Shown: positions 1 to 64,000 of the stretch, in pieces
Layout: the number at the start of each line of letters is the position of its first letter
Position numbering within the stretch: the first letter of the stretch is position 1
From: Phycisphaerae bacterium
GTDB taxonomy: Bacteria; Planctomycetota; Phycisphaerae; Phycisphaerales; UBA1924
Direction: 5' to 3'
Assembly: GCA_030429705.1 (NCBI GenBank)
Contig: JAUIES010000003.1
Location: 1 to 64,000, forward strand
DNA: 64,000 bases
Position numbers and translations under genes: made by a program
Notes under the pieces: generated by a model
Told to the model about the DNA's origin: nothing
The model's database searches: none
What the model saw: the letters and a program-made list of their open reading frames with translations, nothing else

Positions 1-502
1 ATATGGTTCGTCCGCGCTCGAGGAAGAGGTGTTGGCTTTGGCACATGTCGATCCCGGTGAACGCTTTGTCGATGGCGAGGGCCTTGCAGAGTTTGGCCGG
101 GCCGTTGCAAAGATCGCGTTGCTTCATGGGGCGTTTGGGGTCTTTGCCGGCGCGGTGTCTGAACATGGTTTCGATGCCCTCGGTGGGTTCGAGGGCCCGG
201 ATGAGGACGGCGTGAGGGAGGTCGATTTTGCCGGCGGAAACATTCATGCAGTAGTGCATGCCGTAGGTGAAGTAGACATAGGCGGTGCCGGGCGCAGCGT
301 ACATGGGCTCGGTTCGTTCAGTGCGGCGGCTTTTATGGGAGTGAGCGGCTTTGTCTTCTGGACCGAGATAGGCCTCGGTTTCGACGATGATGCCTGCGAG
401 GCGTGTGCTGTCGGGGAGGATGCGGACGAGCCGGGCACCGAGGAGGGCGCGTGCGAGTTCGTCAGCGGGTCGGGTCATGAACCTACGGCCGAGGGGTGGC
501 AT
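1..502 (-). CDS. DNA-3-methyladenine glycosylase (AAG/Mpg family), C-terminus cut off by window edge
   Basis: The gene reads leftward off the window; about 167 residues are visible. The translation begins MPPLGRRFMTRPADEL and carries the family hallmarks of alkyladenine glycosylase: the LARALLGARLVR helix, the VETEAYLGPEDKAAHS block with the catalytic-region Glu, and the segment YVYFTYGMHYCMNV. The family excises alkylated purines such as 3-methyladenine in base excision repair in the cytoplasm. I chose the ATG at 502 rather than the in-frame ATG at 478 because the PLGRRF segment belongs to the family's conserved N-terminus, and an in-frame stop lies a short way upstream of 502. No clear ribosome binding site is visible. 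The gene is divergent from the sigma factor at 604. Confidence in the family is high; the missing C-terminus cannot be judged. Confidence 0.88.
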   Translation of the reverse strand, partial: MPPLGRRFMTRPADELARALLGARLVRILPDSTRLAGIIVETEAYLGPEDKAAHSHKSRRTERTEPMYAAPGTAYVYFTYGMHYCMNVSAGKIDLPHAVLIRALEPTEGIETMFRHRAGKDPKRPMKQRDLCNGPAKLCKALAIDKAFTGIDMCQSQHLFLERGRTI

Positions 503-603
503 GGAGTGACAATAGGGGCCGGACGATTGGAGTTACCCGGACAATCTGAATCGCGTATGCTCTTTTGCAATCTTCGGGAACACTCAGGGCGTGACCTGGG
601 TTC

Positions 604-1227
604 ATGCCTTTGTCGGAAGGGTTCGAGTTGGAGCGTTCGGAGTTTGAGAAGCTTGCGCTCGGGCACCTTGACGCGGTGTATCGGATGGCGTTTCACCTGA
701 CGCGCCGCCCGGATGAGGCTGAGGACCTTGTTCAGGAGGTGTATGTCCGGGCGATGCGTCCGAAGACGATCGAACGGTTCGAGGAATCGGCCGGGACCGG
801 AGGTATGCGTTCGTGGCTTTTTGCGATTTGCCACAATCTGTTTTACACGAAGATCAAGAAGGACGCTCGTCGTCCTGGGACGGTCGAGGAGTTCTACACG
901 GCGTCGGAGACGGAACGCGCTCCGGAGGATGCTGCACCGGCGTACGACCTGGCGGCTTTCGATTGGGAGCATGTCGACGGTCGGCTGAAGGCAGCGATCG
1001 ACGATTTGAAGCCGGACTATCGCGAGGCGTTGCTGTTGTGGGGTGTCGAGGGTTTGAAGTATCGAGAGATTGCGGCGATTATGGATGTTCCGATCGGGAC
1101 GGTGATGAGTCGGCTGCATCGCGCTCGCAAGTTACTCGCGGAACGATTGATGGCGGACGACGGAGCGGTGTCGGACTTGGGTCTCGGGACCGGTGGTCAA
1201 CGAGGACAGCAGGATGGTGATGACTGA
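604..1227 (+). CDS. ECF RNA polymerase sigma factor
   Basis: A 207-residue sigma-70 family protein. Region 2 is visible at about residues 18-60 (VYRMAFHLTRRPDEAEDLVQ, then RSWLFAICHNLFYTKIKK), which would melt the -10 element and contact core polymerase. Region 4 is at about residues 130-185, with the helix-turn-helix YREIAAIMDVPIGTVMSRLH for -35 recognition. There are no sigma regions 1 or 3, so this is the extracytoplasmic function class. The stop codon overlaps the start of the anti-sigma-like gene (TGATG), implying translational coupling. Its targets cannot be read from this sequence; the downstream phosphatases make a stress or envelope-signal role likely but inferred. Confidence 0.93.
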   Translation: MPLSEGFELERSEFEKLALGHLDAVYRMAFHLTRRPDEAEDLVQEVYVRAMRPKTIERFEESAGTGGMRSWLFAICHNLFYTKIKKDARRPGTVEEFYTASETERAPEDAAPAYDLAAFDWEHVDGRLKAAIDDLKPDYREALLLWGVEGLKYREIAAIMDVPIGTVMSRLHRARKLLAERLMADDGAVSDLGLGTGGQRGQQDGDD

Positions 1228-2126
1228 TGCGTGACAGTTCTTTTCATGCTGATGGTTCGGATGGCAGCCACGAGGCTGAGGTATTGATGCGCCGCGCTGC
1301 GGATGGTGAACTTTCTGCAACCGATCAGGCGCGGTTTGATGATCTGCTTGCTGGTGATCCGAGTATCGCTCATCAGGTTGCGTTTGAACAACGGTTGCGT
1401 GAATCGACGGGTCGCACAATGGCGGATGTTGCTGTCCCGACGGGATTGGCGGATCGCGTATCGGCGGCGATTCAGGCGGATGAAGATCTTGGCGCGTCAC
1501 TGGAAGAAATTGCGGAGCAGACGAGGCGGCCTTCGTTCTGGTCGCGGACCTCGATTCGATCGGCTGCGGCTGCGGTGTTTGTGCTCGGATTGTCAGCGGC
1601 TTTGATTTATCAGGCGACGCGACTTTCGTCGGTGCCGCTCGATCCTGGTCAGATGGCCTATCGGCAGCAGTTGGCTGGTTTTCTCACCGGGCAGCATGAT
1701 CGGTTCTGTGACGACATCGCGAAAGATGCACTCAAGACTTTGATGAGTGATTCGGCGAGTTTTGAAGCGTTGATGACGAGTTCGTTCGGACACCCGGTCG
1801 ATGTTCCGGAATCCCCAGCGAAAGAGGTTCGGTTTGCCGGTGGAGGCCCTTGCCATGTACCTGGTGACGGGCCTTCGGGACATGGTGTCTACCGGGCGGA
1901 CTTTGGTCCTGAGATCAGTGTCTTTGTAAAGCCGGATAACGGCGAGTTGCCGCTCAAACCAGGGCGGACTTATGCGTTGAAGACGAAAGAGTGCGGGCTC
2001 GAAGGGGCGCAGATTCTGGCGCTGGTCAAAGACGGTGTGATTTACTACTTCGTGTTCAATGAAGCGCCAGGATGCCAAAAAGCGCTCCAAGCGTTGGGCG
2101 TTGCGGCCCCATCTGCGAAGTTCTGA
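1227..2126 (+). CDS. Anti-sigma-factor-like single-pass membrane protein
   Basis: A 299-residue protein overlapping the ECF sigma gene by one base. The N-terminal cytoplasmic part (about 15-100) has the acidic and helical segment RAADGELSATDQARFDDLLA, which is typical of the sigma-binding end of anti-sigma factors, though the zinc-ligating HxxxCxxC motif is absent. One transmembrane segment lies at about 113-130 (AAAAVFVLGLSAALIYQA). The C-terminal half (about 135-299) would be periplasmic and contains four cysteines (in FCDD, GPCHV, KECGL and PGCQK). Position after a sigma gene, membrane topology and length support anti-sigma function; this is inference, since no family signature beyond this was recognised. 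Confidence 0.7.
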   Translation: MRDSSFHADGSDGSHEAEVLMRRAADGELSATDQARFDDLLAGDPSIAHQVAFEQRLRESTGRTMADVAVPTGLADRVSAAIQADEDLGASLEEIAEQTRRPSFWSRTSIRSAAAAVFVLGLSAALIYQATRLSSVPLDPGQMAYRQQLAGFLTGQHDRFCDDIAKDALKTLMSDSASFEALMTSSFGHPVDVPESPAKEVRFAGGGPCHVPGDGPSGHGVYRADFGPEISVFVKPDNGELPLKPGRTYALKTKECGLEGAQILALVKDGVIYYFVFNEAPGCQKALQALGVAAPSAKF

Positions 2127-2237
2127 TCGGGCGATCGAGCCCGGTTGTGCGCACTTTCGCTGTTTCATAGATGTTTGGCGGTGATTTAACCGATCCTTGC
2201 TTGGGTGCGCGGAGTAGCATTTGGCATGGAGATCGTG

Positions 2238-3779
2238 ATGAAGAACCAACGCTCATTGGCTGTAATTGTTGCCTTGACTGGACTTGCGAGTAGCGCGGTC
2301 GCTCAGAACGCACTGGGTGACGGGCGAGGCCTCGACAACAACCTGTCGCGTGACTCACGCTTCAACGAGGCGCGACCGAACCTTGCTGACGAGTTGCGGT
2401 TTCGCAACGCGATTGTGACCGGTAATGCGATTGGTGGGTTGAGTTTCCGAGGTGACCTTGGCTACCAGGCTCCTGGTGAGTTTCGAGGGGAATTGGGGTC
2501 CAATGACCTATTTGCATTCCGACGCGATTCACTGAACTCGGGGCTTGCGGGCATGGGCATTCGTGGGTCGGAAGCGCTGCAGCTGCAGTTTGCTATGACG
2601 ACCGGTGGTCGTCCGCCGCAGAATCTTGTGGGTTCCTATGCATTGCCTCGGGAAGGCTATCAGCCGAACACCAGCGGCATTCGCAGGTCAACCGGACTTG
2701 GAGAAGGCGCGATTCAGACGATGACACCTGAGTTGGTTGAGTCGAACAGTCCGTTCATGGGATCGCTGCGTGCGTCGTCGGCGTTTGAAGCGAATCGCGG
2801 ATACCAACCAATGTTGTTGGGTGTTGAGCCGCCGCAAGAGGATGGAGTGAACTACGGATTGGCTGCATCTGAGTTGCGTGGTGTGAGCCGCATTGAATTG
2901 AGTGGTCCGACGACTGGCACTGGTCGATTGGATGGCAGCTTGCCACTTGAGCGTTTCGAGACGAGTTACACCGTGATGATGGAACAGCTTCGAGAGCGGG
3001 CTGCGACGCTGCCGGTTCCGGAGACCGATGAAGATGTTGATACGCGATCGCCCTGGGAAATTCGCATCGAAGAGTTGCGCAATCAGTTGTTGCTTCCTGA
3101 AGATGCAACTGGTGTCGAGGCCGAGCCGGTCGATTCTGATGCGGTGGTGCCCGGGTCGCCGGGTACGGTCGAGTTTGACGCGGAGACGATCGGCCTGCTT
3201 CGGCGAGGCGGCGCGCCTTCGACCAGTTTCGTGGTTGAAGGGTCAGAGGGGATTTTTGCCGAGCATATGCGTCGCGCGGAATCGTATCTGCGGAGCGGAC
3301 GGTATTTCGATGCTGAGGAGCGGTTTGCACATGCGTTGACGATCATGCCGAACGAGGTGACGGCGCAACTCGGGCGTATACATGCACAGATCGGCGCGGG
3401 GATGTATCTTTCCGCAGCGTTAAACCTGCGGACTTTGTTGATGGAGCAACCGGCGACCGTCTCGGCTCGGTATGACGCGGCGTTGATGCCGCAAGGCGAT
3501 CGGCTTGTTGCTGTGATCGAGCAACTTCGAGAAGGGATTTCTCGAGCGGAGATCGAGTCGCCTGTTTCTGGTGATCTTCGTCGGGCGCGAGCGGCGGGGA
3601 TATTGCTCGCGTATGTGGGCATTCAGCTTGGTGATGCGACGATGGTTGTCGATGGGACCAAGGCGGCGCGGGCTGCGATTGATCGTTCGCGAAGCGGCTA
3701 CGACGATGTTGCGAACGAGAATGAACGACGGGTTCTGGATTTGATTGACGCTGTGTGGGCGAATACGCGGCCTGAATGA
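2238..3779 (+). CDS. Secreted protein with C-terminal TPR-like repeats, unknown function
   Basis: The start at 2238 is preceded by GGAGA at 2228-2232, and gives a clean signal peptide, MKNQRSLAVIVALTGLASS followed by AVAQ, with likely cleavage after AQN. The mature 490-residue region has a low-complexity, Gly/Arg/Leu-rich first half without a recognised domain. A C-terminal segment (about residues 345-505) looks like tetratricopeptide repeats, for example the RRAESYLRSGRYFDAEERFA helix pair. The stop overlaps the next start (ATGA at 3776-3779), coupling it to the GAF-SpoIIE phosphatase. It may be a periplasmic scaffold or sensor for that signalling block; this is inference only. Confidence 0.65.
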   Translation: MKNQRSLAVIVALTGLASSAVAQNALGDGRGLDNNLSRDSRFNEARPNLADELRFRNAIVTGNAIGGLSFRGDLGYQAPGEFRGELGSNDLFAFRRDSLNSGLAGMGIRGSEALQLQFAMTTGGRPPQNLVGSYALPREGYQPNTSGIRRSTGLGEGAIQTMTPELVESNSPFMGSLRASSAFEANRGYQPMLLGVEPPQEDGVNYGLAASELRGVSRIELSGPTTGTGRLDGSLPLERFETSYTVMMEQLRERAATLPVPETDEDVDTRSPWEIRIEELRNQLLLPEDATGVEAEPVDSDAVVPGSPGTVEFDAETIGLLRRGGAPSTSFVVEGSEGIFAEHMRRAESYLRSGRYFDAEERFAHALTIMPNEVTAQLGRIHAQIGAGMYLSAALNLRTLLMEQPATVSARYDAALMPQGDRLVAVIEQLREGISRAEIESPVSGDLRRARAAGILLAYVGIQLGDATMVVDGTKAARAAIDRSRSGYDDVANENERRVLDLIDAVWANTRPE

Positions 3780-5446
3780 CAACGCAACCGCAAGAACAAA
3801 ATTCATTGTCGCTGACCACTTTCTTGACCGATGGTGGGCTGGCGCGGCTGTGCGCTGAGATCGAGAGTCTGGTGGGCGTGCGTGTTCATCTCCACGATGA
3901 ACACGGGCGGTTGGTGACACCGGGTGAAGGCGATCGACCGTGGCAGATCAGTGAGGATGAGGTTCTTGATCCGGCGGACTGGGTCTCGTTCCCATTGATT
4001 GTTGATGAGCAACGAATTGGATGGATCTCGATCGGGAACGGAGAGCCGGTTCTGACGGGTGCTGCTCGCGGGGGGGTCGAGCGTGTTCTGGAGTTGGTGG
4101 CTGCGACGGCATCTGAGTTGTGTACGGATGTGCTCGAACTGCGGCACCGGATCACGACGATCGAGGTTTTGTATCGGTTGAACTCGTTGCTGGTTTCGGG
4201 TTTCGGTGTCGAAGAGATTTTGCAGTCAACTCTTGATGCGGCGATCGAGGCTCTTGAACTCAAGGCGGGTTCGATTGTGCTGCTCCCGAGTGATTCTGAT
4301 GGTTTGCCTGCGTCGGAGGATGAGAAGGAACTCGAGCTTGCTGCCAGTCGCGGGCTTTCGCAGGCGTGGCTTGGTGATCCGATGCCTCTGGGACGGGACC
4401 GATGTTTTGATCGTCGTGTGTTGGCAGGCGAGGTTGTGGAGGTTTCGGATCTTGCTGCTCATGATCAGGTCTTGAACAAGCCTGGGTGTGCGGCTGAGGG
4501 CGTTGTTTCGTTTGTTGCGGCCGGGATCGTTTTTCAGCATCAGTTGATCGGTGTGATTCGGTTGTACGGTGGATCGCCTCGGTCATTTACGGAGCAGGAG
4601 CGGGCGCTGCTGCGATCGATCGGGCAGCAGGCTGGTGTTGCGGTGAATCAGGCGCGGTTGCAGTTGGTTCAGGCTGAGGAACAGCGGATTCAGCGTCAGT
4701 TGGTTCTGGCGTCAGATATTCAGGGGCGGATGTTGCCGCAGGAGATGCCGCGACTGGCGGGTCTTGAGGTGGCAACGAGTTGTGAGCCGTGCTTCGAACT
4801 TGGGGGAGATTTTTTTGACCTGATCGAACGCGATCACACGCTCGGCGTGGTGGTTGGGGATGTTGTCGGGAAGGGTGTGGCAGCGGCGCTCCTCATGGCG
4901 GCATTGAAGTCATCGCTTCGTGCGTATGCGGATCACGACGCGGCGATTTCATCGGTGTTGGGTCGTGTGAATGATGCGATGTGCCGCGACACGATGACGC
5001 ATGAGTTTGCGACGGTGTGGTACGGGCTTTTTGACCCGACGCGTCGCACGCTGACTTATGGATCTGCCGGGCATGATCCGCCGTTGCTTGCTCGGGCGGG
5101 GGTTCAGCGTGCGGACGAAGTCGTTGAACTCAAGACGACCGGTCTGGTGGTGGGGGTGATTCCTGAGCAGGCGTATGTGCAGCACTCGGTCTCGATTGAT
5201 CCGGGTGATGTCGTCGTGATTTATACTGATGGCGCGACGGATGCGACCAACTTTGAGGGCTCTCGGTTTGGTCGCATGCGGCTCAAGGAATCGCTGGCGA
5301 CGGTGATTGCGAATCAACCGGAGGCGACAGCGGAGCAGGTGCTTGACCATCTGCGTTGGGACATTCGCCGGTTTTCCGGGCTGGCGCCGCAGAAGGACGA
5401 CGAAACGATCGTGGTTGTGCGAGCGGGCGATTCAGGAGTCGAATAG
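3776..5446 (+). CDS. GAF-domain SpoIIE-type (PP2C) serine phosphatase
   Basis: A 556-residue cytoplasmic signalling protein. Residues about 15-105 resemble a PocR-like or sensory N-terminal region. Residues about 130-300 form a GAF domain ending in LRSIGQQAGVAVNQARLQ, followed by a short coiled coil. The C-terminal SpoIIE/RsbU phosphatase domain (about 320-552) has the metal-binding sites intact: GGDFFDLIE, VGDVVGKGVAAALL, YGSAGHDPPLL, IYTDGATDATN and DDETIVVV. Such enzymes dephosphorylate anti-anti-sigma proteins in partner-switching pathways. It overlaps the secreted TPR-like gene by 4 bases and its stop overlaps the convergent pterin dehydratase by 15 bases. No STAS or HPK-type switch kinase gene is in the window. 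Confidence 0.92.
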   Translation: MTTQPQEQNSLSLTTFLTDGGLARLCAEIESLVGVRVHLHDEHGRLVTPGEGDRPWQISEDEVLDPADWVSFPLIVDEQRIGWISIGNGEPVLTGAARGGVERVLELVAATASELCTDVLELRHRITTIEVLYRLNSLLVSGFGVEEILQSTLDAAIEALELKAGSIVLLPSDSDGLPASEDEKELELAASRGLSQAWLGDPMPLGRDRCFDRRVLAGEVVEVSDLAAHDQVLNKPGCAAEGVVSFVAAGIVFQHQLIGVIRLYGGSPRSFTEQERALLRSIGQQAGVAVNQARLQLVQAEEQRIQRQLVLASDIQGRMLPQEMPRLAGLEVATSCEPCFELGGDFFDLIERDHTLGVVVGDVVGKGVAAALLMAALKSSLRAYADHDAAISSVLGRVNDAMCRDTMTHEFATVWYGLFDPTRRTLTYGSAGHDPPLLARAGVQRADEVVELKTTGLVVGVIPEQAYVQHSVSIDPGDVVVIYTDGATDATNFEGSRFGRMRLKESLATVIANQPEATAEQVLDHLRWDIRRFSGLAPQKDDETIVVVRAGDSGVE

Positions 5447-5716
5447 CGCGTTCACTGTGCCGGCGAGTGCAAAGTCTTTGTCGGTGATGCCGCCCGCGTC
5501 GTGGGTTGAAACGGTGAGCGTGACTTTGTCATATCGAATGAGGATGTCAGGATGGTGCTGATCTTGTTCGGCGACCTGTGCGACGGCGTTGACAAACTTC
5601 ATAGACTCGATGAAATTGTCGAATTGGAATGTGCGCTGGATCTCGCCGTTCATTTCGGTCCATGCTGGAAACTGAGCGAGGGACTGTTCGACTTCGTGGT
5701 CTGAGAGTTTGATCAC
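5432..5716 (-). CDS. Pterin-4a-carbinolamine dehydratase (PhhB/DCoH family)
   Basis: The GTG start at 5716 gives a 94-residue protein, the usual length for the family, and is preceded by a strong SD site AAGGAGG at 5724-5730; longer upstream readings would include non-family sequence. The family signature is present: FNDNF-like FQFDNFIESMKFVNAVAQVAE, then DQHHPDILIRYDKVTLTVSTHD with the paired His and the second His of the active site. The enzyme dehydrates 4a-hydroxytetrahydropterin during recycling of the cofactor for aromatic amino acid hydroxylases. No hydroxylase gene is nearby, so its local partner is unknown. Divergent from the gluQ-like gene. Confidence 0.92.
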   Translation of the reverse strand: MIKLSDHEVEQSLAQFPAWTEMNGEIQRTFQFDNFIESMKFVNAVAQVAEQDQHHPDILIRYDKVTLTVSTHDAGGITDKDFALAGTVNALFDS

Positions 5717-5776
5717 GCTTTTTCCTCCTTCAATCGATGCGCGACGCATCGACGAACAGTGTAGCGTTGGGTGTGA

Positions 5777-6751
5777 ATGATGGAGCGGGAAACCCAAATA
5801 AAAACTGAACAATCGTCAGGGTGGACGCGTCTTGCGCCTTCGCCGACTGGCGCGCTGCATTTGGGCAATGCTCGAACTTTTCTAATGAACTGGGCGATGG
5901 CGCGATCGACGGGCATGGGGATTGTGCTTCGTATCGAGGATCTGGACACGCCTCGTGTGAAACCGGGCGTGCTGGATGAGACGATCGAGATCATGCGTTG
6001 GCTTGGGCTCGATTGGGATGTTGGGCCGATTGTGCAGAGTGATGATCTAGAGCCGTATCGGTCGGCGATGGTTCAACTTGCGTCGCGGGGGCTTGTGTAC
6101 CGGTGTTCACTGACGCGGACGGAAATCGAGGCGGCGGCTTCGGCACCGCAAGAGGGGACCGGCGAGGTGCGGTTTCCCGCATCGCTTCGACCGTCGAGTG
6201 GTGATGATGATTTTGATCAGGAAAACACGAATTGGCGATTGAGAACACCTGACGAATTGATTTCGTTCGATGATGGGTTTTACGGGCGTGTCGAGGTTTC
6301 GCCGCATGATGAAGTGGGTGATTTTGTGGTGTGGACGCGGCGTTGTCAGCCTTCGTATCAGTTGGCGGTCGTGGTTGATGATGCGAGGCAGGGGATCACA
6401 GAAGTCGTGCGTGGGAACGACCTGTTGGGTTCTGCAGGACGACAGGGGTTGCTGTATGCGATGCTCGGGTGTGGTCCGATGCCGAGGCAGATTCATGTGC
6501 CTTTGGTGCGCGGGGCGGACGGACGGCGCTTGGCAAAAAGGCATGGGGATACCCGGCTGATGGCGTACCGGGCGATGGGTGTGCCGATCGAACGGGTGAT
6601 CGGTTTGATCGGGTATTGGTGCGGGATGTGTGAGCGTCGTGAAGAGATGTCGAGCGAGGCATTTCGCTCCGGGTTTGAACTCGATAGGATTCCACGCGAC
6701 GATGTGGTGTATACGCAGGAGGATGAACAATGGCTGACGGCCAATATTTGA
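5777..6751 (+). CDS. gluQ: Glutamyl-Q tRNA(Asp) synthetase-like protein
   Basis: A 324-residue class I aminoacyl-tRNA synthetase catalytic core without the anticodon-binding domain, which is the hallmark of GluQRS rather than GltX. The N-terminal RLAPSPTGALHLGN contains the HIGH-type motif. RIEDLDTPR, WDVGPIVQSD and VVRGNDLLGSAGRQ are conserved active-site blocks, and RLAKRHGDTRL is the KMSKS-type loop. The family glutamylates queuosine at position 34 of tRNA-Asp. The zinc-ligating cysteine set usually found in this enzyme is reduced to one Cys (VYRCS), so the zinc site appears lost. It overlaps the downstream DUF192 gene by 22 bases. Confidence 0.9.
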   Translation: MMERETQIKTEQSSGWTRLAPSPTGALHLGNARTFLMNWAMARSTGMGIVLRIEDLDTPRVKPGVLDETIEIMRWLGLDWDVGPIVQSDDLEPYRSAMVQLASRGLVYRCSLTRTEIEAAASAPQEGTGEVRFPASLRPSSGDDDFDQENTNWRLRTPDELISFDDGFYGRVEVSPHDEVGDFVVWTRRCQPSYQLAVVVDDARQGITEVVRGNDLLGSAGRQGLLYAMLGCGPMPRQIHVPLVRGADGRRLAKRHGDTRLMAYRAMGVPIERVIGLIGYWCGMCERREEMSSEAFRSGFELDRIPRDDVVYTQEDEQWLTANI

Positions 6752-7347
6752 AGAAGCACAGCGGCTCGAGCATGACGCGCATCATTGCGGGCGTTGCGTT
6801 TGTGGTGTTGATGGCAGCCATAGTCCTTGCGACGGTGCCGATTGGGTGCCAATCGACGGATCCGACGAATCTTGCGACGACGACGGATGGCGAGGTTGAT
6901 CGGATCTTGTCGGCTCGTTCTGCAGGCGGGACGGAAGTGGTCAAGTTGAAGGGCCGATCGTTCACACTTGATCTTGCAGCCGATAACCCGACACGGATGA
7001 TCGGGCTTGGCGGACGGACGGAGATCCCCGAGGATGGGGGGATGTTGTTTGTTTTTCCGGAATCGCGCGGGTTGAAGTTTGTGATGCGTGATTGTCCTGT
7101 GGCGATTGATGTTGCGTTTCTTGATCCGCTCGGGACGGTGACGGCTGTGCACACGATGGAGCCTGAAGAGCCGAAACGGGCGGATGAAGACGAGTTTACC
7201 TATGAGAATCGACTCAAGAAGTATTCGAGCCGATTTGCAGCGCAGTTCGCGATCGAAGTTCGCGGCGGCATGCTTGACGAGTTGGGTGTCAAGGCGGGCG
7301 ATCAGATCGACCTGGACCTGAAGCGGCTGAAGCGGCTTGCTCGATGA
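6730..7347 (+). CDS. DUF192 lipoprotein
   Basis: The start at 6730 lies inside the gluQ end but has an excellent SD site, AGGAGG at 6717-6722, which decides it over the ATG at 6772. The N-terminus holds a hydrophobic stretch (about 18-38) ending in a lipobox-like VPIGC (Cys40), so the protein is probably lipid-anchored outside the inner membrane. Residues about 70-195 match the DUF192 (COG1430) beta-barrel: the line GLGGRTEIPEDGGMLFVFP, then FVMRDCPVAIDVAFLD and the late segment AIEVRGGMLDELGVKAGD. The family has no assigned biochemical function. A charged insertion, EPEEPKRADEDEF, sits between the two halves. Confidence 0.85.
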   Translation: MADGQYLKKHSGSSMTRIIAGVAFVVLMAAIVLATVPIGCQSTDPTNLATTTDGEVDRILSARSAGGTEVVKLKGRSFTLDLAADNPTRMIGLGGRTEIPEDGGMLFVFPESRGLKFVMRDCPVAIDVAFLDPLGTVTAVHTMEPEEPKRADEDEFTYENRLKKYSSRFAAQFAIEVRGGMLDELGVKAGDQIDLDLKRLKRLAR

Positions 7348-7374
7348 TCCGATAGCCCTTGGGAGGTGATTCCC

Positions 7375-8631
7375 TTGGGCGACGATACAACAGCGCGACC
7401 GGTCTTGGTATTGGCATCTCCGAGTGATCAGCCCGGGCCGCACCCTGGATGGGTGGATCGTGTTATCTGTGCGTGGCCGGAGCCAAGGCCTGTGATTCGG
7501 CGGATGACACTCGACACGGTTGCGGACCGAGCGTTTCAGTTTGATGCGCATTCAGTTGTGGTGATCTGGCTGGGGCATGGTTTCGATGAGAGCGAGACGC
7601 TGCGTGCGCTCGATCGGGTTTCGTGCGCCGAGTTACCTGTTTTGGTCCTTGCAGAAGATCCGGACGCGGTGGCGGGGCGGACGCCAGCGGGTGTCTTGAC
7701 GCGAAGGCGAGATTCGGATCCGGCGCTTGCGGCGATTGTCTTGCGAGCGCTGTTTGAACGGCAGGGCGTGGTGTCTGAGTTGGTGCGTGATCGGAGCCGG
7801 GCGCTGTGCGCGCAGACCGGGCTGATGAATCAGATGGAGACAATGCTCGATGAACTGACACTGGCTGCGCAGATTCAGCAGGAGTTGATCCCGCGTGAAG
7901 CGCCGGTGGTCGAGGGTATTGATCTCGCGGTGATCTGTCGGCCGGCGGGGTATGTCAGTGGCGATTTGTTTCAGGTGATGGAACTTGATGACAACCGTGT
8001 CGGGTTTTTTCTTGCGGATGCGGTCGGGCATGGTGTGCCTGCGGCACTGTTTACGCTGTTGATTGCTCGATCGCTTGAGCCATTTGATTCGCTGGGGCGT
8101 GTGAAAACACCGGCAGAGGTTTTGGCGCATTTGAACATAGAGATGTGCGCGCGAAACTCGACGGGTTCTCGATTCGCGACGGGTGTGTACGGGGTGCTGA
8201 ACACGCGGACGGGTGAAGCGGATATCGCGGGTGCGGGGCATCCGCCACCGATTATCACACGGCATGGCGAGGTTGAGCGCGTCTCGACGCAGGGGCCGTT
8301 GCTTGGTGTATTTGAAGAGGCTGCGTTTGATTCCAAGCGTGTGCAGCTTGGTGCGCGCGATTCGATTGTTGTGTTTAGCGATGGGTTTGAGAATGCGTTT
8401 CCTTCGACGGCTGAGGACGCGTATTCGCTTCGGCTGCCGACGCAGGACTACCTGGGCGCGCTGGCAGCGTTCGGCCGGGACTGCGGCGAGAGTGGCGCGT
8501 TCGGTGATGCAAAGCGTCGGTTTGAAGCGGCGTTGGACGGGCAGTTGGGGTCGTTGCACCAGCCGGATGATCTGACGGCACTGGTGATTGTGCCCCAGTT
8601 GGACCGGGCGGCGGGGATTGAAGCGGCGTAG
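7375..8631 (+). CDS. SpoIIE-type (PP2C) serine phosphatase with receiver-like N-terminus
   Basis: TTG at 7375 is chosen because the near-perfect SD GGAGGTGA at 7362-7369 is five bases upstream; the alternative GTG at 7366 lies inside that SD. The product is 418 residues. Residues 5-130 look like a degenerate response-regulator receiver fold (VLVLASPSD, then VVVIWLGHG, PVLVLAEDPDA). A coiled-coil linker follows at about 135-165, then a SpoIIE phosphatase domain with ADAVGHGVPAALF, IAGAGHPPPII, VVFSDGFENAF and QPDDLTALVIV. The first metal motif reads VSGDLFQV, so the second Asp of the usual GGDxxD is Gln. Together with the enzyme at 3776 it suggests a two-input phosphatase network. Confidence 0.88.
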   Translation: MGDDTTARPVLVLASPSDQPGPHPGWVDRVICAWPEPRPVIRRMTLDTVADRAFQFDAHSVVVIWLGHGFDESETLRALDRVSCAELPVLVLAEDPDAVAGRTPAGVLTRRRDSDPALAAIVLRALFERQGVVSELVRDRSRALCAQTGLMNQMETMLDELTLAAQIQQELIPREAPVVEGIDLAVICRPAGYVSGDLFQVMELDDNRVGFFLADAVGHGVPAALFTLLIARSLEPFDSLGRVKTPAEVLAHLNIEMCARNSTGSRFATGVYGVLNTRTGEADIAGAGHPPPIITRHGEVERVSTQGPLLGVFEEAAFDSKRVQLGARDSIVVFSDGFENAFPSTAEDAYSLRLPTQDYLGALAAFGRDCGESGAFGDAKRRFEAALDGQLGSLHQPDDLTALVIVPQLDRAAGIEAA

Positions 8632-8977
8632 GGGATTTGGGAAACGAGTGATTTGTGAGATTGAGGGCCGAGGGCCTGCGTCGCTCGGCTCGTTTGTTCA
8701 GGACCCACTCACTGACGGTCTGGGCTCGTTGATGCGTGGATTCCCTTTTGCTGGCGCTGCGGGCTTGTCGGGCGGGCGCAGATGTTGCGCGATGGAGTTT
8801 TGCGCTGTAGCGCGAAACATGCCGGTTGATTCTCATTGAGTTGAATCACGGAGGTCGATGGATGGGCTGGCAGAGGACTGAAGCCTCTGTGAAATACACC
8901 AAGGGCACCCGCAATGGATGGCGCGGCCGGGAGTCGGTTGCGTCCGGGCTGTCCGTTTGCCTATGAAGGAGTCAGCA
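8632..8977. other. Gene-free stretch upstream of the bactofilin genes
   Basis: No convincing reading frame. It contains one copy of a short GC-rich dispersed repeat (8668-8694) and, nearer the bactofilin start, a small stem (CAGAGG at 8871-8876 with CCTCTG at 8884-8889) in a purine-rich leader. I recognise no named RNA family here. Confidence 0.5.
8668..8694. repeat. Dispersed intergenic repeat B, copy 1
   Basis: The segment CCGAGGGCCTGCGTCGCTCG continuing into GCTCGTT is matched at 11390-11416 with only two differences (T for C twice). The GAGGGCY-N-CGCTCGGC arms give it weak dyad character. Both copies are intergenic. Confidence 0.6.
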
Positions 8978-9514
8978 ATGGCAGGGAACAGTGAAATGAC
9001 AGTGATCGGCCGCGACACGAAGATCAAGGGCGAGATGACCTTTGACAGCGGTGCACGCATCCTCGGTACATTTGAAGGGAAGATCAGTTCAGCGGGCGAA
9101 GTGCAGGTTGGTGAAGGCGCGAACTGTCTGGCTGCGATTGATGCGCAGCGCGTCGTTGTTGATGGACAGATCCAGGGTGATATCACGGCTGGTGAAGTGT
9201 TGACATTGAATGCTGACGCACGGGTGCAGGGTGATATCGTGGCGAACAAGTTGATTGTGATTGAAGGCGCGACCTTTGAAGGCAACTGCCGTGTGGGGCC
9301 GAGTGTCGCGTCCGGTGCGACGACGACGCGTTCGGTCGGGTCGGGGTTGCAGACTGGTTCGAGCGGCAGCACCGGGAGCGGTTCGGCGACCTTTGGTTCG
9401 ATGAGTAAGCCTGCGACGGCGAACAAGCCCTTGACCGAGTCCAAGCCGGTGACGGAAACAACGCCGATTGTTGAAACGCGTGTTGGTTCGACGGGTGCGG
9501 TTGAGGCTGCCTGA
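8978..9514 (+). CDS. Bactofilin (polymer-forming cytoskeletal protein)
   Basis: A 178-residue protein beginning MAGNSEMTVIGRDTKIKGEM; the start has SD AAGGAG at 8966-8971, six bases upstream, so an upstream ATG at 8963 was rejected. Residues about 8-110 form the bactofilin right-handed beta-helix, with the ladder GTFEGKISSAGEVQVGEGA, VDGQIQGDITAGEVLTL and VQGDIVANKLIVIEGA, and the typical GNCRVG ending. Bactofilins polymerise without nucleotide into filaments used for cell-shape or polar scaffolding. The Ser/Thr/Gly-rich tail (about 115-178) is a disordered extension. It is followed 11 bases later by a second bactofilin-like gene. Confidence 0.93.
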   Translation: MAGNSEMTVIGRDTKIKGEMTFDSGARILGTFEGKISSAGEVQVGEGANCLAAIDAQRVVVDGQIQGDITAGEVLTLNADARVQGDIVANKLIVIEGATFEGNCRVGPSVASGATTTRSVGSGLQTGSSGSTGSGSATFGSMSKPATANKPLTESKPVTETTPIVETRVGSTGAVEAA

Positions 9515-9525
9515 TTGGAGCGGCT

Positions 9526-9999
9526 GTGAGTAACGACCCGTCAAGTTTGCGTCGAGCACTGCTTGGTCTGGAGAGCGCTCGAAGTGTGCGTTGCTATCAC
9601 TGCGGCGAGGAGAACGAGGTTTCTCCGAAGGCGCAGTCGGTGAGTTGCCATGCGTGCTATCAGCAGTTGAATACTGCAGATATCGGTGTTCGCGCTATGC
9701 ACTGGGGCGGGAGCCTGCGGACGACGGGCGTGGTTGTGTTACACCGGAAAGCGCGGGTTGTGTGTCACGATATTGTGGCGAGCCTGGGTGTTCGTGTGCT
9801 CGGGCAGGTGGAAGCGGATATTCGCTCGGGCGGCCCGGTGTATGTCGGTCCGGAGGCCGAACTCAAGGGTGCGGTGCGTGCGAGCAAGTTGATTATTGAG
9901 TCTGGTGCGATTGTGTCGGGTGGGCCGTTCTGTGTGCCGTCGCCTTTTGTTCTGGGCGACAGCGTCAGAACGGTGCGGGAGTCTGCCGACGCGGCGTGA
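9526..9999 (+). CDS. Zinc-ribbon bactofilin-like protein
   Basis: GTG start with GGAG at 9517-9520, five bases upstream; 157 residues. The N-terminus (about 20-45) holds a rubredoxin-like zinc ribbon, RCYHCGEENEV followed by VSCHACYQQL (two CxxC pairs). The rest is a shortened bactofilin beta-helix: GSLRTTGVVVLHRKARV, VLGQVEADIRSGGPVYVG, LKGAVRASKLIIESGAIVSG. It probably co-assembles with, or caps, filaments of the preceding bactofilin; the ribbon could bind a partner or nucleic acid. That role is inferred. A strong terminator follows 12 bases after the stop, so the two genes form a closed unit. Confidence 0.85.
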   Translation: MSNDPSSLRRALLGLESARSVRCYHCGEENEVSPKAQSVSCHACYQQLNTADIGVRAMHWGGSLRTTGVVVLHRKARVVCHDIVASLGVRVLGQVEADIRSGGPVYVGPEAELKGAVRASKLIIESGAIVSGGPFCVPSPFVLGDSVRTVRESADAA

Positions 10000-10011
10000 G
10001 GGATGACTCCT

Positions 10012-10048
10012 GCGGGGCGACCGATGGTGCGGTCGTCCCGCTTTTTTT
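10012..10048 (+). terminator. Rho-independent terminator of the bactofilin pair
   Basis: An 11-bp stem with one G-U pair, GCGGGGCGACC (10012-10022) with GGTCGTCCCGC (10031-10041), an 8-base loop and seven T residues (10042-10048). It sits directly after the second bactofilin gene. Confidence 0.93.
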
Positions 10049-10067
10049 GTGCGCGTACTGTTGGCGC

Positions 10068-10670
10068 ATGAGCGCGGGCGGACCAATCGGGATTGAAGGG
10101 GTACGAAGCGAGGATCGCTTGCTTTCGCTGGTCTTATTGCGGGCGTTGCTCGTCTCGTTTTTTGCGTGGATGACGATGCTTGGTGCGCATGTGGCGGTGC
10201 CACTGCCTCCCGATGGCGTGCCGATGACGATGCAGACGCTGGTGGTGTTGATGGCGGCGCTGTGCATCGGGCCGAGGCTGGGTATGGCGAGCATGACGCT
10301 GTATGTGGTGGTGGGGATGCTGGGCGCTGGGGTCTATGCGCAAGGTGAAAAGGGGATCGTTGCGCTGCTCGGGCAGACCGGGGGGTATCTAGTTGGATTT
10401 ATTGTGTGTCAGCCGGTGATCGGGCGAATCGCTCGGCGGGCGGATGGGACTGTGCGGGGCTGGCTTGCGATGATCGTGGCGGTTGTGGCGGGGGAGTTGG
10501 TGATTTTTGGGATTGGTGTGCCGTGGTTGGCATGGGTGAACGGGTTTGGGCTATGGCGTGCGATTGAGGGGGGGCTGTTGCCGTTTGTGCCGGCGGCGAT
10601 CGTGAAGGGGGCGCTGGCGGTTTTGATCGGGCGGGTGGCGGCGCCGCTTTCGTCGAAGTCGGCGTGGTAA
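10068..10670 (+). CDS. bioY: BioY family biotin transporter S-component
   Basis: The ATG at 10068 gives 200 residues, the usual BioY size; earlier in-frame sequence lies inside the terminator of the previous operon and is rejected. The protein is almost entirely hydrophobic with about six membrane segments. BioY signatures are visible: the conserved HVAVPLPPDGVPMTMQTL loop, LGMASMTLYVVVGMLGAGVYA, and the GQTGGYLVGFIV segment. BioY is the biotin-binding S-component of an ECF transporter or works alone. No BioM/BioN genes are adjacent. No SD site is apparent, so translation may start on a short leader. Confidence 0.9.
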   Translation: MSAGGPIGIEGVRSEDRLLSLVLLRALLVSFFAWMTMLGAHVAVPLPPDGVPMTMQTLVVLMAALCIGPRLGMASMTLYVVVGMLGAGVYAQGEKGIVALLGQTGGYLVGFIVCQPVIGRIARRADGTVRGWLAMIVAVVAGELVIFGIGVPWLAWVNGFGLWRAIEGGLLPFVPAAIVKGALAVLIGRVAAPLSSKSAW

Positions 10671-10703
10671 CGCAGCCATGATCAAAGGCAGGGGCATGCC
10701 GTG

Positions 10704-11129
10704 ATGGAACCGAGCGAAATTGAAAAACGAGTCATCGAAGCGTTTGTCGCGCCACATCGACGCGTTCGGTATCCCCACGGGTTCGGTCAGCGGAAGAAAC
10801 GAGATGAGTTGACCGATCGACTGAACCACACGGCTCTTGGCGATTTTGATGAGCACTGCATGTTGGTTGTTCCGCGAGATTCGCAGAATCCGGAGGCGAT
10901 CGGCGCCATGCTTGTTGATCGAGGTGCACCGTCCGAGTGCTATGTCATTTCGTGCGGGTGGCTTGACGGAAGAATCATGCAACTGGATGCGGCGCTTCAG
11001 GGGATCGTGGGCACTGGTATGGGAACCGTGTTGTCGAGCATTCACGGCGTGCTGGCGTACTACGAATCGGAAGAGCGTGGTATGCGTTTTGTGCTTCATA
11101 AACGGCGTGCGTCGCTGGGGGATGTTTGA
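10704..11129 (+). CDS. Hypothetical protein
   Basis: A 141-residue soluble protein with no signal peptide, membrane segment or family motif that I recognise. A GTG immediately upstream (10701) is an alternative start. Composition and codon use match neighbouring genes, and the purine-rich AAAGGCAGGGG just upstream could serve as ribosome binding site, so it is likely real. Segments such as GLGDFDEH-type acidic turns and GWLDGRIMQLDAALQGIVG suggest a compact alpha/beta fold. Function unknown. Confidence 0.6.
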   Translation: MEPSEIEKRVIEAFVAPHRRVRYPHGFGQRKKRDELTDRLNHTALGDFDEHCMLVVPRDSQNPEAIGAMLVDRGAPSECYVISCGWLDGRIMQLDAALQGIVGTGMGTVLSSIHGVLAYYESEERGMRFVLHKRRASLGDV

Positions 11130-11197
11130 AAGGTGCTCTCTCGATTCGACGAGCCGATTCGTCGGGTTTGCTGAAATCGAGTTGGACCTTTCGCAGA

Positions 11198-11254
11198 ACC
11201 CCCTCCGGCCTCGACGACTCGGCCACCTCCCCCATGAGGACATGGGGGAGGGAG
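11198..11254. repeat. Palindromic dispersed repeat A, copy 1
   Basis: An ACCCCCTCCGGCCTCGACGA arm, a CTCGGCCACCTCC core, and a perfect 11-bp hairpin CCTCCCCCATG/CATGGGGGAGG (11227-11237 with 11242-11252). Related copies are at 18108-18160 and 23840-23896. All are intergenic, resembling REP-type elements. Confidence 0.75.
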
Positions 11255-11389
11255 GCGTTCCGTGCAAAGTGAAGTTGATCGGTGCCATCAGATGGCGTGA
11301 GGTTTTTGATCTCATTCGCAAGGGTCGGAGGCTCATGCAACCTGGGGAAGGGGATCGAGCCCTGATTGTTGCGGCGCTTTGAGGAGTGA

Positions 11390-11416
11390 CCGAGGGCTTG
11401 CGCCGCTCGGCTCGTT
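11390..11416. repeat. Dispersed intergenic repeat B, copy 2
   Basis: Matches 8668-8694 apart from two C-to-T/T-to-C changes (CCGAGGGCTTGCGCCGCTCG then GCTCGTT). Located just downstream of repeat A. Confidence 0.6.
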
Positions 11417-11433
11417 GGGGGTGATGTTCGCGG

Positions 11434-12171
11434 TTAGAACGAGTCGGTGGGGCGCAGTTGGGGGCGGCGACGGGGGAGGTCGGGGAGTGGTTCGGTCATC
11501 GCTTCGCGGGCGGCGGCGTGCAGGGCCTGGTGAAGTTTTTCGTGGTAGGGGAGAGCGTTGATGCGTTCGATGAGGTCGTCGACGCGATAGGCCGCGGGTT
11601 CGGCTGGGTCGACGGTCTTGATGGCTTGGTCGCCGAGGGCTTCGTAGGTGTTTTCAAACCATTTGACGGGGATATCGCCGGCGAATTCGTCTTTGCGCAT
11701 GTTGGTTTCGACGCGATCGACCGGTTCGGGGGGGGCGATACGGATGCGGACGGAGACTTCGCTGACGGCGACGACTGGCCAGCGGCCGTCGCGGGTGAGG
11801 GGCTCGCGTGCGATGGCGAGGACTGGTCTATTTTTGCGAAGCCCCATTTCGTGGATGGTGCGTGCGTCGAGGCCGATCAGGGGCGGGGCGACCATGTAGC
11901 AGCCGGGCTTGAAGCCGTCGCCGACTTCGTTGGGGTCGAGGATGTAGTGGACGGAGGGTGCGGTGTCTGTGGCGATCTGCCGGACTTGTCGACGGGCTTC
12001 GAGGAGAGGGAGGGTGATGCGGCTGAGTTTCTCGAAGTCGTTGGCGCGGCGTGCTTTTTTGAGCGCTTTTTCGCATTGGATGATGGCGTCGAAGTAGTTG
12101 GTGTCGGCGAGGGCTCTCGAAGCCTTTTCCATCAGGTCGTCGATCGGGTTGTAGCGGGCATGCGCACTCAT
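11434..12171 (-). CDS. Hypothetical protein with helical TPR-like N-terminus
   Basis: The open frame extends further upstream, but that part is only a frame-shifted reading of the next gene, so the ATG at 12171 (MSAHARYNPIDDLMEKAS) is the likely start, giving 245 residues. Residues 8-60 form two amphipathic helices of TPR type (ALADTNYFDAIIQCEKALKK). The middle part, with GCYMVAPPLIGLDARTIHEM and VLAIAREPLTRDGRWPVVAV, looks like a beta-rich domain. No signal peptide or membrane segment. It is 16 bases downstream of a second unknown gene on the same strand, so the two are probably co-transcribed. I do not recognise the family. Confidence 0.65.
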   Translation of the reverse strand: MSAHARYNPIDDLMEKASRALADTNYFDAIIQCEKALKKARRANDFEKLSRITLPLLEARRQVRQIATDTAPSVHYILDPNEVGDGFKPGCYMVAPPLIGLDARTIHEMGLRKNRPVLAIAREPLTRDGRWPVVAVSEVSVRIRIAPPEPVDRVETNMRKDEFAGDIPVKWFENTYEALGDQAIKTVDPAEPAAYRVDDLIERINALPYHEKLHQALHAAAREAMTEPLPDLPRRRPQLRPTDSF

Positions 12172-12187
12172 CGTCTGTACCGGCTTG

Positions 12188-12829
12188 TCAATCCTGTCGC
12201 GGTGTATCGTCGCCCGCGGTGACAGAATCGGCGAGGGCTTTGACGAAATCGATCCAGTGAGCAGCCTGGGTGTCGAGGTCACCTTCCAGACAATCGGCGA
12301 GGGCGGTGAAGTCTTGCTTTTCGAGTGCAATGCGGACCGTATCGAAGTCGCGTGCGAGGCCATCGATGTAAGTGGCGCCAGTGCGGGTCGATCCGTCGGC
12401 TGTGGGAACGATGACAGCGGAGGGTTCGATGGTGCCGAGCGAGGCGGCTTTATCGACGACATCACGGACGAGTGTCCACGAGCCGAGGGCGTGCTGGAGC
12501 GATGGGACGCCGTCTTCGATGTGACCAGTCTGGAACTGTTTGACGGCTTCGGTTTGGGCGATGCGGATCTGTTCGAGCAGATCGGCGGCATCGAGGAGCG
12601 TGGTGCGGATGAAGGGGCCGGGTGGCGTGGAGATCATCTTGAGTTCGAGGATGCCGGCGGTGTCGGCGGGCGGCTCGTCGAGGAGGGCGGCATCGATGGG
12701 TGAGCCATCGGCGTGGACTTCGATGACGAGTCTGCCTGCGGCTTCGGCGGCGTCTCGGCCGGCGATGAGGGCTTCGGCGACGGAGGCGGGGGTGATTTCG
12801 AGCGGTGTTTCGTCGAGGAGTACCTTCAT
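12188..12829 (-). CDS. Hypothetical protein, helical, cytoplasmic
   Basis: A 213-residue acidic protein starting MKVLLDETPLEITPASVAEA. The N-terminal 50 residues resemble a small ubiquitin-like or beta-grasp segment (VIEVHADGSPIDAALLDEPP). The remainder is mainly alpha-helical (LLDAADLLEQIRIAQTEAVK, then TGHIEDGVPSLQHALGSWTL). No catalytic motif is visible. It is the first gene of a two-gene unit with the TPR-like protein downstream and is divergent from the glycosyltransferase at 12908. Unknown function. Confidence 0.65.
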   Translation of the reverse strand: MKVLLDETPLEITPASVAEALIAGRDAAEAAGRLVIEVHADGSPIDAALLDEPPADTAGILELKMISTPPGPFIRTTLLDAADLLEQIRIAQTEAVKQFQTGHIEDGVPSLQHALGSWTLVRDVVDKAASLGTIEPSAVIVPTADGSTRTGATYIDGLARDFDTVRIALEKQDFTALADCLEGDLDTQAAHWIDFVKALADSVTAGDDTPRQD

Positions 12830-12907
12830 GGAGGGAGTCTAACCCATCCGGGGCGGCTGGGCACAGGAAATCGGGTGAATCGGGGGGCTCGGCGCTATGC
12901 TCAGGCG

Positions 12908-13762
12908 GTGAATAACGCGCGTGCAACAACTGATGGCGGGGCCGTGGAACTGAGCGTGGTCGCGCCAGCCCACAATGAGCGGGAAAATGTGACTCGGCTT
13001 GTTGAAGAGGTCGGTGCAGCGGTCGGGTCGATGGGTGTGCTGTTCGAGTTCGTCTTGGTCGATGATGGATCGACGGATGGGACGGGTGAGGCGGCGATGG
13101 CACTGATGGCGGAGCGGCCTTGGCTGCGGGTGGTGAAGATGCTGGATACGCCGCCGGGCAAGGGAAATGGGCAGAGTGCGGCGTTCCACGCGGGGTTTCG
13201 GGCGGCGCGGGGGCGGTTTATCGCGGTGCTGGATGCTGATCTGCAGAACGACCCGGCGGATATCCCGGCGATGGTGGCGTTGCTCGAAAAAGAGAACGCG
13301 GACTTTGTGCAAGGCGATCGGTCGCGGGCGCGGGCGGACAACTGGATGCGTAAACGGACGAGTGGGGTCGGGCGATTGTTCCGGCGGATGATTCTGGGCG
13401 ACACTATTCGGGATACCGGGTGTTCGCTGCGCGTGATGAAGCGGGAGATCGGGTTGCGGCTGCCGCTGGAGTTCAAGGGCATGCACCGGTTCATTCCGGC
13501 GACGGCGCGGCACATGGGGTACACGGTGGTCGAGATTCCGGTGAACCATCGGGCCCGGGCCGCCGGCGAGACGAAGTATGGGAGCGCGGGGATCTGGCAG
13601 CGGGCGATTCCGGGGCTGATTGATTGCTTTGCGGTGCGGTATATGCGCGGTCGGCGGCGGCCGGTGGTGGGGGTGGAAGTGACGGATGGGGAGCCCGTGC
13701 ATGGTCAATCGACCGGAGTGGGCACGCAGGTTACGAGCGAGCCGGTGGAGACGCATTTGTGA
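12908..13762 (+). CDS. Family 2 glycosyltransferase, polyprenyl-phosphate sugar transferase-like
   Basis: A GTG start at 12908 gives 284 residues; the open frame upstream has no family sequence. The GT-A fold is clear: ELSVVAPAHNERENVTRLVE, the nucleotide-sugar site VLVDDGSTDGTGEAAM, GQSAAFHAGFRAARG, and the DXD-type metal motif AVLDADLQNDPADIPAM. KRTSGVGRLFRRMILGDTI and ETKYGSAGIWQRA resemble the DPM1/ArnC group that moves sugars onto polyprenyl phosphate. The stop overlaps the next start (GTGA), coupling it to an LpxB-N-like membrane protein, a pairing that fits envelope glycolipid assembly. Confidence 0.88.
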   Translation: MNNARATTDGGAVELSVVAPAHNERENVTRLVEEVGAAVGSMGVLFEFVLVDDGSTDGTGEAAMALMAERPWLRVVKMLDTPPGKGNGQSAAFHAGFRAARGRFIAVLDADLQNDPADIPAMVALLEKENADFVQGDRSRARADNWMRKRTSGVGRLFRRMILGDTIRDTGCSLRVMKREIGLRLPLEFKGMHRFIPATARHMGYTVVEIPVNHRARAAGETKYGSAGIWQRAIPGLIDCFAVRYMRGRRRPVVGVEVTDGEPVHGQSTGVGTQVTSEPVETHL

Positions 13763-14346
13763 AACCGGGGCCGATTGCTGCGATGGTGCTGTTGATCTTC
13801 CTTGGGATGTGGCTGGTGCTACAGCCGACGCTCCAGCGTGAGCAGTATGACTATTTCGTGAAGGTCGGTTCGATCGAGTTGTTTGTCAAGGATCTTGATA
13901 ACGGGCGGGTGGAGTTTGTCTCCCCCCCGGGGCTTGCCGAGCGCGGGCCGATGTCGGGCGACGAGTTTCAGGATGTGTTGCGTGAGCAGTGGGACGCGTG
14001 GCTGGCGCGGCCTCCGATGACGCGGACGCTGCTCGGGTTCTTCAATATTTCGAGTTGGACGAACTTCGCGTGGGTGGCGGTTGGTCTCTTGGGGCAGGCG
14101 GCGTTCTTTGGCCGCATGTTCATGCAGTGGATCGTCAGCGAAAAGAACCGTCGCAGCGAGGTGCCCGAACTGTTCTGGTGGTTCAGTTTCATCGGTGGGG
14201 TGTGCCTGTTTACCTACTTCGTGTGGCGGGTCGATATCGTCGGCGTGCTCGGGCAGAGCACGGGCGTGGTGATCTATGCCCGAAACCTGCGGCTGATTCA
14301 TAAGCAGCGGAAGCGGGAGGCGAGGGTGGAAGGGATTGGGGATTAG
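13759..14346 (+). CDS. Stand-alone lipid-A-disaccharide synthase N-terminal-like membrane protein
   Basis: A GTG start overlapping the glycosyltransferase stop gives 195 residues. One N-terminal membrane anchor (about 6-25) precedes a short extracytoplasmic segment, then three further hydrophobic segments with the LAB_N (PF07578) signature: GLLGQAAFFGRMFMQWIVSE, the SEKNRRSEVPELFWWFSFIG block, then WRVDIVGVLGQSTGVVIYAR ending in RNL. The domain is usually fused to LpxB or found next to polyprenyl-linked glycosyltransferases, where its role is unresolved. Its tight coupling to the family 2 transferase suggests they act together at the membrane. Converges with the HxlR gene, overlapping by 4 bases. 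Confidence 0.85.
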   Translation: MKPGPIAAMVLLIFLGMWLVLQPTLQREQYDYFVKVGSIELFVKDLDNGRVEFVSPPGLAERGPMSGDEFQDVLREQWDAWLARPPMTRTLLGFFNISSWTNFAWVAVGLLGQAAFFGRMFMQWIVSEKNRRSEVPELFWWFSFIGGVCLFTYFVWRVDIVGVLGQSTGVVIYARNLRLIHKQRKREARVEGIGD

Positions 14347-14717
14347 GCGTTCAAACCTGAAGTCGGCTCGCGGCTTGCCAATTCCTCTGCGTTGCGCCGC
14401 TCCTTGAAATCCCGGCCCCATGCCTGCATGGCGACGAGGGTGGGTTCGAGTGAGCGGCCGTAGTCGGTCATTTCGTACTCGACGCGGGGGGGCACTTCGG
14501 CTAAGACATGGCGTGCGATGATGCCATCGGCTTCGAGTTCACGGAGTTGGAGGGTGATCATCCGTTCGGTTGCATTGGCGACGAGCCGGCGCAGTTCACC
14601 GTATCGCTTTCTACCGGCGAGGAGATGGCAGACGAGGACGGGTTTCCATCGTCCTCCAATGACGCTGAGGGTTGCTTCGACATCGCACCCGGTCTTCCAG
14701 TTGTAGTTTCGTGCCAT
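14343..14717 (-). CDS. HxlR family winged-helix transcriptional regulator
   Basis: 124 residues from the ATG at 14717 (MARNYNWKTGCDVEATLSVI). The HxlR core is complete: a single N-terminal Cys (GCDVEATL), GGRWKPVLVCHLLAGRKRYG, LRRLVANATERMITLQLREL (recognition region) and the wing VEYEMTDYGRSLEPTL. Members with this Cys often sense electrophiles or quinones, as YodB and HypR do. The divergent 14.84-16.86 kb genes (cupin lipoprotein and quinone-reductase-like enzyme) are likely targets; direct repeats TACTTA/TACTTG lie in the intergenic region. Confidence 0.93.
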   Translation of the reverse strand: MARNYNWKTGCDVEATLSVIGGRWKPVLVCHLLAGRKRYGELRRLVANATERMITLQLRELEADGIIARHVLAEVPPRVEYEMTDYGRSLEPTLVAMQAWGRDFKERRNAEELASREPTSGLNA

Positions 14718-14744
14718 GGTGGAGGTTTTTCTCAAAAAATCTAA

Positions 14745-14768
14745 TACTTACATTTTTGTGGGTACTTG
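14745..14768. promoter_or_regulatory. Candidate HxlR operator, TACTTA/TACTTG direct repeat
   Basis: The unusually AT-rich gap between the HxlR gene and the divergent cupin gene has TACTTA at 14745-14750 and TACTTG at 14763-14768, 18 bases apart. HxlR-family operators commonly contain TACTTAC-type half-sites, so this is a plausible binding site. Confidence 0.4.
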
Positions 14769-14842
14769 TTGTTGTTGCATCATAGCGATACGGTGTGATC
14801 GAATCGATTGAATCGAGTGCTTGCAGCAGCGAGAGGGCACAA

Positions 14843-15754
14843 TTGAAGTCAGTAACCATCATTGAAGTATTCAAGGTCTGCTTGGGACCCTCTTTCTTTT
14901 TGGTGACAGGGTGCGGAACCATGTCACCGAAGTTGGCTCGTGCCGATTTTGACCGGGTGAAATTGGGAATGGTTGAGGTTGTCCCGATTGCTGCTGTGGA
15001 GTGGGGGGCGCTGAATCCGGCCCGAGGAGAAAATGGGCCGCGAGCGGCGGACCTCTGGGGAGATCGTACTGAGACTTGTGCGACGGGTTTTCTGGTCCGT
15101 TTTGCGGAAGGCTTTTCGTCGCCGCCACACATTCATAACACTACTTACAGGGGTGTCGTGATTGAGGGGCTGATTCATAACGATGATTCTGGTGCGGCAG
15201 AGATGTGGATGCCCGCTGGTTCGTACTGGACTCAGCCGGCGGGCGAATCGCACATCACTGCGGCCGATGGAAGTGGCCGGTTGGTGTATATCGAGATCCA
15301 GAGCGGACCTTACCTGGTGCAGCCGGTGGAGGAGACTTTTGACGCCGGGGAGCGCGCTGTCAATATTCACGCATCGAACTTGGTCTGGCTCGATGAATCG
15401 AGTGCAGCCGGAATTGATCTGCCGGCGAGTGTGCTGGCCGGGGAAGGGCCAAGAGTTTCGTATTTGTGGGGCAACCCACAGGATGAGGAGGCAAGCGGCG
15501 CATTGGTAGAGTTGCCTGCCGGGTTCGCAGGTAATTTGCATAGCGATGGCCCGTCGCTCCGGGTGGTTGTGGTGACGGGGCAGCCGTCCGTTATCTTGCC
15601 GAAGAGTGACGGCGGCGTGCAGTTGGACCCAGGTAGTTACATCGGTTCGTCAGCAGGTGGGGGACAATGGCTGTCACTCACAACCAATAAAAAATGTGTC
15701 ATCTATGTCCGAAGTGAGGGTGCTTTGAGTGTGACCTCGACTGAGCCTCGGTAA
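14843..15754 (+). CDS. DUF4437 cupin lipoprotein
   Basis: TTG at 14843 is preferred because GAGAGGG (14831-14837) is a suitable SD site and the start yields a short lipoprotein signal ending FFLVTGC; a GTG at 14795 would make an overlong leader. The mature protein (about 280 residues) has two DUF4437-type cupin repeats: [20 protein letters not shown] with [20 protein letters not shown], and a second half [15 protein letters not shown] with [13 protein letters not shown]. The first repeat keeps His metal ligands (PPHIHN, ESHIT). The enzymatic role of the family is unknown. Divergent from HxlR and upstream of a quinone-reductase-like gene. Confidence 0.82.
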
Positions 15755-15871
15755 CGCCAGCAGCCTACAGACCTCGCACGCCCGATGCTGGGGTAACGGG
15801 CCGGTGTGGACTTCACGAGTTGCCCGGTACTCTTACAAGTTAGTCGAACAACGAACGAGAGGACGAAACGG

Positions 15872-16858
15872 ATGAAAGCGATGATCATCAATGGATATGG
15901 CGAGAACGCGGTGTTTGAGGCTGCCGAAGTCGATACTCCTGAGGTGGAGCCGGGGCATGTTCTAGTAAAGATTGCGGCATCGAGCGTGAACACGGTCGAC
16001 ACGATGATTCGCAAGATGGGCAAGGATCTGCCTCTTTCGCCTGATACGCCTGCCATCCTGGGTATGGACTTTGCGGGAACTATTAAGGCGATCGGTGATG
16101 GCGTGGATGGCTACGCGGTCGGCGACGAGGTGTATGGGTGCGCGGGGGGTCTTGCGGACCTGCCGGGCACGCTGGCAGAGCTCATTGCCGCCGACACGAA
16201 TCTCATTTCACACAAGCCCCAGAACTTATCGATGCGCGAGGCGGCCGCGCTGCCGCTGGTTGCGATCACGGCCTATGAAGGTCTGCACCGCGCGGGCATC
16301 AAGGCTGGGCAAAAAGTACTGGTGCATGGCGGCTCCGGTGGAGTTGGGCATGTCGCAGTGCAGTTGGCGAAACACTACGGAGCCGAGGTGTATTCTACCG
16401 GTGGCGGCGATAGACAGATGGCTTTGATCGAGCGACTCGGGGCAACGCCCATCAACTACAAAACTGAAACCATCGAGTCGTATGTCGCCAAGCACACTGG
16501 CGGAGCGGGGTTCGATCTCGTGTTCGACTCGGTTGGCGCTGCCAACATCGCGAACTCGTTCGAAGCGGCGGCATTAAATGGGCAGGTTGCTACGACGGTG
16601 TCGATGTGCGAACTGGACTTGTCAGTCGCACACTTCAAGGGGCTGTCGCTACATGTCGTCTTCATGTTGATCCCGATGCTTCACAACTTCAAGCGTGAGC
16701 AGCATGCGACGATCTTGCGTGACCTGGCGCAGATCGTGGAGGCTGGTGGGCTTAAGCCGGTCATTGACGATTCGCATTTTTCTTTCGAACAGGTTGGGCA
16801 GGCGCATGCTCGATTGGAAAGTGGGCAGGCGTTGGGAAAAGTGGTCATTGAGAACTGA
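15872..16858 (+). CDS. Zinc-independent MDR oxidoreductase (quinone reductase-like)
   Basis: 328 residues from the ATG at 15872 (MKAMIINGYGENAVFEAAEV), preceded by GAGAGGA. The medium-chain dehydrogenase fold is complete: GroES-like N-terminus (VLVKIAASSVNTVDTMIRKM, then GMDFAGTIKAIGDGVDGYAV) and an NADPH-binding Rossmann domain VLVHGGSGGVGHVAVQLAKH. The catalytic-zinc ligands and the structural four-Cys lobe are absent, placing it with quinone oxidoreductases/enoyl reductases. It probably reduces reactive quinones or enals with NADPH. Placed after HxlR and a cupin lipoprotein, it is a typical HxlR target. Confidence 0.92.
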   Translation: MKAMIINGYGENAVFEAAEVDTPEVEPGHVLVKIAASSVNTVDTMIRKMGKDLPLSPDTPAILGMDFAGTIKAIGDGVDGYAVGDEVYGCAGGLADLPGTLAELIAADTNLISHKPQNLSMREAAALPLVAITAYEGLHRAGIKAGQKVLVHGGSGGVGHVAVQLAKHYGAEVYSTGGGDRQMALIERLGATPINYKTETIESYVAKHTGGAGFDLVFDSVGAANIANSFEAAALNGQVATTVSMCELDLSVAHFKGLSLHVVFMLIPMLHNFKREQHATILRDLAQIVEAGGLKPVIDDSHFSFEQVGQAHARLESGQALGKVVIEN

Positions 16859-17010
16859 AGATCGTGGTGCGCGCGGGTGACATGGTCATCGCTTTGGATG
16901 GCCATGATGAGTTGGGTTTGGGTGGATTGAGTGGCGCTCGGTCGTGGCTATGCAGGGCCATGACTACGGCACCCGCGTGAGCATGCCACCCGGTTTTGAC
17001 TCAAATTGAA

Positions 17011-17394
17011 TCAGTCTGACGACAGCGGGTGGTCGGCGGTCGTTATCGGTGCGGCGTCAGCGACGGGGGGGTCTGAGTTCGGAGAGGATATCTTAAGGCC
17101 GATGACGCCGAGGAGGATCGCGGCGATGCTGGCGGCTGTTATGAGCGACATTGCTTCGTGGAGGACGATGACACCAAAGAGGACGGTGCCGACGGTGCCC
17201 ACGCCGACCCAGACCGGGTACCCGACGCTGACGGGCAGGGTTTTGAGTGCGATCGTGAGCAGCGAGATGCCGCCGATGACACCGATGATGGTGAGGACGG
17301 TTGGCCAGAGGCGTGTGAAGCCGTTGGACTGTTTCATGGAGACCGCGAAGATGATTTCGAAGACGGCTGCGAGACCGAGATAGAACCACGCCAT
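17011..17394 (-). CDS. SMR family exporter, Gdx/SugE-like
   Basis: 127 residues with four membrane helices. The first helix holds the essential Glu (FYLGLAAVFEIIFAVSMKQS), followed by NGFTRLWPTVLTIIGVIGG, and the third region KTLPVSVGYPVWVGVGTVGT resembles guanidinium exporters of the Gdx subtype more than EmrE. The family couples export of small cations to proton entry. A 23-residue acidic tail beyond the last helix is an unusual addition. I checked the leader for guanidine riboswitch motifs and saw none. The start ATG at 17394 gives the normal N-terminus. Confidence 0.9.
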   Translation of the reverse strand: MAWFYLGLAAVFEIIFAVSMKQSNGFTRLWPTVLTIIGVIGGISLLTIALKTLPVSVGYPVWVGVGTVGTVLFGVIVLHEAMSLITAASIAAILLGVIGLKISSPNSDPPVADAAPITTADHPLSSD

Positions 17395-17666
17395 GGTGCA
17401 CCTGCCTTGCTTGATGGATCTGTCGTGAGCGAAGGCGATGCCGATCGGCGTTGTCACCTCATTGTGTGCGTGATGGTAGCCCATGCAAAAAGGCGCTCGT
17501 TCTGATCGGCGTTTCTACGATTCTGCCTGCATGGGTGCTCGCGTGCGTTGTTGCAAGTGCTTTCGACATCTTGGTTTGGAGTCGGTATGATGTTGGAGTG
17601 GCTGACTCCAGCCGGTTGTTGTTGAGAAAGCATAATTGAAGACCTTTACACCAGGAGACCATCGTC

Positions 17667-18077
17667 ATGGCCAACTATCCGATTCAAGATGTCGAAGGCA
17701 TCGGACCTTCATATGGCGAAAAACTGCAGAACGCGGGCATCAAGGACACCGATGCTTTGCTTGCCGCTTGCAAGACACCGAAGGACCGGTCTGAACTTGC
17801 AGCCAAGGCCGACTTGAGCGACAAGCAGATTCTCAAATGGGCCAACATGGTTGATCTGTATCGGATCAGCGGCGTTGGTTCTGAGTTTGCGGAGTTGCTT
17901 GAAGCGTCGGGCGTTGACACTGTGCCGGAACTTGCCCAGCGTCGTCCGGACAATTTGGCAGCGAAGATGGCCGAAGTGAACGAAGCGAAGAAGTTGACCC
18001 GTCGGGTGCCGACCGAAGCGGACTGCGAGAAGTGGGTTGCACAGGCGAAGACGCTGCCTCGTGCGCTGGAGTATTGA
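17667..18077 (+). CDS. DUF4332 helix-hairpin-helix protein
   Basis: A 136-residue soluble protein with AGGAG about ten bases upstream of the ATG. It contains the two halves typical of DUF4332: an N-terminal unit IQDVEGIGPSYGEKLQNAGI with a helix-hairpin-helix GIG turn, and a second unit VDLYRISGVGSEFAELLEAS with its GVG turn. Such hairpins bind nucleic acid backbones without sequence preference, and the fold resembles the DNA polymerase helical hairpins. No enzymatic domain is attached. Likely a nucleic-acid-binding accessory protein. Confidence 0.88.
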   Translation: MANYPIQDVEGIGPSYGEKLQNAGIKDTDALLAACKTPKDRSELAAKADLSDKQILKWANMVDLYRISGVGSEFAELLEASGVDTVPELAQRRPDNLAAKMAEVNEAKKLTRRVPTEADCEKWVAQAKTLPRALEY

Positions 18078-18107
18078 ATCGGGCAAGTTTGTGTGTGATT
18101 GAGACGC

Positions 18108-18160
18108 ACCCCCTCCGACCTTCGCTGCGCTCGACCACCTCCCCCGCAGGCGGGGGAGGA
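18108..18160. repeat. Palindromic dispersed repeat A, copy 2
   Basis: ACCCCCTCCGACCTTCGCTG arm, CGCTCGACCACCTCC core and a terminal hairpin CCTCCCCCGC-AGG-CGGGGGAGG. Same architecture as copies at 11198 and 23840. Located between genes. Confidence 0.75.
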
Positions 18161-18315
18161 ATCTTGGAAGGCGAACTTTCTTCAGCCATAGCGCCATAGC
18201 GTCAAAGAGCCGTTGAGTCGTTGAGAATCGGGTAACTGAGTCGTTGCGTGGAAGTGCCAGCAATTGGTGTTCTTCTGTCGTTGGGGAGTCTCAAATTTGG
18301 TCAGTGCAATTGAAC

Positions 18316-18343
18316 ACAGGGCCCGTCGTGTGACGGGCCCTGT
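18316..18343 (-). terminator. Likely bidirectional terminator hairpin
   Basis: A 12-bp stem ACAGGGCCCGTC/GACGGGCCCTGT (18316-18327 with 18332-18343, 4-base loop). It is downstream of the minus-strand TFIIB-zinc gene. On the plus side a loose T-rich run (TTGGTTTGTTG) follows; the U-tract on the minus side is weak, so the direction is uncertain. Confidence 0.6.
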
Positions 18344-18372
18344 TGGTTTGTTGTGACGCGATGTTCGTTTTG

Positions 18373-18804
18373 CTATCGGGCGACGGCTGCTCGCAGTCGT
18401 TCGATGAGTGTGAACTTGGTCAGGTCTTTAAGTTCGCCGGCATCGAGGAAGATGCCGCCACACATCATGCAGAGTTCGTAGGCGATGTGCTGCTGCGTGC
18501 TGTCGCGGACTTCCATCATGGCGAAGCCGTCACGCGGGCAGCAGACCGTTGCACGATTCCGGACCTGGACATGGTCTCTGGCTTGGTCGTCTTTGACGAG
18601 TGACTTGGTGTCCAGTTCTTTGTTTTCAAGGATCTCGCGGAGTTCGCCGAGATCGAACCACATGCCGTTGCAGGTTGTGCAGCGGTCGATGGTGATGCCC
18701 TCGATGTCGATGGCGTCCATGGTGGTGCCGTCTTTGGGGCACGCGATGGGGCCGCTGGTGTCGATGGCATCGAAGTCAACCATGTTGGGTTCATCGGTGG
18801 TCAC
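18373..18804 (-). CDS. Tandem zf-TFIIB zinc-ribbon protein
   Basis: A 143-residue soluble protein with two copies of the TFIIB-type zinc ribbon. The first is IACPKDGTTMDAIDIEGITI then CTTCNGMWFDLGELREIL; the second is CCPRDGFAMMEVRDS then CMMCGGIFLDAGELKDLT. Each has two CxxC-like pairs with the GxxxDxGEL tail characteristic of the family. The family is common in bacteria but of unknown function; the ribbons resemble nucleic-acid or protein-binding modules. The acidic N-terminal leader is unlike the rest. Downstream of the membrane protein at 18837, likely co-transcribed. Confidence 0.88.
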   Translation of the reverse strand: MTTDEPNMVDFDAIDTSGPIACPKDGTTMDAIDIEGITIDRCTTCNGMWFDLGELREILENKELDTKSLVKDDQARDHVQVRNRATVCCPRDGFAMMEVRDSTQQHIAYELCMMCGGIFLDAGELKDLTKFTLIERLRAAVAR

Positions 18805-18836
18805 GGTCGGTTTCCTGTGGTGGCGAGGGTGTGTTG

Positions 18837-19532
18837 TTATGGTTTGGGGTCGCCGATCTTACGGCCGAGTGTGTCTTCGATGTGTTTGCGGAGTTCTTCG
18901 GAAAGGTCGACTTCGACGCGTTCTTCAGGGATACCCGCTTCATCGACAGCGGTTTTGGCGTTGGTGATGACTTCACGGATCTGCTCGTCGGTGGTTTGGT
19001 TTGGCATGAGCAGTTGGTGGTCGCCATCGGCATCGGTGGTGGTGACGGGGCTCAAGATGTCCGTGGCATCGTCGAATGAGAGTTGCTTGCTGACGAGACC
19101 TTGCGAGACCCGGTTGAGGGTGAGGCTGGCATCGGCCTTTTCTTCGTCAGAGAGGCCGGACGCGTTGACATATGCGCCTTCAAACTGCATGACCATGCCC
19201 ATGCTGAGGACGGGCATGTCCTCCGGGTTTTCAAAGATGCTTGCGAGTTCTTCGAGCGTGATGTTCTTGGCGCGGAATGCTTCGGTGACTTCGTCGAAGA
19301 CGGCGATGACCTCGGGCTTTTCGCTTTCAGGTAGATCGGACTCATTGATGACTTCGGTGGCGACGGCGGACATGCCGGTGGCTGCCCAGCCTCTCCAACT
19401 CATGGCGACGAAGACACCAACGCCAATAGCGAGGACAAGCAGGATCGCCAGGACGATGAGGCATCCTTGGAGAAATCCGCCTCGGCGGGACTGGGTGAGG
19501 AGATTTGATCGGTGAATCTGGAAATTCTTCAT
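18837..19532 (-). CDS. Single-pass membrane protein, unknown function
   Basis: A 231-residue protein with one N-terminal membrane helix at about 21-45 (LQGCLIVLAILLVLAIGVGV) preceded by a basic cytoplasmic stretch, and an acidic extracytoplasmic region rich in helices (EVIAVFDEVTEAFRAKNITL, ELRKHIEDTLG). Codon use matches neighbours and it is followed 32 bases later by the TFIIB-zinc gene on the same strand. I recognise no domain. Confidence 0.72.
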   Translation of the reverse strand: MKNFQIHRSNLLTQSRRGGFLQGCLIVLAILLVLAIGVGVFVAMSWRGWAATGMSAVATEVINESDLPESEKPEVIAVFDEVTEAFRAKNITLEELASIFENPEDMPVLSMGMVMQFEGAYVNASGLSDEEKADASLTLNRVSQGLVSKQLSFDDATDILSPVTTTDADGDHQLLMPNQTTDEQIREVITNAKTAVDEAGIPEERVEVDLSEELRKHIEDTLGRKIGDPKP

Positions 19533-19675
19533 ATTGGTTCTTCCCTTCGTGTGTGAACAGGCGACATCTCACGCACGCCGACGAGCGTCAGAAGTCGCAT
19601 CCTATTCACTGTTTTCGGAATTGACTGACACAAATTGTACCCGATTGTTGCAAGCGGGGTTGGCTAGGATCGCTC

Positions 19676-20716
19676 ATGAACTGGTTTGATGCTCATTTGG
19701 ACCTTGCTTATCTGGCTGAATGCGGGCGGGATATGCATGTAGACCCGGCGGATTGTCGCGGGAAGTTACAGCCCGCGGCCTTGACGCTGCCTTCGATGCG
19801 CGATGGGGGGGTGCGGGCGTGTCTGGGGACGATTTTCACAGAAGCCACCAAGAATGGGGGTGGGCAGCAAGAAGAAACGGGGGCGTATGCGTATGCGTTG
19901 GGGGACTCATCGGCAGCCTGGATGTGCGGGATGCGGCAACTCAAGTTGTACCACGCGTGGCGCGATGCGGGGTTGATCCGGTTGATCGGTCGACGCGGAG
20001 AGCAGGAGCCGATTGTAGCTGGAGACGAGACAGATCCGATTGCGCTCGGGATTCTCATGGAATGTGCCGATCCGATCGAAACGCCTGAGCAACTCGACGA
20101 ATGGGTCGAAGGCGGCGTGATCATGATCGGGCTGGCGTGGTGGCATGGGTCGCGGTACACCGGTGGCAACGGCACGCCGGGGGTGGGGCTGACGGACATC
20201 GGGCGTGAACTTGTAAATCGGATGGATGATTTGGGCGTGGTGCATGATTTGTCGCATCTGTCGCAGCGGGCGACGGATGAGTTGCTTGAGCAGACGGACA
20301 AGGTCGTCGTGGCTTCACACTCGAACTGTCGGGCATTGCTCGATGACAATGAACGGCATCTGACGGATGCGACGATCGCTGAGATTGGTCGGCGCGGCGG
20401 GCTGGTCGGGTTGAACCTGGTTCGCAATTTCATTCGGACCGGGCTCGATAAGCATGACCCGAACGATCGGCCAACGGTGGCAGAGGCGATCGATCATGTC
20501 GAGCATGTGTGCCAGATCATGGGGCACCGGCGCGGCGTAGGGCTCGGGTCAGATCTCGACGGCGGAATCACGGCCAACGATCTACCGGCGGGGATCGATC
20601 GGCCGACAGATTTTGCAAAACTTGCGAATGAACTGTCGGCGCGAGGCTGGAGCGATGATGAGGTCGCGGGTTTCGCGTGGGGTAACTGGGCACGGTTCTG
20701 GGGGCTTTCGTCATGA
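19676..20716 (+). CDS. Membrane dipeptidase (peptidase M19)
   Basis: A 346-residue enzyme without a signal peptide, starting MNWFDAHLDLAYLAECGRDM. The metal-binding DAHLD (HxD) near the N-terminus, GVVHDLSHLSQRATDELLEQ, VVASHSNCRALLDDNERHLT and GLGSDLDGGITANDLPAGID are the M19 active-site blocks. The family is a dinuclear-zinc dipeptidase in the amidohydrolase fold; members hydrolyse dipeptides with wide specificity. The absence of a signal peptide suggests a cytoplasmic enzyme. Its stop overlaps the start of a sulfotransferase gene (ATGA). Confidence 0.9.
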   Translation: MNWFDAHLDLAYLAECGRDMHVDPADCRGKLQPAALTLPSMRDGGVRACLGTIFTEATKNGGGQQEETGAYAYALGDSSAAWMCGMRQLKLYHAWRDAGLIRLIGRRGEQEPIVAGDETDPIALGILMECADPIETPEQLDEWVEGGVIMIGLAWWHGSRYTGGNGTPGVGLTDIGRELVNRMDDLGVVHDLSHLSQRATDELLEQTDKVVVASHSNCRALLDDNERHLTDATIAEIGRRGGLVGLNLVRNFIRTGLDKHDPNDRPTVAEAIDHVEHVCQIMGHRRGVGLGSDLDGGITANDLPAGIDRPTDFAKLANELSARGWSDDEVAGFAWGNWARFWGLSS

Positions 20717-21474
20717 CGGCGGCGGGCGAAGGTGCAGGTGGGGGCGAGCCGATTCGGATCGGGATGTGGTCCGGGCCTCGGAATATTTCGACGGCGTTGA
20801 TGCGGTCGTTTGGCGCACGGGCGGATTGTGCGGTGAGCGATGAGCCGCTTTATGCGCATTATCTGAAGGTGACCGGGTATGACCACCCGGCGCGGGACGA
20901 GATCATCGCAGAGCACGAGTGGGACTGGCAACTGGTGACGCGGGCGCTCACGGGGCCGGTGCCGGGCGGGCGGAGCGTGTGGTATCAAAAGCAGATGTCT
21001 CATCATTTGACACCCGAGTGCGGGCGCAAGTGGATCCTGGGGCTGACCAATGTGTTTCTGATTCGTGACCCGGCGGAGATGATCACGAGTTTTATCAAGA
21101 TCATTCCGGACCCGACGCCCGAGGACCTGGGGCTTCCTCAGCAGGTCGAGTTGTTCGATTGGCTGTATAAGAAGACGGGACGAAAACCGGCCGTGATTGA
21201 TTCGCGGGATGTTCTGGAGAACCCGGGGCCGATGTTGCAGGCGTTGTGCGCACATGTCGGGATTCCGTGGGATAATGCGATGCTGGCGTGGAAGGCGGGG
21301 CCGCGCGATGCGGACGGCGTGTGGGGGCCTCATTGGTATGGGAGTGTGTATGAGTCGACGGGGTTCGGGCCGTACCGGTCGAAAGGGGAGGCGGTGCCGG
21401 AGCATCTTGCGGGTGTGTTGGCGGAGTGTCAGGATTTGTACGACCAACTTGCCTTGCACCGGCTTCGCGGCTGA
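20713..21474 (+). CDS. Sulfotransferase family protein
   Basis: A 253-residue cytoplasmic protein overlapping the dipeptidase by 4 bases. The PAPS-binding P-loop-like signature is IGMWSGPRNISTALMRSFGA, followed by VLFLIRDPAEMITSFIK-type sequence (here NVFLIRDPAEMITSF), which matches the 3'-phosphate loop of PAPS-dependent sulfotransferases. YKKTGRKPAVIDSRDVLENP is the family's later helix. Related proteins are often annotated with branched-chain-aminotransferase-associated sulfotransferases, so the acceptor is unknown. No sulfation or sulfate-activation gene is adjacent. Confidence 0.82.
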   Translation: MTAAGEGAGGGEPIRIGMWSGPRNISTALMRSFGARADCAVSDEPLYAHYLKVTGYDHPARDEIIAEHEWDWQLVTRALTGPVPGGRSVWYQKQMSHHLTPECGRKWILGLTNVFLIRDPAEMITSFIKIIPDPTPEDLGLPQQVELFDWLYKKTGRKPAVIDSRDVLENPGPMLQALCAHVGIPWDNAMLAWKAGPRDADGVWGPHWYGSVYESTGFGPYRSKGEAVPEHLAGVLAECQDLYDQLALHRLRG

Positions 21475-21497
21475 GTAAACATAGAGGAACATGAACC

Positions 21498-22259
21498 ATG
21501 GACCGATTTGATCTCTACGAACTGTGTGTGCAATCCCCCCCGCACCTTGTGCCGCTGCTGTCGGCGATTCATGGTGGCGGGCCGAAGGTGCTGGGTGAGG
21601 ACTTTTGCGGCACCGCGGCGCTGTCGGTGCATTGGGTCGAGACGGTTGAGGAAGGCCGGGCGGTGGCGGTAGACATTGACCCTGAGCCGTTGGGTCGGCA
21701 TGGGGTGGATGACCGCATCACGCGTCACGCGGTTGATGTACGCGAAGCCAGGGACGGGGTCGATCTGCTGTTTGCGGGCAATTTTTCGATCGGATATATG
21801 CACACGCGGGCCGAGTTGCTTGATTACCTGCGGAATGCTCGCGAGCGGCTTGGTGAAGGTGGGGTGTTCTTGTGTGACACCTATGGCGGGGAGGGGTCGT
21901 ACCTGCCGGGGTTGGTGCATCGGGTGCATATGTTGCCCGATGGGCGGCGTGTGCGGTATACCTGGGAACAGCGCGATGCCAACGCGATGACCGGGCGTGT
22001 GGTCGATGTGCTCCACTTTCGCATCGAGCGGGGCGGTGTGATCGAGGACGAGATGTTCGACGCGTTTGTGTACGACTGGCGGCTGTGGTCGGTGCCGGAG
22101 TTGCATGACGCGATGGCTGAGGTTGGGTTCAGTTGCGTTGAGGTGTTTCAGAAGATGCCGGACGCTGAAGATGATGAGGGGAAAGTGTATATTCAGCCGG
22201 TGACAGACCCTGAGGAACTGGATGACAGTTTTATAGTTGTCGTCGCAGCCCGGGTGTGA
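21498..22259 (+). CDS. Class I SAM-dependent methyltransferase
   Basis: A 253-residue protein, MDRFDLYELCVQSPPHLVPL. Methyltransferase motifs are present: VLGEDFCGTAALSVHWVETV (motif I with the Gly-rich loop reshaped), AVAVDIDPEPLGRHG, then DLLFAGNFSIGYMHTRAELL and GGVFLCDTYGG. The binding loop is a variant (EDFCGTA), as in several uncharacterised planctomycete families. The target, whether a small molecule, protein or RNA, cannot be inferred. The gene starts 23 bases after the sulfotransferase and is probably co-transcribed. Confidence 0.82.
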   Translation: MDRFDLYELCVQSPPHLVPLLSAIHGGGPKVLGEDFCGTAALSVHWVETVEEGRAVAVDIDPEPLGRHGVDDRITRHAVDVREARDGVDLLFAGNFSIGYMHTRAELLDYLRNARERLGEGGVFLCDTYGGEGSYLPGLVHRVHMLPDGRRVRYTWEQRDANAMTGRVVDVLHFRIERGGVIEDEMFDAFVYDWRLWSVPELHDAMAEVGFSCVEVFQKMPDAEDDEGKVYIQPVTDPEELDDSFIVVVAARV

Positions 22260-22464
22260 TATATTGCTGGCTGATGTTCAAGACTCCCATTGTTCTCTGA
22301 TCCTGCTCGCGTCCACACTTTTCGTGTGTGACCCCGCTCTGGTTGCGCTTTGGTGCCGGGCGGCGTGGTGCAGTGCGCGAGCGTTTTGACCCCTTCCAAG
22401 CGGTATGCGATTCTACTTTTTCAGCGAACCGGGCGATCGGTCCGGCTTTCGCACGCGAGTTCCA

Positions 22465-22842
22465 ATGTCAAGAAAGTCACGATCTTCATCCCCTGAACGG
22501 GATGCGTTTACCTGTATTCATTGCCGACAGACTGTACCGATGCGGTCGTTTGGTACGAAACATCGGAATCACTGTCCGTACTGCCTGTGGTCTCGGCATG
22601 TGGATGACGAGCCGGGCGATCGGCGTGCGCCGTGCCGATCACCCATGGAGCCGGTTGGGGTCGAAGTTCGACGCGACGGTGAATGGGCGATCATCCACCG
22701 GTGCAGCGGGTGCGGGCTGCTGCGTACGAACCGGATTGCTGGGGATGACCGGGAGTTGTCGTTGCTGGGGCTTGCGCTTCGGCCTCTCAACAGGCCTGCA
22801 TTTCCGCTGGACATGCTGGAGGGTCGCGGGCCGATGCATTGA
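22465..22842 (+). CDS. RNHCP domain protein
   Basis: 125 residues from the ATG at 22465 (MSRKSRSSS). The hallmark RNHCPYCLWSRHVDDEPGDR occurs at about 34-53 with the preceding FTCIHCRQTVP, and RCSGCGLLRTNRIAGDD follows. The RNHCP family is a small zinc-binding protein of unknown function, probably nucleic-acid binding by analogy with zinc ribbons. The longer reading in the same frame from 22405 has no family sequence. Composition fits neighbours. Confidence 0.87.
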   Translation: MSRKSRSSSPERDAFTCIHCRQTVPMRSFGTKHRNHCPYCLWSRHVDDEPGDRRAPCRSPMEPVGVEVRRDGEWAIIHRCSGCGLLRTNRIAGDDRELSLLGLALRPLNRPAFPLDMLEGRGPMH

Positions 22843-22853
22843 ATCGTCTGCGA

Positions 22854-23780
22854 TTATTGTGTGACGAGTTGTTCACCTTCGCGGGCGGTGAGTTCCTGAT
22901 AAAGCGTGGAGAGTCGCTCGGTGAGTGGGCCTCGGGTGCCGTCGGCGATGGTTCGACCATCAACTTTGCCGACCCAGGCGAGTTCGCCCATGGTGCCGGT
23001 GGTGAAGACTTCGCGGGCGCGGTAGACCTCGGTCATCGAGATATCGCGTTCGGCGAAGTCGATGCTGTTCGCTCGACACAGATCGAGGACGGTGCTGCGG
23101 GTGACACCTTCGGGGCAAGCGACGAGGCGGCTTGTCAGCAGGGTCGGTTCGCCCTCGCCCGAGACGATGAAGACATGGGTTGCGTTGGTTTCAGCCAGAA
23201 AGCCCTGTTTATCGAGCATGATTGCATCGTCTGCACCGGCATTGTTGGCTTCGATCTTGGCGAGAATGGACTGGATGAGGTTGCAATGGTGGATCTTGGG
23301 GTCGAGGCAATCGGGCGGGAATCGGCGGGTGCTGGCGGTGACGAGACTGAGCCCTTTGTCGCCGACCGCAGAGCGGTAGACCGGGGCTTTGTGTTCGGCG
23401 AGGACGATGAGGGTCGGTCCGGCCTGGTTGAGGCGTGGGTCCATGCCGCTGGTGATTTTGACACCGCGGGTGAGTGTGAGGCGGATGTGGACGCCGTCGT
23501 ACATGTTGTTGGCTTCGAGGGTTTTGCGGATCTCGTCGGTGAGTTGTTCGTTCGTGGGGATCTGGGTGAACGCCAGGGCTTGTGCACTCGAACGGAGTCG
23601 ATCGAGATGCTCGCGAAGTTTGAAGACGCGGCCCGCATAGACGCGGAGTCCTTCCCAGACCGCGTCCCCCCCTTGGACGGCTGAGTCGAACGGGCTGATG
23701 CCGGCCTGGTCGCGGTGGATCAGGTCGCCATTGATGTTGATGAGGAGGTCGCGGTTCTTTTCGTTGAAGGTCTGGAGCAT
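22854..23780 (-). CDS. Branched-chain amino acid aminotransferase-like (class IV)
   Basis: 308 residues from the ATG at 23780 (MLQTFNEKNRDLLININGDL). Class IV PLP fold is clear: GISPFDSAVQGGDAVWEGLR with the Gly-rich start, the Lys-bearing strand HHCNLIQSILAKIEA, DDAIMLDKQGFLAETNATHV, and the late TTGTMGELAWVGKVDGRTIA. These are the IlvE/D-amino-acid transaminase hallmarks. Transfers amino groups to branched-chain 2-oxo acids in valine, leucine and isoleucine synthesis. The adjacent repeat lies upstream. The specific substrate is not resolved by sequence alone. Confidence 0.88.
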   Translation of the reverse strand: MLQTFNEKNRDLLININGDLIHRDQAGISPFDSAVQGGDAVWEGLRVYAGRVFKLREHLDRLRSSAQALAFTQIPTNEQLTDEIRKTLEANNMYDGVHIRLTLTRGVKITSGMDPRLNQAGPTLIVLAEHKAPVYRSAVGDKGLSLVTASTRRFPPDCLDPKIHHCNLIQSILAKIEANNAGADDAIMLDKQGFLAETNATHVFIVSGEGEPTLLTSRLVACPEGVTRSTVLDLCRANSIDFAERDISMTEVYRAREVFTTGTMGELAWVGKVDGRTIADGTRGPLTERLSTLYQELTAREGEQLVTQ

Positions 23781-23839
23781 GGGGAGAGGGTAGTGCGGAT
23801 GAGTGGGCGAGATCGAGTTTGTAGTTGTGTGGAAGAGGG

Positions 23840-23896
23840 ACCCGCTCCGACCTTCGCCGCGCTCGGCCACCTCCTTCGCGAGCGCGGGGAAGGGAG
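23840..23896. repeat. Palindromic dispersed repeat A, copy 3
   Basis: ACCCGCTCCGACCTTCGCCG arm, CGCTCGGCCACCTCCTTCGC core and a degenerate hairpin ending GCGGGGAAGGGAG. It lies in the gap between the two minus-strand genes at 22854 and 23912, upstream of the aminotransferase start and just downstream of the gcvT stop. Confidence 0.7.
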
Positions 23897-23911
23897 TTCT
23901 GATTGATCTGG

Positions 23912-25036
23912 TTAATTCGGAGCTTTGTAAAACGGCAGCGGGACAATTTCGCCGGCGATCATGGCTCGGCCTGCGTCAATCTCGACTGTGGTACCGACTT
24001 CTGCCTGATCGGCGGGTAGGTACGCCATTGCGATGGGCTTGTCGAGGGTTGGGCTCATGCATCCGCTGGTGACGATGCCGACCTCAGAGCCGTCGATCTT
24101 GACGGGCATGTCCTGGCGCGGGGTTCGCTTGCCTTGGCAGGCGATGCCGACGAGGGTTCGTGCGGGGCCGCCATTTGCCATGATTTTTTCGAGTGCGTCC
24201 TGGCCGATGAATCGTTCTTCGCCTTCGGTTTGACCCTTGTCGAGGGTGATGGCGAAGTTCATGCCGCTTTCGAGGGCGCAGATGTCCTCTCCGAGTTCGT
24301 GGCCGTAGAGCGGCATGCCTGCTTCGAGCCGGAGGGTGTCGCGGGCACCGAGTCCGATGGGGCGAACGAGGGCTTCGGCTCCATCGACATTGGCGTCTTT
24401 GAGCAGGAGTTTGAGCGCCATGCCGACCGCTTTGGCGGGCAGGATGACTTCGACGCCGTCTTCGCCGGTGTACCCGGTTCGGCTGACGATGAGTTTGAGG
24501 ACGAGCAGGTTCTTGACCGTAAAGCGGTAGCGTTTGAGCGTGGGGATCTCGGATGAGACTTTGGAGATCATGTCCATGACCCTGGGGCCTTGGAGCGCGA
24601 CCATCGCGGTGCTCATGGTCTGGTCTTCAATCTTGACCTTCCATTCGTGAGCCTTGCGGACTTCTTCAAAGTGGGTGAGGAGTTTTTCGCGGTTTGAGGC
24701 GTTGACGACGACGAGGAACTCGTCTTCTTCCATGCGGTTGACGATGACATCGTCGCGAACGCCGCCATGTTCGTTGCAGACCATGCTATAGCGGCACTGC
24801 CCGGCGGTCATGTTGCCGATGCGGCGGCTACAGAGGCGTTCGAGCAGTCGTTTGGCGTGGAGCCCGGACATCTTGACGCGGCCCATGTGCGAGACATCAA
24901 ACAGCCCGCCACTGGTGCGGACTTGATGGTGTTCTTCTTGAATGCTGGTGTAGCGGATGGGCATGTGCCATCCGGCGTATTCGACGAGTTGAGCGCCGTG
25001 TTCGATGTGGTAGGCGTGGAGCGGGGATTCGTGCAC
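23912..25036 (-). CDS. gcvT: Aminomethyltransferase (glycine cleavage T protein)
   Basis: GTG at 25036 is chosen because GAAGGAGG lies at 25044-25051; the product is 374 residues. Family blocks visible are VEYAGWHMPIRYTSIQEEHH, SGGLFDVSHMGRVKMSGLHA, SRTGYTGEDGVEVILPAKAV, PIGLGARDTLRLEAGMPLYG and the C-terminal barrel RTLVGIACQGKRTPRQDMPV. GcvT transfers the aminomethyl carbon from the H-protein to tetrahydrofolate. No gcvH, gcvP or lpd is adjacent in this window, so either they are elsewhere or the protein acts in a related folate role. Confidence 0.93.
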   Translation of the reverse strand: MHESPLHAYHIEHGAQLVEYAGWHMPIRYTSIQEEHHQVRTSGGLFDVSHMGRVKMSGLHAKRLLERLCSRRIGNMTAGQCRYSMVCNEHGGVRDDVIVNRMEEDEFLVVVNASNREKLLTHFEEVRKAHEWKVKIEDQTMSTAMVALQGPRVMDMISKVSSEIPTLKRYRFTVKNLLVLKLIVSRTGYTGEDGVEVILPAKAVGMALKLLLKDANVDGAEALVRPIGLGARDTLRLEAGMPLYGHELGEDICALESGMNFAITLDKGQTEGEERFIGQDALEKIMANGGPARTLVGIACQGKRTPRQDMPVKIDGSEVGIVTSGCMSPTLDKPIAMAYLPADQAEVGTTVEIDAGRAMIAGEIVPLPFYKAPN

Positions 25037-25096
25037 GGTCAGGCCTCCTTCGGGCGAAGTGGAGGGAACCATAGGCCTGGACTGTGTGCGATCCGG

Positions 25097-25924
25097 TCAG
25101 TCTTGCCGACGGGGCTGCCATGGTGCGTTATCGAGGAGGCGGACCCCACCGACAAAGGCGCAGACGAGCGCACGGGCCGGGCGATCGGTGTGTTCAACGA
25201 GCGGCATGAGTGTCTCGGCATCGCGGACTGCGGCGTATTGGATGTCGGCGTTGATGGCTTCGAGTTCGGCGTGCATCAGTGCTTCGGCTGATGATGGGTC
25301 AGGCGCGTTGGTTGATGCGTTCAAGGCACGGTAGAGTGCCCGTGCGTCGAGGCGGTGTTTATCGTCGAGGTGTGTGTTTCGACTGGACATGGCGAGGCCG
25401 TCCGATTCGCGGACGATCGGTCCGGCCCAGATATCGATCGGGCGATGCTGCAGCGTGACCATGGCGCGAACAGTTTGGAGTTGTTGCCAGTCTTTTTCGC
25501 CGAACACCGCTGCGACCGGTTGGCACAGGTCGAAGAGGCGTGAGACGACCTGGCACACGCCTTCAAAATGACCGGGGCGACCGGCGTCTTCGAGTTGAGG
25601 CAGGTGTGCGACAGGCGGGATGGTGACCGGTTGTCTGGGTTGATCGGGTGGATAGACCGTTTCGACGGCGGGCGCAAACACGATGTCGGCGCCGGCTTCG
25701 GCGCACAGAACTGCATCGCGTTCGAGGTCGCGCGGATAGCGTTCGAGGTCGGCAGGATCGTTGAACTGGGTCGGGTTGACAAAGACCGTCGCGACGACCG
25801 GTCGATCGGTGCGCGCCCGGGCGAGGCGCACGAGCGACAGGTGGCCTTCATGCAGAGCGCCCATGGTTGGTATGAGGGCGCAGCCGGCTGCGTTGAGTTT
25901 GTCTGCGGTCAACTCGATGCGCAT
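25097..25924 (-). CDS. panC: Pantothenate synthetase
   Basis: 275 residues from the ATG at 25924; a TTG upstream (25945) would add seven residues. PanC blocks are complete: the ATP-binding PTMGALHEGHLSLVR with the HIGH-like motif, VFVNPTQFNDPADLERYPRD, ETVYPPDQPRQP, VFGEKDWQQLQTVRAM, and the KMSKS-like IVRESDGLAMSSRNTHL. Joins pantoate and beta-alanine using ATP in the coenzyme A route. No panB or panD nearby. Minus-strand neighbours include gcvT. Confidence 0.94.
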   Translation of the reverse strand: MRIELTADKLNAAGCALIPTMGALHEGHLSLVRLARARTDRPVVATVFVNPTQFNDPADLERYPRDLERDAVLCAEAGADIVFAPAVETVYPPDQPRQPVTIPPVAHLPQLEDAGRPGHFEGVCQVVSRLFDLCQPVAAVFGEKDWQQLQTVRAMVTLQHRPIDIWAGPIVRESDGLAMSSRNTHLDDKHRLDARALYRALNASTNAPDPSSAEALMHAELEAINADIQYAAVRDAETLMPLVEHTDRPARALVCAFVGGVRLLDNAPWQPRRQD

Positions 25925-25964
25925 GGACGAAGTCTTGCAGGTCAAGGCGCGAAGTGCAAGTCAA

Positions 25965-26405
25965 CTAACCGTGCTTGGCTTCTTCTGCCCATTGTGCGAT
26001 CGGTCCTGTCGCGGGAATCGGGATAAAGTCGAGATCGACGACATATTGCCCTTCGCCGGCGTATTCGCAATCGACTGCGCGCCCGAAGAGCACGACCGGC
26101 TCGGAGTCGACCAGATGGATCAATGCGCCGATGGCTTGGTGTGCGTAGATCATTCTTCGTGAGCGGACGACGAGATTTGATCGACTCAGACCGATCGCCC
26201 GGGCCGACCAGATCGCGAGTTGCCGCCCGGTGTCTGAAAGTTCGACAAGGTCGAGTTCGGCGGTGAATTCGTGAGCGGTTGGCCGGCCAGGCCGTGCCAG
26301 GTAGTTGGTCGGCGCGGCTGGTGCCTCGTCAGGCGAGAGTATTGCGAGATTGTCTCGGAGAAAGAGCCGCACGGCATTGGAATCGTCGAACGGCGGCCAA
26401 CCCAT
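25965..26405 (-). CDS. PilZ-like small protein
   Basis: A 146-residue soluble protein starting MGWPPFDDSNAVRLFLRDNL. The C-terminal two thirds (about 50-140) resembles a PilZ beta-barrel: strands LAIWSARAIGLSRSNLVVRS, then RRMIYAHQAIGALIHLVDSE and a final VLFGRAVDCEYAGEGQYVVD-LDFIPIP repeat seen in PilZ-like cyclic-di-GMP proteins. The canonical RxxxR/DxSxxG motif pair is incomplete, so c-di-GMP binding is uncertain. Its start is 90 bases from the divergent glycosyltransferase at 26495. Confidence 0.55.
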   Translation of the reverse strand: MGWPPFDDSNAVRLFLRDNLAILSPDEAPAAPTNYLARPGRPTAHEFTAELDLVELSDTGRQLAIWSARAIGLSRSNLVVRSRRMIYAHQAIGALIHLVDSEPVVLFGRAVDCEYAGEGQYVVDLDFIPIPATGPIAQWAEEAKHG

Positions 26406-26494
26406 GCGTGAGACTGGAGTATGCGCGTTCGGTCGTTCAAACTGGTCGATACAACCGGCAACATCAAGCGCACGGGGGTGATAGAGTCGGTCCG

Positions 26495-27415
26495 ATGACT
26501 CTGCCCGAGGTTCATATTGTCATTCCCACACACACGACGCGGCACCTCGCTGCGACGCTCGCGGCGATCGGTGCGTCCGAGAACCCGCCGCGAAGCGTTG
26601 TTGTCTCGGTGGATGGTGATGATGCCGGATTTGGTGCGGTTCTCGCCGGGCAGCGGTTTGCCCCATTGACGACGACGGCGTTGGTCACTCGGCCGCATCA
26701 GGGTGAAGCGAGGCTGAATCAAGTTCGCAATAACGGGCTGCGAGCGTTACGGGATCTGCGTCCTGTTGAGCCTGATGACTTTGTTTTGGTGATGGATGGC
26801 GACATGGCGCTCGGGCCTCGGTCGATAGGGCAGCATGTATCGGCGGCTGCTGACGGGTGCGATGTCGTGCTGGCATCGCGGGTGAATCTGAGCGAGGATG
26901 ACACGAAGCTGCTCTCGACTGCCCTTTGTTCAGGCGATCGCGCCGAGGCTGCGGCGATGATGGACCGCTTTTGGAGCGCGGGCGAGAACGACCTGAAGGT
27001 TCGGCAACGACGACTCGAGCGGCAGCGGCAAATGCGAGCGTGGCCGATCGTGGGGGGGATGTTGGTCAAGCCGCACAAGCCCAAGTTGCTCGGCGGCCAT
27101 CATTCGGTGCGTCGGTGGTGCATGGAAGCGCTGAACGGGTATGACGAGCGATTCGTCGGATACGGGTATGACGATGATGACCTCGCTCGTCGGTTGCACT
27201 TTCGAGGAGCGGGGACAGCGGTGCGGGTAGACACAATTCAGGCGTTTCATCTGTGGCACCCGACGCGAGCACCACAGCGAGCGACGGATGCGCCGGGGTA
27301 TCGCGTGTTTACAGAGACCTGGAAGCCACGGGCTGCATTGGGGATCGATAGCCCGAGTGCGCAGCCAGAGCCTGAGATACAGATCATTCAGAAAGGGGCT
27401 GCTACAGGCGTATGA
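26495..27415 (+). CDS. Family 2 glycosyltransferase with galactosyltransferase-type C-terminus
   Basis: 306 residues from the ATG at 26495 (MTLPEVHIVIPTHTTRHLAA). GT-A blocks are VVVSVDGDDAGFGAVL, TRPHQGEARLNQVRNNGLRA (hydrophobic core of the nucleotide site) and the DXD motif LVMDGDMALGPRS. The C-terminal GYDERFVGYGYDDDDLARRL matches the family 27 galactosyltransferase C-terminal domain, which selects the acceptor. The sugar donor and acceptor are unknown. Its stop overlaps the convergent 27402 gene by 14 bases. Confidence 0.87.
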   Translation: MTLPEVHIVIPTHTTRHLAATLAAIGASENPPRSVVVSVDGDDAGFGAVLAGQRFAPLTTTALVTRPHQGEARLNQVRNNGLRALRDLRPVEPDDFVLVMDGDMALGPRSIGQHVSAAADGCDVVLASRVNLSEDDTKLLSTALCSGDRAEAAAMMDRFWSAGENDLKVRQRRLERQRQMRAWPIVGGMLVKPHKPKLLGGHHSVRRWCMEALNGYDERFVGYGYDDDDLARRLHFRGAGTAVRVDTIQAFHLWHPTRAPQRATDAPGYRVFTETWKPRAALGIDSPSAQPEPEIQIIQKGAATGV

Positions 27416-27674
27416 AGATGCGGCGCAGGGTTGTGTACGCGGCGTGGTACCATCGCATGAGCGGGGTTGTTCGGTTCAGATGCGTCGCTGAGGGTTGCTC
27501 AAGGAACCCCTCCATTTCGAGGTAGTTCATCGGCGGTCGAGCATAGAGGTCTTCGCCGCAGTTTGGGCAGAGGTAGGACGCGTGCTCATATTGTGAATCG
27601 AAGCCGTCGTAACCACACCGGCAACAGCGCCGTGTGGCGAGCGATGGGTTTCGTGGAGCGAGCGTACGAGGCAT
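27402..27674 (-). CDS. Small zinc-ribbon protein
   Basis: A 90-residue protein carrying two paired cysteine knuckles: RRCCRCGYDGFDSQ and YLCPNCGEDLYARPP, which form one zinc ribbon of the ZR type seen in many planctomycete proteins. The C-terminal half has helical amphipathic sequence (MRWYHAAYTTLRRIFIRL). Function unknown; the ribbon suggests nucleic-acid or protein contact. The gene is overlapped by the plus-strand reading of 27634, but its composition and conserved cysteines support it. Confidence 0.6.
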   Translation of the reverse strand: MPRTLAPRNPSLATRRCCRCGYDGFDSQYEHASYLCPNCGEDLYARPPMNYLEMEGFLEQPSATHLNRTTPLMRWYHAAYTTLRRIFIRL

Positions 27675-27711
27675 TTTTACAGATTATCGAATTTGCGTGC
27701 GGTGTCAAAGG

Positions 27712-28392
27712 GTGAAAACGGAGAGGGGCTGGGAATTGAAGAGCGGGGTGTATGAGAAATGGATCTCGCGGCTTGAGCGGCTCGCTCGGGCGGGTCTCAA
27801 TGACCTACCGGACCCGACGAGCGCATTGACAGACGAAGAGCGGCGGCTGGCGGTGGATGCGTTTTCGGACGAAATGGGCAATCGGCGCGTGATTGATGAG
27901 GCGATTTTGAGTCGTGTGTATGGTGTCTCACCTGCGCGTCTTCCTGCGGGTGCGGGTGTCGATTCGGCGTCGTGGTGGGCGCTGGCGGAAGGGCATGCGA
28001 CGCTTCCTCGGCTGGAAGCAATCGGTTCGCTGACGGCACGGCGCGATGATCTGGGGATAGAGATTTGGTCAGAGATCGAACTTGCAACCTTGCACGCTGC
28101 GTGGAGCGTGGCGATTGACCGTCGCGACCAGCAATTGATCGACCGCTGCCTCGATGCCTGCGTATGGCATGTGGCGGAACTGCAGCCTGACAACGCGACG
28201 GGGCATGCGTGGGCGGTCCACGGGTTTGTCAATTGTGCGATCGAGCGGGGGCAGGTGGAGGCTGAAATGCACGCTGAGTCGATTGTGCACGCGTGCATGA
28301 TGCAGAGGGGGGTGCCCGATCGGTTGAGCGCGTTGTTGCTGTGGGATGCGGCGAACGGGTTGCGTTCGCGGAGTGAATCGGCCAGCGCGTGA
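27712..28392 (+). CDS. Hypothetical helical protein
   Basis: 226 residues from the GTG at 27712; the in-frame TTG at 27736 is an alternative. The sequence is largely alpha-helical with alternating hydrophobic residues (EKWISRLERLARAGLNDLP, ELATLHAAWSVAIDRRDQQL, VCHVAELQPD-type, IERGQVEAEMHAESIVHACM). No signal peptide, membrane segment or known family. The upstream in-frame extension is an artefact that overlaps the opposite-strand zinc ribbon. Converges with the CTP synthase gene; 12 bases separate the stops. Confidence 0.6.
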   Translation: MKTERGWELKSGVYEKWISRLERLARAGLNDLPDPTSALTDEERRLAVDAFSDEMGNRRVIDEAILSRVYGVSPARLPAGAGVDSASWWALAEGHATLPRLEAIGSLTARRDDLGIEIWSEIELATLHAAWSVAIDRRDQQLIDRCLDACVWHVAELQPDNATGHAWAVHGFVNCAIERGQVEAEMHAESIVHACMMQRGVPDRLSALLLWDAANGLRSRSESASA

Positions 28393-28404
28393 TTGTGATT
28401 GACA

Positions 28405-30345
28405 TCACGCGAGGTTTTGAGCGTGGTCTGAGTGGTTCTTGCGGAGCCAGCGTGTGACCTGACTTTTCTCGACCAAGCGAGCCCATGCTGACGAGTCGGC
28501 GGCGTATCGGCGCTCGAGGGCGGCGGCGATGAGGCCCATGAACATCGGTTGCGGGCGCAGCGGGCGACTGGTGAGTTCGGGGTGAAACTGTGCAGCGAGG
28601 AAGAACGGATGGGTCGGCATCGATTCGTCCGGCGTACTGACGGGCAGTTCAAGGATCTGCATGATGGGTTGCTGTGGGTGTCGTCCGGAGAACACGAGCC
28701 CTTTTGCTTCGAGGCGTTCGATGTAGAGTGGGTCCACTTCGTAGCGATGTCGGAAACGCTCGGTGATCGCGGTTTGCTGGCTATAGAGCAAATGGGCGAG
28801 GGTGTGTTCGGTGATGAGGACTTCTTGCGCGCCCAGTCGCATCGTGCCGCCGAGGCCTTCGATCTTCTTCTGTTCAGGAAGTTCGCTGATGACTGCGGAC
28901 TGATTGGCGGGATCAAACTCGGTGCTCGAGGCATCAGTCAAGCCGAGCACATTGCGGGCGAACTCGATGACGGCGACCTGAAAGCCGAGGCAGATCCCGA
29001 GGTAGGGCAGATGGGACTCGCGGCAATGTTTGACGCAGGCGATCTTTCCTTCGACACCGCGAGAGCCGAACCCCCCCGGGACGATGACGCCGTCGAGATC
29101 AGCGAGCGTCTTGGCGACGGACTTGTCGTTGATGTCCGAAGTTTCGATCCAGTGTTGATCGATGCGACACTGGAAGTAGGCGGAGCAGTGTTCGAGAGCC
29201 TTGTCGATGGATGCGTAGGCATCGCGGAGTTCGGCATATTTGCCGGTGATGCCGATGGAGACGCTGTGCTCGCGCGGCGAAGTGAGGCGTGTGATGAACT
29301 GGCTCCAACTGACACGGGCTTTGTCTTCATGGCGTGAATCCACACGGTCGTGCAATGACAGGACGGAGAGGATCTCGCGGTCGAGGCCTTCGTTGCGCAG
29401 TTCGTCGGGAATGGTGTAGATGCTTTCGCGGTCGTGCATGCTGAAGACGCGGCGCATGGGGACATTGGAGAACATGGCGATTTTTTCACGGACCTTGCTC
29501 TCGACCGGGTTGGTGGCTCGGCAGGCGATGAGTTGGGGTTGGATGCCCGCTTCGAGGAGTCGTTTGATGCCGAGTTGGGCGGCTTTGGACTTTTGCTCGC
29601 CGAGCGCCTTGGGCTCAATGACATAGGTGAGTGCGACAAAGCAGCACGAGCCGGGGCCTTCTTCGAATGCGAGTTCGCGGAGGGCTTCGATGTAGAATCC
29701 GTTTTCGTAATCGCCGACGGTGCCCCCGACTTCAACGAAGACGACATCGGCCGGGCCTGTGCCATCGCCACGCAGGGCGAGTTCACGGAGTTTGCGTTTC
29801 ACCTCGCCGGTGACATGGGGGATCATCTGCACATCGCGACCGAGGTAGACACCTTGGCGTTCACGGTCGAGAATTTCGGTAAAGATTCGGCCTGAAGTAA
29901 CGAAGTTTCGTCGGTTCAGGTTTTGGTCGAGCATTCGTTCGTAGGTGCCCAAGTCCATATCGCATTCGGTGCCGTCTTCGAGGACGAAGACTTCGCCGTG
30001 GCGGTAGGGGTTGAGGGTGCCCGAGTCGATATTGAGGTACCCCTCCATTTTGATCGGGGCGACGGAGAGACCTTTGTCTTTGAGCACTTTGGCCATGCTG
30101 GACGCGAAAATGCCCTTGCCGAGGCCAGACATGACGGTCCCGAAGACGACGACATACTTATGAAAGCCTTTTCGGTATCCATCGGGGACGGGGGAGTAGA
30201 ACTCGGTGTAGGGGCTCGATTCGCCAGCCGCTGCGAGGATATTCTGACCCTCACTCGGTTCGTCGTCGGGGGCCCGGCGTGCCTGTCGAAACTCGCGGTC
30301 CGAGGACGAAAGTGCCTGCGATGGGTCTTCTGGCTGATCGTGCAT
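28405..30345 (-). CDS. pyrG: CTP synthase, N-terminally extended
   Basis: About 646 residues from the ATG at 30345 (MHDQPEDPSQALSSSDREFR). The amidoligase domain has its P-loop near 71-80 (TVMSGLGKGIFASSMAK), the Mg-coordinating Asp in YLNIDSGTLNPYRHGEVF and Glu in FVEVGGTVGDYENGF. The glutaminase domain has the nucleophile Cys462 (LGICLGFQVAVIEF) and the His in FLAAQFHPEL. It makes CTP from UTP, ATP and glutamine. Two oddities: about 60 extra acidic and Ser-rich residues precede the catalytic core, and the usual K-x-D-P of the first active-site segment reads KMEG. Divergent from the M1 aminopeptidase gene. Confidence 0.92.
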   Translation of the reverse strand: MHDQPEDPSQALSSSDREFRQARRAPDDEPSEGQNILAAAGESSPYTEFYSPVPDGYRKGFHKYVVVFGTVMSGLGKGIFASSMAKVLKDKGLSVAPIKMEGYLNIDSGTLNPYRHGEVFVLEDGTECDMDLGTYERMLDQNLNRRNFVTSGRIFTEILDRERQGVYLGRDVQMIPHVTGEVKRKLRELALRGDGTGPADVVFVEVGGTVGDYENGFYIEALRELAFEEGPGSCCFVALTYVIEPKALGEQKSKAAQLGIKRLLEAGIQPQLIACRATNPVESKVREKIAMFSNVPMRRVFSMHDRESIYTIPDELRNEGLDREILSVLSLHDRVDSRHEDKARVSWSQFITRLTSPREHSVSIGITGKYAELRDAYASIDKALEHCSAYFQCRIDQHWIETSDINDKSVAKTLADLDGVIVPGGFGSRGVEGKIACVKHCRESHLPYLGICLGFQVAVIEFARNVLGLTDASSTEFDPANQSAVISELPEQKKIEGLGGTMRLGAQEVLITEHTLAHLLYSQQTAITERFRHRYEVDPLYIERLEAKGLVFSGRHPQQPIMQILELPVSTPDESMPTHPFFLAAQFHPELTSRPLRPQPMFMGLIAAALERRYAADSSAWARLVEKSQVTRWLRKNHSDHAQNLA

Positions 30346-30559
30346 GTCCAATGGTATCAAAACCGATCGAGCGCTCCAACCTTCCTTGGTGTTGGTTGTG
30401 AACAACTGGGCTCTTTTGTGCCGAAATGGGTACGCTATGGCATTGATTGTGTGCGGCTGAGTTGATTCCGATCATGTTCAGACTCGCAATTCGAGCAGAT
30501 TTCGATCCACCACCATTGGAATGTGCGGCCGATTGGTCGCCTGACACCGAGAGATATCC

Positions 30560-33154
30560 ATGAACACTCGCTCCATGTTGTTTCTGTCGCTTGTGACCGC
30601 GTCTGCCTCATTTTCCTGGGCTGGTGAGGAGGAGTTTGCGTGTCTGTTGGATTGTCCACCGCGCAGGCCGGTGATTGCGACCGACCACGGAACGGTCAAT
30701 CTGCCAGCACCACGGAACGCCGACTTTGAGCACATGCGGCTCGAGTTGCTGATCAACGACATGAACACGCCGGTGATGGATGGTGTGTCGTACCTGACCT
30801 TCAGTCCGATCGAGACTGATCTTGTTGAACTCGGGCTGGATGCTCGGCTTCTTGAGATCGAGTCGGTCACTGCGCCTGGGTATGAGACATCGTTTACGCA
30901 TGATGGGCAGTCGCTGTGCGTTTCGTTTTCGCCTGCGGTACCTGTGGGGACTTCGGTGACGCTGCAGACGAACTATCGGGTGGTCGATCCGCCTTATGGA
31001 TTGACCTGGACCCCGGCATCGCCAGCGTTTCCTGGCCGGGCAGCAGAGATTCACACGCAGGGTCAGCCCGAGACGAACAGTTATTGGTTCCCATGTCATG
31101 ACTTTCCGAACGATCGGATGAGTACCGAGTTGATCGTGACGAGCCCGCAAGGGAATCAGGTGCTTTCGAACGGTCGACTTGCGGGGAAGGATCGTCGGGT
31201 TGTGCGCACCACGACGGCTAGCGGCGAGAACGACCTGCAGTGGTACGACATCTGGCACTGGGCGCAGGATGAAGAAGCGGGGGGCGGACACCCGGCGTAC
31301 CTGGTGACGATGGTGGTCGGTCAGTTTGATATTGTCGATGTGGGGACGAAAGACCTCCCGATGCCGGTGTATGTGCCGAAGGGACGCGGCAAGGATGTCG
31401 AAGTCACCTACGGACGGACAGGCGAGATGGTCGAGTTGTTCGAGCGGCTGTTCGATGAGCCTTATCCGTGGTCGAAGTACGCGCAGGCCGTCGTGTGGAA
31501 CTTTGGCGCGGGCGGCATGGAGAACACGAGCGCGACGAGCATGTTTGACGCGGCGCTGTATTCAGAGGCTGAAGCAATTGATCAAGATTTTGACGGTCTG
31601 ATTGCGCACGAACTCGGGCACCAGTGGTTTGGTGATCTGGTGACCTGCGACAGTTGGGAGCACATCTGGCTGAACGAGGGGTTTGCGACATACTTGTCAG
31701 CGTTGTGGTTTGGGCAACGGGATGGGCGCGATGGGTATCTGTCGAGTATTCAGGGGAGTTATGACAACCTGATCCGCAACGACACCGGGACGGCTCCGGG
31801 GACGCCGGGCATGGTGAGCCCTGTGTATGAGCATCCTTGGGAGGTCTTCCGGCGTGGATCGAATCCGTACCCCAAGGGGTCGAGCACACTGCACATGCTG
31901 AGAGAGATGCTTGGTGATCAAGTGTTCTTTGGTGCGATCGCTGACTATCTCGACGAGCATCGGCAGTCGATGGTTGATACGGGTGAGTTGCTGGCGGCTT
32001 TTGAGGCTCGGGCGGGCGAGCCGCTCGGGTGGTTCTTTGACCAGTGGACGAGTCGTCCGGGCATTCCGCGGGTGGACATTGAGACCAGGTGGAGCGACGG
32101 CGCGTTGTCGATCTCGGCGCTGCAGACGCAGCCGATTGATGGAGCAAATCCGGCGTATGTTTTTGACCTGCCGGTCTGGATTCACTATCCGCCCGAGACG
32201 AATGTGCTGCCGACGAAGGCGACGGTGCGCATGGAAGGACCGACCGCGTTTGTGTCATTGCCACTCGAAGCGCGACCTGACATGGTGGTGTTCGATCCGC
32301 AGTTGTCAGTCCTTGCAGAGTTGAATATCGATCAAGCGACGGTGCTCTGGCTTGAGCAGCTCGCGAGTGGGCCGAGTCTTGCTGCCAAGATCCAGGCGGC
32401 GCGAGCACTTGCGAATGAAGAAGGCAAGGCTGCGGCCAGGTTGTTGTATGCGACGGCGCTTGACGGCAAAGCGCATGACAAGTTGCGGGTCGAAGCGGTC
32501 AAGGCGCTCGAGGCTCAAGGTGATCTCTCACGGGTGTATTTTCTGATCCCGGCGGGTCAGGCGGAGCAGACGACGAGCCCGGCTGTGCGTGTCGAGGTGC
32601 TCGAAGCACTCGGTCGCATGGGGTATGACCACCCGCAGGGTTCAGATGGCAAATCGCGGCGACAGATCATGAGCACACTCGTCGATCACGCGATGAACGA
32701 TTCGAGTACGAAGGCCCGTGCGGCTGCGATCAAGGCGATGGGGACCATGAAGGCTGTCGATGCCGCGTCGATCGTGACGACGATGGCCGAAGTTGATTCC
32801 CAGCGTGATGCGATTCGGCAGGCAGCGATCGGTGCACTTGCCGAGTTCAACACGCCTGATGCACTCTCGACAGTGCTGACGCATTGTCGATTTGGTGCGT
32901 ACAACCGCACGCGCCCGGGCGCGATTCGGGCTGCGCACAGGTTGATGCATCATGATCAGGCGGCGGTGGAAGCGATGTTGGCTGAGGTGCTGTACGACAG
33001 CGAACGCCGAGCGGCAAATGCGGCTGCCGATGTGATTGCCGAGATTGGCGGTCCTTGGGCTGTGCGTTTGCTTGAGGAGCGCACTTCGAGCCTGCGCGAT
33101 CCGTTGGATCGTGAGCGCATGGAAGAGCGGCGGTCCAAAGCGTCGGGCGGGTAA
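30560..33154 (+). CDS. Secreted M1 family aminopeptidase with HEAT-like C-terminus
   Basis: 864 residues with a signal peptide, MNTRSMLFLSLVTASASFSW AGEEE. The M1 beta-domain is followed by the catalytic core: the exopeptidase loop VWNFGAGGMENTSATSMFD (GAMEN-type, about 318-322), the zinc site HELGHQWFGD (350-354) and the Glu in NEGFATYLSALW (about 373). The C-terminal third (about 600-830) has helical pairs (VEALKALEAQGD-type, IRQAAIGALAEFNTPD, DVIAEIGGPWAVRL) resembling HEAT repeats, an uncommon addition. Removes N-terminal residues from extracellular peptides. Likely exported by Sec. Confidence 0.92.
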   Translation: MNTRSMLFLSLVTASASFSWAGEEEFACLLDCPPRRPVIATDHGTVNLPAPRNADFEHMRLELLINDMNTPVMDGVSYLTFSPIETDLVELGLDARLLEIESVTAPGYETSFTHDGQSLCVSFSPAVPVGTSVTLQTNYRVVDPPYGLTWTPASPAFPGRAAEIHTQGQPETNSYWFPCHDFPNDRMSTELIVTSPQGNQVLSNGRLAGKDRRVVRTTTASGENDLQWYDIWHWAQDEEAGGGHPAYLVTMVVGQFDIVDVGTKDLPMPVYVPKGRGKDVEVTYGRTGEMVELFERLFDEPYPWSKYAQAVVWNFGAGGMENTSATSMFDAALYSEAEAIDQDFDGLIAHELGHQWFGDLVTCDSWEHIWLNEGFATYLSALWFGQRDGRDGYLSSIQGSYDNLIRNDTGTAPGTPGMVSPVYEHPWEVFRRGSNPYPKGSSTLHMLREMLGDQVFFGAIADYLDEHRQSMVDTGELLAAFEARAGEPLGWFFDQWTSRPGIPRVDIETRWSDGALSISALQTQPIDGANPAYVFDLPVWIHYPPETNVLPTKATVRMEGPTAFVSLPLEARPDMVVFDPQLSVLAELNIDQATVLWLEQLASGPSLAAKIQAARALANEEGKAAARLLYATALDGKAHDKLRVEAVKALEAQGDLSRVYFLIPAGQAEQTTSPAVRVEVLEALGRMGYDHPQGSDGKSRRQIMSTLVDHAMNDSSTKARAAAIKAMGTMKAVDAASIVTTMAEVDSQRDAIRQAAIGALAEFNTPDALSTVLTHCRFGAYNRTRPGAIRAAHRLMHHDQAAVEAMLAEVLYDSERRAANAAADVIAEIGGPWAVRLLEERTSSLRDPLDRERMEERRSKASGG

Positions 33155-33230
33155 AACCGGCAAATACTCGGTCAGCGCTATCGAGGCGTGGGCACGGTGC
33201 CTGCGTCGTTGGCTGGCATTGATCAAGCGA

Positions 33231-34409
33231 TTATGCCGTGTCGAGACCGAGCCGTTCGAGCGGGACGGTGCCTTCGACATGGACAGATTGCGTGTCCATC
33301 TGGCGCAGGTGTTTGATCGCGGCTCGGAAGTCATCGGGCGGCGGAGCGGCAAACGAAAGCGGCTGGTGTGAGATCGGGTGCTCGAAGGCGAGGAGCCCGG
33401 CGTGAAGCGCCTGGCGTGTGATGATCGGTGCTTCGTTCGAATCGAAGAGTGATTGGCCGCCATACATGTCGTCACCGACAATCGGCCAGCCGGCATGGGC
33501 GAGATGCACGCGGATCTGGTGCGTCCGCCCGGTTTTGAGTTCGAGTTCGACGAGGGTGAACGCTTGGAGCCCGACGGGGCGGTCATGGTCGCGGTAACGC
33601 TCTCGGACGCGGCAGATCGTGACGCTTGGTTTGCCGAGATCATCGTGTCGGACGACTTGTCTTTCGCGGTAGCCTTTGGTGCGGCTGGGGTGGGGGCCGA
33701 TTGGCTGGTTGATGACCTGGGCATCGGGTTCGACAGCGCCTTGCACGAGTGCCAGGTATCGTTTGTCGGCGGTGCGGTCTTGAAACTGGGCGGCGATCTT
33801 CCAGTGAGCCATTTCGTTCTTGGCGAAGACGATGCAGCCTGTGGTGTGGCGATCGAGCCGGTGGACGACACCGGGGCGGGCGAATTCATTGCCGACGCGT
33901 GACAGGCCGCCGCCGGTGACATGTTTGAAATGCCACGCGAGGGCGTGCACCATGGTGCCGCTGTTTTCAGCACGGGCCGGGTGGACGATGATGTCAGCCT
34001 GCTTGTTGAGGACGATGAGGTGGTCGTCCTCGAAGAGGACATCGATGGGTATATCTTCGGGTTCGATCTCGCTCGTGGGTGGGGGCGGGATGACGACATC
34101 GACGATGTCACCAAGGCGGAGTTTGGTCGATGCTTTGGCGGGTTTGCCGTTGACCATGGCACCGCCGCCCGCGATGAGGTCGGCAAGTTTCGATCGGCTC
34201 ATGAAGGGGATGCGGGTCGTGAGATAGCGGTCGAGCCTGCTGCCGAGGTCGCGTTGCAGCGTGAACTGCACCTTGCCGCCTTGCTGGGCAATCGCGTCAT
34301 CGTCGGCGTCGAGAACGGCATCGTCATAGGAGGCGCGGATGGCCTGCGGATTGACCTTGCCCCCCGGGCCGATGAGGGGTGGACGGTTGCTTGGTTGATC
34401 GTCAGCCAT
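33231..34409 (-). CDS. RluA-family 23S rRNA/tRNA pseudouridine synthase
   Basis: 392 residues. N-terminal S4 RNA-binding domain (about 55-110, SRLDRYLTTRIPFMSRSKLA with the MVNGKPAKAST strand), then the pseudouridine synthase core: catalytic Asp in ARPGVVHRLDRHTTGCIVFA, RTHQIRVHLAHAGWPIVGDD and the C-terminal GLLAFEHPISHQPLSFAAP. RluA enzymes isomerise uridine in 23S rRNA or tRNA. The first 50 residues form a Gln/Asp-rich leader unlike the family. It lies 8 bases after the stop of the membrane protein gene at 34418, so they are likely co-transcribed. Confidence 0.92.
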   Translation of the reverse strand: MADDQPSNRPPLIGPGGKVNPQAIRASYDDAVLDADDDAIAQQGGKVQFTLQRDLGSRLDRYLTTRIPFMSRSKLADLIAGGGAMVNGKPAKASTKLRLGDIVDVVIPPPPTSEIEPEDIPIDVLFEDDHLIVLNKQADIIVHPARAENSGTMVHALAWHFKHVTGGGLSRVGNEFARPGVVHRLDRHTTGCIVFAKNEMAHWKIAAQFQDRTADKRYLALVQGAVEPDAQVINQPIGPHPSRTKGYRERQVVRHDDLGKPSVTICRVRERYRDHDRPVGLQAFTLVELELKTGRTHQIRVHLAHAGWPIVGDDMYGGQSLFDSNEAPIITRQALHAGLLAFEHPISHQPLSFAAPPPDDFRAAIKHLRQMDTQSVHVEGTVPLERLGLDTA

Positions 34410-34417
34410 GACGCGGC

Positions 34418-35329
34418 TCAGCCGTCGTCGTTGTCGGTGCTGCTGCCGTCATCGTTCGTGCCGTCGTCCGTGTTGCCGTCGTCCGTGCTGTCATCGTCAG
34501 CGGGGTCATCGAACAGTGGCGGGTTGTCGAGCGTGGGCGCTTCAAAAGTCGGGGTTTCGGGCGCTGGCAGACCGGTTGAGGGGATCTCGGGTTCGGGCAG
34601 GGGTTCTGGCTCGGGCAGAGGGGGGAGTGTGCTGGCATCAAACAAGGTCGGGGCATCGGCGTTATCGAGCGTGGTTGCCCGCGCCTCTGCTGCCAGGGCA
34701 AGCACGGTAAAGCCGCCTTTTTCAGCGTACTTCTTTGCATCCGCGAGATGAGTCTTGGCTTTGTCGAGGTCGCCGTTGCATTCGGCGACAGCCGCCAGAC
34801 CGAATGCGCCTTCAGCGGTCAGTTGAGCTTTGCCCGCGTCGCCCTTGGTGGCATCGACGACTTCTGCATAGAGGCGACCGGCCTTGTCGAGGTATGACTG
34901 GCGGCGGTCAGGGGTCAGGGCATCGCCCTCGGCGAGTCCGGTCTGTCCTTCTTCCTGTGCTGCGATGGCGTCGAACTCGGCACCCGGTTCGAGGCCGCGC
35001 TGGACCGCGAGCAAGTAGACATCGGCGAGATCGAGTTTGGCCAGGTTCCCGACCGAGCGTACGCCGGCGTATTCCTCAGCAACCAGCGCAAGGCTATCGG
35101 GATTCGGGTTGGCGCCACTCATGGCCGAGGTGTACGCGGTCATGGCTTTATTGACCTTGGCGATCTTCATCGCCTGAAATTGGTTCCAGCCCCAGTAGGA
35201 GACCGCGATCGCAGCCAGCACGACCAGCGCGGGCGTGGACCACTTGGAGAGGAAGTCGATGAAATCCTGGTTGATGCGAGACTCTTCGCGTCCCGCTCCC
35301 TGACTCATTTCGTTGATGCGTTCGTCCAT
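34418..35329 (-). CDS. Membrane-anchored TPR-like protein with acidic tail
   Basis: 303 residues from the ATG at 35329, preceded by GGAG. A single membrane helix at about 33-53 (VVLAAIAVSYWGWNQFQ) follows a basic cytoplasmic start. The extracytoplasmic region has TPR-type helix pairs (LAKLDLADVYLLAVQRGLEP, KAQLTAEGAFGLAAVAECNG, LDKAKTHLADAKKYAEKG) and resembles YfgM. A Pro-rich segment (PPLPEPEPLPEPEIP) and a long Asp/Thr-rich tail (DDPADDDSTDDGNTDDG) follow. Probably a periplasmic adaptor; no enzymatic domain. Confidence 0.75.
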   Translation of the reverse strand: MDERINEMSQGAGREESRINQDFIDFLSKWSTPALVVLAAIAVSYWGWNQFQAMKIAKVNKAMTAYTSAMSGANPNPDSLALVAEEYAGVRSVGNLAKLDLADVYLLAVQRGLEPGAEFDAIAAQEEGQTGLAEGDALTPDRRQSYLDKAGRLYAEVVDATKGDAGKAQLTAEGAFGLAAVAECNGDLDKAKTHLADAKKYAEKGGFTVLALAAEARATTLDNADAPTLFDASTLPPLPEPEPLPEPEIPSTGLPAPETPTFEAPTLDNPPLFDDPADDDSTDDGNTDDGTNDDGSSTDNDDG

Positions 35330-35523
35330 GGGGTCTCCGGCGGGCTCTGGCAGCCCGGAAATTCGCCAAGTGCTGGCTGAGGGGAAGTGTAGGGGGCCTC
35401 TGGCTGGCATTCTGCCGGGCAGTCAGGAGGTCTGGTGGTCGGCTCGATGGAATACATTCGACCAAGAAAGGTCGGTTTTTGGGCTCATTCCCCGTTCTTG
35501 CACGAGACAAAGTCGTTGCGACT

Positions 35524-35931
35524 TCAAGACGCGGATTCGGCCGAGCCGCGCAGGGCGGTCACCTCGATTTCGATCTTCATTCTTGGGTCGGCGAGGTTTG
35601 CTTCGATCATGGTGGCCGCGGGGCGGATGGTGCCGAGGTACCTTTGAAGGACCGGCCAGCACTCTTGGAAGGTGGAAGCCTCGGGCAGGATGTACTGCAC
35701 GCGGACGACCTCTGCGAGTGAGGACTCTGCTTGGGCAAGGGCAGCTGCGATATTGCGGAAGCACTGCTCGGTCTGGGCGATCAAGTCGTCTGCAATCGTC
35801 ATGTTTGTGTAATCGAACCCGGTCGTGCCCGAGACCATGACCCAGTCGCCAGCAACGACCGCGCGGGAATAGCCGACCTGTGCTTCAAATGAAGAGCCTG
35901 AGGAAATGAGTTTGCGGGTGTATTTGGGCAT
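35524..35931 (-). CDS. ridA: RidA (YjgF/YER057c/UK114) family protein
   Basis: 135 residues from the ATG at 35931 (MPKYTRKLISSGSSFEAQVG). The RidA fold is clear: the N-terminal YSRAVVAGDWVMVSGTTGFD with the conserved Gly, EQCFRNIAAALAQAESSLAE, and the catalytic Arg in EVVRVQYILPEASTFQECWP, with the NLADPRMKIEIEVTALRGS strand at the end. The family deaminates reactive 2-aminoacrylate-type enamines. The 44-residue open extension upstream has no homologous sequence. Function is general amino acid metabolite protection. Confidence 0.9.
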   Translation of the reverse strand: MPKYTRKLISSGSSFEAQVGYSRAVVAGDWVMVSGTTGFDYTNMTIADDLIAQTEQCFRNIAAALAQAESSLAEVVRVQYILPEASTFQECWPVLQRYLGTIRPAATMIEANLADPRMKIEIEVTALRGSAESAS

Positions 35932-36083
35932 GACGATGCAGGTTGATTGGGGGGGCACCAATGTTCGATGAATCACAATGACTGCTGCCCTATGTCTCCG
36001 AGGTCTATCTTCGGACCTCAATGCCTCGGACTCGGGCTGATGCCATCCGGCGTTGAACGCCATCCATTTAAATCAGCACTTCT

Positions 36084-37382
36084 TCAGTTGAACCAGAACG
36101 AGAATCGGAACATGCGGCCATCAAAGACGCGGACGAGTTGGGCCCAGGTGCCCGGCTCGGTGAACTCGCCTTCGCGCAGGTAGGGGGCTGCGGCGGAGCC
36201 CTGGATCCAATAGAGCAGGTCGAAGGTTTGCGGCTCGTTGAAGACTTTGGGCAGGTCGATGCCTTTGCTGCCATCGCCGCGCCAGAAGCGCAGGACTTTG
36301 CGGCCCGCGAGCAGGTCGTCGGCCTCGTCGAGGAACATCAGCCATGCGTCGTGCATGTCGCGGTCAACGGTGACATCGGCGAAGGCTGCGACCTGGTTGG
36401 GGTTGGGTATCCACTCGCGGTCGTTGTCGGTTTCATTGTCGTAGTGGTGCCACATGGCGTGCCCGTGCTTGACTGCAGCCTGGAAGTGTGCGAGGGCTGA
36501 CTTCATGCGTTCGGGCTCAGCAACCGGCAAACGCATGTTGCCGAAGAACACGAGGACATCGGTGATGTCGAAGGGTGCGGGTGTGCGCATCATGCCGCCG
36601 GTGAAGATCTCGAAGGCGTAGGTCGAGCCGGGCAGGTAATCGTACTTGATCTTGGCCTTGGGGAAGAAGATGTGGCCGGTGTGATCCCAGAGTTCCCCCC
36701 CGTCGTGGGCGAGCGCCCATTCGCCCGCACCCATGAGGACATGGCAATACCCGCGAAGCCAATCGGCATCGCCACGGTCGAAGGCGACGGTGAGGTCTTC
36801 TGGCAGCATCGAGGTTTGCACCCAGCGCTCGGCGGCTTCATCATAAAAACGCATGCGCGGCATGAAGGCAAAAAGTGATCGCAGACTCTCGGCAGAGGTT
36901 GTCTTGCCATCGGCATTGATGTCGAATCGGATCTCGGGGAGGACGATGGCGCACTTGAAGTCGCTGTCGATGTTGGCGAGCGTCTTCTCGGCGATGTCGA
37001 GTTTGTCGACGAAGCCCTGGAACGCGGCTCGTACATCGGCGGCGGTGGCTTCGGTTGGATTATCGTTGGCGAACCAGTTGAGGAAGGCCGCCCGCTCGCC
37101 GGTCATGGCGGCGACGGTCCGCATCGGGCCGAGGAAACCGAGCCGATGGGCTTCCTGAGTGACCGCTTCACCGGCGAGGAGAAAATCAACGGCTCCCATG
37201 GCGAACATGACACCGTCGTCGTTGCCGGCGTGGCGTTCGAGTTCGTTGCGGACCTGCGTCAGCGTGCCCCCGTCGGCGAGTTGCCCGAATGCGGCATCGA
37301 TGATGTCTTGAGGAGCGCTCGTTGTGGCATGTGCGATACTGGTTGCAACGGCCAGCGAAAGCAGCGTGTTTCTGATTGACAT
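36084..37382 (-). CDS. Secreted hypothetical protein, unknown domain
   Basis: 432 residues from the ATG at 37382 (MSIRNTLLSLAVATSIAHA), with an AGGAAAGG-type SD in front and a probable signal peptide cleaved after THA or AHATTSA. The mature protein is mostly helical with a segment DINADGKTTSAES resembling a calcium-binding EF-hand loop, and a hydrophobic-aromatic region with FDWLRGYCHVLMGAG-type sequence and YDYLPGSTYAFEIFTGGM. A long Asp-rich repeat region is absent. I do not recognise a named family. Divergent from the SAM-riboswitch-controlled methionine operon. Confidence 0.75.
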   Translation of the reverse strand: MSIRNTLLSLAVATSIAHATTSAPQDIIDAAFGQLADGGTLTQVRNELERHAGNDDGVMFAMGAVDFLLAGEAVTQEAHRLGFLGPMRTVAAMTGERAAFLNWFANDNPTEATAADVRAAFQGFVDKLDIAEKTLANIDSDFKCAIVLPEIRFDINADGKTTSAESLRSLFAFMPRMRFYDEAAERWVQTSMLPEDLTVAFDRGDADWLRGYCHVLMGAGEWALAHDGGELWDHTGHIFFPKAKIKYDYLPGSTYAFEIFTGGMMRTPAPFDITDVLVFFGNMRLPVAEPERMKSALAHFQAAVKHGHAMWHHYDNETDNDREWIPNPNQVAAFADVTVDRDMHDAWLMFLDEADDLLAGRKVLRFWRGDGSKGIDLPKVFNEPQTFDLLYWIQGSAAAPYLREGEFTEPGTWAQLVRVFDGRMFRFSFWFN

Positions 37383-37487
37383 GGTGGTTCCTTTCCTCAT
37401 GATGCTCGTGGTTGTTCGAGTCATTCCGGATTGCGTCATAGATATTGTAGGGAAGACGCACGGTGCCGAAAAATCTGATGATTGGGA

Positions 37488-37515
37488 TTGACTCTTGCGA
37501 GCCGGGTTGTATGCT
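37488..37515 (+). promoter_or_regulatory. Putative sigma-70 promoter of the methionine-branch operon
   Basis: TTGACT (37488-37493), a 16-base spacer and TATGCT (37510-37515) form a good primary-sigma promoter immediately upstream of the riboswitch. The -10 is only two bases from the assigned P1 stem, so either the stem is shorter than drawn or transcription starts within it. The spacing supports a leader RNA but the exact start is unverified. Confidence 0.6.
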
Positions 37516-37517
37516 GA

Positions 37518-37602
37518 GGCTGCATCAAGAGTCCCGGGGTGTCTCCAAAGGCCTCGGGCGGCAACCGAGCTGGTTTTTCCAGCCACGGTGCCGAGACCAG
37601 CC
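37518..37602 (+). ncRNA. SAM-clan riboswitch (SAM-I/IV-like), aptamer core
   Basis: The leader contains the core of the SAM-I/SAM-IV clan: ATCAAGAG at 37524-37531, CGGCAACC at 37559-37566 and CACGGTGCC at 37584-37592. Foldable stems are P1 GGCTG/CAGCC (37518-37522 with 37598-37602), P2 CCCGGGG/CCTCGGG (37533-37539 with 37552-37558, one G-U) and P3 GCTGG/CCAGC (37569-37573 with 37579-37583). The P2 loop GTCTC (37541-37545) is exactly complementary to GAGAC (37593-37597), giving the clan's pseudoknot. There is no separate P4, which favours SAM-IV or the SAM-I/IV variant. Further stems at about 37623-37648 and 37658-37675 may be the expression platform. The location before methionine-branch genes agrees. 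Confidence 0.8.
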
Positions 37603-37657
37603 CCGGCGTGGGGAACGATGTGGACGAAATCGCTTCGGCGGGGTTCGTCAAAATGAG

Positions 37658-37675
37658 CGTGACGGTGTCGTCACG
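37658..37675 (+). other. Hairpin between riboswitch and start
   Basis: Perfect 7-bp inverted repeat CGTGACG/CGTCACG (37658-37664 and 37669-37675) with a 4-base loop. It lies between the aptamer and the sequestering hairpin, and no T-run follows, so it is not an intrinsic terminator. Confidence 0.55.
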
Positions 37676-37701
37676 ATCCACGCCAACACTGGATGCTCTC
37701 G

Positions 37702-37725
37702 ATGCTGAGAAGGAGTTCTCAGCAT
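37702..37725 (+). promoter_or_regulatory. Ribosome-binding-site sequestering hairpin with SD in the loop
   Basis: ATGCTGAGAA (37702-37711), GGAG (37712-37715) and TTCTCAGCAT (37716-37725) form a perfect 10-bp stem with the Shine-Dalgarno GGAG as its loop and the first two bases of the ATG start (37724-37726) in the stem. Closing this hairpin would hide the start codon. Its position after the riboswitch suggests translational control; how the aptamer state changes this fold is not visible. Confidence 0.75.
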
Positions 37726-39004
37726 GGGACATGTCATTGCATCAACTGCGTCATCGTTGGATTCAATTTGTCTTGGGCGCGGCGGAAACGGCTCGGGTGC
37801 GTCCCGAGGCGACGGGCAGCCGCTCGTCGGGGCGATTGTTCAATCAACCACCTTTTGCCGATCGGGTGTCGGATCGAACCCCGAGCACCAGTATTCGCGG
37901 GTCTCGAATCCGACCGTGACCGAACTGGAAACGGTGCTCGGGAATCTGGAGCGGGCTTTGCCTGCGGCGTGCTTCGCGACCGGGTTGGCAGCGGAAACGG
38001 CTTTGTTTCTCGCGGTCCTCAAGCAGGGTGACCATGTCGTGTGCGGGGCGTCGGTCTATGGCGGAACGACGCGGCTTTTGCAGCAGTTGCTATCCGGGCT
38101 CGGGGTCGAAACGACCTTCGTTGATGCGACGAACGCAAGCGAGATCGAGGCGGCGGTGCAGGCGAATACGAAGTTGATTTTCGTTGAAACGCCGGCGAAT
38201 CCGACGCTGGGGATCACCGATATCGAAGCGTGCGCGAAGATCGCAAAAACAGCGGGCGTGTTGCTGGCGGTGGACAACACATTCCTGACGCCGGTGCTGC
38301 AGCAGCCACTCGACCTTGGGGCGGATATCTCGGTCTATTCGACGACGAAGTTCATCGATGGGCACTCGATCGCGCTCGGCGGGGCGATCGTCTCGCGTGA
38401 TGCCGAACTGCTGGAACGAGTTCGGTGGATTCGCAAGTGTACCGGTGCGATTCAGTCGCCGTTATCTGCGTGGCTGACGACGAACGGGGTCAAAACGCTG
38501 CCGCTGCGAGTGCGGGCGCAATCGAAGCGTGCTGAGACAGTTGCGCGTTGGCTGAGCGAACAACCGGAGATTCGCAGCGTGTTTCATCCGTCGCAAGCGA
38601 CCGGCGACGCAAAGGCGATTGCCGATCGCCAGCATGTGGGCGGTCATGGGGCCGTGGTATCGTTTGAAATCGAGGGGGGATATGCGGCTGGGTGCCGGTT
38701 TGTTGAGCACTTGCAACTATGCACGCTGGTCGAACATGTGGGCTCGGTCGAAACGCTGATCACGCACCCGGCATCGATGACGCACGCGGATGTGCCAAGA
38801 GACCAGCGCGAGGCGGTCGGTGTGTCCGATAGCTTGCTTCGCCTGTCGGTCGGGCTGGAAGATGTGGATGAGATCATCGGTGATCTGCGACGCGGTCTGG
38901 ATGCGGTTGTTGACGCTGCCGGGACAGATGAGGGGTGTGGATGCACCTCGAACGAAGCCTCATTGTGCACTGAGACACGGCACTGCGAGGTGGCAAGTGT
39001 CTGA
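37724..39004 (+). CDS. Trans-sulfuration enzyme, cystathionine gamma-synthase/O-acylhomoserine sulfhydrylase type
   Basis: 426 residues, PLP-dependent aspartate-aminotransferase fold I of the Cys/Met metabolism family. Signatures: QYSRVSNPTVTELETVLGNL (the Tyr-Ser-Arg site), FATGLAAETALFLAVL, VYGGTTRLLQQLLSGLGVET, FVETPANPTLGITDIEACAK, AVDNTFLTPVLQQPLDLGAD and the PLP-Lys motif YSTTKFIDGHSIALGG. Whether it forms cystathionine (MetB) or uses sulfide directly (MetZ) is not decided by these motifs. It converts an acylhomoserine to homocysteine or its precursor. The start has the SD inside a hairpin loop, and a SAM-type riboswitch precedes it; the C-terminus overlaps the next start by 8 bases. 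Confidence 0.9.
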   Translation: MGHVIASTASSLDSICLGRGGNGSGASRGDGQPLVGAIVQSTTFCRSGVGSNPEHQYSRVSNPTVTELETVLGNLERALPAACFATGLAAETALFLAVLKQGDHVVCGASVYGGTTRLLQQLLSGLGVETTFVDATNASEIEAAVQANTKLIFVETPANPTLGITDIEACAKIAKTAGVLLAVDNTFLTPVLQQPLDLGADISVYSTTKFIDGHSIALGGAIVSRDAELLERVRWIRKCTGAIQSPLSAWLTTNGVKTLPLRVRAQSKRAETVARWLSEQPEIRSVFHPSQATGDAKAIADRQHVGGHGAVVSFEIEGGYAAGCRFVEHLQLCTLVEHVGSVETLITHPASMTHADVPRDQREAVGVSDSLLRLSVGLEDVDEIIGDLRRGLDAVVDAAGTDEGCGCTSNEASLCTETRHCEVASV

Positions 39005-40694
39005 TCGGCCCTTGATTGTTTTAAAGTTTGGCGGGTCGGTGTTGCTCGACGAGCAGACGCTGCGCATCGCGGTGCATGAGATCTACCGATGGCGGCGTGA
39101 GGGGTGGCGGGTACTCGCGGTGGTATCTGCACTTGCCGGGCGGACTGAATCGCTCGTCGCACGATGTGCTGCGGTTTCGCCGAGTGCTTCGCAAGCGTCG
39201 CAAGCCGGTGTGATCGGGCTTGGTGAATATGAATCGGCTGGGTTGCTGGGGGTGCACCTAGACCGCGTAGGTGTACCGGCGACCGTGCTGACGCCGTGTG
39301 CGATCGGCTTATTCGCGGCGGGTGACGCACTTGATGCGGACCTTGTCAGCGTGCATGATGCGGTTGTCCATGCAGCGCTAGAAGCGTGCGGTGTTGTCGT
39401 GGTGCCCGGTTTCGTGGCCAGGGCGGAGGGGGGCGAACTGGTCACGCTCGGCCGCGGCGGGTCTGATCTGACGGCGGTGTTCCTTGCTCACCAACTTGGG
39501 GCTCAGAAGTGTCGGCTGATCAAGGATGTGGACGGGTTGTATGAACGCGATCCGGCTGTTCATGGGCCGAAGCCGGGTCGGTATGGATATGCGTCATATG
39601 ACGATGCCCTCGCAACTGACGGCTCGATTCTACAGCACAAGGCGATCGATTTTGCTCGATCGCATGGGCAGGAGATCGAACTGGGCCGATTCAATGGCAC
39701 GAGGCCGACGCGCATCGGGCCTGGCCAATCGGTGCATGACAATCGGGCCGACACGGTCGAGAGACTCGATGTCGCGCTGTGCGGATTGGGCACGGTGGGG
39801 GGAGGTGTGCTTGACCTGGTGTCTCAACTGCCGGACCAGTTTTGCGTGGTTGGAGCAGCCTGCGCGAGTCCTGAGAAACATGTGGCGTTGGAACCGCTCG
39901 CTGGTCGAATCACGGCTGATGCGGTCAGTCTGGCATCGTGCGGGGCCGATGTCGTCGTCGAGGTCATCGGCGGTGTGGATGTTGCCTGGGCGGTGACAGA
40001 GGCCGCGATTGATGCCGGGTGCTCGGTTGTCAGCGCGAACAAGGCGCTGCTCGCAGCACGCGGTGACGAGATCGCCACTCGTTGTGAATGCGGCCGATTC
40101 CTGGCGAGTGCGAGCGTCGGGGGGGTCACGCCGGTGCTCGAAGCGATTCAGGGCCGTGAGGTCGTCTCGATTCGCGGCGTACTCAATGGCACGGGCAACT
40201 TTGTGCTCGGCGCGTTGCAGAAAGGTCCGAGATTGCATGAAGCGGTCGCTGAATCCCAACGGCTCGGGTTTGCCGAGGCCGATCCGTCGCGCGATCTTGA
40301 CGGGAGGGACAGCCTCGACAAGTTGCTGGTGATTGCACAGACGCTTGGTTGGTTGATTGATCACAAGCACATCGAGCGGCAGTCGATTACTGAACAGGCG
40401 TATGCCGATGTCATCGGCCGAAGTGATGGCAACGCCGTGGTTCGGCATGTCGCGATGCTCACACCTCGCGCTGCTTGTGTTCGGCTTGAGGCTGTCACCA
40501 GCGATGATCCACTCGCATCATTGACGAACGAGTGGAATGCTGCGGTCATTTCGTTTGCTGATGGTTCTGAGACGATTGTGCGAGGCAAGGGTGCCGGACG
40601 ATGGCCGACGGCCGAGTCTGTTCTGGCAGACTTGCTTGCGTTGAGCCGTACGCGGTGTGGCGCGCCCGATCGACAGGAGGTCGTCCATGCCTGA
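38997..40694 (+). CDS. Aspartokinase-homoserine dehydrogenase fusion lacking ACT domains
   Basis: GTG at 38997 gives 565 residues; the open frame before it overlaps the upstream gene. Residues 1-243 form the aspartokinase: LIVLKFGGSVLLDEQTLRIA, GRGGSDLTAVFLAHQLGAQK, then KDVDGLYERDPAVHGPKPGR. After a linker of about ten residues the homoserine dehydrogenase begins at about 256 (DVALCGLGTVGGGVLDLVSQ), continuing with VVSANKALLAARGDEIA and VLNGTGNFVLGALQKGPRLH. Enzymes of the ThrA type usually have two ACT regulatory domains between these parts; here there is no room. Operon overlaps by 8 bases on both sides. Probably unable to be inhibited by threonine or lysine through ACT domains. Confidence 0.9.
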   Translation: MSDRPLIVLKFGGSVLLDEQTLRIAVHEIYRWRREGWRVLAVVSALAGRTESLVARCAAVSPSASQASQAGVIGLGEYESAGLLGVHLDRVGVPATVLTPCAIGLFAAGDALDADLVSVHDAVVHAALEACGVVVVPGFVARAEGGELVTLGRGGSDLTAVFLAHQLGAQKCRLIKDVDGLYERDPAVHGPKPGRYGYASYDDALATDGSILQHKAIDFARSHGQEIELGRFNGTRPTRIGPGQSVHDNRADTVERLDVALCGLGTVGGGVLDLVSQLPDQFCVVGAACASPEKHVALEPLAGRITADAVSLASCGADVVVEVIGGVDVAWAVTEAAIDAGCSVVSANKALLAARGDEIATRCECGRFLASASVGGVTPVLEAIQGREVVSIRGVLNGTGNFVLGALQKGPRLHEAVAESQRLGFAEADPSRDLDGRDSLDKLLVIAQTLGWLIDHKHIERQSITEQAYADVIGRSDGNAVVRHVAMLTPRAACVRLEAVTSDDPLASLTNEWNAAVISFADGSETIVRGKGAGRWPTAESVLADLLALSRTRCGAPDRQEVVHA

Positions 40695-41703
40695 GCCAAG
40701 GCCAACCGTAGCGGTGGTGGGGGCATCGGGCATCGTCGGGCGAGAAGCCGTGCAGATTCTCGAAGAACGCGGCGTGCCGCGCGAAAATCTGCGGCTTTAC
40801 GGCTCCACCCGATCGGCAGGTCGGCGTGTTCGGTATGGTGAGGCTGAGATTGAAATCAGGCATGTGGACACAATCGGAAATGACCACCATGACTTCGCGT
40901 TGCTCTGCGCCGATGCGGATGTGGCGCACACGATCCGTACTGCGCTGCACGACATGGACACGGTGCTGATTGACAACTCGTCGGCCTATCGGATGGACCC
41001 GTCTGTGCCGCTCGTGGTGCCAGAGATCAATGGGAACCTCTTGACGACAACGACGCGGCTGATTGCCAATCCGAACTGTTCGACCATCATGATGCTCGCA
41101 GCGATCGAGCCACTGCGGCGAGCGCTGGGTGTGAATGGGATCACCGCGACGACTTATCAGGCGGTTTCGGGTGCGGGGGCTGCGGGCCTCGAGGAGTTGA
41201 TCGATCAGACGGCGGCGGTCACCGCGGGTGAATCGCGCACGCCGACCGTGTTTCCGGTGTCGTGCGGATGGAATGTGTTTGAGCACGAATCGGCGAGAGA
41301 TCCTGAGACGGGGTTCAGCGGCGAAGAGTCGAAGATGGTTGCCGAAAGCCGCCGGATCTGGAACGACCCCGGGCTGAATGTGTTGCCGACCTGTGTGCGT
41401 GTGCCGGTCGAGCGGGCTCATGCGCAGTCGTTGAATGTGGATCTTGATGAACCAACGACGGTGGGGGATGTGCGCGCGCTGCTGGAGGATGCGCCGTGGG
41501 TTCGTGTGTGGCCGGAGGGGCGGTTGTTGACGCCGCGCGATGCGGCGGGGCACGACGAAGTGTTTGTGGGGCGTGTGCGCATGGACCCGGCGAGTGACGG
41601 GAGGCGCGTGCTCTTGTGGGTGTGCTGCGATCAGGTGCGTAAGGGTGCGGCGTTGAATGCGGTGCAGATTATGGAAGAAATGTTGGAGACCGCCTCGTGT
41701 TGA
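40687..41703 (+). CDS. asd: Aspartate-semialdehyde dehydrogenase
   Basis: 338 residues from the ATG at 40687 with SD CAGGAGG at 40674-40680. Signatures are the N-terminal nucleotide loop VAVVGASGIVGREAVQILEE, the catalytic Cys in LIANPNCSTIMMLAAIE, TYQAVSGAGAAGLEELIDQT, and the final VCCDQVRKGAALNAVQIMEE. It reduces aspartyl phosphate to the semialdehyde using NADPH. The gene overlaps the upstream fusion by 8 bases, completing an operon for the shared first steps of methionine, threonine and lysine synthesis that sits behind the SAM-type riboswitch. Confidence 0.95.
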   Translation: MPEPRPTVAVVGASGIVGREAVQILEERGVPRENLRLYGSTRSAGRRVRYGEAEIEIRHVDTIGNDHHDFALLCADADVAHTIRTALHDMDTVLIDNSSAYRMDPSVPLVVPEINGNLLTTTTRLIANPNCSTIMMLAAIEPLRRALGVNGITATTYQAVSGAGAAGLEELIDQTAAVTAGESRTPTVFPVSCGWNVFEHESARDPETGFSGEESKMVAESRRIWNDPGLNVLPTCVRVPVERAHAQSLNVDLDEPTTVGDVRALLEDAPWVRVWPEGRLLTPRDAAGHDEVFVGRVRMDPASDGRRVLLWVCCDQVRKGAALNAVQIMEEMLETASC

Positions 41704-41712
41704 TCGCATCAA

Positions 41713-42327
41713 TCAACTATCAAGGTCTCCCATATCGTTTTGGTCAGTATTGTCACCACTGAAAATGAGGTTTATTGCATACACCACGCCACCGATCCAC
41801 AAATCGTCTCTTCTATAAAAATCTCGGTCACTCTTGCGATCTCGGCAGGCGAGTCTCGACACATTGAGGAATCGAGCGATCACGCGGAAAGCAGATTCAG
41901 CTTCTAGCCAAGTCGCACCGACAAGAGCTGCTTGAGAAGCGGTCCTTTGGAGTTCTGCGATGTAGAGATATGAAGCACTCTTTTCGATTCGATCAGCAAT
42001 GTCCATGAGGACCTGTTCTGAAACGGCTGAGTCACTCAACCACAAGAGGGGTTCGCCACATATTCGCTCTGCGTCGAACCTCGACCGTGCCGCTGGAGAT
42101 CGAGGGGGTCTGATCGAGCCGTTTTCGATAGAAGCGGTTATATTTTGTTTGGCTTCGACTGCGGGTAATTTTTGAGCAACAACAGAGTTTTGCATTCGAC
42201 GAAGTTGCATTGAGGCCTTGAACGCTGGCGACAATTTCATGCGAATTGGCATTGTCCAAAACTGGACTTGGTCGGTGAAGTACCTCATGTGCCATTCAAC
42301 CAGTGAATCGGAGATATCACCACGCAT
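41713..42327 (-). CDS. AT-richer orphan hypothetical protein
   Basis: 204 residues from the ATG at 42327 (MRGDISDSLVEWHMRYFTDQ). The region is visibly less GC-rich than its neighbours and uses many A/T-ending codons, which suggests recent arrival. The protein is helical with an aromatic middle (YLYIAELQRTASQAALVGATWLEAE) and no recognised domain. It overlaps the end of the upstream aldo/keto reductase by 11 bases. Unknown; could be a toxin or orphan. Confidence 0.5.
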   Translation of the reverse strand: MRGDISDSLVEWHMRYFTDQVQFWTMPIRMKLSPAFKASMQLRRMQNSVVAQKLPAVEAKQNITASIENGSIRPPRSPAARSRFDAERICGEPLLWLSDSAVSEQVLMDIADRIEKSASYLYIAELQRTASQAALVGATWLEAESAFRVIARFLNVSRLACRDRKSDRDFYRRDDLWIGGVVYAINLIFSGDNTDQNDMGDLDS

Positions 42328-43300
42328 ATGCCTGCGGCGCTTCCCCCCCAGGGCCTGGGAATATCTCGTCCAGTTTAGAGAGCGTATCCGCATTGAGCGT
42401 CACTTCGAGGGCGGCCATGGACTGTTCGAGTTGCTGAATCGTGCGCGGGCCGATGATGGGGGCGGTGACGACATCGTTGCTGAGCAGCCAGCCGAGTGCG
42501 ACCGCGGCACACTCGTGCCCGAGTTCGCTGCATAGTCCTTCCCATGCCTCCAGTTGCGGACGGCGGGCTTCGATCAGTTTCTGCGTCTTTTCATCCTTAC
42601 GGCGCACGCCGTCGCCCTTGAGCACGCCGCCGAGCAATCCGCCTGCGAGTGGGCTCCATGGGATGATCCCCACGCCATAGTGACGGCAGCACGGGACGAC
42701 TTCCAGTTCGAGCATGCGCGCATCGAGGTTGTAGAGCGATTGCTCGCAGACGAGCCCGGCGAGGTGATGGCGGCTGGCGACCTGATTCGCGGTCGCGATA
42801 TCCCACGCCGCGAAGTTTGATGAGCCGACATAGACGATCTTGCCCTGGCGGATCAGCGTTTCCATTGCTTCCCAGATTTCATCCCACGGGCAGGTGCGGT
42901 CGATGTGGTGCATCTGGTAAAGGTCGATCCAGTCGGTCTGCAGGCGGCGGAGTGAGTCTTCACAGTGACGGATAATTTTTCGGGCCGACAAACCCATAGT
43001 GCCGCGGTTGGGCTCTGGGTGGTTTTCGGGCATGGCGTGGTAGAGTTTGGTGGCGAGAACGACGCGGTCGCGTCTGGCGGCGTCACCCTTCCACCAATTG
43101 CCGATGACTATCTCGGTGTCGCCTCGTTCACCCCCCCAGCCATAGGAGTCGGCGGTATCGAAAAAGTTGATCCCAAAATCAAGAGCCCGGTCCATGATCT
43201 TGTGGGCGTCGGGTTCGTCGGTTTTCCATGCGAAGTTCATGGTGCCGAGGCAGAGCGGGCTGACTTTGAGGCCGGTACGACCGAGGTGACGATATTCCAT
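42317..43300 (-). CDS. Aldo/keto reductase
   Basis: 327 residues. The TIM-barrel AKR catalytic set is visible: GINFFDTADSYGWGGERGDT (Asp and Tyr), VVLATKLYHAMPENHPEP (Lys) and YQMHHIDRTCPWDEIWEAM (His). VYVGSSNFAAWDIATANQVA and TAPIIGPRTIQQLEQSM are the NADPH end. Reduces carbonyls with NADPH; the substrate is not predictable. Long and of the bacterial YhdN/Tas-like group. The stop overlaps the orphan gene. Confidence 0.92.
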   Translation of the reverse strand: MEYRHLGRTGLKVSPLCLGTMNFAWKTDEPDAHKIMDRALDFGINFFDTADSYGWGGERGDTEIVIGNWWKGDAARRDRVVLATKLYHAMPENHPEPNRGTMGLSARKIIRHCEDSLRRLQTDWIDLYQMHHIDRTCPWDEIWEAMETLIRQGKIVYVGSSNFAAWDIATANQVASRHHLAGLVCEQSLYNLDARMLELEVVPCCRHYGVGIIPWSPLAGGLLGGVLKGDGVRRKDEKTQKLIEARRPQLEAWEGLCSELGHECAAVALGWLLSNDVVTAPIIGPRTIQQLEQSMAALEVTLNADTLSKLDEIFPGPGGEAPQAYAW

Positions 43301-43350
43301 GAGTATCTCTTTTCAGCCCGAGCAGGCGTTGTGGAACAGGGTGAGTCGAT

Positions 43351-44004
43351 CTATTTCATCTGGTCGATGAAGGTGTTTGCTTCGACGATGGATGCTTCCA
43401 TCTCGGCGATGAGTGTGGCGATCTCCGCTTCGAGATTGGCGGCCTCGGCATCGAGCGAAGCAATCGCACGGGCATTGAGGTTGTGTTTGAGGAATAGCAC
43501 CTGGTCGTTAAAGGCTGCGAGGACGGGTTCCATTTTCGCTTCAGCCCGATGCATGGCTCCGATCAACTCGTTGTACCGCCCGCGTGTGTCGCGGAGTTGG
43601 GCGGCGCTCGACTGGCGCAGGTCTTCACTTGTGTACTCGTCGAGTTCCTTTTCCCATTCTTTGAAGAGGGCGCTGGCGACCCGTTCGACATTGCGAATGC
43701 GTGAACGGACCGTGTCTGCTTTGCTTTCCGAGCGATCGAGTTGTTTCTTCAACTTGGAGTAGGCCTGTTCGAGGTCACCGCCATCGGCGCCGGTGAGGAC
43801 CAGAAACTCGTCGAGTGCGGAAGCAAACTGCTCCTTGGCGGCTTCCTGTCCGTCGCGTGCTTCTTCGACACGGTCGACGAGTTGTTCGCGTTTGGCGTGG
43901 CCGAAGGCTTCGCCGATGGCGATTCGCGTACTCGAACACCCTCCCAAGAGCGGGCCGATGAGCAGGCTGAAACCGATCAATGTAGCTGTGATGCGCGTTC
44001 GCAT
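43351..44004 (-). CDS. DUF2959 lipoprotein
   Basis: 217 residues from the ATG at 44004 with a lipobox LLGGC ending the signal (MRTRITATLIGFSLLIGPLL). The DUF2959 signature is strong: HAKREQLVDRVEEARDGQEA, AKEQFASALDEFLVLTGADG, VERVASALFKEWEKELDEY and LFLKHNLNARAIASLDAEAA. Long coiled-coil helices dominate, so it is probably an envelope lipoprotein scaffold; no function is known for the family. Divergent from the GHL10-type lipoprotein 84 bases away. Confidence 0.92.
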   Translation of the reverse strand: MRTRITATLIGFSLLIGPLLGGCSSTRIAIGEAFGHAKREQLVDRVEEARDGQEAAKEQFASALDEFLVLTGADGGDLEQAYSKLKKQLDRSESKADTVRSRIRNVERVASALFKEWEKELDEYTSEDLRQSSAAQLRDTRGRYNELIGAMHRAEAKMEPVLAAFNDQVLFLKHNLNARAIASLDAEAANLEAEIATLIAEMEASIVEANTFIDQMK

Positions 44005-44088
44005 GTGCCTGAACCTCCTGTTGAACACTTGAGGGTAGTAGAGGATTGGGTCGCTGGCGCGATGCCCTGCGGAGGACTCGATACTACC

Positions 44089-45426
44089 ATGAGCCACATG
44101 CTGCATCACACCTTCTCTATTGCCGTGATTGTTCTGACTTCGTTGGCCCTGTTGGGGTGCGAGTCGGTCGCTCCTCAGCCGACGCGTGACCGCGACCGCA
44201 CGGCGTCAAAGCCTCAGCCTGCGCGTTCGACCGATCGCTCGGCAAACGCGGAAACAACGGCTGCGGCCAATCCGGCAAGGGATCGTGTTTCAGGCATGGC
44301 GCCCGCGTTTACAGATGGCCCGATGCGCGGGTTGTGGATCACGCGGTGGGACTTCCGAAGCCCGTCCGATGTGTCTGAAGCCATCGACCGGGCGGCTTCG
44401 ATCGGTGTGACCGATGTGTTCTGGCAGGTCCGCGGGCAAGCCGATGCGTTCTACCGCAGTCCATTTGAACCCTGGGGCGAGGAGTTGCTCGAAGACCTGG
44501 CGCCGGGCACGACCGATCCGGGGTTTGACCCACTCGAACTTGCGATCGTTCAATCCCATGCCCGCGGGATGCGGCTGCACGCGTGGGTGAATGTCATGCC
44601 TCTGTGGAAAGACAAGACACCGCCCAAGGCGCGGAACCATCTGTTCTACACGCGACCGGAGTGGCGACTGCATGACCAGAGCGGCGCGCCTCAGCCGTTG
44701 AACGATCACTATGTGATTGTGAACCCTGTGCTCGAGGAAGTGCAGGACCATATCGTCCGCGTCATCGCGGACATCGTGGATCGCTACGCGATTGATGGCA
44801 TCCACCTCGACTACATTCGTTTCGTCTCGGAAAGTCTTGACGAGACGAAGGTGTATCCTGGTGATGCTGTGTCGATGGGGTTGTTCGCAGCCAACTCGGG
44901 CAGAACGGGTGTACGCGACAGCGACGACAAGCGAGCATTTCGCGCTTGGAAGCGAAACCGCATCACGGGTCTTGTCCGGCGCATCGGGACCGAGGCTGTG
45001 AATCGCAAGCAGGATCTTGTGTATACCGCAGCGGTGTGGCGTGACCCCACCATCGGACAGGTGCAGTACTTGCAGGACGGCGCGTTGTGGCTGCGTGAGG
45101 GAACGATCGATGCCGCGATGCCGATGATCTATACCGACAATGACAACCAATATCGCGGCGACTGGCAGGCATGGCACCAGGCGGCTTCGGGCGGCCGAAT
45201 CGTGCCCGGGCTTGGTGCGTACAAGCACACCGACCCGGCGCAGACGATTCGACAGATTCGCATTTCGTCAAGCCCGGATGGATACGCCCTGTTCGCATAT
45301 GCCTCGCTCTTTGACAGCGCCAATCCGCTCGAGTTGATGACGCCTGAAGCACGCGCTGAGCGACGCGTTCGTCGCACCGGGCTCGAGCGATTCATGAATC
45401 AGCCTTCGCAAAGGCCAACGCCTTGA
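44089..45426 (+). CDS. GHL10 (DUF187-type) glycoside-hydrolase-like lipoprotein
   Basis: 445 residues from the ATG at 44089, with a signal and lipobox (TSLALLGCES). The catalytic-barrel-like domain begins MRGLWITRWDFRSPSDVSEA, and GVTDVFWQVRGQADAFYRSP, RLHAWVNVMPLWK, YAIDGIHLDYIRFVSESLDE and AAMPMIYTDNDNQYRGDW are typical GHL10 strands. The family belongs to the TIM-barrel glycoside hydrolase fold and is often on cell surfaces. A Ser/Pro/Arg-rich linker follows the lipid anchor. The stop overlaps the ROK gene start (TTGA). Confidence 0.88.
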   Translation: MSHMLHHTFSIAVIVLTSLALLGCESVAPQPTRDRDRTASKPQPARSTDRSANAETTAAANPARDRVSGMAPAFTDGPMRGLWITRWDFRSPSDVSEAIDRAASIGVTDVFWQVRGQADAFYRSPFEPWGEELLEDLAPGTTDPGFDPLELAIVQSHARGMRLHAWVNVMPLWKDKTPPKARNHLFYTRPEWRLHDQSGAPQPLNDHYVIVNPVLEEVQDHIVRVIADIVDRYAIDGIHLDYIRFVSESLDETKVYPGDAVSMGLFAANSGRTGVRDSDDKRAFRAWKRNRITGLVRRIGTEAVNRKQDLVYTAAVWRDPTIGQVQYLQDGALWLREGTIDAAMPMIYTDNDNQYRGDWQAWHQAASGGRIVPGLGAYKHTDPAQTIRQIRISSSPDGYALFAYASLFDSANPLELMTPEARAERRVRRTGLERFMNQPSQRPTP

Positions 45427-46307
45427 GCACGATTGGTTTCGACATCGGCGGGACCTCGGTGAAGGCAGCGATGCTGTGCGACGGGCAGGTCGTCGCGACG
45501 ACACGATCGAAGCGATACGCTCGGCCGACGGTCGCAGAACTCGCATCGTGCCTATCGGCGTGTGTCGCCGACCTGCGCGCCAAGAGCCAGCCAGCTGTGA
45601 TTGAAGGTGTGGGGCTCTGCTTGCCGGGTGTGCTGAACGCCGACCAATCACAGGTCGAGTTGTGTATCAACATCCCGGCGCTTGAGGGCATTGCGCTTCG
45701 GCCTCTGGTCACCGGCGTGCTTGAATCGGTGCAGACCATCCGCGTGGTGGGCGATGCGCATGCGGCTGCGGTGGGGTATTGGCGCGAGCGCCAGTCACCG
45801 GGCCGATTGCTGGCGTTGGCGATCGGGACGGGTGTGGGTGCGTGCGTACTCGATGACGGTGTGATGCATTGTGTCACGGGTGAAAGTAGCGGACACATCG
45901 GTCAGATCGATGTCGGGCCGTGCGGCGAAAACGCCGAAGATCAGCCTTGTGGTCCTGATGGCGGCCGGAACAGTCTCGAAGCGTATCTGGGTGTCCCGGC
46001 ATTGCGAGCGCGTTATGGCAAGCAGTTTGCCGATGTGCTTTCAACGATCGGCATCGATGACCCACCGATCGAGGCCTTGGTTCGGGCGATCCGTGTGTGT
46101 CATGCGATCTACACACCGAGGCGCATCGCACTGCTGGGCGGCATCGGCATTCGGCTCGAAGACAAGGTCGGTCACATCAAAGACGCGGTCGATCAAGACC
46201 TCACCAGCGTCGCCGATCGTGCGTGGACGCTCGAGACCGGGACGAGTGACTTTCATGCGGCGATCGGGGCTGCCTATCTCGGCTCTGAATCGCAAGCGAC
46301 CTCATGA
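45423..46307 (+). CDS. ROK family sugar kinase-like protein
   Basis: 294 residues from a TTG overlapping the previous stop. ROK signatures: TIGFDIGGTSVKAAMLCDGQ (ATP phosphate 1 loop), GLCLPGVLNADQSQVELCIN, RLLALAIGTGVGACVLDDG and the sugar site GESSGHIGQIDVGP. The zinc knuckle expected after the catalytic region is changed (PCGENAEDQPCGPDGGRNS). Probably phosphorylates glucose or N-acetylglucosamine released by the upstream glycoside-hydrolase-like lipoprotein. Regulatory DNA-binding domain absent, so it is a kinase, not a repressor. Confidence 0.85.
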   Translation: MSTIGFDIGGTSVKAAMLCDGQVVATTRSKRYARPTVAELASCLSACVADLRAKSQPAVIEGVGLCLPGVLNADQSQVELCINIPALEGIALRPLVTGVLESVQTIRVVGDAHAAAVGYWRERQSPGRLLALAIGTGVGACVLDDGVMHCVTGESSGHIGQIDVGPCGENAEDQPCGPDGGRNSLEAYLGVPALRARYGKQFADVLSTIGIDDPPIEALVRAIRVCHAIYTPRRIALLGGIGIRLEDKVGHIKDAVDQDLTSVADRAWTLETGTSDFHAAIGAAYLGSESQATS

Positions 46308-46320
46308 AGTGTTCATCATT

Positions 46321-46360
46321 TTCAAAAACAAGAGACCCCGACCCCGCAGGCGGGTCGGGG
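46321..46360 (-). terminator. Terminator of the metallopeptidase gene
   Basis: 9-bp stem CCCCGACCC/GGGTCGGGG (46336-46344 with 46352-46360) downstream of the minus-strand gene; on that strand the sequence after the stem is TCTCTTGTTTTTG. The T-run is separated by seven bases, which lowers confidence. Confidence 0.5.
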
Positions 46361-46398
46361 ACATGGAAGATGGTGTGCGTCGCGGCTTGATCAGTCAG

Positions 46399-49008
46399 TT
46401 ATGGGCAACCCGCACTGAAGATCTCGAGGAATGAGAGCACATCGAAGAAGTCAAGGACATCATCATCGACGAAGTCGGCTGCCGGGTCGCCGGCTGAGAA
46501 AGCGCCAAGAAATGCCGCGACATCAAAGAAGTCGATCTGATCGTCGCCGTTGAAGTCGGCGAGGCATGCGTCTTCAGGCTGAAACTCGAACGCACCTGCA
46601 TCGACAACCGGTGTCGAACCCGCACCCGAATCAACGGTGTTCGGGTCGTCGACCTGACGCATCATGCCAGCCAGGTCGAAGGGCAGCGACTCGAGCAGAT
46701 CGCTGTCACCATCAAAGTCGATCTCATCTGCAGGCAGGGCGGCACTGTTTCCCATGTCGATGGCTGCCGATCCGGCTGCGAGCGTGTAGTCACCTGATGG
46801 TGCATCAGAGAAGAGTGGGTCCCCCCCGATTGACCCGGTGCCATCGAATGCGCCTGACCAACCTTGCACGATGGAGTGGTCGAGTGTGTACGCCACGCCC
46901 GAGCCTGCCCAGTCGAACTGGTCACCCTCGTCACTGATACCGGCGACGGTGTTGTTCCACAAGATGGAGTTGCTGATCGTGGCGGTGGTGCGGAACAGAA
47001 ACAGCCCGCTCGAACGGATACCCGCGAAGGCGTTTGGTGCGTTGTTGTCTGCGAAAGTGCAGTTGGTGATCTGCGTGCCATCAGCAAGTTGAACGCGCAG
47101 CGCGCTCCCGGCGTAGTCGCCGAGCGATCTGTTGTTGTTGAACACGCTATTGGCGATGATCGGCCTTCCTCCGATCGCGAACACCCCGGAGGCGCCTTCC
47201 TGTGAAGAGTTGTACTCAACACGATTGCTGATGAACTGGTTGTCGTCATCGAAAAGCGAACCATTCAGGTACACAGCCCCCACCGATCCACGCCATTCAG
47301 CAGGTCCATTGGCTGTCCAGACGACTCCGGTGATTGCGTCGTTGTGATGGAACCACGAATCATGGATGCGGGTTTTCGTGTTGGTGACGATGGAAGCCGC
47401 TCCGCCCTGCAGTGCTGCATTTTCCCGAAACTCACAATCGGCGATCTCAATGTCAGAGCGATAGGCAACGACTCCACCGCCGATGTGCATGAACCCGCCA
47501 CAGTTGACTTCAAGATTGGCGTTTCCGCGCTCGATGACGAGTCGGTCAAGGAGGATGCGATCGGGCTGATCGTAGATGAACAGCACATTGATGGTGTTGT
47601 CATCCCGATTGCCCTGGTCCGCAGCATCGTCACCGAGCAGGTCGCCCGAGAGGATGGTTGGGGGGGTGCTGTCGCTGCGTTCCTCAGGTATGGTTTCTGA
47701 ACCATCGAACCCGCCGCGGAGAGCGACCCCGCTGACAAGGTCGAACCCTTGTGCGCGGTAGGAGGTAGATGCCGGTTTGTAGGTGCCGCTTGTCAGCCAG
47801 ATTTCATCGATATCGCCGCTGGCGCGAGCGACGGCGAGGGCATCCTGCAGATCGGTCATGGCGTTCGCCCATGAATCGCCGGTGCCGGTGCCTATGGCGC
47901 TGTGGTCAACATACAGGACCGGGACTTCCGATTCATCCGGCACGCCGTCGAGATCGGTGTCCTGGCTTGTTGCTTGCGCGATGTCGCAATCGTCCGGGAT
48001 GCCGTTGCGATTGAAGTCTTGTTCACACAGGTCGGCGATGCCGTTTGTGTTACAATCCTGCAGATCGCCAGCCGTGATTTCATCGGTGTCGAGGACACCA
48101 TTGGCGTTGCAGTCACGGTTGCGATACTTGGCAACGACCGGCGCAGAAAGCATCAAGGCGGTGGCGTTGTCCGAAGGCTCGGGGTTGCCGATTGCGATAC
48201 CGGTCGGTACGCCGTCATAGGTGACCGCCGGGTTCGAGAAATACAGGACGCGAGGTGCCGGGCTCAGGGTGCCCATGACTGTTTCATACGCGTCGCCCGG
48301 AGCGACATACCCCTTGGCGAATCGGCTGCTGCCATTGGTACAAGGGCTCGCTGCCCAGTCATGGTGCAGCCCCATGTTGTGCCCGATCTCGTGTGCAAAC
48401 GCATGGACATTGGCGGTCGCACACCCGACCTGGACGACGCTGAATGCGTTTTTTTGGGTGGGGGTGTTGCCGGGTCCGACACCGAGATTCGCGATGCCGC
48501 AGACATCTCCGGTCGCGGTCATGAGCATGACGAGGTCGGCCATGACTTCGTCGCGGCGTTGATGAACATGATCGAGAAATCCGTCATCCGGTCTGCGCAG
48601 TTGATTGAGTGCTGTCCCGAGTGAGCCGGGCTCGCCGTACGCGACTTCTTCGGCTCCGACAAGTCGGTATTGCGTGCTGACGAGCGAGTTGGTCATGGCG
48701 AGGTTGAGTTCGGCCATCCCGTCGTCGATCAGTTGCTCGATCCCGGCGGTGCCTCCCATGGCTGCAGCCGCTGCGGGCGTGTAGACCACGAGGATGTCGA
48801 TCAATGATCCGTCTTCGAGTGTGCCAACGCCTCGATCAAGACCTGCGGTGGTTGCGGCGATGCGATCCATCGGCCTGACGGTACTCAGTGGTTCGGGCAC
48901 GCCTTCGATGCAGTCGAGGCCGCAGGAAGTTGGGTGGGGGTGGTTCTGACCGAAAGCGCTACCTGCAGCCGCCGCGATGATCATGATGGTTCTTGTTGCA
49001 TATCGCAT
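46399..49008 (-). CDS. Secreted reprolysin-type metallopeptidase-beta-helix protein with C-terminal GC dockerin
   Basis: 869 residues from the ATG at 49008 with SD AAGGAG ten bases upstream and a signal peptide (MRYATRTIMIIAAAAGSAFG). An M12B-like domain has the zinc motif HEIGHNMGLHHDW at 206-218. Next come calcium-binding Asp/Asn repeats (NANGVLDTDEI, DFNRNGIPDDCD, DTDLDGVPDESEV) and a right-handed parallel beta-helix (about 410-790). Two dockerin-type repeats end the protein (DFNGDDQIDFFDVAAFLGAF and DDDVLDFFDVLSFLEIFSA), finishing AGCP. Probably anchored or scaffolded outside the cell and able to cut proteins. Confidence 0.88.
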   Translation of the reverse strand: MRYATRTIMIIAAAAGSAFGQNHPHPTSCGLDCIEGVPEPLSTVRPMDRIAATTAGLDRGVGTLEDGSLIDILVVYTPAAAAAMGGTAGIEQLIDDGMAELNLAMTNSLVSTQYRLVGAEEVAYGEPGSLGTALNQLRRPDDGFLDHVHQRRDEVMADLVMLMTATGDVCGIANLGVGPGNTPTQKNAFSVVQVGCATANVHAFAHEIGHNMGLHHDWAASPCTNGSSRFAKGYVAPGDAYETVMGTLSPAPRVLYFSNPAVTYDGVPTGIAIGNPEPSDNATALMLSAPVVAKYRNRDCNANGVLDTDEITAGDLQDCNTNGIADLCEQDFNRNGIPDDCDIAQATSQDTDLDGVPDESEVPVLYVDHSAIGTGTGDSWANAMTDLQDALAVARASGDIDEIWLTSGTYKPASTSYRAQGFDLVSGVALRGGFDGSETIPEERSDSTPPTILSGDLLGDDAADQGNRDDNTINVLFIYDQPDRILLDRLVIERGNANLEVNCGGFMHIGGGVVAYRSDIEIADCEFRENAALQGGAASIVTNTKTRIHDSWFHHNDAITGVVWTANGPAEWRGSVGAVYLNGSLFDDDNQFISNRVEYNSSQEGASGVFAIGGRPIIANSVFNNNRSLGDYAGSALRVQLADGTQITNCTFADNNAPNAFAGIRSSGLFLFRTTATISNSILWNNTVAGISDEGDQFDWAGSGVAYTLDHSIVQGWSGAFDGTGSIGGDPLFSDAPSGDYTLAAGSAAIDMGNSAALPADEIDFDGDSDLLESLPFDLAGMMRQVDDPNTVDSGAGSTPVVDAGAFEFQPEDACLADFNGDDQIDFFDVAAFLGAFSAGDPAADFVDDDVLDFFDVLSFLEIFSAGCP

Positions 49009-49060
49009 GAGTCTGATTCTCCTTGTTCTGGTTCGTTGTGTTTTGCAAACAGACGAGCCA

Positions 49061-50479
49061 TTACGGGCATCCGGCGTTGAATAGTTCGAGATACCGGAGG
49101 ACATCAAAGAAGTCGAGGACGGTGTCGCCGTTGAGGTCTGCAATGCAGTCTGGTGCTGCCTCGGGCTGATATTCGTGCGCTCCCATGTCGATGTTGAGTG
49201 CCCATGCCGGCACGCCGATGTTGGGTGCATCGGTGTCGTCTACATTGCGATCTGCACCGTCGAAATCGTGGATGAGCGTGAGCACGCGGACCGATCCGAG
49301 TTCGCCCATCGAATCGCCTGCGTCGATGGCTGCAGATCCTGAAGAAAGGCGCAGATCACCCATCGCTGCATCGACGAACATCGGGTCGCCGGTCAAGTTG
49401 CCAAATGCGTCGGGAGCCGTGTTTGCAACATCGGGAATCAGTGAACGCCGGGCGGACAGGTCTCCAGGGCCGGATTTGGAACCAGCCGATTCATTGACCA
49501 CAATACAGTTGAGCAGGTTGGTATCCGCATCGGCGCGGTGTGAATCGAAGGTATCGTTGACACCGGCTGCATCGACAGCGTTGCCATAGAAGGTGCAGTT
49601 GGTGGCGTCGAAGATCTGTTCGTTATCGACGGCACCACCATTGTTCGCTGCCGAGTTATTGAGAAAGACAGAGTTGACGGCGCGAAACACATCCTGATCG
49701 GTCACCCAGATTGCTCCACCTTCGAGGTCTGCCCGATTGGAATCGAACAGGCAGTTGTCCACACGGAGGTCTCCGACAGCAGCGGTGCCATACACCGCGA
49801 TCGCGCCGCCGCGACCGGTGGCGTGGTTGTTGAGAAAAGTACAGCCGACCATTGATGTGCGAATACCTGCTTTGTGATACACGAATCCTGCTCCATGGAG
49901 TGCGTTGTTATCCTCAAAGAGGCAGTCAATGAACATCGTGTCTGAAGCCTCGTTGCCATACGACACGCCGCCTCCAGCAAGATTGGCAGCGGTGTTGTTT
50001 CGGAAGGTGACATTCGTGAAAGTGCCTTCGCCCGAGACATAGAACCCGCCGCCAAAGTCGGTCGCGGTATTGCCCTCAATCACACAGTCTTCGGCGATCA
50101 CACTACAGGTCTGACTGACGGCGATGCCGGCTCCGACATTGTCACGACCACCGGTGAAGATGAGCCCACGCAAGACAACATCTGATCCTGATCCTGAGAT
50201 GAGATTCAAGCAACGGGCAAGGTTCTGGCCAAAGATTGTGACATCGCCGCCCCCGGCATTGCGGAGCGTGAGGTCCTTTCCGTTGATCGTGAGATTTTCG
50301 GGGTAAATGCCCGGTGCAATAACGATTTCGTCGCCACTGGCCGATCCGGCAATTGCAGCCGTGATCGTGAGATAGTCGTAGTCAGTCAGATTGGGTCCGA
50401 CGGTGAGGACATCGGCTGCTGCGGTGCCCGCAAGTGCGGTCAAAAGTGATGCGACGATGGTGTGGTTACGGTTTTTCAT
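49061..50479 (-). CDS. Secreted beta-helix protein with C-terminal dockerin half
   Basis: 472 residues from the ATG at 50479, with signal MKNRNHTIVASLLTALAGTA. Repeated short strands (INGKDLTLRNAGGGDVTIFG, NNTAANLAGGGVSYGNEASD, NNHATGRGGAIAVYGTAAVG) form a right-handed parallel beta-helix of the pectin-lyase or autotransporter type. A single dockerin-type repeat, DLNGDTVLDFFDVLRYLELF, and NAGCP end the protein. The catalytic set of polysaccharide lyases is not clear, so a binding or structural role is possible. Confidence 0.83.
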   Translation of the reverse strand: MKNRNHTIVASLLTALAGTAAADVLTVGPNLTDYDYLTITAAIAGSASGDEIVIAPGIYPENLTINGKDLTLRNAGGGDVTIFGQNLARCLNLISGSGSDVVLRGLIFTGGRDNVGAGIAVSQTCSVIAEDCVIEGNTATDFGGGFYVSGEGTFTNVTFRNNTAANLAGGGVSYGNEASDTMFIDCLFEDNNALHGAGFVYHKAGIRTSMVGCTFLNNHATGRGGAIAVYGTAAVGDLRVDNCLFDSNRADLEGGAIWVTDQDVFRAVNSVFLNNSAANNGGAVDNEQIFDATNCTFYGNAVDAAGVNDTFDSHRADADTNLLNCIVVNESAGSKSGPGDLSARRSLIPDVANTAPDAFGNLTGDPMFVDAAMGDLRLSSGSAAIDAGDSMGELGSVRVLTLIHDFDGADRNVDDTDAPNIGVPAWALNIDMGAHEYQPEAAPDCIADLNGDTVLDFFDVLRYLELFNAGCP

Positions 50480-50681
50480 GGTGTTGCCTTTCATCTGACA
50501 CACCGAAATGGTGTGTGCTTTGGTGTTTCGTTCGCGCCGCCGATCGACAGTTCGGTCTGGCTTCACAGACACACGCGTCGATGGCGTGTGGTGCGCCCGA
50601 TGGAAAGTCGCAGAATTCCAAAAAACCGCGATGAGAGGCTGTCAGGCGTGCCAACACTCGTGGTACACTGGCGATTGGACC

Positions 50682-51278
50682 ATGCAGACCGAACTTCAAC
50701 AGACCGCGACCAGGCTCCTCACGCGACTTGCACAGGGTCATCGTGATGACATCGATGCCTTGTCTGATCTGATGTACGACGAGTTACACGGCATCGCGCG
50801 ATCGCTGATGGCATCTGAACGAGCGGGGCATACGCTGCAGGCGACGGCGCTCGTGAATGAGGCTTACCTCAGGCTGATCGGATCTGAAGACCTGGCGGTG
50901 TCACATCACGATCATTTCGTTGCACTCGCGTCAACCGTGATGCGGCGCATACTCATTGATCACGCCCGGAGTGTTGGTCGATACAAGCGTGGCGGCGGCC
51001 GCGAACGCGTTTCGCTGACCGTCGCTGATCCTCATGCTCCGATCCCGCTCGATCCTGATGACTTGCTCGCGATCGATGAAGCCCTCACCGATCTCGCATC
51101 ACTAGACGCGCGCAAAGCCCGTGTTGTCGAACTCCGGTTTTTTGGGGGGCTCGATGAAGAGGTCGTTGCTCGCGTGCTCGGCATCGCCCGTTCGACAGCG
51201 TCGAGTGACTGGCGCTTTGCCCGCGCGTGGTTGCTCAACCGGATGAACGGCAACGCGAACAGGGGGCAATCACAATGA
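50682..51278 (+). CDS. ECF sigma factor, Ser/Thr-kinase-linked type
   Basis: 198 residues from the ATG at 50682. It is the acidobacterial/planctomycete ECF type with region 2 as LMYDELHGIARSLMASERAG and HHDHFVALASTVMRRILIDH, and region 4 as LDARKARVVELRFFGGLDEE followed by ARVLGIARSTASSDWRFAR. Members of this type lack an anti-sigma gene and are paired with a Ser/Thr kinase, which is the next gene 30 bases on. The kinase may phosphorylate and activate it. Targets may include the divergent surface-protein genes. Confidence 0.92.
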   Translation: MQTELQQTATRLLTRLAQGHRDDIDALSDLMYDELHGIARSLMASERAGHTLQATALVNEAYLRLIGSEDLAVSHHDHFVALASTVMRRILIDHARSVGRYKRGGGRERVSLTVADPHAPIPLDPDDLLAIDEALTDLASLDARKARVVELRFFGGLDEEVVARVLGIARSTASSDWRFARAWLLNRMNGNANRGQSQ

Positions 51279-51308
51279 CCTCTTTGCTCATCAGAAGGGG
51301 GGCCATGC

Positions 51309-53528
<2,220 letters not shown>

Positions 53529-53543
53529 CACAATAAGAGCGGC

Positions 53544-54962
53544 TTAGTCGTCAACCACAGGGGGGGTGTAGGCTGGGTTTGACCCGGTCGGCATCGCGGC
53601 CTTGGTTTGCACACGCCAGGCAATCAGCGCTGTGTGGAGTTCGTCGCACAGTTTCGGCATGCTGGTTGAAAGATCAGTTGTTTCGCCGGGGTCGTCGATG
53701 AGGTTATAGAGTTCCACGCGACCGTCTTCGAAGAACTCCTGCAGTTTGTAGTCGCCGCGACGAATGACGCTGCAGGGCGTGGTCCGCCACAGTCCTTTCA
53801 CCGCACCGGCGGCCTCGAGGTATGCCGGAAAATGCCAGAACAGCGCCCGCTCTGATGTCAGATCTAGACCTCGAAGCGCGGGCACAAGACTCATGCCATC
53901 GAGTTGCGCATCTGGGTTTTCTTTCAGATTGGATACTTCGAGCAGCGTCGGGTAGAGATCGATACCGGAGACGGGTTGATCTGAGCGCGAGCCACCGTTG
54001 ATCTCACTCGGCCAACGAACGACAAGCGGGACGCGAATACCCCCCTCGTAGAACATGCCCTTGGACCCGCGCAGGGGTGCGTTGCTGGTCACTCGACCAA
54101 ACCCGCCGTTGTCACTGGTGAAGATGACGATCGTGTTGTCGCGCAGTTCGGCGGCATCAAGTGCGTTCAAAATGACACCCACCGCATCGTCCATCGCCGC
54201 GATCAGTGCTGCATATCGAGCGTTGTCATGGATGGTCCCGGGCGGCTTGGCGGCGAATCTGCCGGCATGATCGGCGGGAGGCTGAATGGGTGTGTGCACC
54301 GCGTAAAACGGCATGTACAGAAAGAACGGCTCATCTGTATGTGCTGCTATAAACCGAGCACCTTCGCGCCCCATGCGTTCGGTCAGGTGCTCGCCGTCTG
54401 GCCCGTCTTCGATCTGCTCGTTTTTGTACGGACTGAAAAATGACTTTGGATGCCCGGCTTGACCGCCTCCGAAGTTGACATCGAACCCTTGTTCGATTGG
54501 TCCGGTTTCGCCCTCGCCAAGATGCCACTTGCCAAAGTGTCCTGTTGCGTAGCCGCCATCTTGCAGGCGTTCCGCGATGGTCACAAAGTCTGGCGCGAGT
54601 TGTGCTGTGTTTTCCGGGACCAACAGTTTCCGATTTGCAGCCTTGCCACGATTCGGTGTGCCGACCGTGTACACGCCGGTATGCGGTGCATACCGCCCGC
54701 TCATCAAGGCGGCCCGGCTTGGTGCGCAGTTGGCCGATGCGGCATAGGCATGGGTGAACAGCATGCCTTCAGCAGCAAGTGCGTCAATGTGCGGCGTTTC
54801 ATAGAAATCGCTGCCCATGCACGACAGGTCAGACCAGCCGAGATCGTCAGCAATCAGGAGGACGATGTTTGGTGGTCTTGATGCTTGATCCGCAGCCTCT
54901 GCCGCTGCATACGCAGCAATCAACAGGACGAAGAGACAACAAGTCAGTGTCGGCTTCATCAT
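53544..54962 (-). CDS. Secreted sulfatase with CxPSR motif
   Basis: 472 residues with signal peptide (MMKPTLTCCLFVLLIAAYAA). Start at 54962 overlaps the stop of the upstream sulfatase. Sulfatase signatures: PNIVLLIADDLGWSDLSCMG, ETPHIDALAAEGMLFTHAYA and NCAPSRAALMSGRYAPHTGV, which contains the formylglycine Cys of C-x-P-S-R. GKWHLGEGETGPIEQGFDV and IFTSDNGGFGRVTSNAPLRG complete the metal site. Releases sulfate from sulfated polysaccharides outside the cytoplasm. The sulfatase maturase is not in the window. Confidence 0.93.
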   Translation of the reverse strand: MMKPTLTCCLFVLLIAAYAAAEAADQASRPPNIVLLIADDLGWSDLSCMGSDFYETPHIDALAAEGMLFTHAYAASANCAPSRAALMSGRYAPHTGVYTVGTPNRGKAANRKLLVPENTAQLAPDFVTIAERLQDGGYATGHFGKWHLGEGETGPIEQGFDVNFGGGQAGHPKSFFSPYKNEQIEDGPDGEHLTERMGREGARFIAAHTDEPFFLYMPFYAVHTPIQPPADHAGRFAAKPPGTIHDNARYAALIAAMDDAVGVILNALDAAELRDNTIVIFTSDNGGFGRVTSNAPLRGSKGMFYEGGIRVPLVVRWPSEINGGSRSDQPVSGIDLYPTLLEVSNLKENPDAQLDGMSLVPALRGLDLTSERALFWHFPAYLEAAGAVKGLWRTTPCSVIRRGDYKLQEFFEDGRVELYNLIDDPGETTDLSTSMPKLCDELHTALIAWRVQTKAAMPTGSNPAYTPPVVDD

Positions 54963-57043
54963 GGCTTCGATGCCTCATGCCAGATAGAAAGGTCACGGGC
55001 AGAAATGGTGCCCCAGTAGACCCGAAGGTCATCGATCGGCGTAGGCATGTGTCTCAGGTCTGCATACGGGCCAACAGCAGAGCCCGAGTCAATACCAATG
55101 TCAAAACCCTCGCCCGGCTTGTTTGTAATGAATCTGCCTGCAGCCGAGTTGATGCGTGAGCCATCAACCCAGATCTCCAACTCGCTCGCACGGTTGATGA
55201 CGCCGACGACATGGTGAGACTCTCCAGCATTGAGTTCACGACCTCGCACGGTGAACATTTCGCCGCTTTCACGAACCGTAAAGCAGGGTACCTGATCTTC
55301 AAAGTACAACGCGTAACCGAATGAGCCGCCGCCGTGAGCCGCAACGACACCATCACGATCCGGAACGACCACGCGGGCGCCCACGGTCAGTGGTTTGTTT
55401 GACGGATCGAGATCGCTGTTGCCGCCCTGTGTATATGCGAGCGCGGTGGGCGTGGCTGCGGCCTTGGCGGCGAGATTGCGCTGTGCTCGTTCGGATGCCG
55501 AGAGGTCCGGCTCGGTGTCGCCGTACGCTTCCTGCAGTTCTTTCAGCCGAGCCATGAGCTCTTCGCGAACCGGCTCGTAACCCGGCGCGTCATAGACACT
55601 CACCATCTCATCAGGATCGACAGCCAGGTCAAAAAGTTCCCACCCGTCATACATTGGATACCGAATCAGTTTATAGCGTTCGGTGCGCACGCCATAGTGA
55701 GCGGGCACGCGATGCGGCGCGGGGTATTCGTAATAGTGATAGTAAATCGCATCTCTGAAAGACGCATCATCAACATCACCCTTCAAGATTGGGACAATGC
55801 TCTGACCCTGCATGGTGGCGGGCTGTATTGCTCCGGCGATGTCGAGAAAAGTCTGCGCGAAATCGAGGTTTTGAACGAGCGCCTCTGATCGGCTGCCCGG
55901 CTCGGTGACAGTCGGCCAACGCACGATCAACGGCGACCGAAGCGAGTGTTCATACATCCATCGCTTGTCATACCAACCATGGTCACCCAGGAAAAATCCT
56001 TGATCAGAGGTGTAGATGACGATGGTGTTATCCGCTTGACCGGTTTCATCGAGAAAGTCGAGGACACGCCCCAGATTGTCATCAACCGACGCAATGACGC
56101 GCAAATAGTCTTTGATGTAGCGTTGGTACTTGAACCGTGTGAGTTCGTCACCGGTCAACTCGCCAGCGTTCCATCGTGCCAGAAACTCGTCGTTGCGGCC
56201 TTTGTAACCGGCTTCAAATGCTTCGCGTTGTTCAGGTGACAGGTTGAGCAGGCTGCGCGTTTCCCAGGATGTCTGGTGTTCTTCGAACTGGATCGGCAGT
56301 TTCAGGTCGTACATGCCAAACATGTGGTGGGCGATCGTCATCTCGGTCTCGCCGGCGCCGGGCAAGCGATTGTCGTAGTCATCAAAGAGCGTGGTCGGCT
56401 CCTTGATCTCTTCGCCCTCGTACAAATCGAAATGCGCTGGGCTCGGCATCCAGTTGCGGTGGGGGGCTTTGTGCTGGTACATCAGCATGAACGGCCGATT
56501 GGTGTCTCGGTTTTCGAGCCACGCCAGCGCCCGATCGGTGATGACATCTGTGGTGTAGCCTTCATGGAGCACATTACCAGCCGGTGTTCGCAAAACGGGG
56601 TTGTAGTAAGGCCCTTGCCCTTGCAAGACTTCAAAGTGGTCGAATCCGGTCGGCTCACTCTTGAGATGCCACTTGCCGACGATGGCGGTTTCGTAACCGG
56701 CCTGGTTCATGAGCGGGACGAATGTCTGTTGGGTGCCGTCAAATGTTTCGCCGTTCGTCATCACGCCGTTCAAATGGCTGAAGCGCCCTGTCAGGACAAC
56801 AGCGCGTGCTGGAGCACAGATCGAGTTCGTCACAAAACTGTTCTCAAACAACATCCCCTCGCTCGCCAATCGATCGATGTTGGGGGTGGTGTTGATCTGA
56901 GACCCATAAGCGCTGATCGCGTGGGCAGCATGATCGTCACAGTACACGAACAGGATATTTGGTCGATCAGGCAACGATTCCGGCGTCGTATCGGCACCGG
57001 CACCAGTTGCCACCGTCATCATAACACAAGCAAGCGTTTTCAT
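54959..57043 (-). CDS. Secreted sulfatase with CAPAR motif and C-terminal concanavalin-like domain
   Basis: 694 residues from the ATG at 57043 with a signal (MKTLACVMMTVATGAGADTT). The sulfatase domain has PNILFVYCDDHAAHAISAYG, NTTPNIDRLASEGMLFENSF and SICAPARAVVLTGRFSHLNG; the formylglycine site is C-A-P-A-R, the variant found in iduronate- and heparan-type sulfatases. KWHLKSEPTGFDHF and IYTSDQGFFLGDHGWYDKRW follow. The last 170 residues resemble a LamG/concanavalin carbohydrate-binding sandwich. The stop overlaps the next sulfatase start, so the two act as a pair on the same sulfated glycan. Confidence 0.92.
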   Translation of the reverse strand: MKTLACVMMTVATGAGADTTPESLPDRPNILFVYCDDHAAHAISAYGSQINTTPNIDRLASEGMLFENSFVTNSICAPARAVVLTGRFSHLNGVMTNGETFDGTQQTFVPLMNQAGYETAIVGKWHLKSEPTGFDHFEVLQGQGPYYNPVLRTPAGNVLHEGYTTDVITDRALAWLENRDTNRPFMLMYQHKAPHRNWMPSPAHFDLYEGEEIKEPTTLFDDYDNRLPGAGETEMTIAHHMFGMYDLKLPIQFEEHQTSWETRSLLNLSPEQREAFEAGYKGRNDEFLARWNAGELTGDELTRFKYQRYIKDYLRVIASVDDNLGRVLDFLDETGQADNTIVIYTSDQGFFLGDHGWYDKRWMYEHSLRSPLIVRWPTVTEPGSRSEALVQNLDFAQTFLDIAGAIQPATMQGQSIVPILKGDVDDASFRDAIYYHYYEYPAPHRVPAHYGVRTERYKLIRYPMYDGWELFDLAVDPDEMVSVYDAPGYEPVREELMARLKELQEAYGDTEPDLSASERAQRNLAAKAAATPTALAYTQGGNSDLDPSNKPLTVGARVVVPDRDGVVAAHGGGSFGYALYFEDQVPCFTVRESGEMFTVRGRELNAGESHHVVGVINRASELEIWVDGSRINSAAGRFITNKPGEGFDIGIDSGSAVGPYADLRHMPTPIDDLRVYWGTISARDLSIWHEASKP

Positions 57044-57094
57044 GCCCCACAGCGTACCGCAATTGTGACGCAATTGTCGCAGACAGTTGGCGGC

Positions 57095-57322
57095 TCACGG
57101 CACGAGTTGGCCAATCCCCTCGTCTTCGTACCAGTAGTCCGAAGGATCAGGAGGTGTCGGCTCGGGCACGGCACGATGGCGCGGTGACACGCGTTCGCGT
57201 TCGTGTGAAGGCGGATTGATGGAGATCGCCAGCGCAGCCGTCGTCGCTGTACCAACAAGGGTCACGACACCGACCGCGACGAGCGGGCACTGTTGAACAA
57301 ACTTGCGAACAGGTCGAAGCAT
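57095..57322 (-). CDS. Small membrane-anchored protein
   Basis: 75 residues from the ATG at 57322 (MLRPVRKFVQQCPLVAVGVV), with one membrane helix (about 12-32) and a short Pro/Glu-rich tail, PEPTPPDPSDYWYEDEG, outside. The 13-residue longer reading in the same frame is an alternative. No family is recognised. Located just upstream of the sulfatase pair on the same strand and could be an accessory. Confidence 0.5.
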   Translation of the reverse strand: MLRPVRKFVQQCPLVAVGVVTLVGTATTAALAISINPPSHERERVSPRHRAVPEPTPPDPSDYWYEDEGIGQLVP

Positions 57323-57478
57323 TGACACTCTCCAAGACCGACGCTGTGGAAACATCGTCATGAAGAACCGGTCAATGTGTTTCCGCCGGCGTTGAGAGTG
57401 TGTGGCCCGCTACGCGAGAGCGCAAAAACCGCGCAGTCTCACAGTAGATCAGATTATCGGAACGCCCGGGCAAGTCGC

Positions 57479-58903
57479 TTAGGGACAACCACCCGCGAAG
57501 GCTTGCAGAAACGCCTGGACATCGAAGAAGTCAAACACATCGTCATCGACAAGGTCAGCTGCCTGATCCATCGCGGCGAAGGCCTGCAGAAATGCCTGGA
57601 CATCGAAGAAATCCAAATCGCCCTCGCCGGTAAAGTCAGGCACACACACTGGTGCACAACCCAGGTCGAAGATGTACGCCGACCCTGATTGTGGCGCAAA
57701 GTCGTCATCACCGATCGCACCGATGATCGCGCGGTTGCCATCGGCGCAGACTGACCAGCCGAAGTTGTCTCCAATGGCTCGATCGTTTGCGTAGAAGGGT
57801 CCGGTTTGCACCCACGATGAACCATCGAATCTGAAAACGAACGCCGATCCTGTTTGTGGCCCAAAGTCATCGTCGTTATGTGCGCCGGCAACCAATGTGT
57901 TGGCATCTGCCAGCGATACGCGATTTGCAAAGGCATCATCCGAGAAAACGCCAGAGGGCGTAATCATGGTGTCGTACCCCCACAGCCCTCCGCTCGACGG
58001 ACGATAGACAAACGCAGCACCTCCACCGGATGCACCTGTCACGCTTCGTTCGGGGTCACCTACAACGATGACGCCGTCTTTGATGTCGATACTCTCTCCA
58101 AACGAGACCCAGGTTTGCGGGTTCGGTGGTGTCAGTCGTTGGACCAGCTGCCAGCCTTCATTAAAAACCCAGACATAGGCAGCGCCGCCGTTGTTGCCAG
58201 ATCCCCCCTCTTCATCGTTGGCACCCGCGACCAGTACGCCGTTGTCGATGGCAACCGACCGTCCGACATGGGCTCTGAATGATGCTGTCGGAACCTGCAG
58301 GAATGCGGTTTCAGGAAACACGCCACCCGACTCGGTAAAGACAAAGACGGAACCTGCCTCACTGTCGTTGCCGCGCCGGTCGCTGTATGCACCAACGACG
58401 ACCGTGTCGCCTTGCACATCAACCGCAGAACCGAACTGATCACCCGGCGTGACGCCCACAGATCGCACGGTATCGACCAGGACCCAGCCGGCGCCGAGGT
58501 CACGATAGATGTATACCTGCCCTGCCTGATTTACCCCATCGAGCGCTTTGTAGGGAGCGCCAACCACGATGGTTGTGCCATCGGTGGCCACCGCGGCTCC
58601 GAAATAATCGCCATTCACTGCATCAGGTGCGATCAGTTCGGCGACCTGTGACCAGGTGCTGCCGTTGAATGCGTAGACGAACGCCTTGCCCGAATCGAAA
58701 TTGGGATCTGTATCGCGCTTCCATTGGCCGACCACAGCGAGATCGCCAGCGATGCTTGTGGCAATGCCATAGTTGGCAAAAGAGTCGCCGCCGTCCGGGA
58801 GCAACTTTTGCAATTGCGATGGTGTGCAAGGTTGTGCGATCGCAGTCGTCGCCAAAGCACCGCTCATTGCCACGCCGAGACCAAACATGCGAATCCACTG
58901 CAT
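57479..58903 (-). CDS. Secreted FG-GAP (integrin-like) beta-propeller protein with GC dockerin
   Basis: 474 residues with a signal (MQWIRMFGLGVAMSGALATT). About seven FG-GAP-type blades are visible, each with a pattern like GDLAVVGQWKRDTDPNFDSG, GTTIVVGAPYKALDGVNQAG, DNGVLVAGANDEEGGSGNNG and GNRAIIGAIGDDDFAPQSGS. The tail holds two dockerin-type repeats, DFTGEGDLDFFDVQAFLQAF and DDDVFDFFDVQAFLQAFAGG, ending GCP. Beta-propellers of this type usually bind ligands. Its tail DNA is nearly the same as the tail at 59070. Confidence 0.88.
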   Translation of the reverse strand: MQWIRMFGLGVAMSGALATTAIAQPCTPSQLQKLLPDGGDSFANYGIATSIAGDLAVVGQWKRDTDPNFDSGKAFVYAFNGSTWSQVAELIAPDAVNGDYFGAAVATDGTTIVVGAPYKALDGVNQAGQVYIYRDLGAGWVLVDTVRSVGVTPGDQFGSAVDVQGDTVVVGAYSDRRGNDSEAGSVFVFTESGGVFPETAFLQVPTASFRAHVGRSVAIDNGVLVAGANDEEGGSGNNGGAAYVWVFNEGWQLVQRLTPPNPQTWVSFGESIDIKDGVIVVGDPERSVTGASGGGAAFVYRPSSGGLWGYDTMITPSGVFSDDAFANRVSLADANTLVAGAHNDDDFGPQTGSAFVFRFDGSSWVQTGPFYANDRAIGDNFGWSVCADGNRAIIGAIGDDDFAPQSGSAYIFDLGCAPVCVPDFTGEGDLDFFDVQAFLQAFAAMDQAADLVDDDVFDFFDVQAFLQAFAGGCP

Positions 58904-59069
58904 CTTGCACCACCTTTGAGGCTACTGAATCAGTTCTTCTATACCACAATCGGGCGGGTCACTCAAGGAGAAACCTGCGAGCAAGAGCACGGGTACAGCA
59001 GCACAAGCCGCGACACGCGCCGGGCGGTCCATTGTGGACTCACAATGTCAGAATCGCGCCGTCCGGAAA

Positions 59070-59930
59070 CTATGGGCAGCCGGCTGCAAATGCCTGCAGA
59101 AACGCCTGCACATCAAAAAAGTTGAACACATCGTCATCGACAAAGTCGGCGGATTGATCCATTGCTGCGAACGCCTGCAAGAACGCCTGCACATCGAAGA
59201 AATCCAGATCGCCCTCGCCGGTGAAGTCTGGCGGACAATCGGCCGGCATCGAGTAGGTGACACGCAGGACCGGACGGTTGGATGGGTTCGGATCCTCGCG
59301 CGTGTTATAGCGTTTCGCTGACGGATTCTCTTCATCGGTGATGATCATCCACCCGTGATTGGCATTGTCATCATCAAGCCATGCCTGCACATCTGCAGCC
59401 AGTTGCGGCGTGGACCAAGTGTAAAACCCAGGCAGCCAGACATCGACCGCTGCACTGACCTGCCCGTCGTAATCTCCGCCTGAACTCGCCCAGAAAGTTG
59501 AAGCCCCCCCGGTATCGTAAATGGCGTGCACCCAGGTCACATCGCCATCAGCCGCAACGGTGCCACTGCCCTCTTCGCCGCCCGCGTCCGAGTTGCCTTC
59601 GCCCCATTCCTGCGAAACGCGATGCAACGCGACTGAACTTTCATCGGAAATCGAGCGCGACATCAGCAGCGTGAGTTCGGCGCTCTCAATCGTCGCGCCG
59701 GCAGGGATTGCACCGGCAACATCAAACTCGATCACACACCGACGAACAGAGAACCCGTTGGTCAGGCCCGAGAACATCCATTGCCCAGCACCATTGCTGA
59801 TTGTGCCCGTGGCGCTCTGATACAGCGTGTTATCCTTCGCTGCATCGAGATCAACGGTGGTCTGTCCGGCTGCAAAGCCAGTAACAATACATAGAACAAC
59901 TGCGAATGGCGTTTTCGTGGTCTTGAACAA
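59070..59930 (-). CDS. Secreted DNRLRE domain protein with GC dockerin
   Basis: 286 residues with a signal (MFKTTKTPFAVVLCIVTGFA). The middle (about 25-215) is a DNRLRE-type jelly-roll: DAAKDNTLYQSATGTISNGA, RRCVIEFDVAGAIPAGATIE, SAELTLLMSRSISDESSVAL and WDVTW-like strands up to VLRVTYSMPA. Such domains bind carbohydrate or build appendages. It ends with two dockerin-type repeats, DFTGEGDLDFFDVQAFLQAF and DDDVFNFFDVQAFLQAFAAG, and GCP. It is 166 bases upstream of the FG-GAP gene on the same strand. Confidence 0.88.
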   Translation of the reverse strand: MFKTTKTPFAVVLCIVTGFAAGQTTVDLDAAKDNTLYQSATGTISNGAGQWMFSGLTNGFSVRRCVIEFDVAGAIPAGATIESAELTLLMSRSISDESSVALHRVSQEWGEGNSDAGGEEGSGTVAADGDVTWVHAIYDTGGASTFWASSGGDYDGQVSAAVDVWLPGFYTWSTPQLAADVQAWLDDDNANHGWMIITDEENPSAKRYNTREDPNPSNRPVLRVTYSMPADCPPDFTGEGDLDFFDVQAFLQAFAAMDQSADFVDDDVFNFFDVQAFLQAFAAGCP

Positions 59931-60014
59931 GGCTATCTCCCTCTAGAATGTCCCCACAGAACAATAGACGATCGACGAGACAAACACAATCAAAAAACAC
60001 GCCAACCCCCGCCC

Positions 60015-61109
60015 ATGCTTGCAGTTCCACTCCAACTCGGACCAATACGCCTCGAATCAAACCTCATGCTGGCGCCCATCGCCGGCTGGTGTGATCTCGC
60101 GTGGCGCATGACTGTCAGACAACTCGGAGGCGTCGGGCTCGCGTGCACCGACCTCCTCAGTCCGCACGGGCTCCTGTGCGGCTCAGAAGCCTCGCTCGAT
60201 CTCGCGCGCACCAACGCCGTCGACAACCCCATCGGTATGCAGTTGTACGGAGCCGATCCAAATTTGCTCGCCGACGCTGCGCGGTGGTGCGTTGATCATG
60301 GTGCCACCGTCGTCGACATCAACATGGGTTGCCCCGTTGACAAGGTTTGCAAGAAGGACGGCGGCTCGAAACTCATGTGCATCCCGGACACCGCACAGCG
60401 TATCGTCGAGACCATTCGTGCTGTCTTACCCGATGCGGTACCACTCACCGCCAAAATGAGACTCGGTTGGACCGAAGCGGACGCTGAGCGCAACGCGGCA
60501 GGAGATCTGGCGTGTCGACTCATCGCAGCCGGCGCGTGCGGCATCACCGTGCACGGACGGACCGCTGAACAACGATTCAAGGGCACATGCCGCCGAGACG
60601 GAATCCGCCGAGTGGTCGAAGCAGTCGGCGAGCGATGGGGCGATTATGACGGCACACCCACGGGCGGGCCGCCCGTCATCGGCAATGGAGACATTCGCAC
60701 GCCCGAAGATGTTGTTTCCATGATCGATGAGACCGGGTGCGCCGGCGTGATGATCGGTCGCGGCGCATTTGGCATGCCCTGGATCTTCGCAGCCGCCTGG
60801 GCCTTGCAGCAACAACCAAGCCAACATCCCACGGTCGCAAGCGATGACGACTATCGCCCCCCCACAGAATCTGAGAAACTCGACATCATCCGAACCTATT
60901 TCAACCGCATGCGTGAGTTTCGCGATGATCGCTACGCCATGTCGCGCGTTCGGCAAAAAATCAACTGGTTCGGGAAAACCATCAACGGGTCGCACTGTCG
61001 CCCATTGAAAGACGCAGTGCGGGCAAGCACGACACCCGCTGAGGTGTACGCAGCGATTGATGCGTGGGAAGCGTCACTCGAGTCAAGCCCCGTTCTCAAC
61101 GAGTCGTGA
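60015..61109 (+). CDS. tRNA-dihydrouridine synthase (DusB-like)
   Basis: 364 residues. The FMN TIM-barrel of Dus enzymes is clear: LMLAPIAGWCDLAWRMTVRQ, PIGMQLYGADPNLLADAA, VDINMGCPVDKVCKKDGGSK (with the catalytic Cys in the KK-DGG area), LTAKMRLGWTEADAERN, ITVHGRTAEQRFKGTCRR and IGNGDIRTPEDVVSMIDETG. Reduces uridine in the D-loop of tRNA. The C-terminal helical domain ends MRDDR-like FRDDRYAMSRVRQKINWF. Genes around it are unrelated. Confidence 0.92.
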   Translation: MLAVPLQLGPIRLESNLMLAPIAGWCDLAWRMTVRQLGGVGLACTDLLSPHGLLCGSEASLDLARTNAVDNPIGMQLYGADPNLLADAARWCVDHGATVVDINMGCPVDKVCKKDGGSKLMCIPDTAQRIVETIRAVLPDAVPLTAKMRLGWTEADAERNAAGDLACRLIAAGACGITVHGRTAEQRFKGTCRRDGIRRVVEAVGERWGDYDGTPTGGPPVIGNGDIRTPEDVVSMIDETGCAGVMIGRGAFGMPWIFAAAWALQQQPSQHPTVASDDDYRPPTESEKLDIIRTYFNRMREFRDDRYAMSRVRQKINWFGKTINGSHCRPLKDAVRASTTPAEVYAAIDAWEASLESSPVLNES

Positions 61110-61179
61110 CAAGAAGCGAGCGGCTCAAGACGCGCCAACCCCGTGATGCACAGATAGTCGCTTGTGCGCTCGTCTGAAA

Positions 61180-61827
61180 CTATGCCAATCCATCGATCGA
61201 ATATGGCATGATCGGGGGGGTTTCAAGGCCGGTCACGAGTTTCCAGAACGGCTCGCCGATGGTATCGGGCAGCCATCGCTGCAACTGGCCGCGATCATCG
61301 TCCGCATATTCTTCCAGTGCTCGGCCGCCAATAAACGCGACACGCTGCAACAGCAACAAGTCGTCTGAGGCGTATTCGCACTCTGCCGAGACTCCAGCGA
61401 GCGCGTCAACCAACGCACCGAACAGCCTCGGTTCGGCGCGAAGCAAGACATCGGCGTCGTTCCAGACGATGAATCGATACCGTGCCGCCGCGTGGCCACG
61501 GAAGGTGTGCCGACTTCGCAATAGGTTGGTCACGCCGCTCGGCCCATCCACGCGGCGTTCGAGCGGTGGACCAGGCAACAGCCTCTCCAGTTGCGTACAG
61601 AAAGTGTCCAGATCGTTGATGAACCGTCCATGAAGGACGCAAACATCGGTATCCCGCTGAGCACCAAAGAACTGCTGAAGCGTCGCGGTAAACTGAAGCC
61701 TGCGGTAGGTGCTGCGCGACCAGGCGACGAGGTGGTGTTCATCGAGCATCGCCATCACATCAGGCTGCCACTCAAGGACAGCAAAGGGCGTTTCGCTCTG
61801 ATGATGCAGGACGCTCATTGTCTTCAT
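61180..61827 (-). CDS. Hypothetical protein
   Basis: 215 residues from the ATG at 61827 with GGGAGAG upstream (MKTMSVLHHQSETPFAVLEW). Longer upstream readings have no signal sequence. The middle has DLDTFCTQLERLLPGPPLER and helical stretches VLLRAEPRLFGALVDALAG; the end contains QRWLPDTIGEPFWKLVTGLE. No recognised domain, signal or membrane segment. The composition fits the neighbourhood. Unknown. Confidence 0.55.
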   Translation of the reverse strand: MKTMSVLHHQSETPFAVLEWQPDVMAMLDEHHLVAWSRSTYRRLQFTATLQQFFGAQRDTDVCVLHGRFINDLDTFCTQLERLLPGPPLERRVDGPSGVTNLLRSRHTFRGHAAARYRFIVWNDADVLLRAEPRLFGALVDALAGVSAECEYASDDLLLLQRVAFIGGRALEEYADDDRGQLQRWLPDTIGEPFWKLVTGLETPPIMPYSIDGLA

Positions 61828-62010
61828 CTCTCCCAGTTCGCCTGGGACTCCCAAATACACCTCAACACACCAAACACAGGCCGTAATGACAGCCCGCGTG
61901 GTTCGCATGAGACAATGTGCCACGCATGAGGCAAATAACCAGTCAGGAAAGAAGAAAACATCCCCTGAAATGGTCATGTCTATGACGAATAGGGAGTTAT
62001 GGATCCATGT

Positions 62011-62517
62011 TTATGGGACGAAAGCTTCAACAACCTCGCGCTGTTGCCCAGAGGAAATACGAAGCAATCGGCGACCACCCTTATCTCGGTGGAGTGTCCC
62101 TGTTTCATCGCGCCAGAGCACTTCAAATCCGTCAACCAAAAGACTGGCGTTTCCGCGCCATGACCATTCGCCGTCCTCGTTCTGATCGAGTGCGGTCCCT
62201 TCCCACTCGTTTTCAGCGAATCCGAGCAAGAGCGGGAGGTCTGCTGTTGCGTTTTGCGAGTCATCATCGATGAGCAACACGAGTTTGGTTGCTGCGCGTC
62301 GAGCGGCGAGGAACTCGCCGATGGCATTGGCGCCGCCTGTGTCGCCGCCACCTGCACCAACCGGCGTTTCAGACATGACCGGCCCGGCCCGGAGGGACAG
62401 GAGAATCCAGTAGCACAGAAACACAACGATCAAGATCGGAGCGATCAACCAAACGGTGAGAAGGACATTCTGTTTACGCACAGCCGAGCGTAGGTCCGTT
62501 CGATGTATTTGGCGCAT
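62011..62517 (-). CDS. Membrane-anchored hypothetical protein
   Basis: 168 residues. A basic N-terminus (MRQIHRTDLRSAVRKQ) leads to a membrane helix at about 20-43 (LLTVWLIAPILIVVFLCYWI). A Gly-rich linker (VGAGGGDTGGANAIG) is followed by an acidic soluble domain with EGTALDQNEDGEWSWRGNAS and LWRDETGTLHRDKGGRRLL. No family is recognised. The start lies just after the superoxide dismutase terminator. Confidence 0.6.
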   Translation of the reverse strand: MRQIHRTDLRSAVRKQNVLLTVWLIAPILIVVFLCYWILLSLRAGPVMSETPVGAGGGDTGGANAIGEFLAARRAATKLVLLIDDDSQNATADLPLLLGFAENEWEGTALDQNEDGEWSWRGNASLLVDGFEVLWRDETGTLHRDKGGRRLLRISSGQQREVVEAFVP

Positions 62518-62518
62518 T

Positions 62519-62550
62519 AAAAAACACCCAGCCTTCGATGGGCTGGGTGT
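62519..62550 (-). terminator. Rho-independent terminator of the superoxide dismutase gene
   Basis: A perfect 10-bp stem ACACCCAGCC/GGCTGGGTGT (62524-62533 with 62541-62550), with a run of A at 62519-62524 that reads TTTTTT on the minus strand. Sits 30 bases after the sod stop. Confidence 0.9.
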
Positions 62551-62579
62551 GCGATCAAGTGGTCAAAATGCTGGTGGAT

Positions 62580-63200
62580 TCAGCCTTTGGCAGCGTCAAA
62601 GCGCCGGCCGACCTCAGCCCAGTTGACGACATTCCAGAAGGCAGCAACATAGTCAGGACGACGGTTTTGATAGTTGAGGTAGTACGCGTGTTCCCAAACA
62701 TCGAGGCCAAGAATGGGCGTATGCCCGAACATGATCGGCGAATCCTGATTCGGGGTGCTTCCGACATGCAGTTTGCCGTTTTCGTCAAGACCGAGCCACG
62801 CCCAACCTGATCCGAATCGGGTTGCTGCAGCCGCTGCGAACTGGGCTTTGAAGTCGTCAAACGATCCAAACACCGCATCGATTTCAGCCGCGAGTGCCCC
62901 TGTCGGTGTGCCACCGCCACCTTTTCCTGCGGGGGCGAGAATGGTCCAGAAGAGTGAATGGTTGGCGTGGCCTCCGGCGTTGTTCTTGACCGCGGTCTGC
63001 TTGTCTGCGGGAATATCCCCAAAATTCGCCAGGACTTCTTCAACCGGTTTGTCTGCCCATGAGGTGCCTTCGAGGGCCTTGTTGGCGTTGGCGACATAGG
63101 CAGCATGATGCTTGTCATGGTGGATTTCCATGGTTCTGGCATCGATATGTGGCTCAAGAGCGTCAAATGCGTAGGGAAGTGGGGGGAGTGTGAATGACAT
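62580..63200 (-). CDS. Fe/Mn superoxide dismutase, Mn-like
   Basis: 206 residues from the ATG at 63200 with SD AGGAG. Metal ligands are in [20 protein letters not shown] (His), [16 protein letters not shown] (His), and [20 protein letters not shown] (Asp and His). The [11 protein letters not shown] and [16 protein letters not shown] segments match the Mn-type rather than the AAQVWNHTFYW Fe-type. Converts superoxide to peroxide. Terminated by a strong hairpin at 62519. No signal peptide, so cytoplasmic. Confidence 0.95.
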
Positions 63201-63861
63201 GTGGAACTCCTGTTTGATGGTTGAGGGCGTGAGGGAACCGGTCTCGTTGGGTGGCCTCTTGATCAACGCGCGCAAAGAACCTATACACCGGACTTGCTCA
63301 ACCGGGTGGTTTTCGCGTATAGTGACGCTTCGGCTCAACGAAGGCCGATGAATGGGATTGTGGTCGCGTTATCAGACAAACATTAGGCGTGAGCGGAACA
63401 AGGGTCAATCATCACAACTTTGCGTGGATTCGTCAGAGTTGGGCGATTTCCTCGCCGCAGTGACAGTGTCGATACATATTTATTAGAACGAGTCCAGAGT
63501 AGAACTGGAACTTTTCAAGTCGTTGCGTCGTATCAGATTAGCCGTGAAAACGCCAATCAGGAACACACCCAAACCAGGGGAGTTCAGCATAAGCAAAAGG
63601 CGTTTTAAGCGGGAAAAAGACGGATTCGCTGTGATCAGACATCTTGTGATGCACACTCGTCGAACCTTGTGGTAGACTCGCGAGTGACAGGAATCACACG
63701 GCATGTTCATTGCGGATCGAAATATCGGTGTTTTTCCAGAGGTCTCAGAGGGGCTCAACGGGGAATAGAACACGCTCAAACCCGAATCAGACTGTCAGGG
63801 TCTTTGAGAGGCCCGCGGCAAGGATGCGAAGCCACACAAGTGGTATGAAGGACAACAGGTC
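63201..63861. other. Gene-free region between superoxide dismutase and the last gene
   Basis: About 660 bases in which no convincing gene is seen; the small open frames here have no plausible composition. The right end (63780-63861) is a G-rich leader with GGATGCGAAGCCAC that slightly resembles parts of a cyclic-di-GMP-I riboswitch but lacks the matching 5' half. It probably holds the two divergent promoters. Confidence 0.45.
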
Positions 63862-64000
63862 ATGGCTCAATCACAAAAATCATCACCGAGCCCGCTCGAA
63901 CAGATGCGGCGTCGGCATCGCGTCGGGGTGGTGCGCACCGCCCGCAAGGCGGATACCGCGCGTCGACTCTCGTCGTACGACGAGCGGCTGCTCAATCAGG
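63862..64000 (+). CDS. Partial unidentified gene at right window edge
   Basis: The ATG at 63862, preceded by AAGGACAACAGG, opens a frame reading MAQSQKSSPSPLEQMRRRHR, then VGVVRTARKADTARRLSSYD up to the edge (46 residues). It is basic, Ser-rich and shows no signal peptide or motif. The gene continues beyond the window. Confidence 0.55.
   Translation, partial: MAQSQKSSPSPLEQMRRRHRVGVVRTARKADTARRLSSYDERLLNQ

Follow-up and report, generated by a model that had tools for sequence, protein, structure and literature searches.

The leader at positions 37488–37675 of the window (the whole 64,000-nucleotide stretch of DNA that was analysed) carries an aptamer of the SAM clan that lies outside the SAM-I, SAM-IV, and SAM-I/IV families, of which SAM-I/IV is the nearest. 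As judged from the alignment of homologues, the aptamer is a hybrid in which a continuous P2 and a P5-CAAAA module, both SAM-I/IV-like, are combined with a SAM-I-like PK-1 and P4, with no detectable PK-2. The element is probably a SAM-sensing, translation-repressing riboswitch in which an anti-aptamer helix replaces the aptamer fold when SAM is scarce. Its expression platform runs past 37675 up to the start codon at 37724. Comparison among homologues establishes the aptamer fold, PK-1, the start hairpin, and the anti-aptamer helix, here called helix B.

The regulated gene (37724–39004, plus strand) encodes a metZ-like pyridoxal-phosphate (PLP) enzyme of cysteine and methionine metabolism (PF01053, 6e-121). 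It is followed on the same strand by an aspartokinase-homoserine dehydrogenase fusion, AK-HSD (38997–40694; PF00696, PF03447, PF00742), and by aspartate-semialdehyde dehydrogenase, asd (40687–41703; PF01118, PF02774). These Pfam domains agree with the methionine-branch operon named in the preliminary description. The reading frames overlap, as GTG 38997 precedes the stop at 39004 and ATG 40687 precedes the stop at 40694, and therefore the three genes may be translationally coupled.

Fold of the aptamer

The aptamer core (37520–37623, plus strand) is built of P1, P2, P3, P4, and PK-1. The SAM-clan motifs ATCAAGAG, CGGCAACC, and CACGGTGCC are all present in the leader with the correct spacing. 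The core of the SAM clan (CL00012), namely a four-way core with AUCAAGAG, GCAACC, GGUGCC, and the AU/UA pairs of P1 by the pocket, is complete. P1 has five base pairs (37522–37526 with 37617–37621), and its 5′ strand GCAUC, together with 37528–37531, doubles as the 5′ strand of an alternative helix A. P2 (37533–37558; 37533–37539 with 37552–37558) is a continuous helix of seven pairs without a kink-turn. In alignment A1 of 24 homologous aptamers, P2 is paired in 99.4% of cells and four of its seven pairs change on both sides. A tree test with 26 leaders, mostly from one family, and an independent metZ protein tree gave 10 same-branch changes in P2 against 2.2 expected, with the effects of relatedness only partly removed, as in the permutation tests below. 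P3 (37560–37592) is defined by pairing in the homologue alignment. Over the whole of A1, 95.5% of cells pair, compared with 36–45% when the partners are slid, and nine pairs are altered on both sides.

PK-1 is formed by GUCUC in L2 (37541–37545) and its exact complement GAGAC (37593–37597). Among 59 aptamers, the pairing of PK-1 strands with their own partners has an energy of −7.0 kcal/mol compared with −5.35 kcal/mol for permuted partners, and none of 10000 permutations is as good. The pairs occur, for example, as GUCUC/GAGAC, GCCUC/GAGGC, GCUUC/GAAGC, GACCUC/GAGGUC, and GUCCUC/GAGGAC. When only the metZ tree of the family is considered, the two co-changes against 0.72 expected are not significant (p 0.16).

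P4 (CCCC-GGCGU-GGGG, 37601–37613, plus strand) is located between P3 and P1. It is paired in 24 of 24 relatives and in 100% of cells, and is nearly invariant; its support in the alignment is conservation rather than covariation. The preliminary description took P4 to be missing and argued from this that the element is SAM-IV or SAM-I/IV, an argument that fails because P4 had been overlooked. P1 is followed by P5 (37623–37653; 37623–37628 with 37644–37649, then AAAA), a 3′ module of SAM-I/IV type. The succession of P5 and CAAAA after P1 matches the RF01725 consensus and was seen in the homologues inspected. The P6 hairpin (37658–37675) is predicted by folding, and most homologues have an equivalent hairpin. 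A PK-2 between UUUUU of L3 and the AAAA after P5 is plausible in the window alone. Across 40 leaders, pairing of L3 with the sequence 3′ of P5 gave no signal (−5.0 kcal/mol for own partners and −4.83 kcal/mol for permuted ones, with 2115 of 10000 permutations as good), and a weak PK-2 may be present in single sequences.

The preliminary description proposed a search with three Rfam models. With relaxed thresholds, RF00162 matches with 29.4 bits (E 1.6e-4; gathering score 44.4) and RF01725 with 35.9 bits over 37517–37664 (gathering score 41.1), both below gathering, and RF00634 has no match anywhere in this genome. In the whole window, every Rfam family stays below its gathering score. A minus-strand match to Guanidine-III, with 14.7 bits against a gathering score of 36, is attributed to chance. 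The covariance model R1, built from A1, gives the window aptamer 110.8 bits, a score for a sequence that is itself in the R1 training set. The motifs, their spacing, P1–P3, and the GTCTC/GAGAC pseudoknot of the preliminary description are confirmed, and the Rfam scores and homologue pairing put the SAM-clan match beyond chance.

Promoter, start hairpin, and alternative helices

The only promoter detected in the region is of the sigma-70 type (TTGACT-16-TATGCT, 37488–37515, plus strand; 9/12, 0.1 expected in shuffled sequences). Its −10 box lies 6–11 nucleotides upstream of GCATC in nearly all homologues. The conserved position indicates that transcripts begin close to P1, at about 37520, and the closeness of the −10 box to P1, previously seen as a tension, is the usual layout. 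A copy of the start-hairpin 5′ arm in the −10 box, TATGCTGAG, was rejected as a competing strand, as transcription probably begins downstream of it.

The start hairpin (37702–37725, plus strand) has ten base pairs and the sequence AUGCUGAGAA-GGAG-UUCUCAGCAU. The Shine-Dalgarno sequence GGAG (37712–37715) lies in the loop, and the AU of the start codon is paired in the 3′ arm. The two arms co-vary in about 40 leaders: pair 5 is C-G, U-A, or U-G, pair 7 is U-A or A-U, and other pairs change as well. Same-branch double changes number 8 against 2.3 expected, and the pair is preserved in all of them.

The linker between P6 and the start hairpin (37677–37692) is complementary to the 3′ strand of L4/P4 and to J3/4. 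In helix B, UCCACGCC (37677–37684) pairs with 37605–37612 of the L4/P4 3′ strand, and CUGG (37689–37692) pairs with CCAG of J3/4 (37597–37600). Whereas a linker that included P6 produced cluttered duplexes, pairing of the aptamer 3′ half with a restricted linker gave −22.2 kcal/mol for own partners compared with −18.4 kcal/mol for permuted ones, with none of 10000 permutations as good. On the metZ protein tree, segments B1 and B2 each have five double changes on the same branch, where 0.63 and 0.44, respectively, would be expected. Slid controls keep almost no pairs, and at most two of their double changes preserve a pair. Helix B occurs, for example, as GAACUC/GAGUUC (locus L114), CGAGC/GCUCG (L122), GGCUAGC/GCUGGCC (L120), GAGCCA/UGGCUC (L125), UGCGAGGGG/CCCCUCGCA (L148), and GAAAGGG/CCCUUUC (L151). 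Its mean base-pair probability is below 0.3 in 8 of 30 leaders. With J3/4, L4, and the P4 3′ strand engaged, helix B is incompatible with P4 and a competitor of PK-1. In five relatives with an unusual P4 (L121, L113, L153, L161, L163), the linker appears by eye to be complementary to the P1 3′ strand, which seems to be the anti-aptamer principle applied to another target.

Within the same SAM riboswitch, the pairing of the linker could instead be a tertiary pseudoknot between L4 and the downstream strand, compatible with the bound aptamer and contributing to closure of the start hairpin. In its favour, the covariation with the linker includes the bases of L4 itself, and SAM-I/IV has a downstream pseudoknot, PK-2, which was reportedly tied to regulation by Trausch in 2014. 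Nevertheless, we consider such a pseudoknot unlikely, because the pairing continues into the P4 3′ strand and the CCAG of J3/4, which are already occupied by P4 and PK-1. Moreover, the pairing involves almost exclusively the P4 3′ strand in L111 (CGGGGG/CCCCCG) and mainly J3/4 in L121 and L125, and a fully paired five-base loop would be strained.

A second alternative pairing, helix A, is formed by the anti-P1 strand CUCUCGAUGC (37696–37705, plus strand), which complements the P1 5′ strand and J1/2 and has bases in common with the start-hairpin 5′ arm. CUCUCGAUGC is complementary to GCAUCAAGAG except for one A·C mismatch, found at a single position in the clade of the window. Among 41 loci, 4.83 of six informative positions pair compared with 2.14 expected, and all six are paired in several groups (L104, L108, L109, L017, L112, L153, L156). 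The GAUGC used by helix A is needed by the start hairpin regardless, and GGGA downstream of the AUG offers UCUC another partner. Taken together, the comparison supports helix A. Helix A takes up the P1 5′ strand and the start-hairpin 5′ arm, so that neither P1 nor the complete start hairpin can form alongside it. In the model, helices A and B would join with P2 and P3 in an alternative four-way junction.

The unconstrained minimum free energy structure of the window leader includes the whole of helix B. Imposing the aptamer helices on this leader raises the energy by 4.3 kcal/mol, and forcing P1 has a median cost of 3.4 kcal/mol over 30 leaders. The calculated energies place the aptamer and helix B near balance, which binding of the ligand and PK-1 could tip. 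According to nearest-neighbour energies, the start hairpin stays formed in most leaders even without SAM. In the window, helix B with the start hairpin is 1.6 kcal/mol better than helices A and B together, so that the equilibrium energies do not favour opening of the start hairpin by helix A.

We propose that transcription begins at about 37520 and that, when SAM is plentiful, P1, P2, P3, P4, and PK-1 fold around the standard SAM pocket and leave the linker free. The start hairpin would then form and enclose the AUG with its flanking bases in a helix, so that metZ would not be initiated; translational coupling would extend the repression to AK-HSD and asd, whose frames overlap. Under SAM shortage, the linker UCCACGCC..CUGG would invade P4 and J3/4 and break PK-1, P4, and the SAM pocket. 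The released P1 5′ strand (GCAUC-A-AGAG) would pair with CUCUCGAUGC and capture the 5′ arm of the start hairpin, which would turn translation on. Opening of the start hairpin by helix A is probably kinetic, because the strands of helix A are transcribed before the start-hairpin 3′ arm and the energies disfavour opening at equilibrium. We infer that SAM acts as the OFF signal, since the targets are biosynthetic.

It is quite unlikely that the element is a diverged ordinary SAM-I (S-box) or SAM-I/IV riboswitch with constitutive downstream hairpins and transcriptional control through Rho or pausing. The core is identical to that of SAM-I, one of 20 relatives passes an Rfam cut-off (L106, RF01725, 43.5 bits), and the predicted stability of the start hairpin in both states would suit transcriptional control. 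However, a terminator scan of the leader found no U-tract and no terminator 3′ of the start hairpin, and compensatory changes are seen in both the start hairpin and helix B. The combination of PK-1 and P4 with a P2 that lacks a kink-turn and an undetected PK-2 also departs from both families. Two terminator-like matches, one to P2/P3 sequence and one to a minus-strand site at P6, were discarded.

Ligand and distribution of the element

The same aptamer type precedes two kinds of operon. In genome G392, metZ and AK-HSD follow in the same order as in the window. At two loci of genome G234 (L187, 3850–8524; L188, 274–4805), the aptamer precedes genes for a MoxR AAA_5 ATPase, a VWA_CoxE-like protein, and a divergent SAM synthetase in which all three Pfam domains are present. 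Aptamers of this type also precede the operon at L191, L192, and L193. The gene order recurs in G216, G163, and G171, where the third gene was recognised as a putative SAM synthetase by an HPDK motif and sequence resemblance. The tie between a MoxR-VWA pair and SAM synthesis is unusual and possibly reflects enzyme maturation or a link to conflict systems. Since one aptamer type fronts both methionine genes and a SAM synthetase, the genomic context supports SAM as the ligand.

Recognition of another ligand, such as SAH or another sulfur or amino-acid metabolite, is highly improbable. Ligand swaps are known among variant riboswitches, and some relatives have an altered J1/2 (AUCCAGAG, AUCCUGAG, AUUCCGAU); in the metZ group, however, AUCAAGAG, GGCAACC, GGUGCC, and the AU/UA pairs of P1 are all invariant, and the targets are methionine biosynthesis and SAM synthetase. 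The relatives with altered J1/2, which include AUCCCGAG and AUGAAGAG in addition to the three above (among L179, L170, L171, L151, L181, and L180), are candidates for changed ligand specificity.

The leader is positioned directly upstream of metZ in 29 of the 30 closest metZ orthologues of the order, the exception being G233. This conservation, with covarying helices, refutes a chance resemblance without a regulatory RNA, for which the scores below every Rfam gathering threshold could have spoken. Three relatives (L016–L018) belong to Phycisphaerales, and the Phycisphaerales record JAJDDK010000002.1 holds a member of the family; the sequence match of L018 and L109 places the family of the window in this order, in agreement with the planctomycete-like genome recognised earlier. 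R1, the E-values of which are rough, detects the element in 52 of the 397 genomes sampled within the class. A second sample, of 392 genomes across the phylum, contains it in 19; the two samples share some genomes, and most same-family sequences were used to train R1. The extension of range suggested in the preliminary description is modest, as SAM-I/IV variants were already known from "Several phyla, marine" (PMC2864571). The literature searched for planctomycete SAM riboswitches yielded nothing on this element.

A second aptamer copy is present in the genome of the window (L168, 1501–1599; G000 contig C4, 1790401–1790499), scores 59.5 bits with R1, and lies 78 nucleotides upstream of a 77-residue open frame without assigned function. 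Tandem SAM-clan aptamers were observed in L002 (1501–1865, G084) and L174/L155 (G323). The first aptamer of L002 resembles canonical SAM-I/IV; its PK-2, UGAUCC/GGAUCA, would cover the Shine-Dalgarno sequence. Other SAM-clan aptamers are located near a gene for N-formylglutamate amidohydrolase (PF05013; L162, G654) and, with a P2 of kink-turn type, near an unidentified gene (L166, G678).

Comparison with known SAM riboswitches

The window element is not filed under SAM-I, SAM-IV, or SAM-I/IV because the features that define each family were tested and not all of them were found. It has in common with SAM-I (S box, RF00162) the core sequence, PK-1 between L2 and J3/4, and P4 between P3 and P1. 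Unlike SAM-I, it has no kink-turn internal loop in P2, a P1 of five base pairs, P5-AAAA after P1, and no terminator, and its score is 29.4 bits compared with the required 44.4.

SAM-IV has no P4, a P2 split into P2a and P2b, and a PK-2 with P5, as determined by cryo-EM (PMC6890682). The window element shares the SAM-clan core, PK-1, and P5 with SAM-IV (RF00634), but has a P4, an unsplit P2, an undetected PK-2, and no match to the model in its genome. The SAM-IV half of the preliminary assignment was therefore rejected.

The other half comes closer, as SAM-I/IV (RF01725; env87, PDB: 4L81) is the nearest family. The cryo-EM paper (PMC6890682) describes SAM-I/IV with P4 and an undivided P2 but without PK-1. 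The 4L81 sequence in PMC5393176, as read here, contains a GAGA tetraloop on P2, P4, P5, and an ACGGAC/GUCCGU PK-2, whereas the Rfam model RF01725 itself is without P4. Both elements have a five-pair GCAUC/GAUGC P1 followed by GG, P5, and CAAAA, an uninterrupted P2 without an internal loop, the same pocket, and P4, which the SAM-I structure has as well; in addition, L106 passes the gathering score. The window element differs in the presence of PK-1, the undetected PK-2, the expression platform, and the sub-gathering score.

We see an even chance that the element represents a fourth SAM-clan architecture, which would be common across Planctomycetota and nearly always escape Rfam. It would unite PK-1 and P4 of SAM-I with the uninterrupted P2 and P5-CAAAA of SAM-I/IV and have neither a kink-turn nor PK-2. 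Its recurrent translational platform would set the anti-aptamer strand against J3/4-P4, and the P1 5′ strand against the start codon in competition for one hairpin arm, and it would control methionine synthesis and the MoxR-VWA-SAM synthetase operon.

SAM-I, SAM-IV, and SAM-I/IV have a common pocket and different peripheries. An aptamer that draws on each peripheral set bears on how one class turns into another, being either a natural intermediate or a separate solution, and can be probed directly. Planctomycetota, a large phylum with few described riboswitches, gains a testable SAM regulon, and 19 of 20 such loci escape the present Rfam models when the curated cut-off is applied. The platform is compact, translational, and has a strong comparative signal. 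The SAM-III and SAM-VI riboswitches also control translation by hiding the start site; in these, the Shine-Dalgarno region is bound into the aptamer itself, whereas in the window element a separate start hairpin, together with the anti-aptamer strand, would hide the start.
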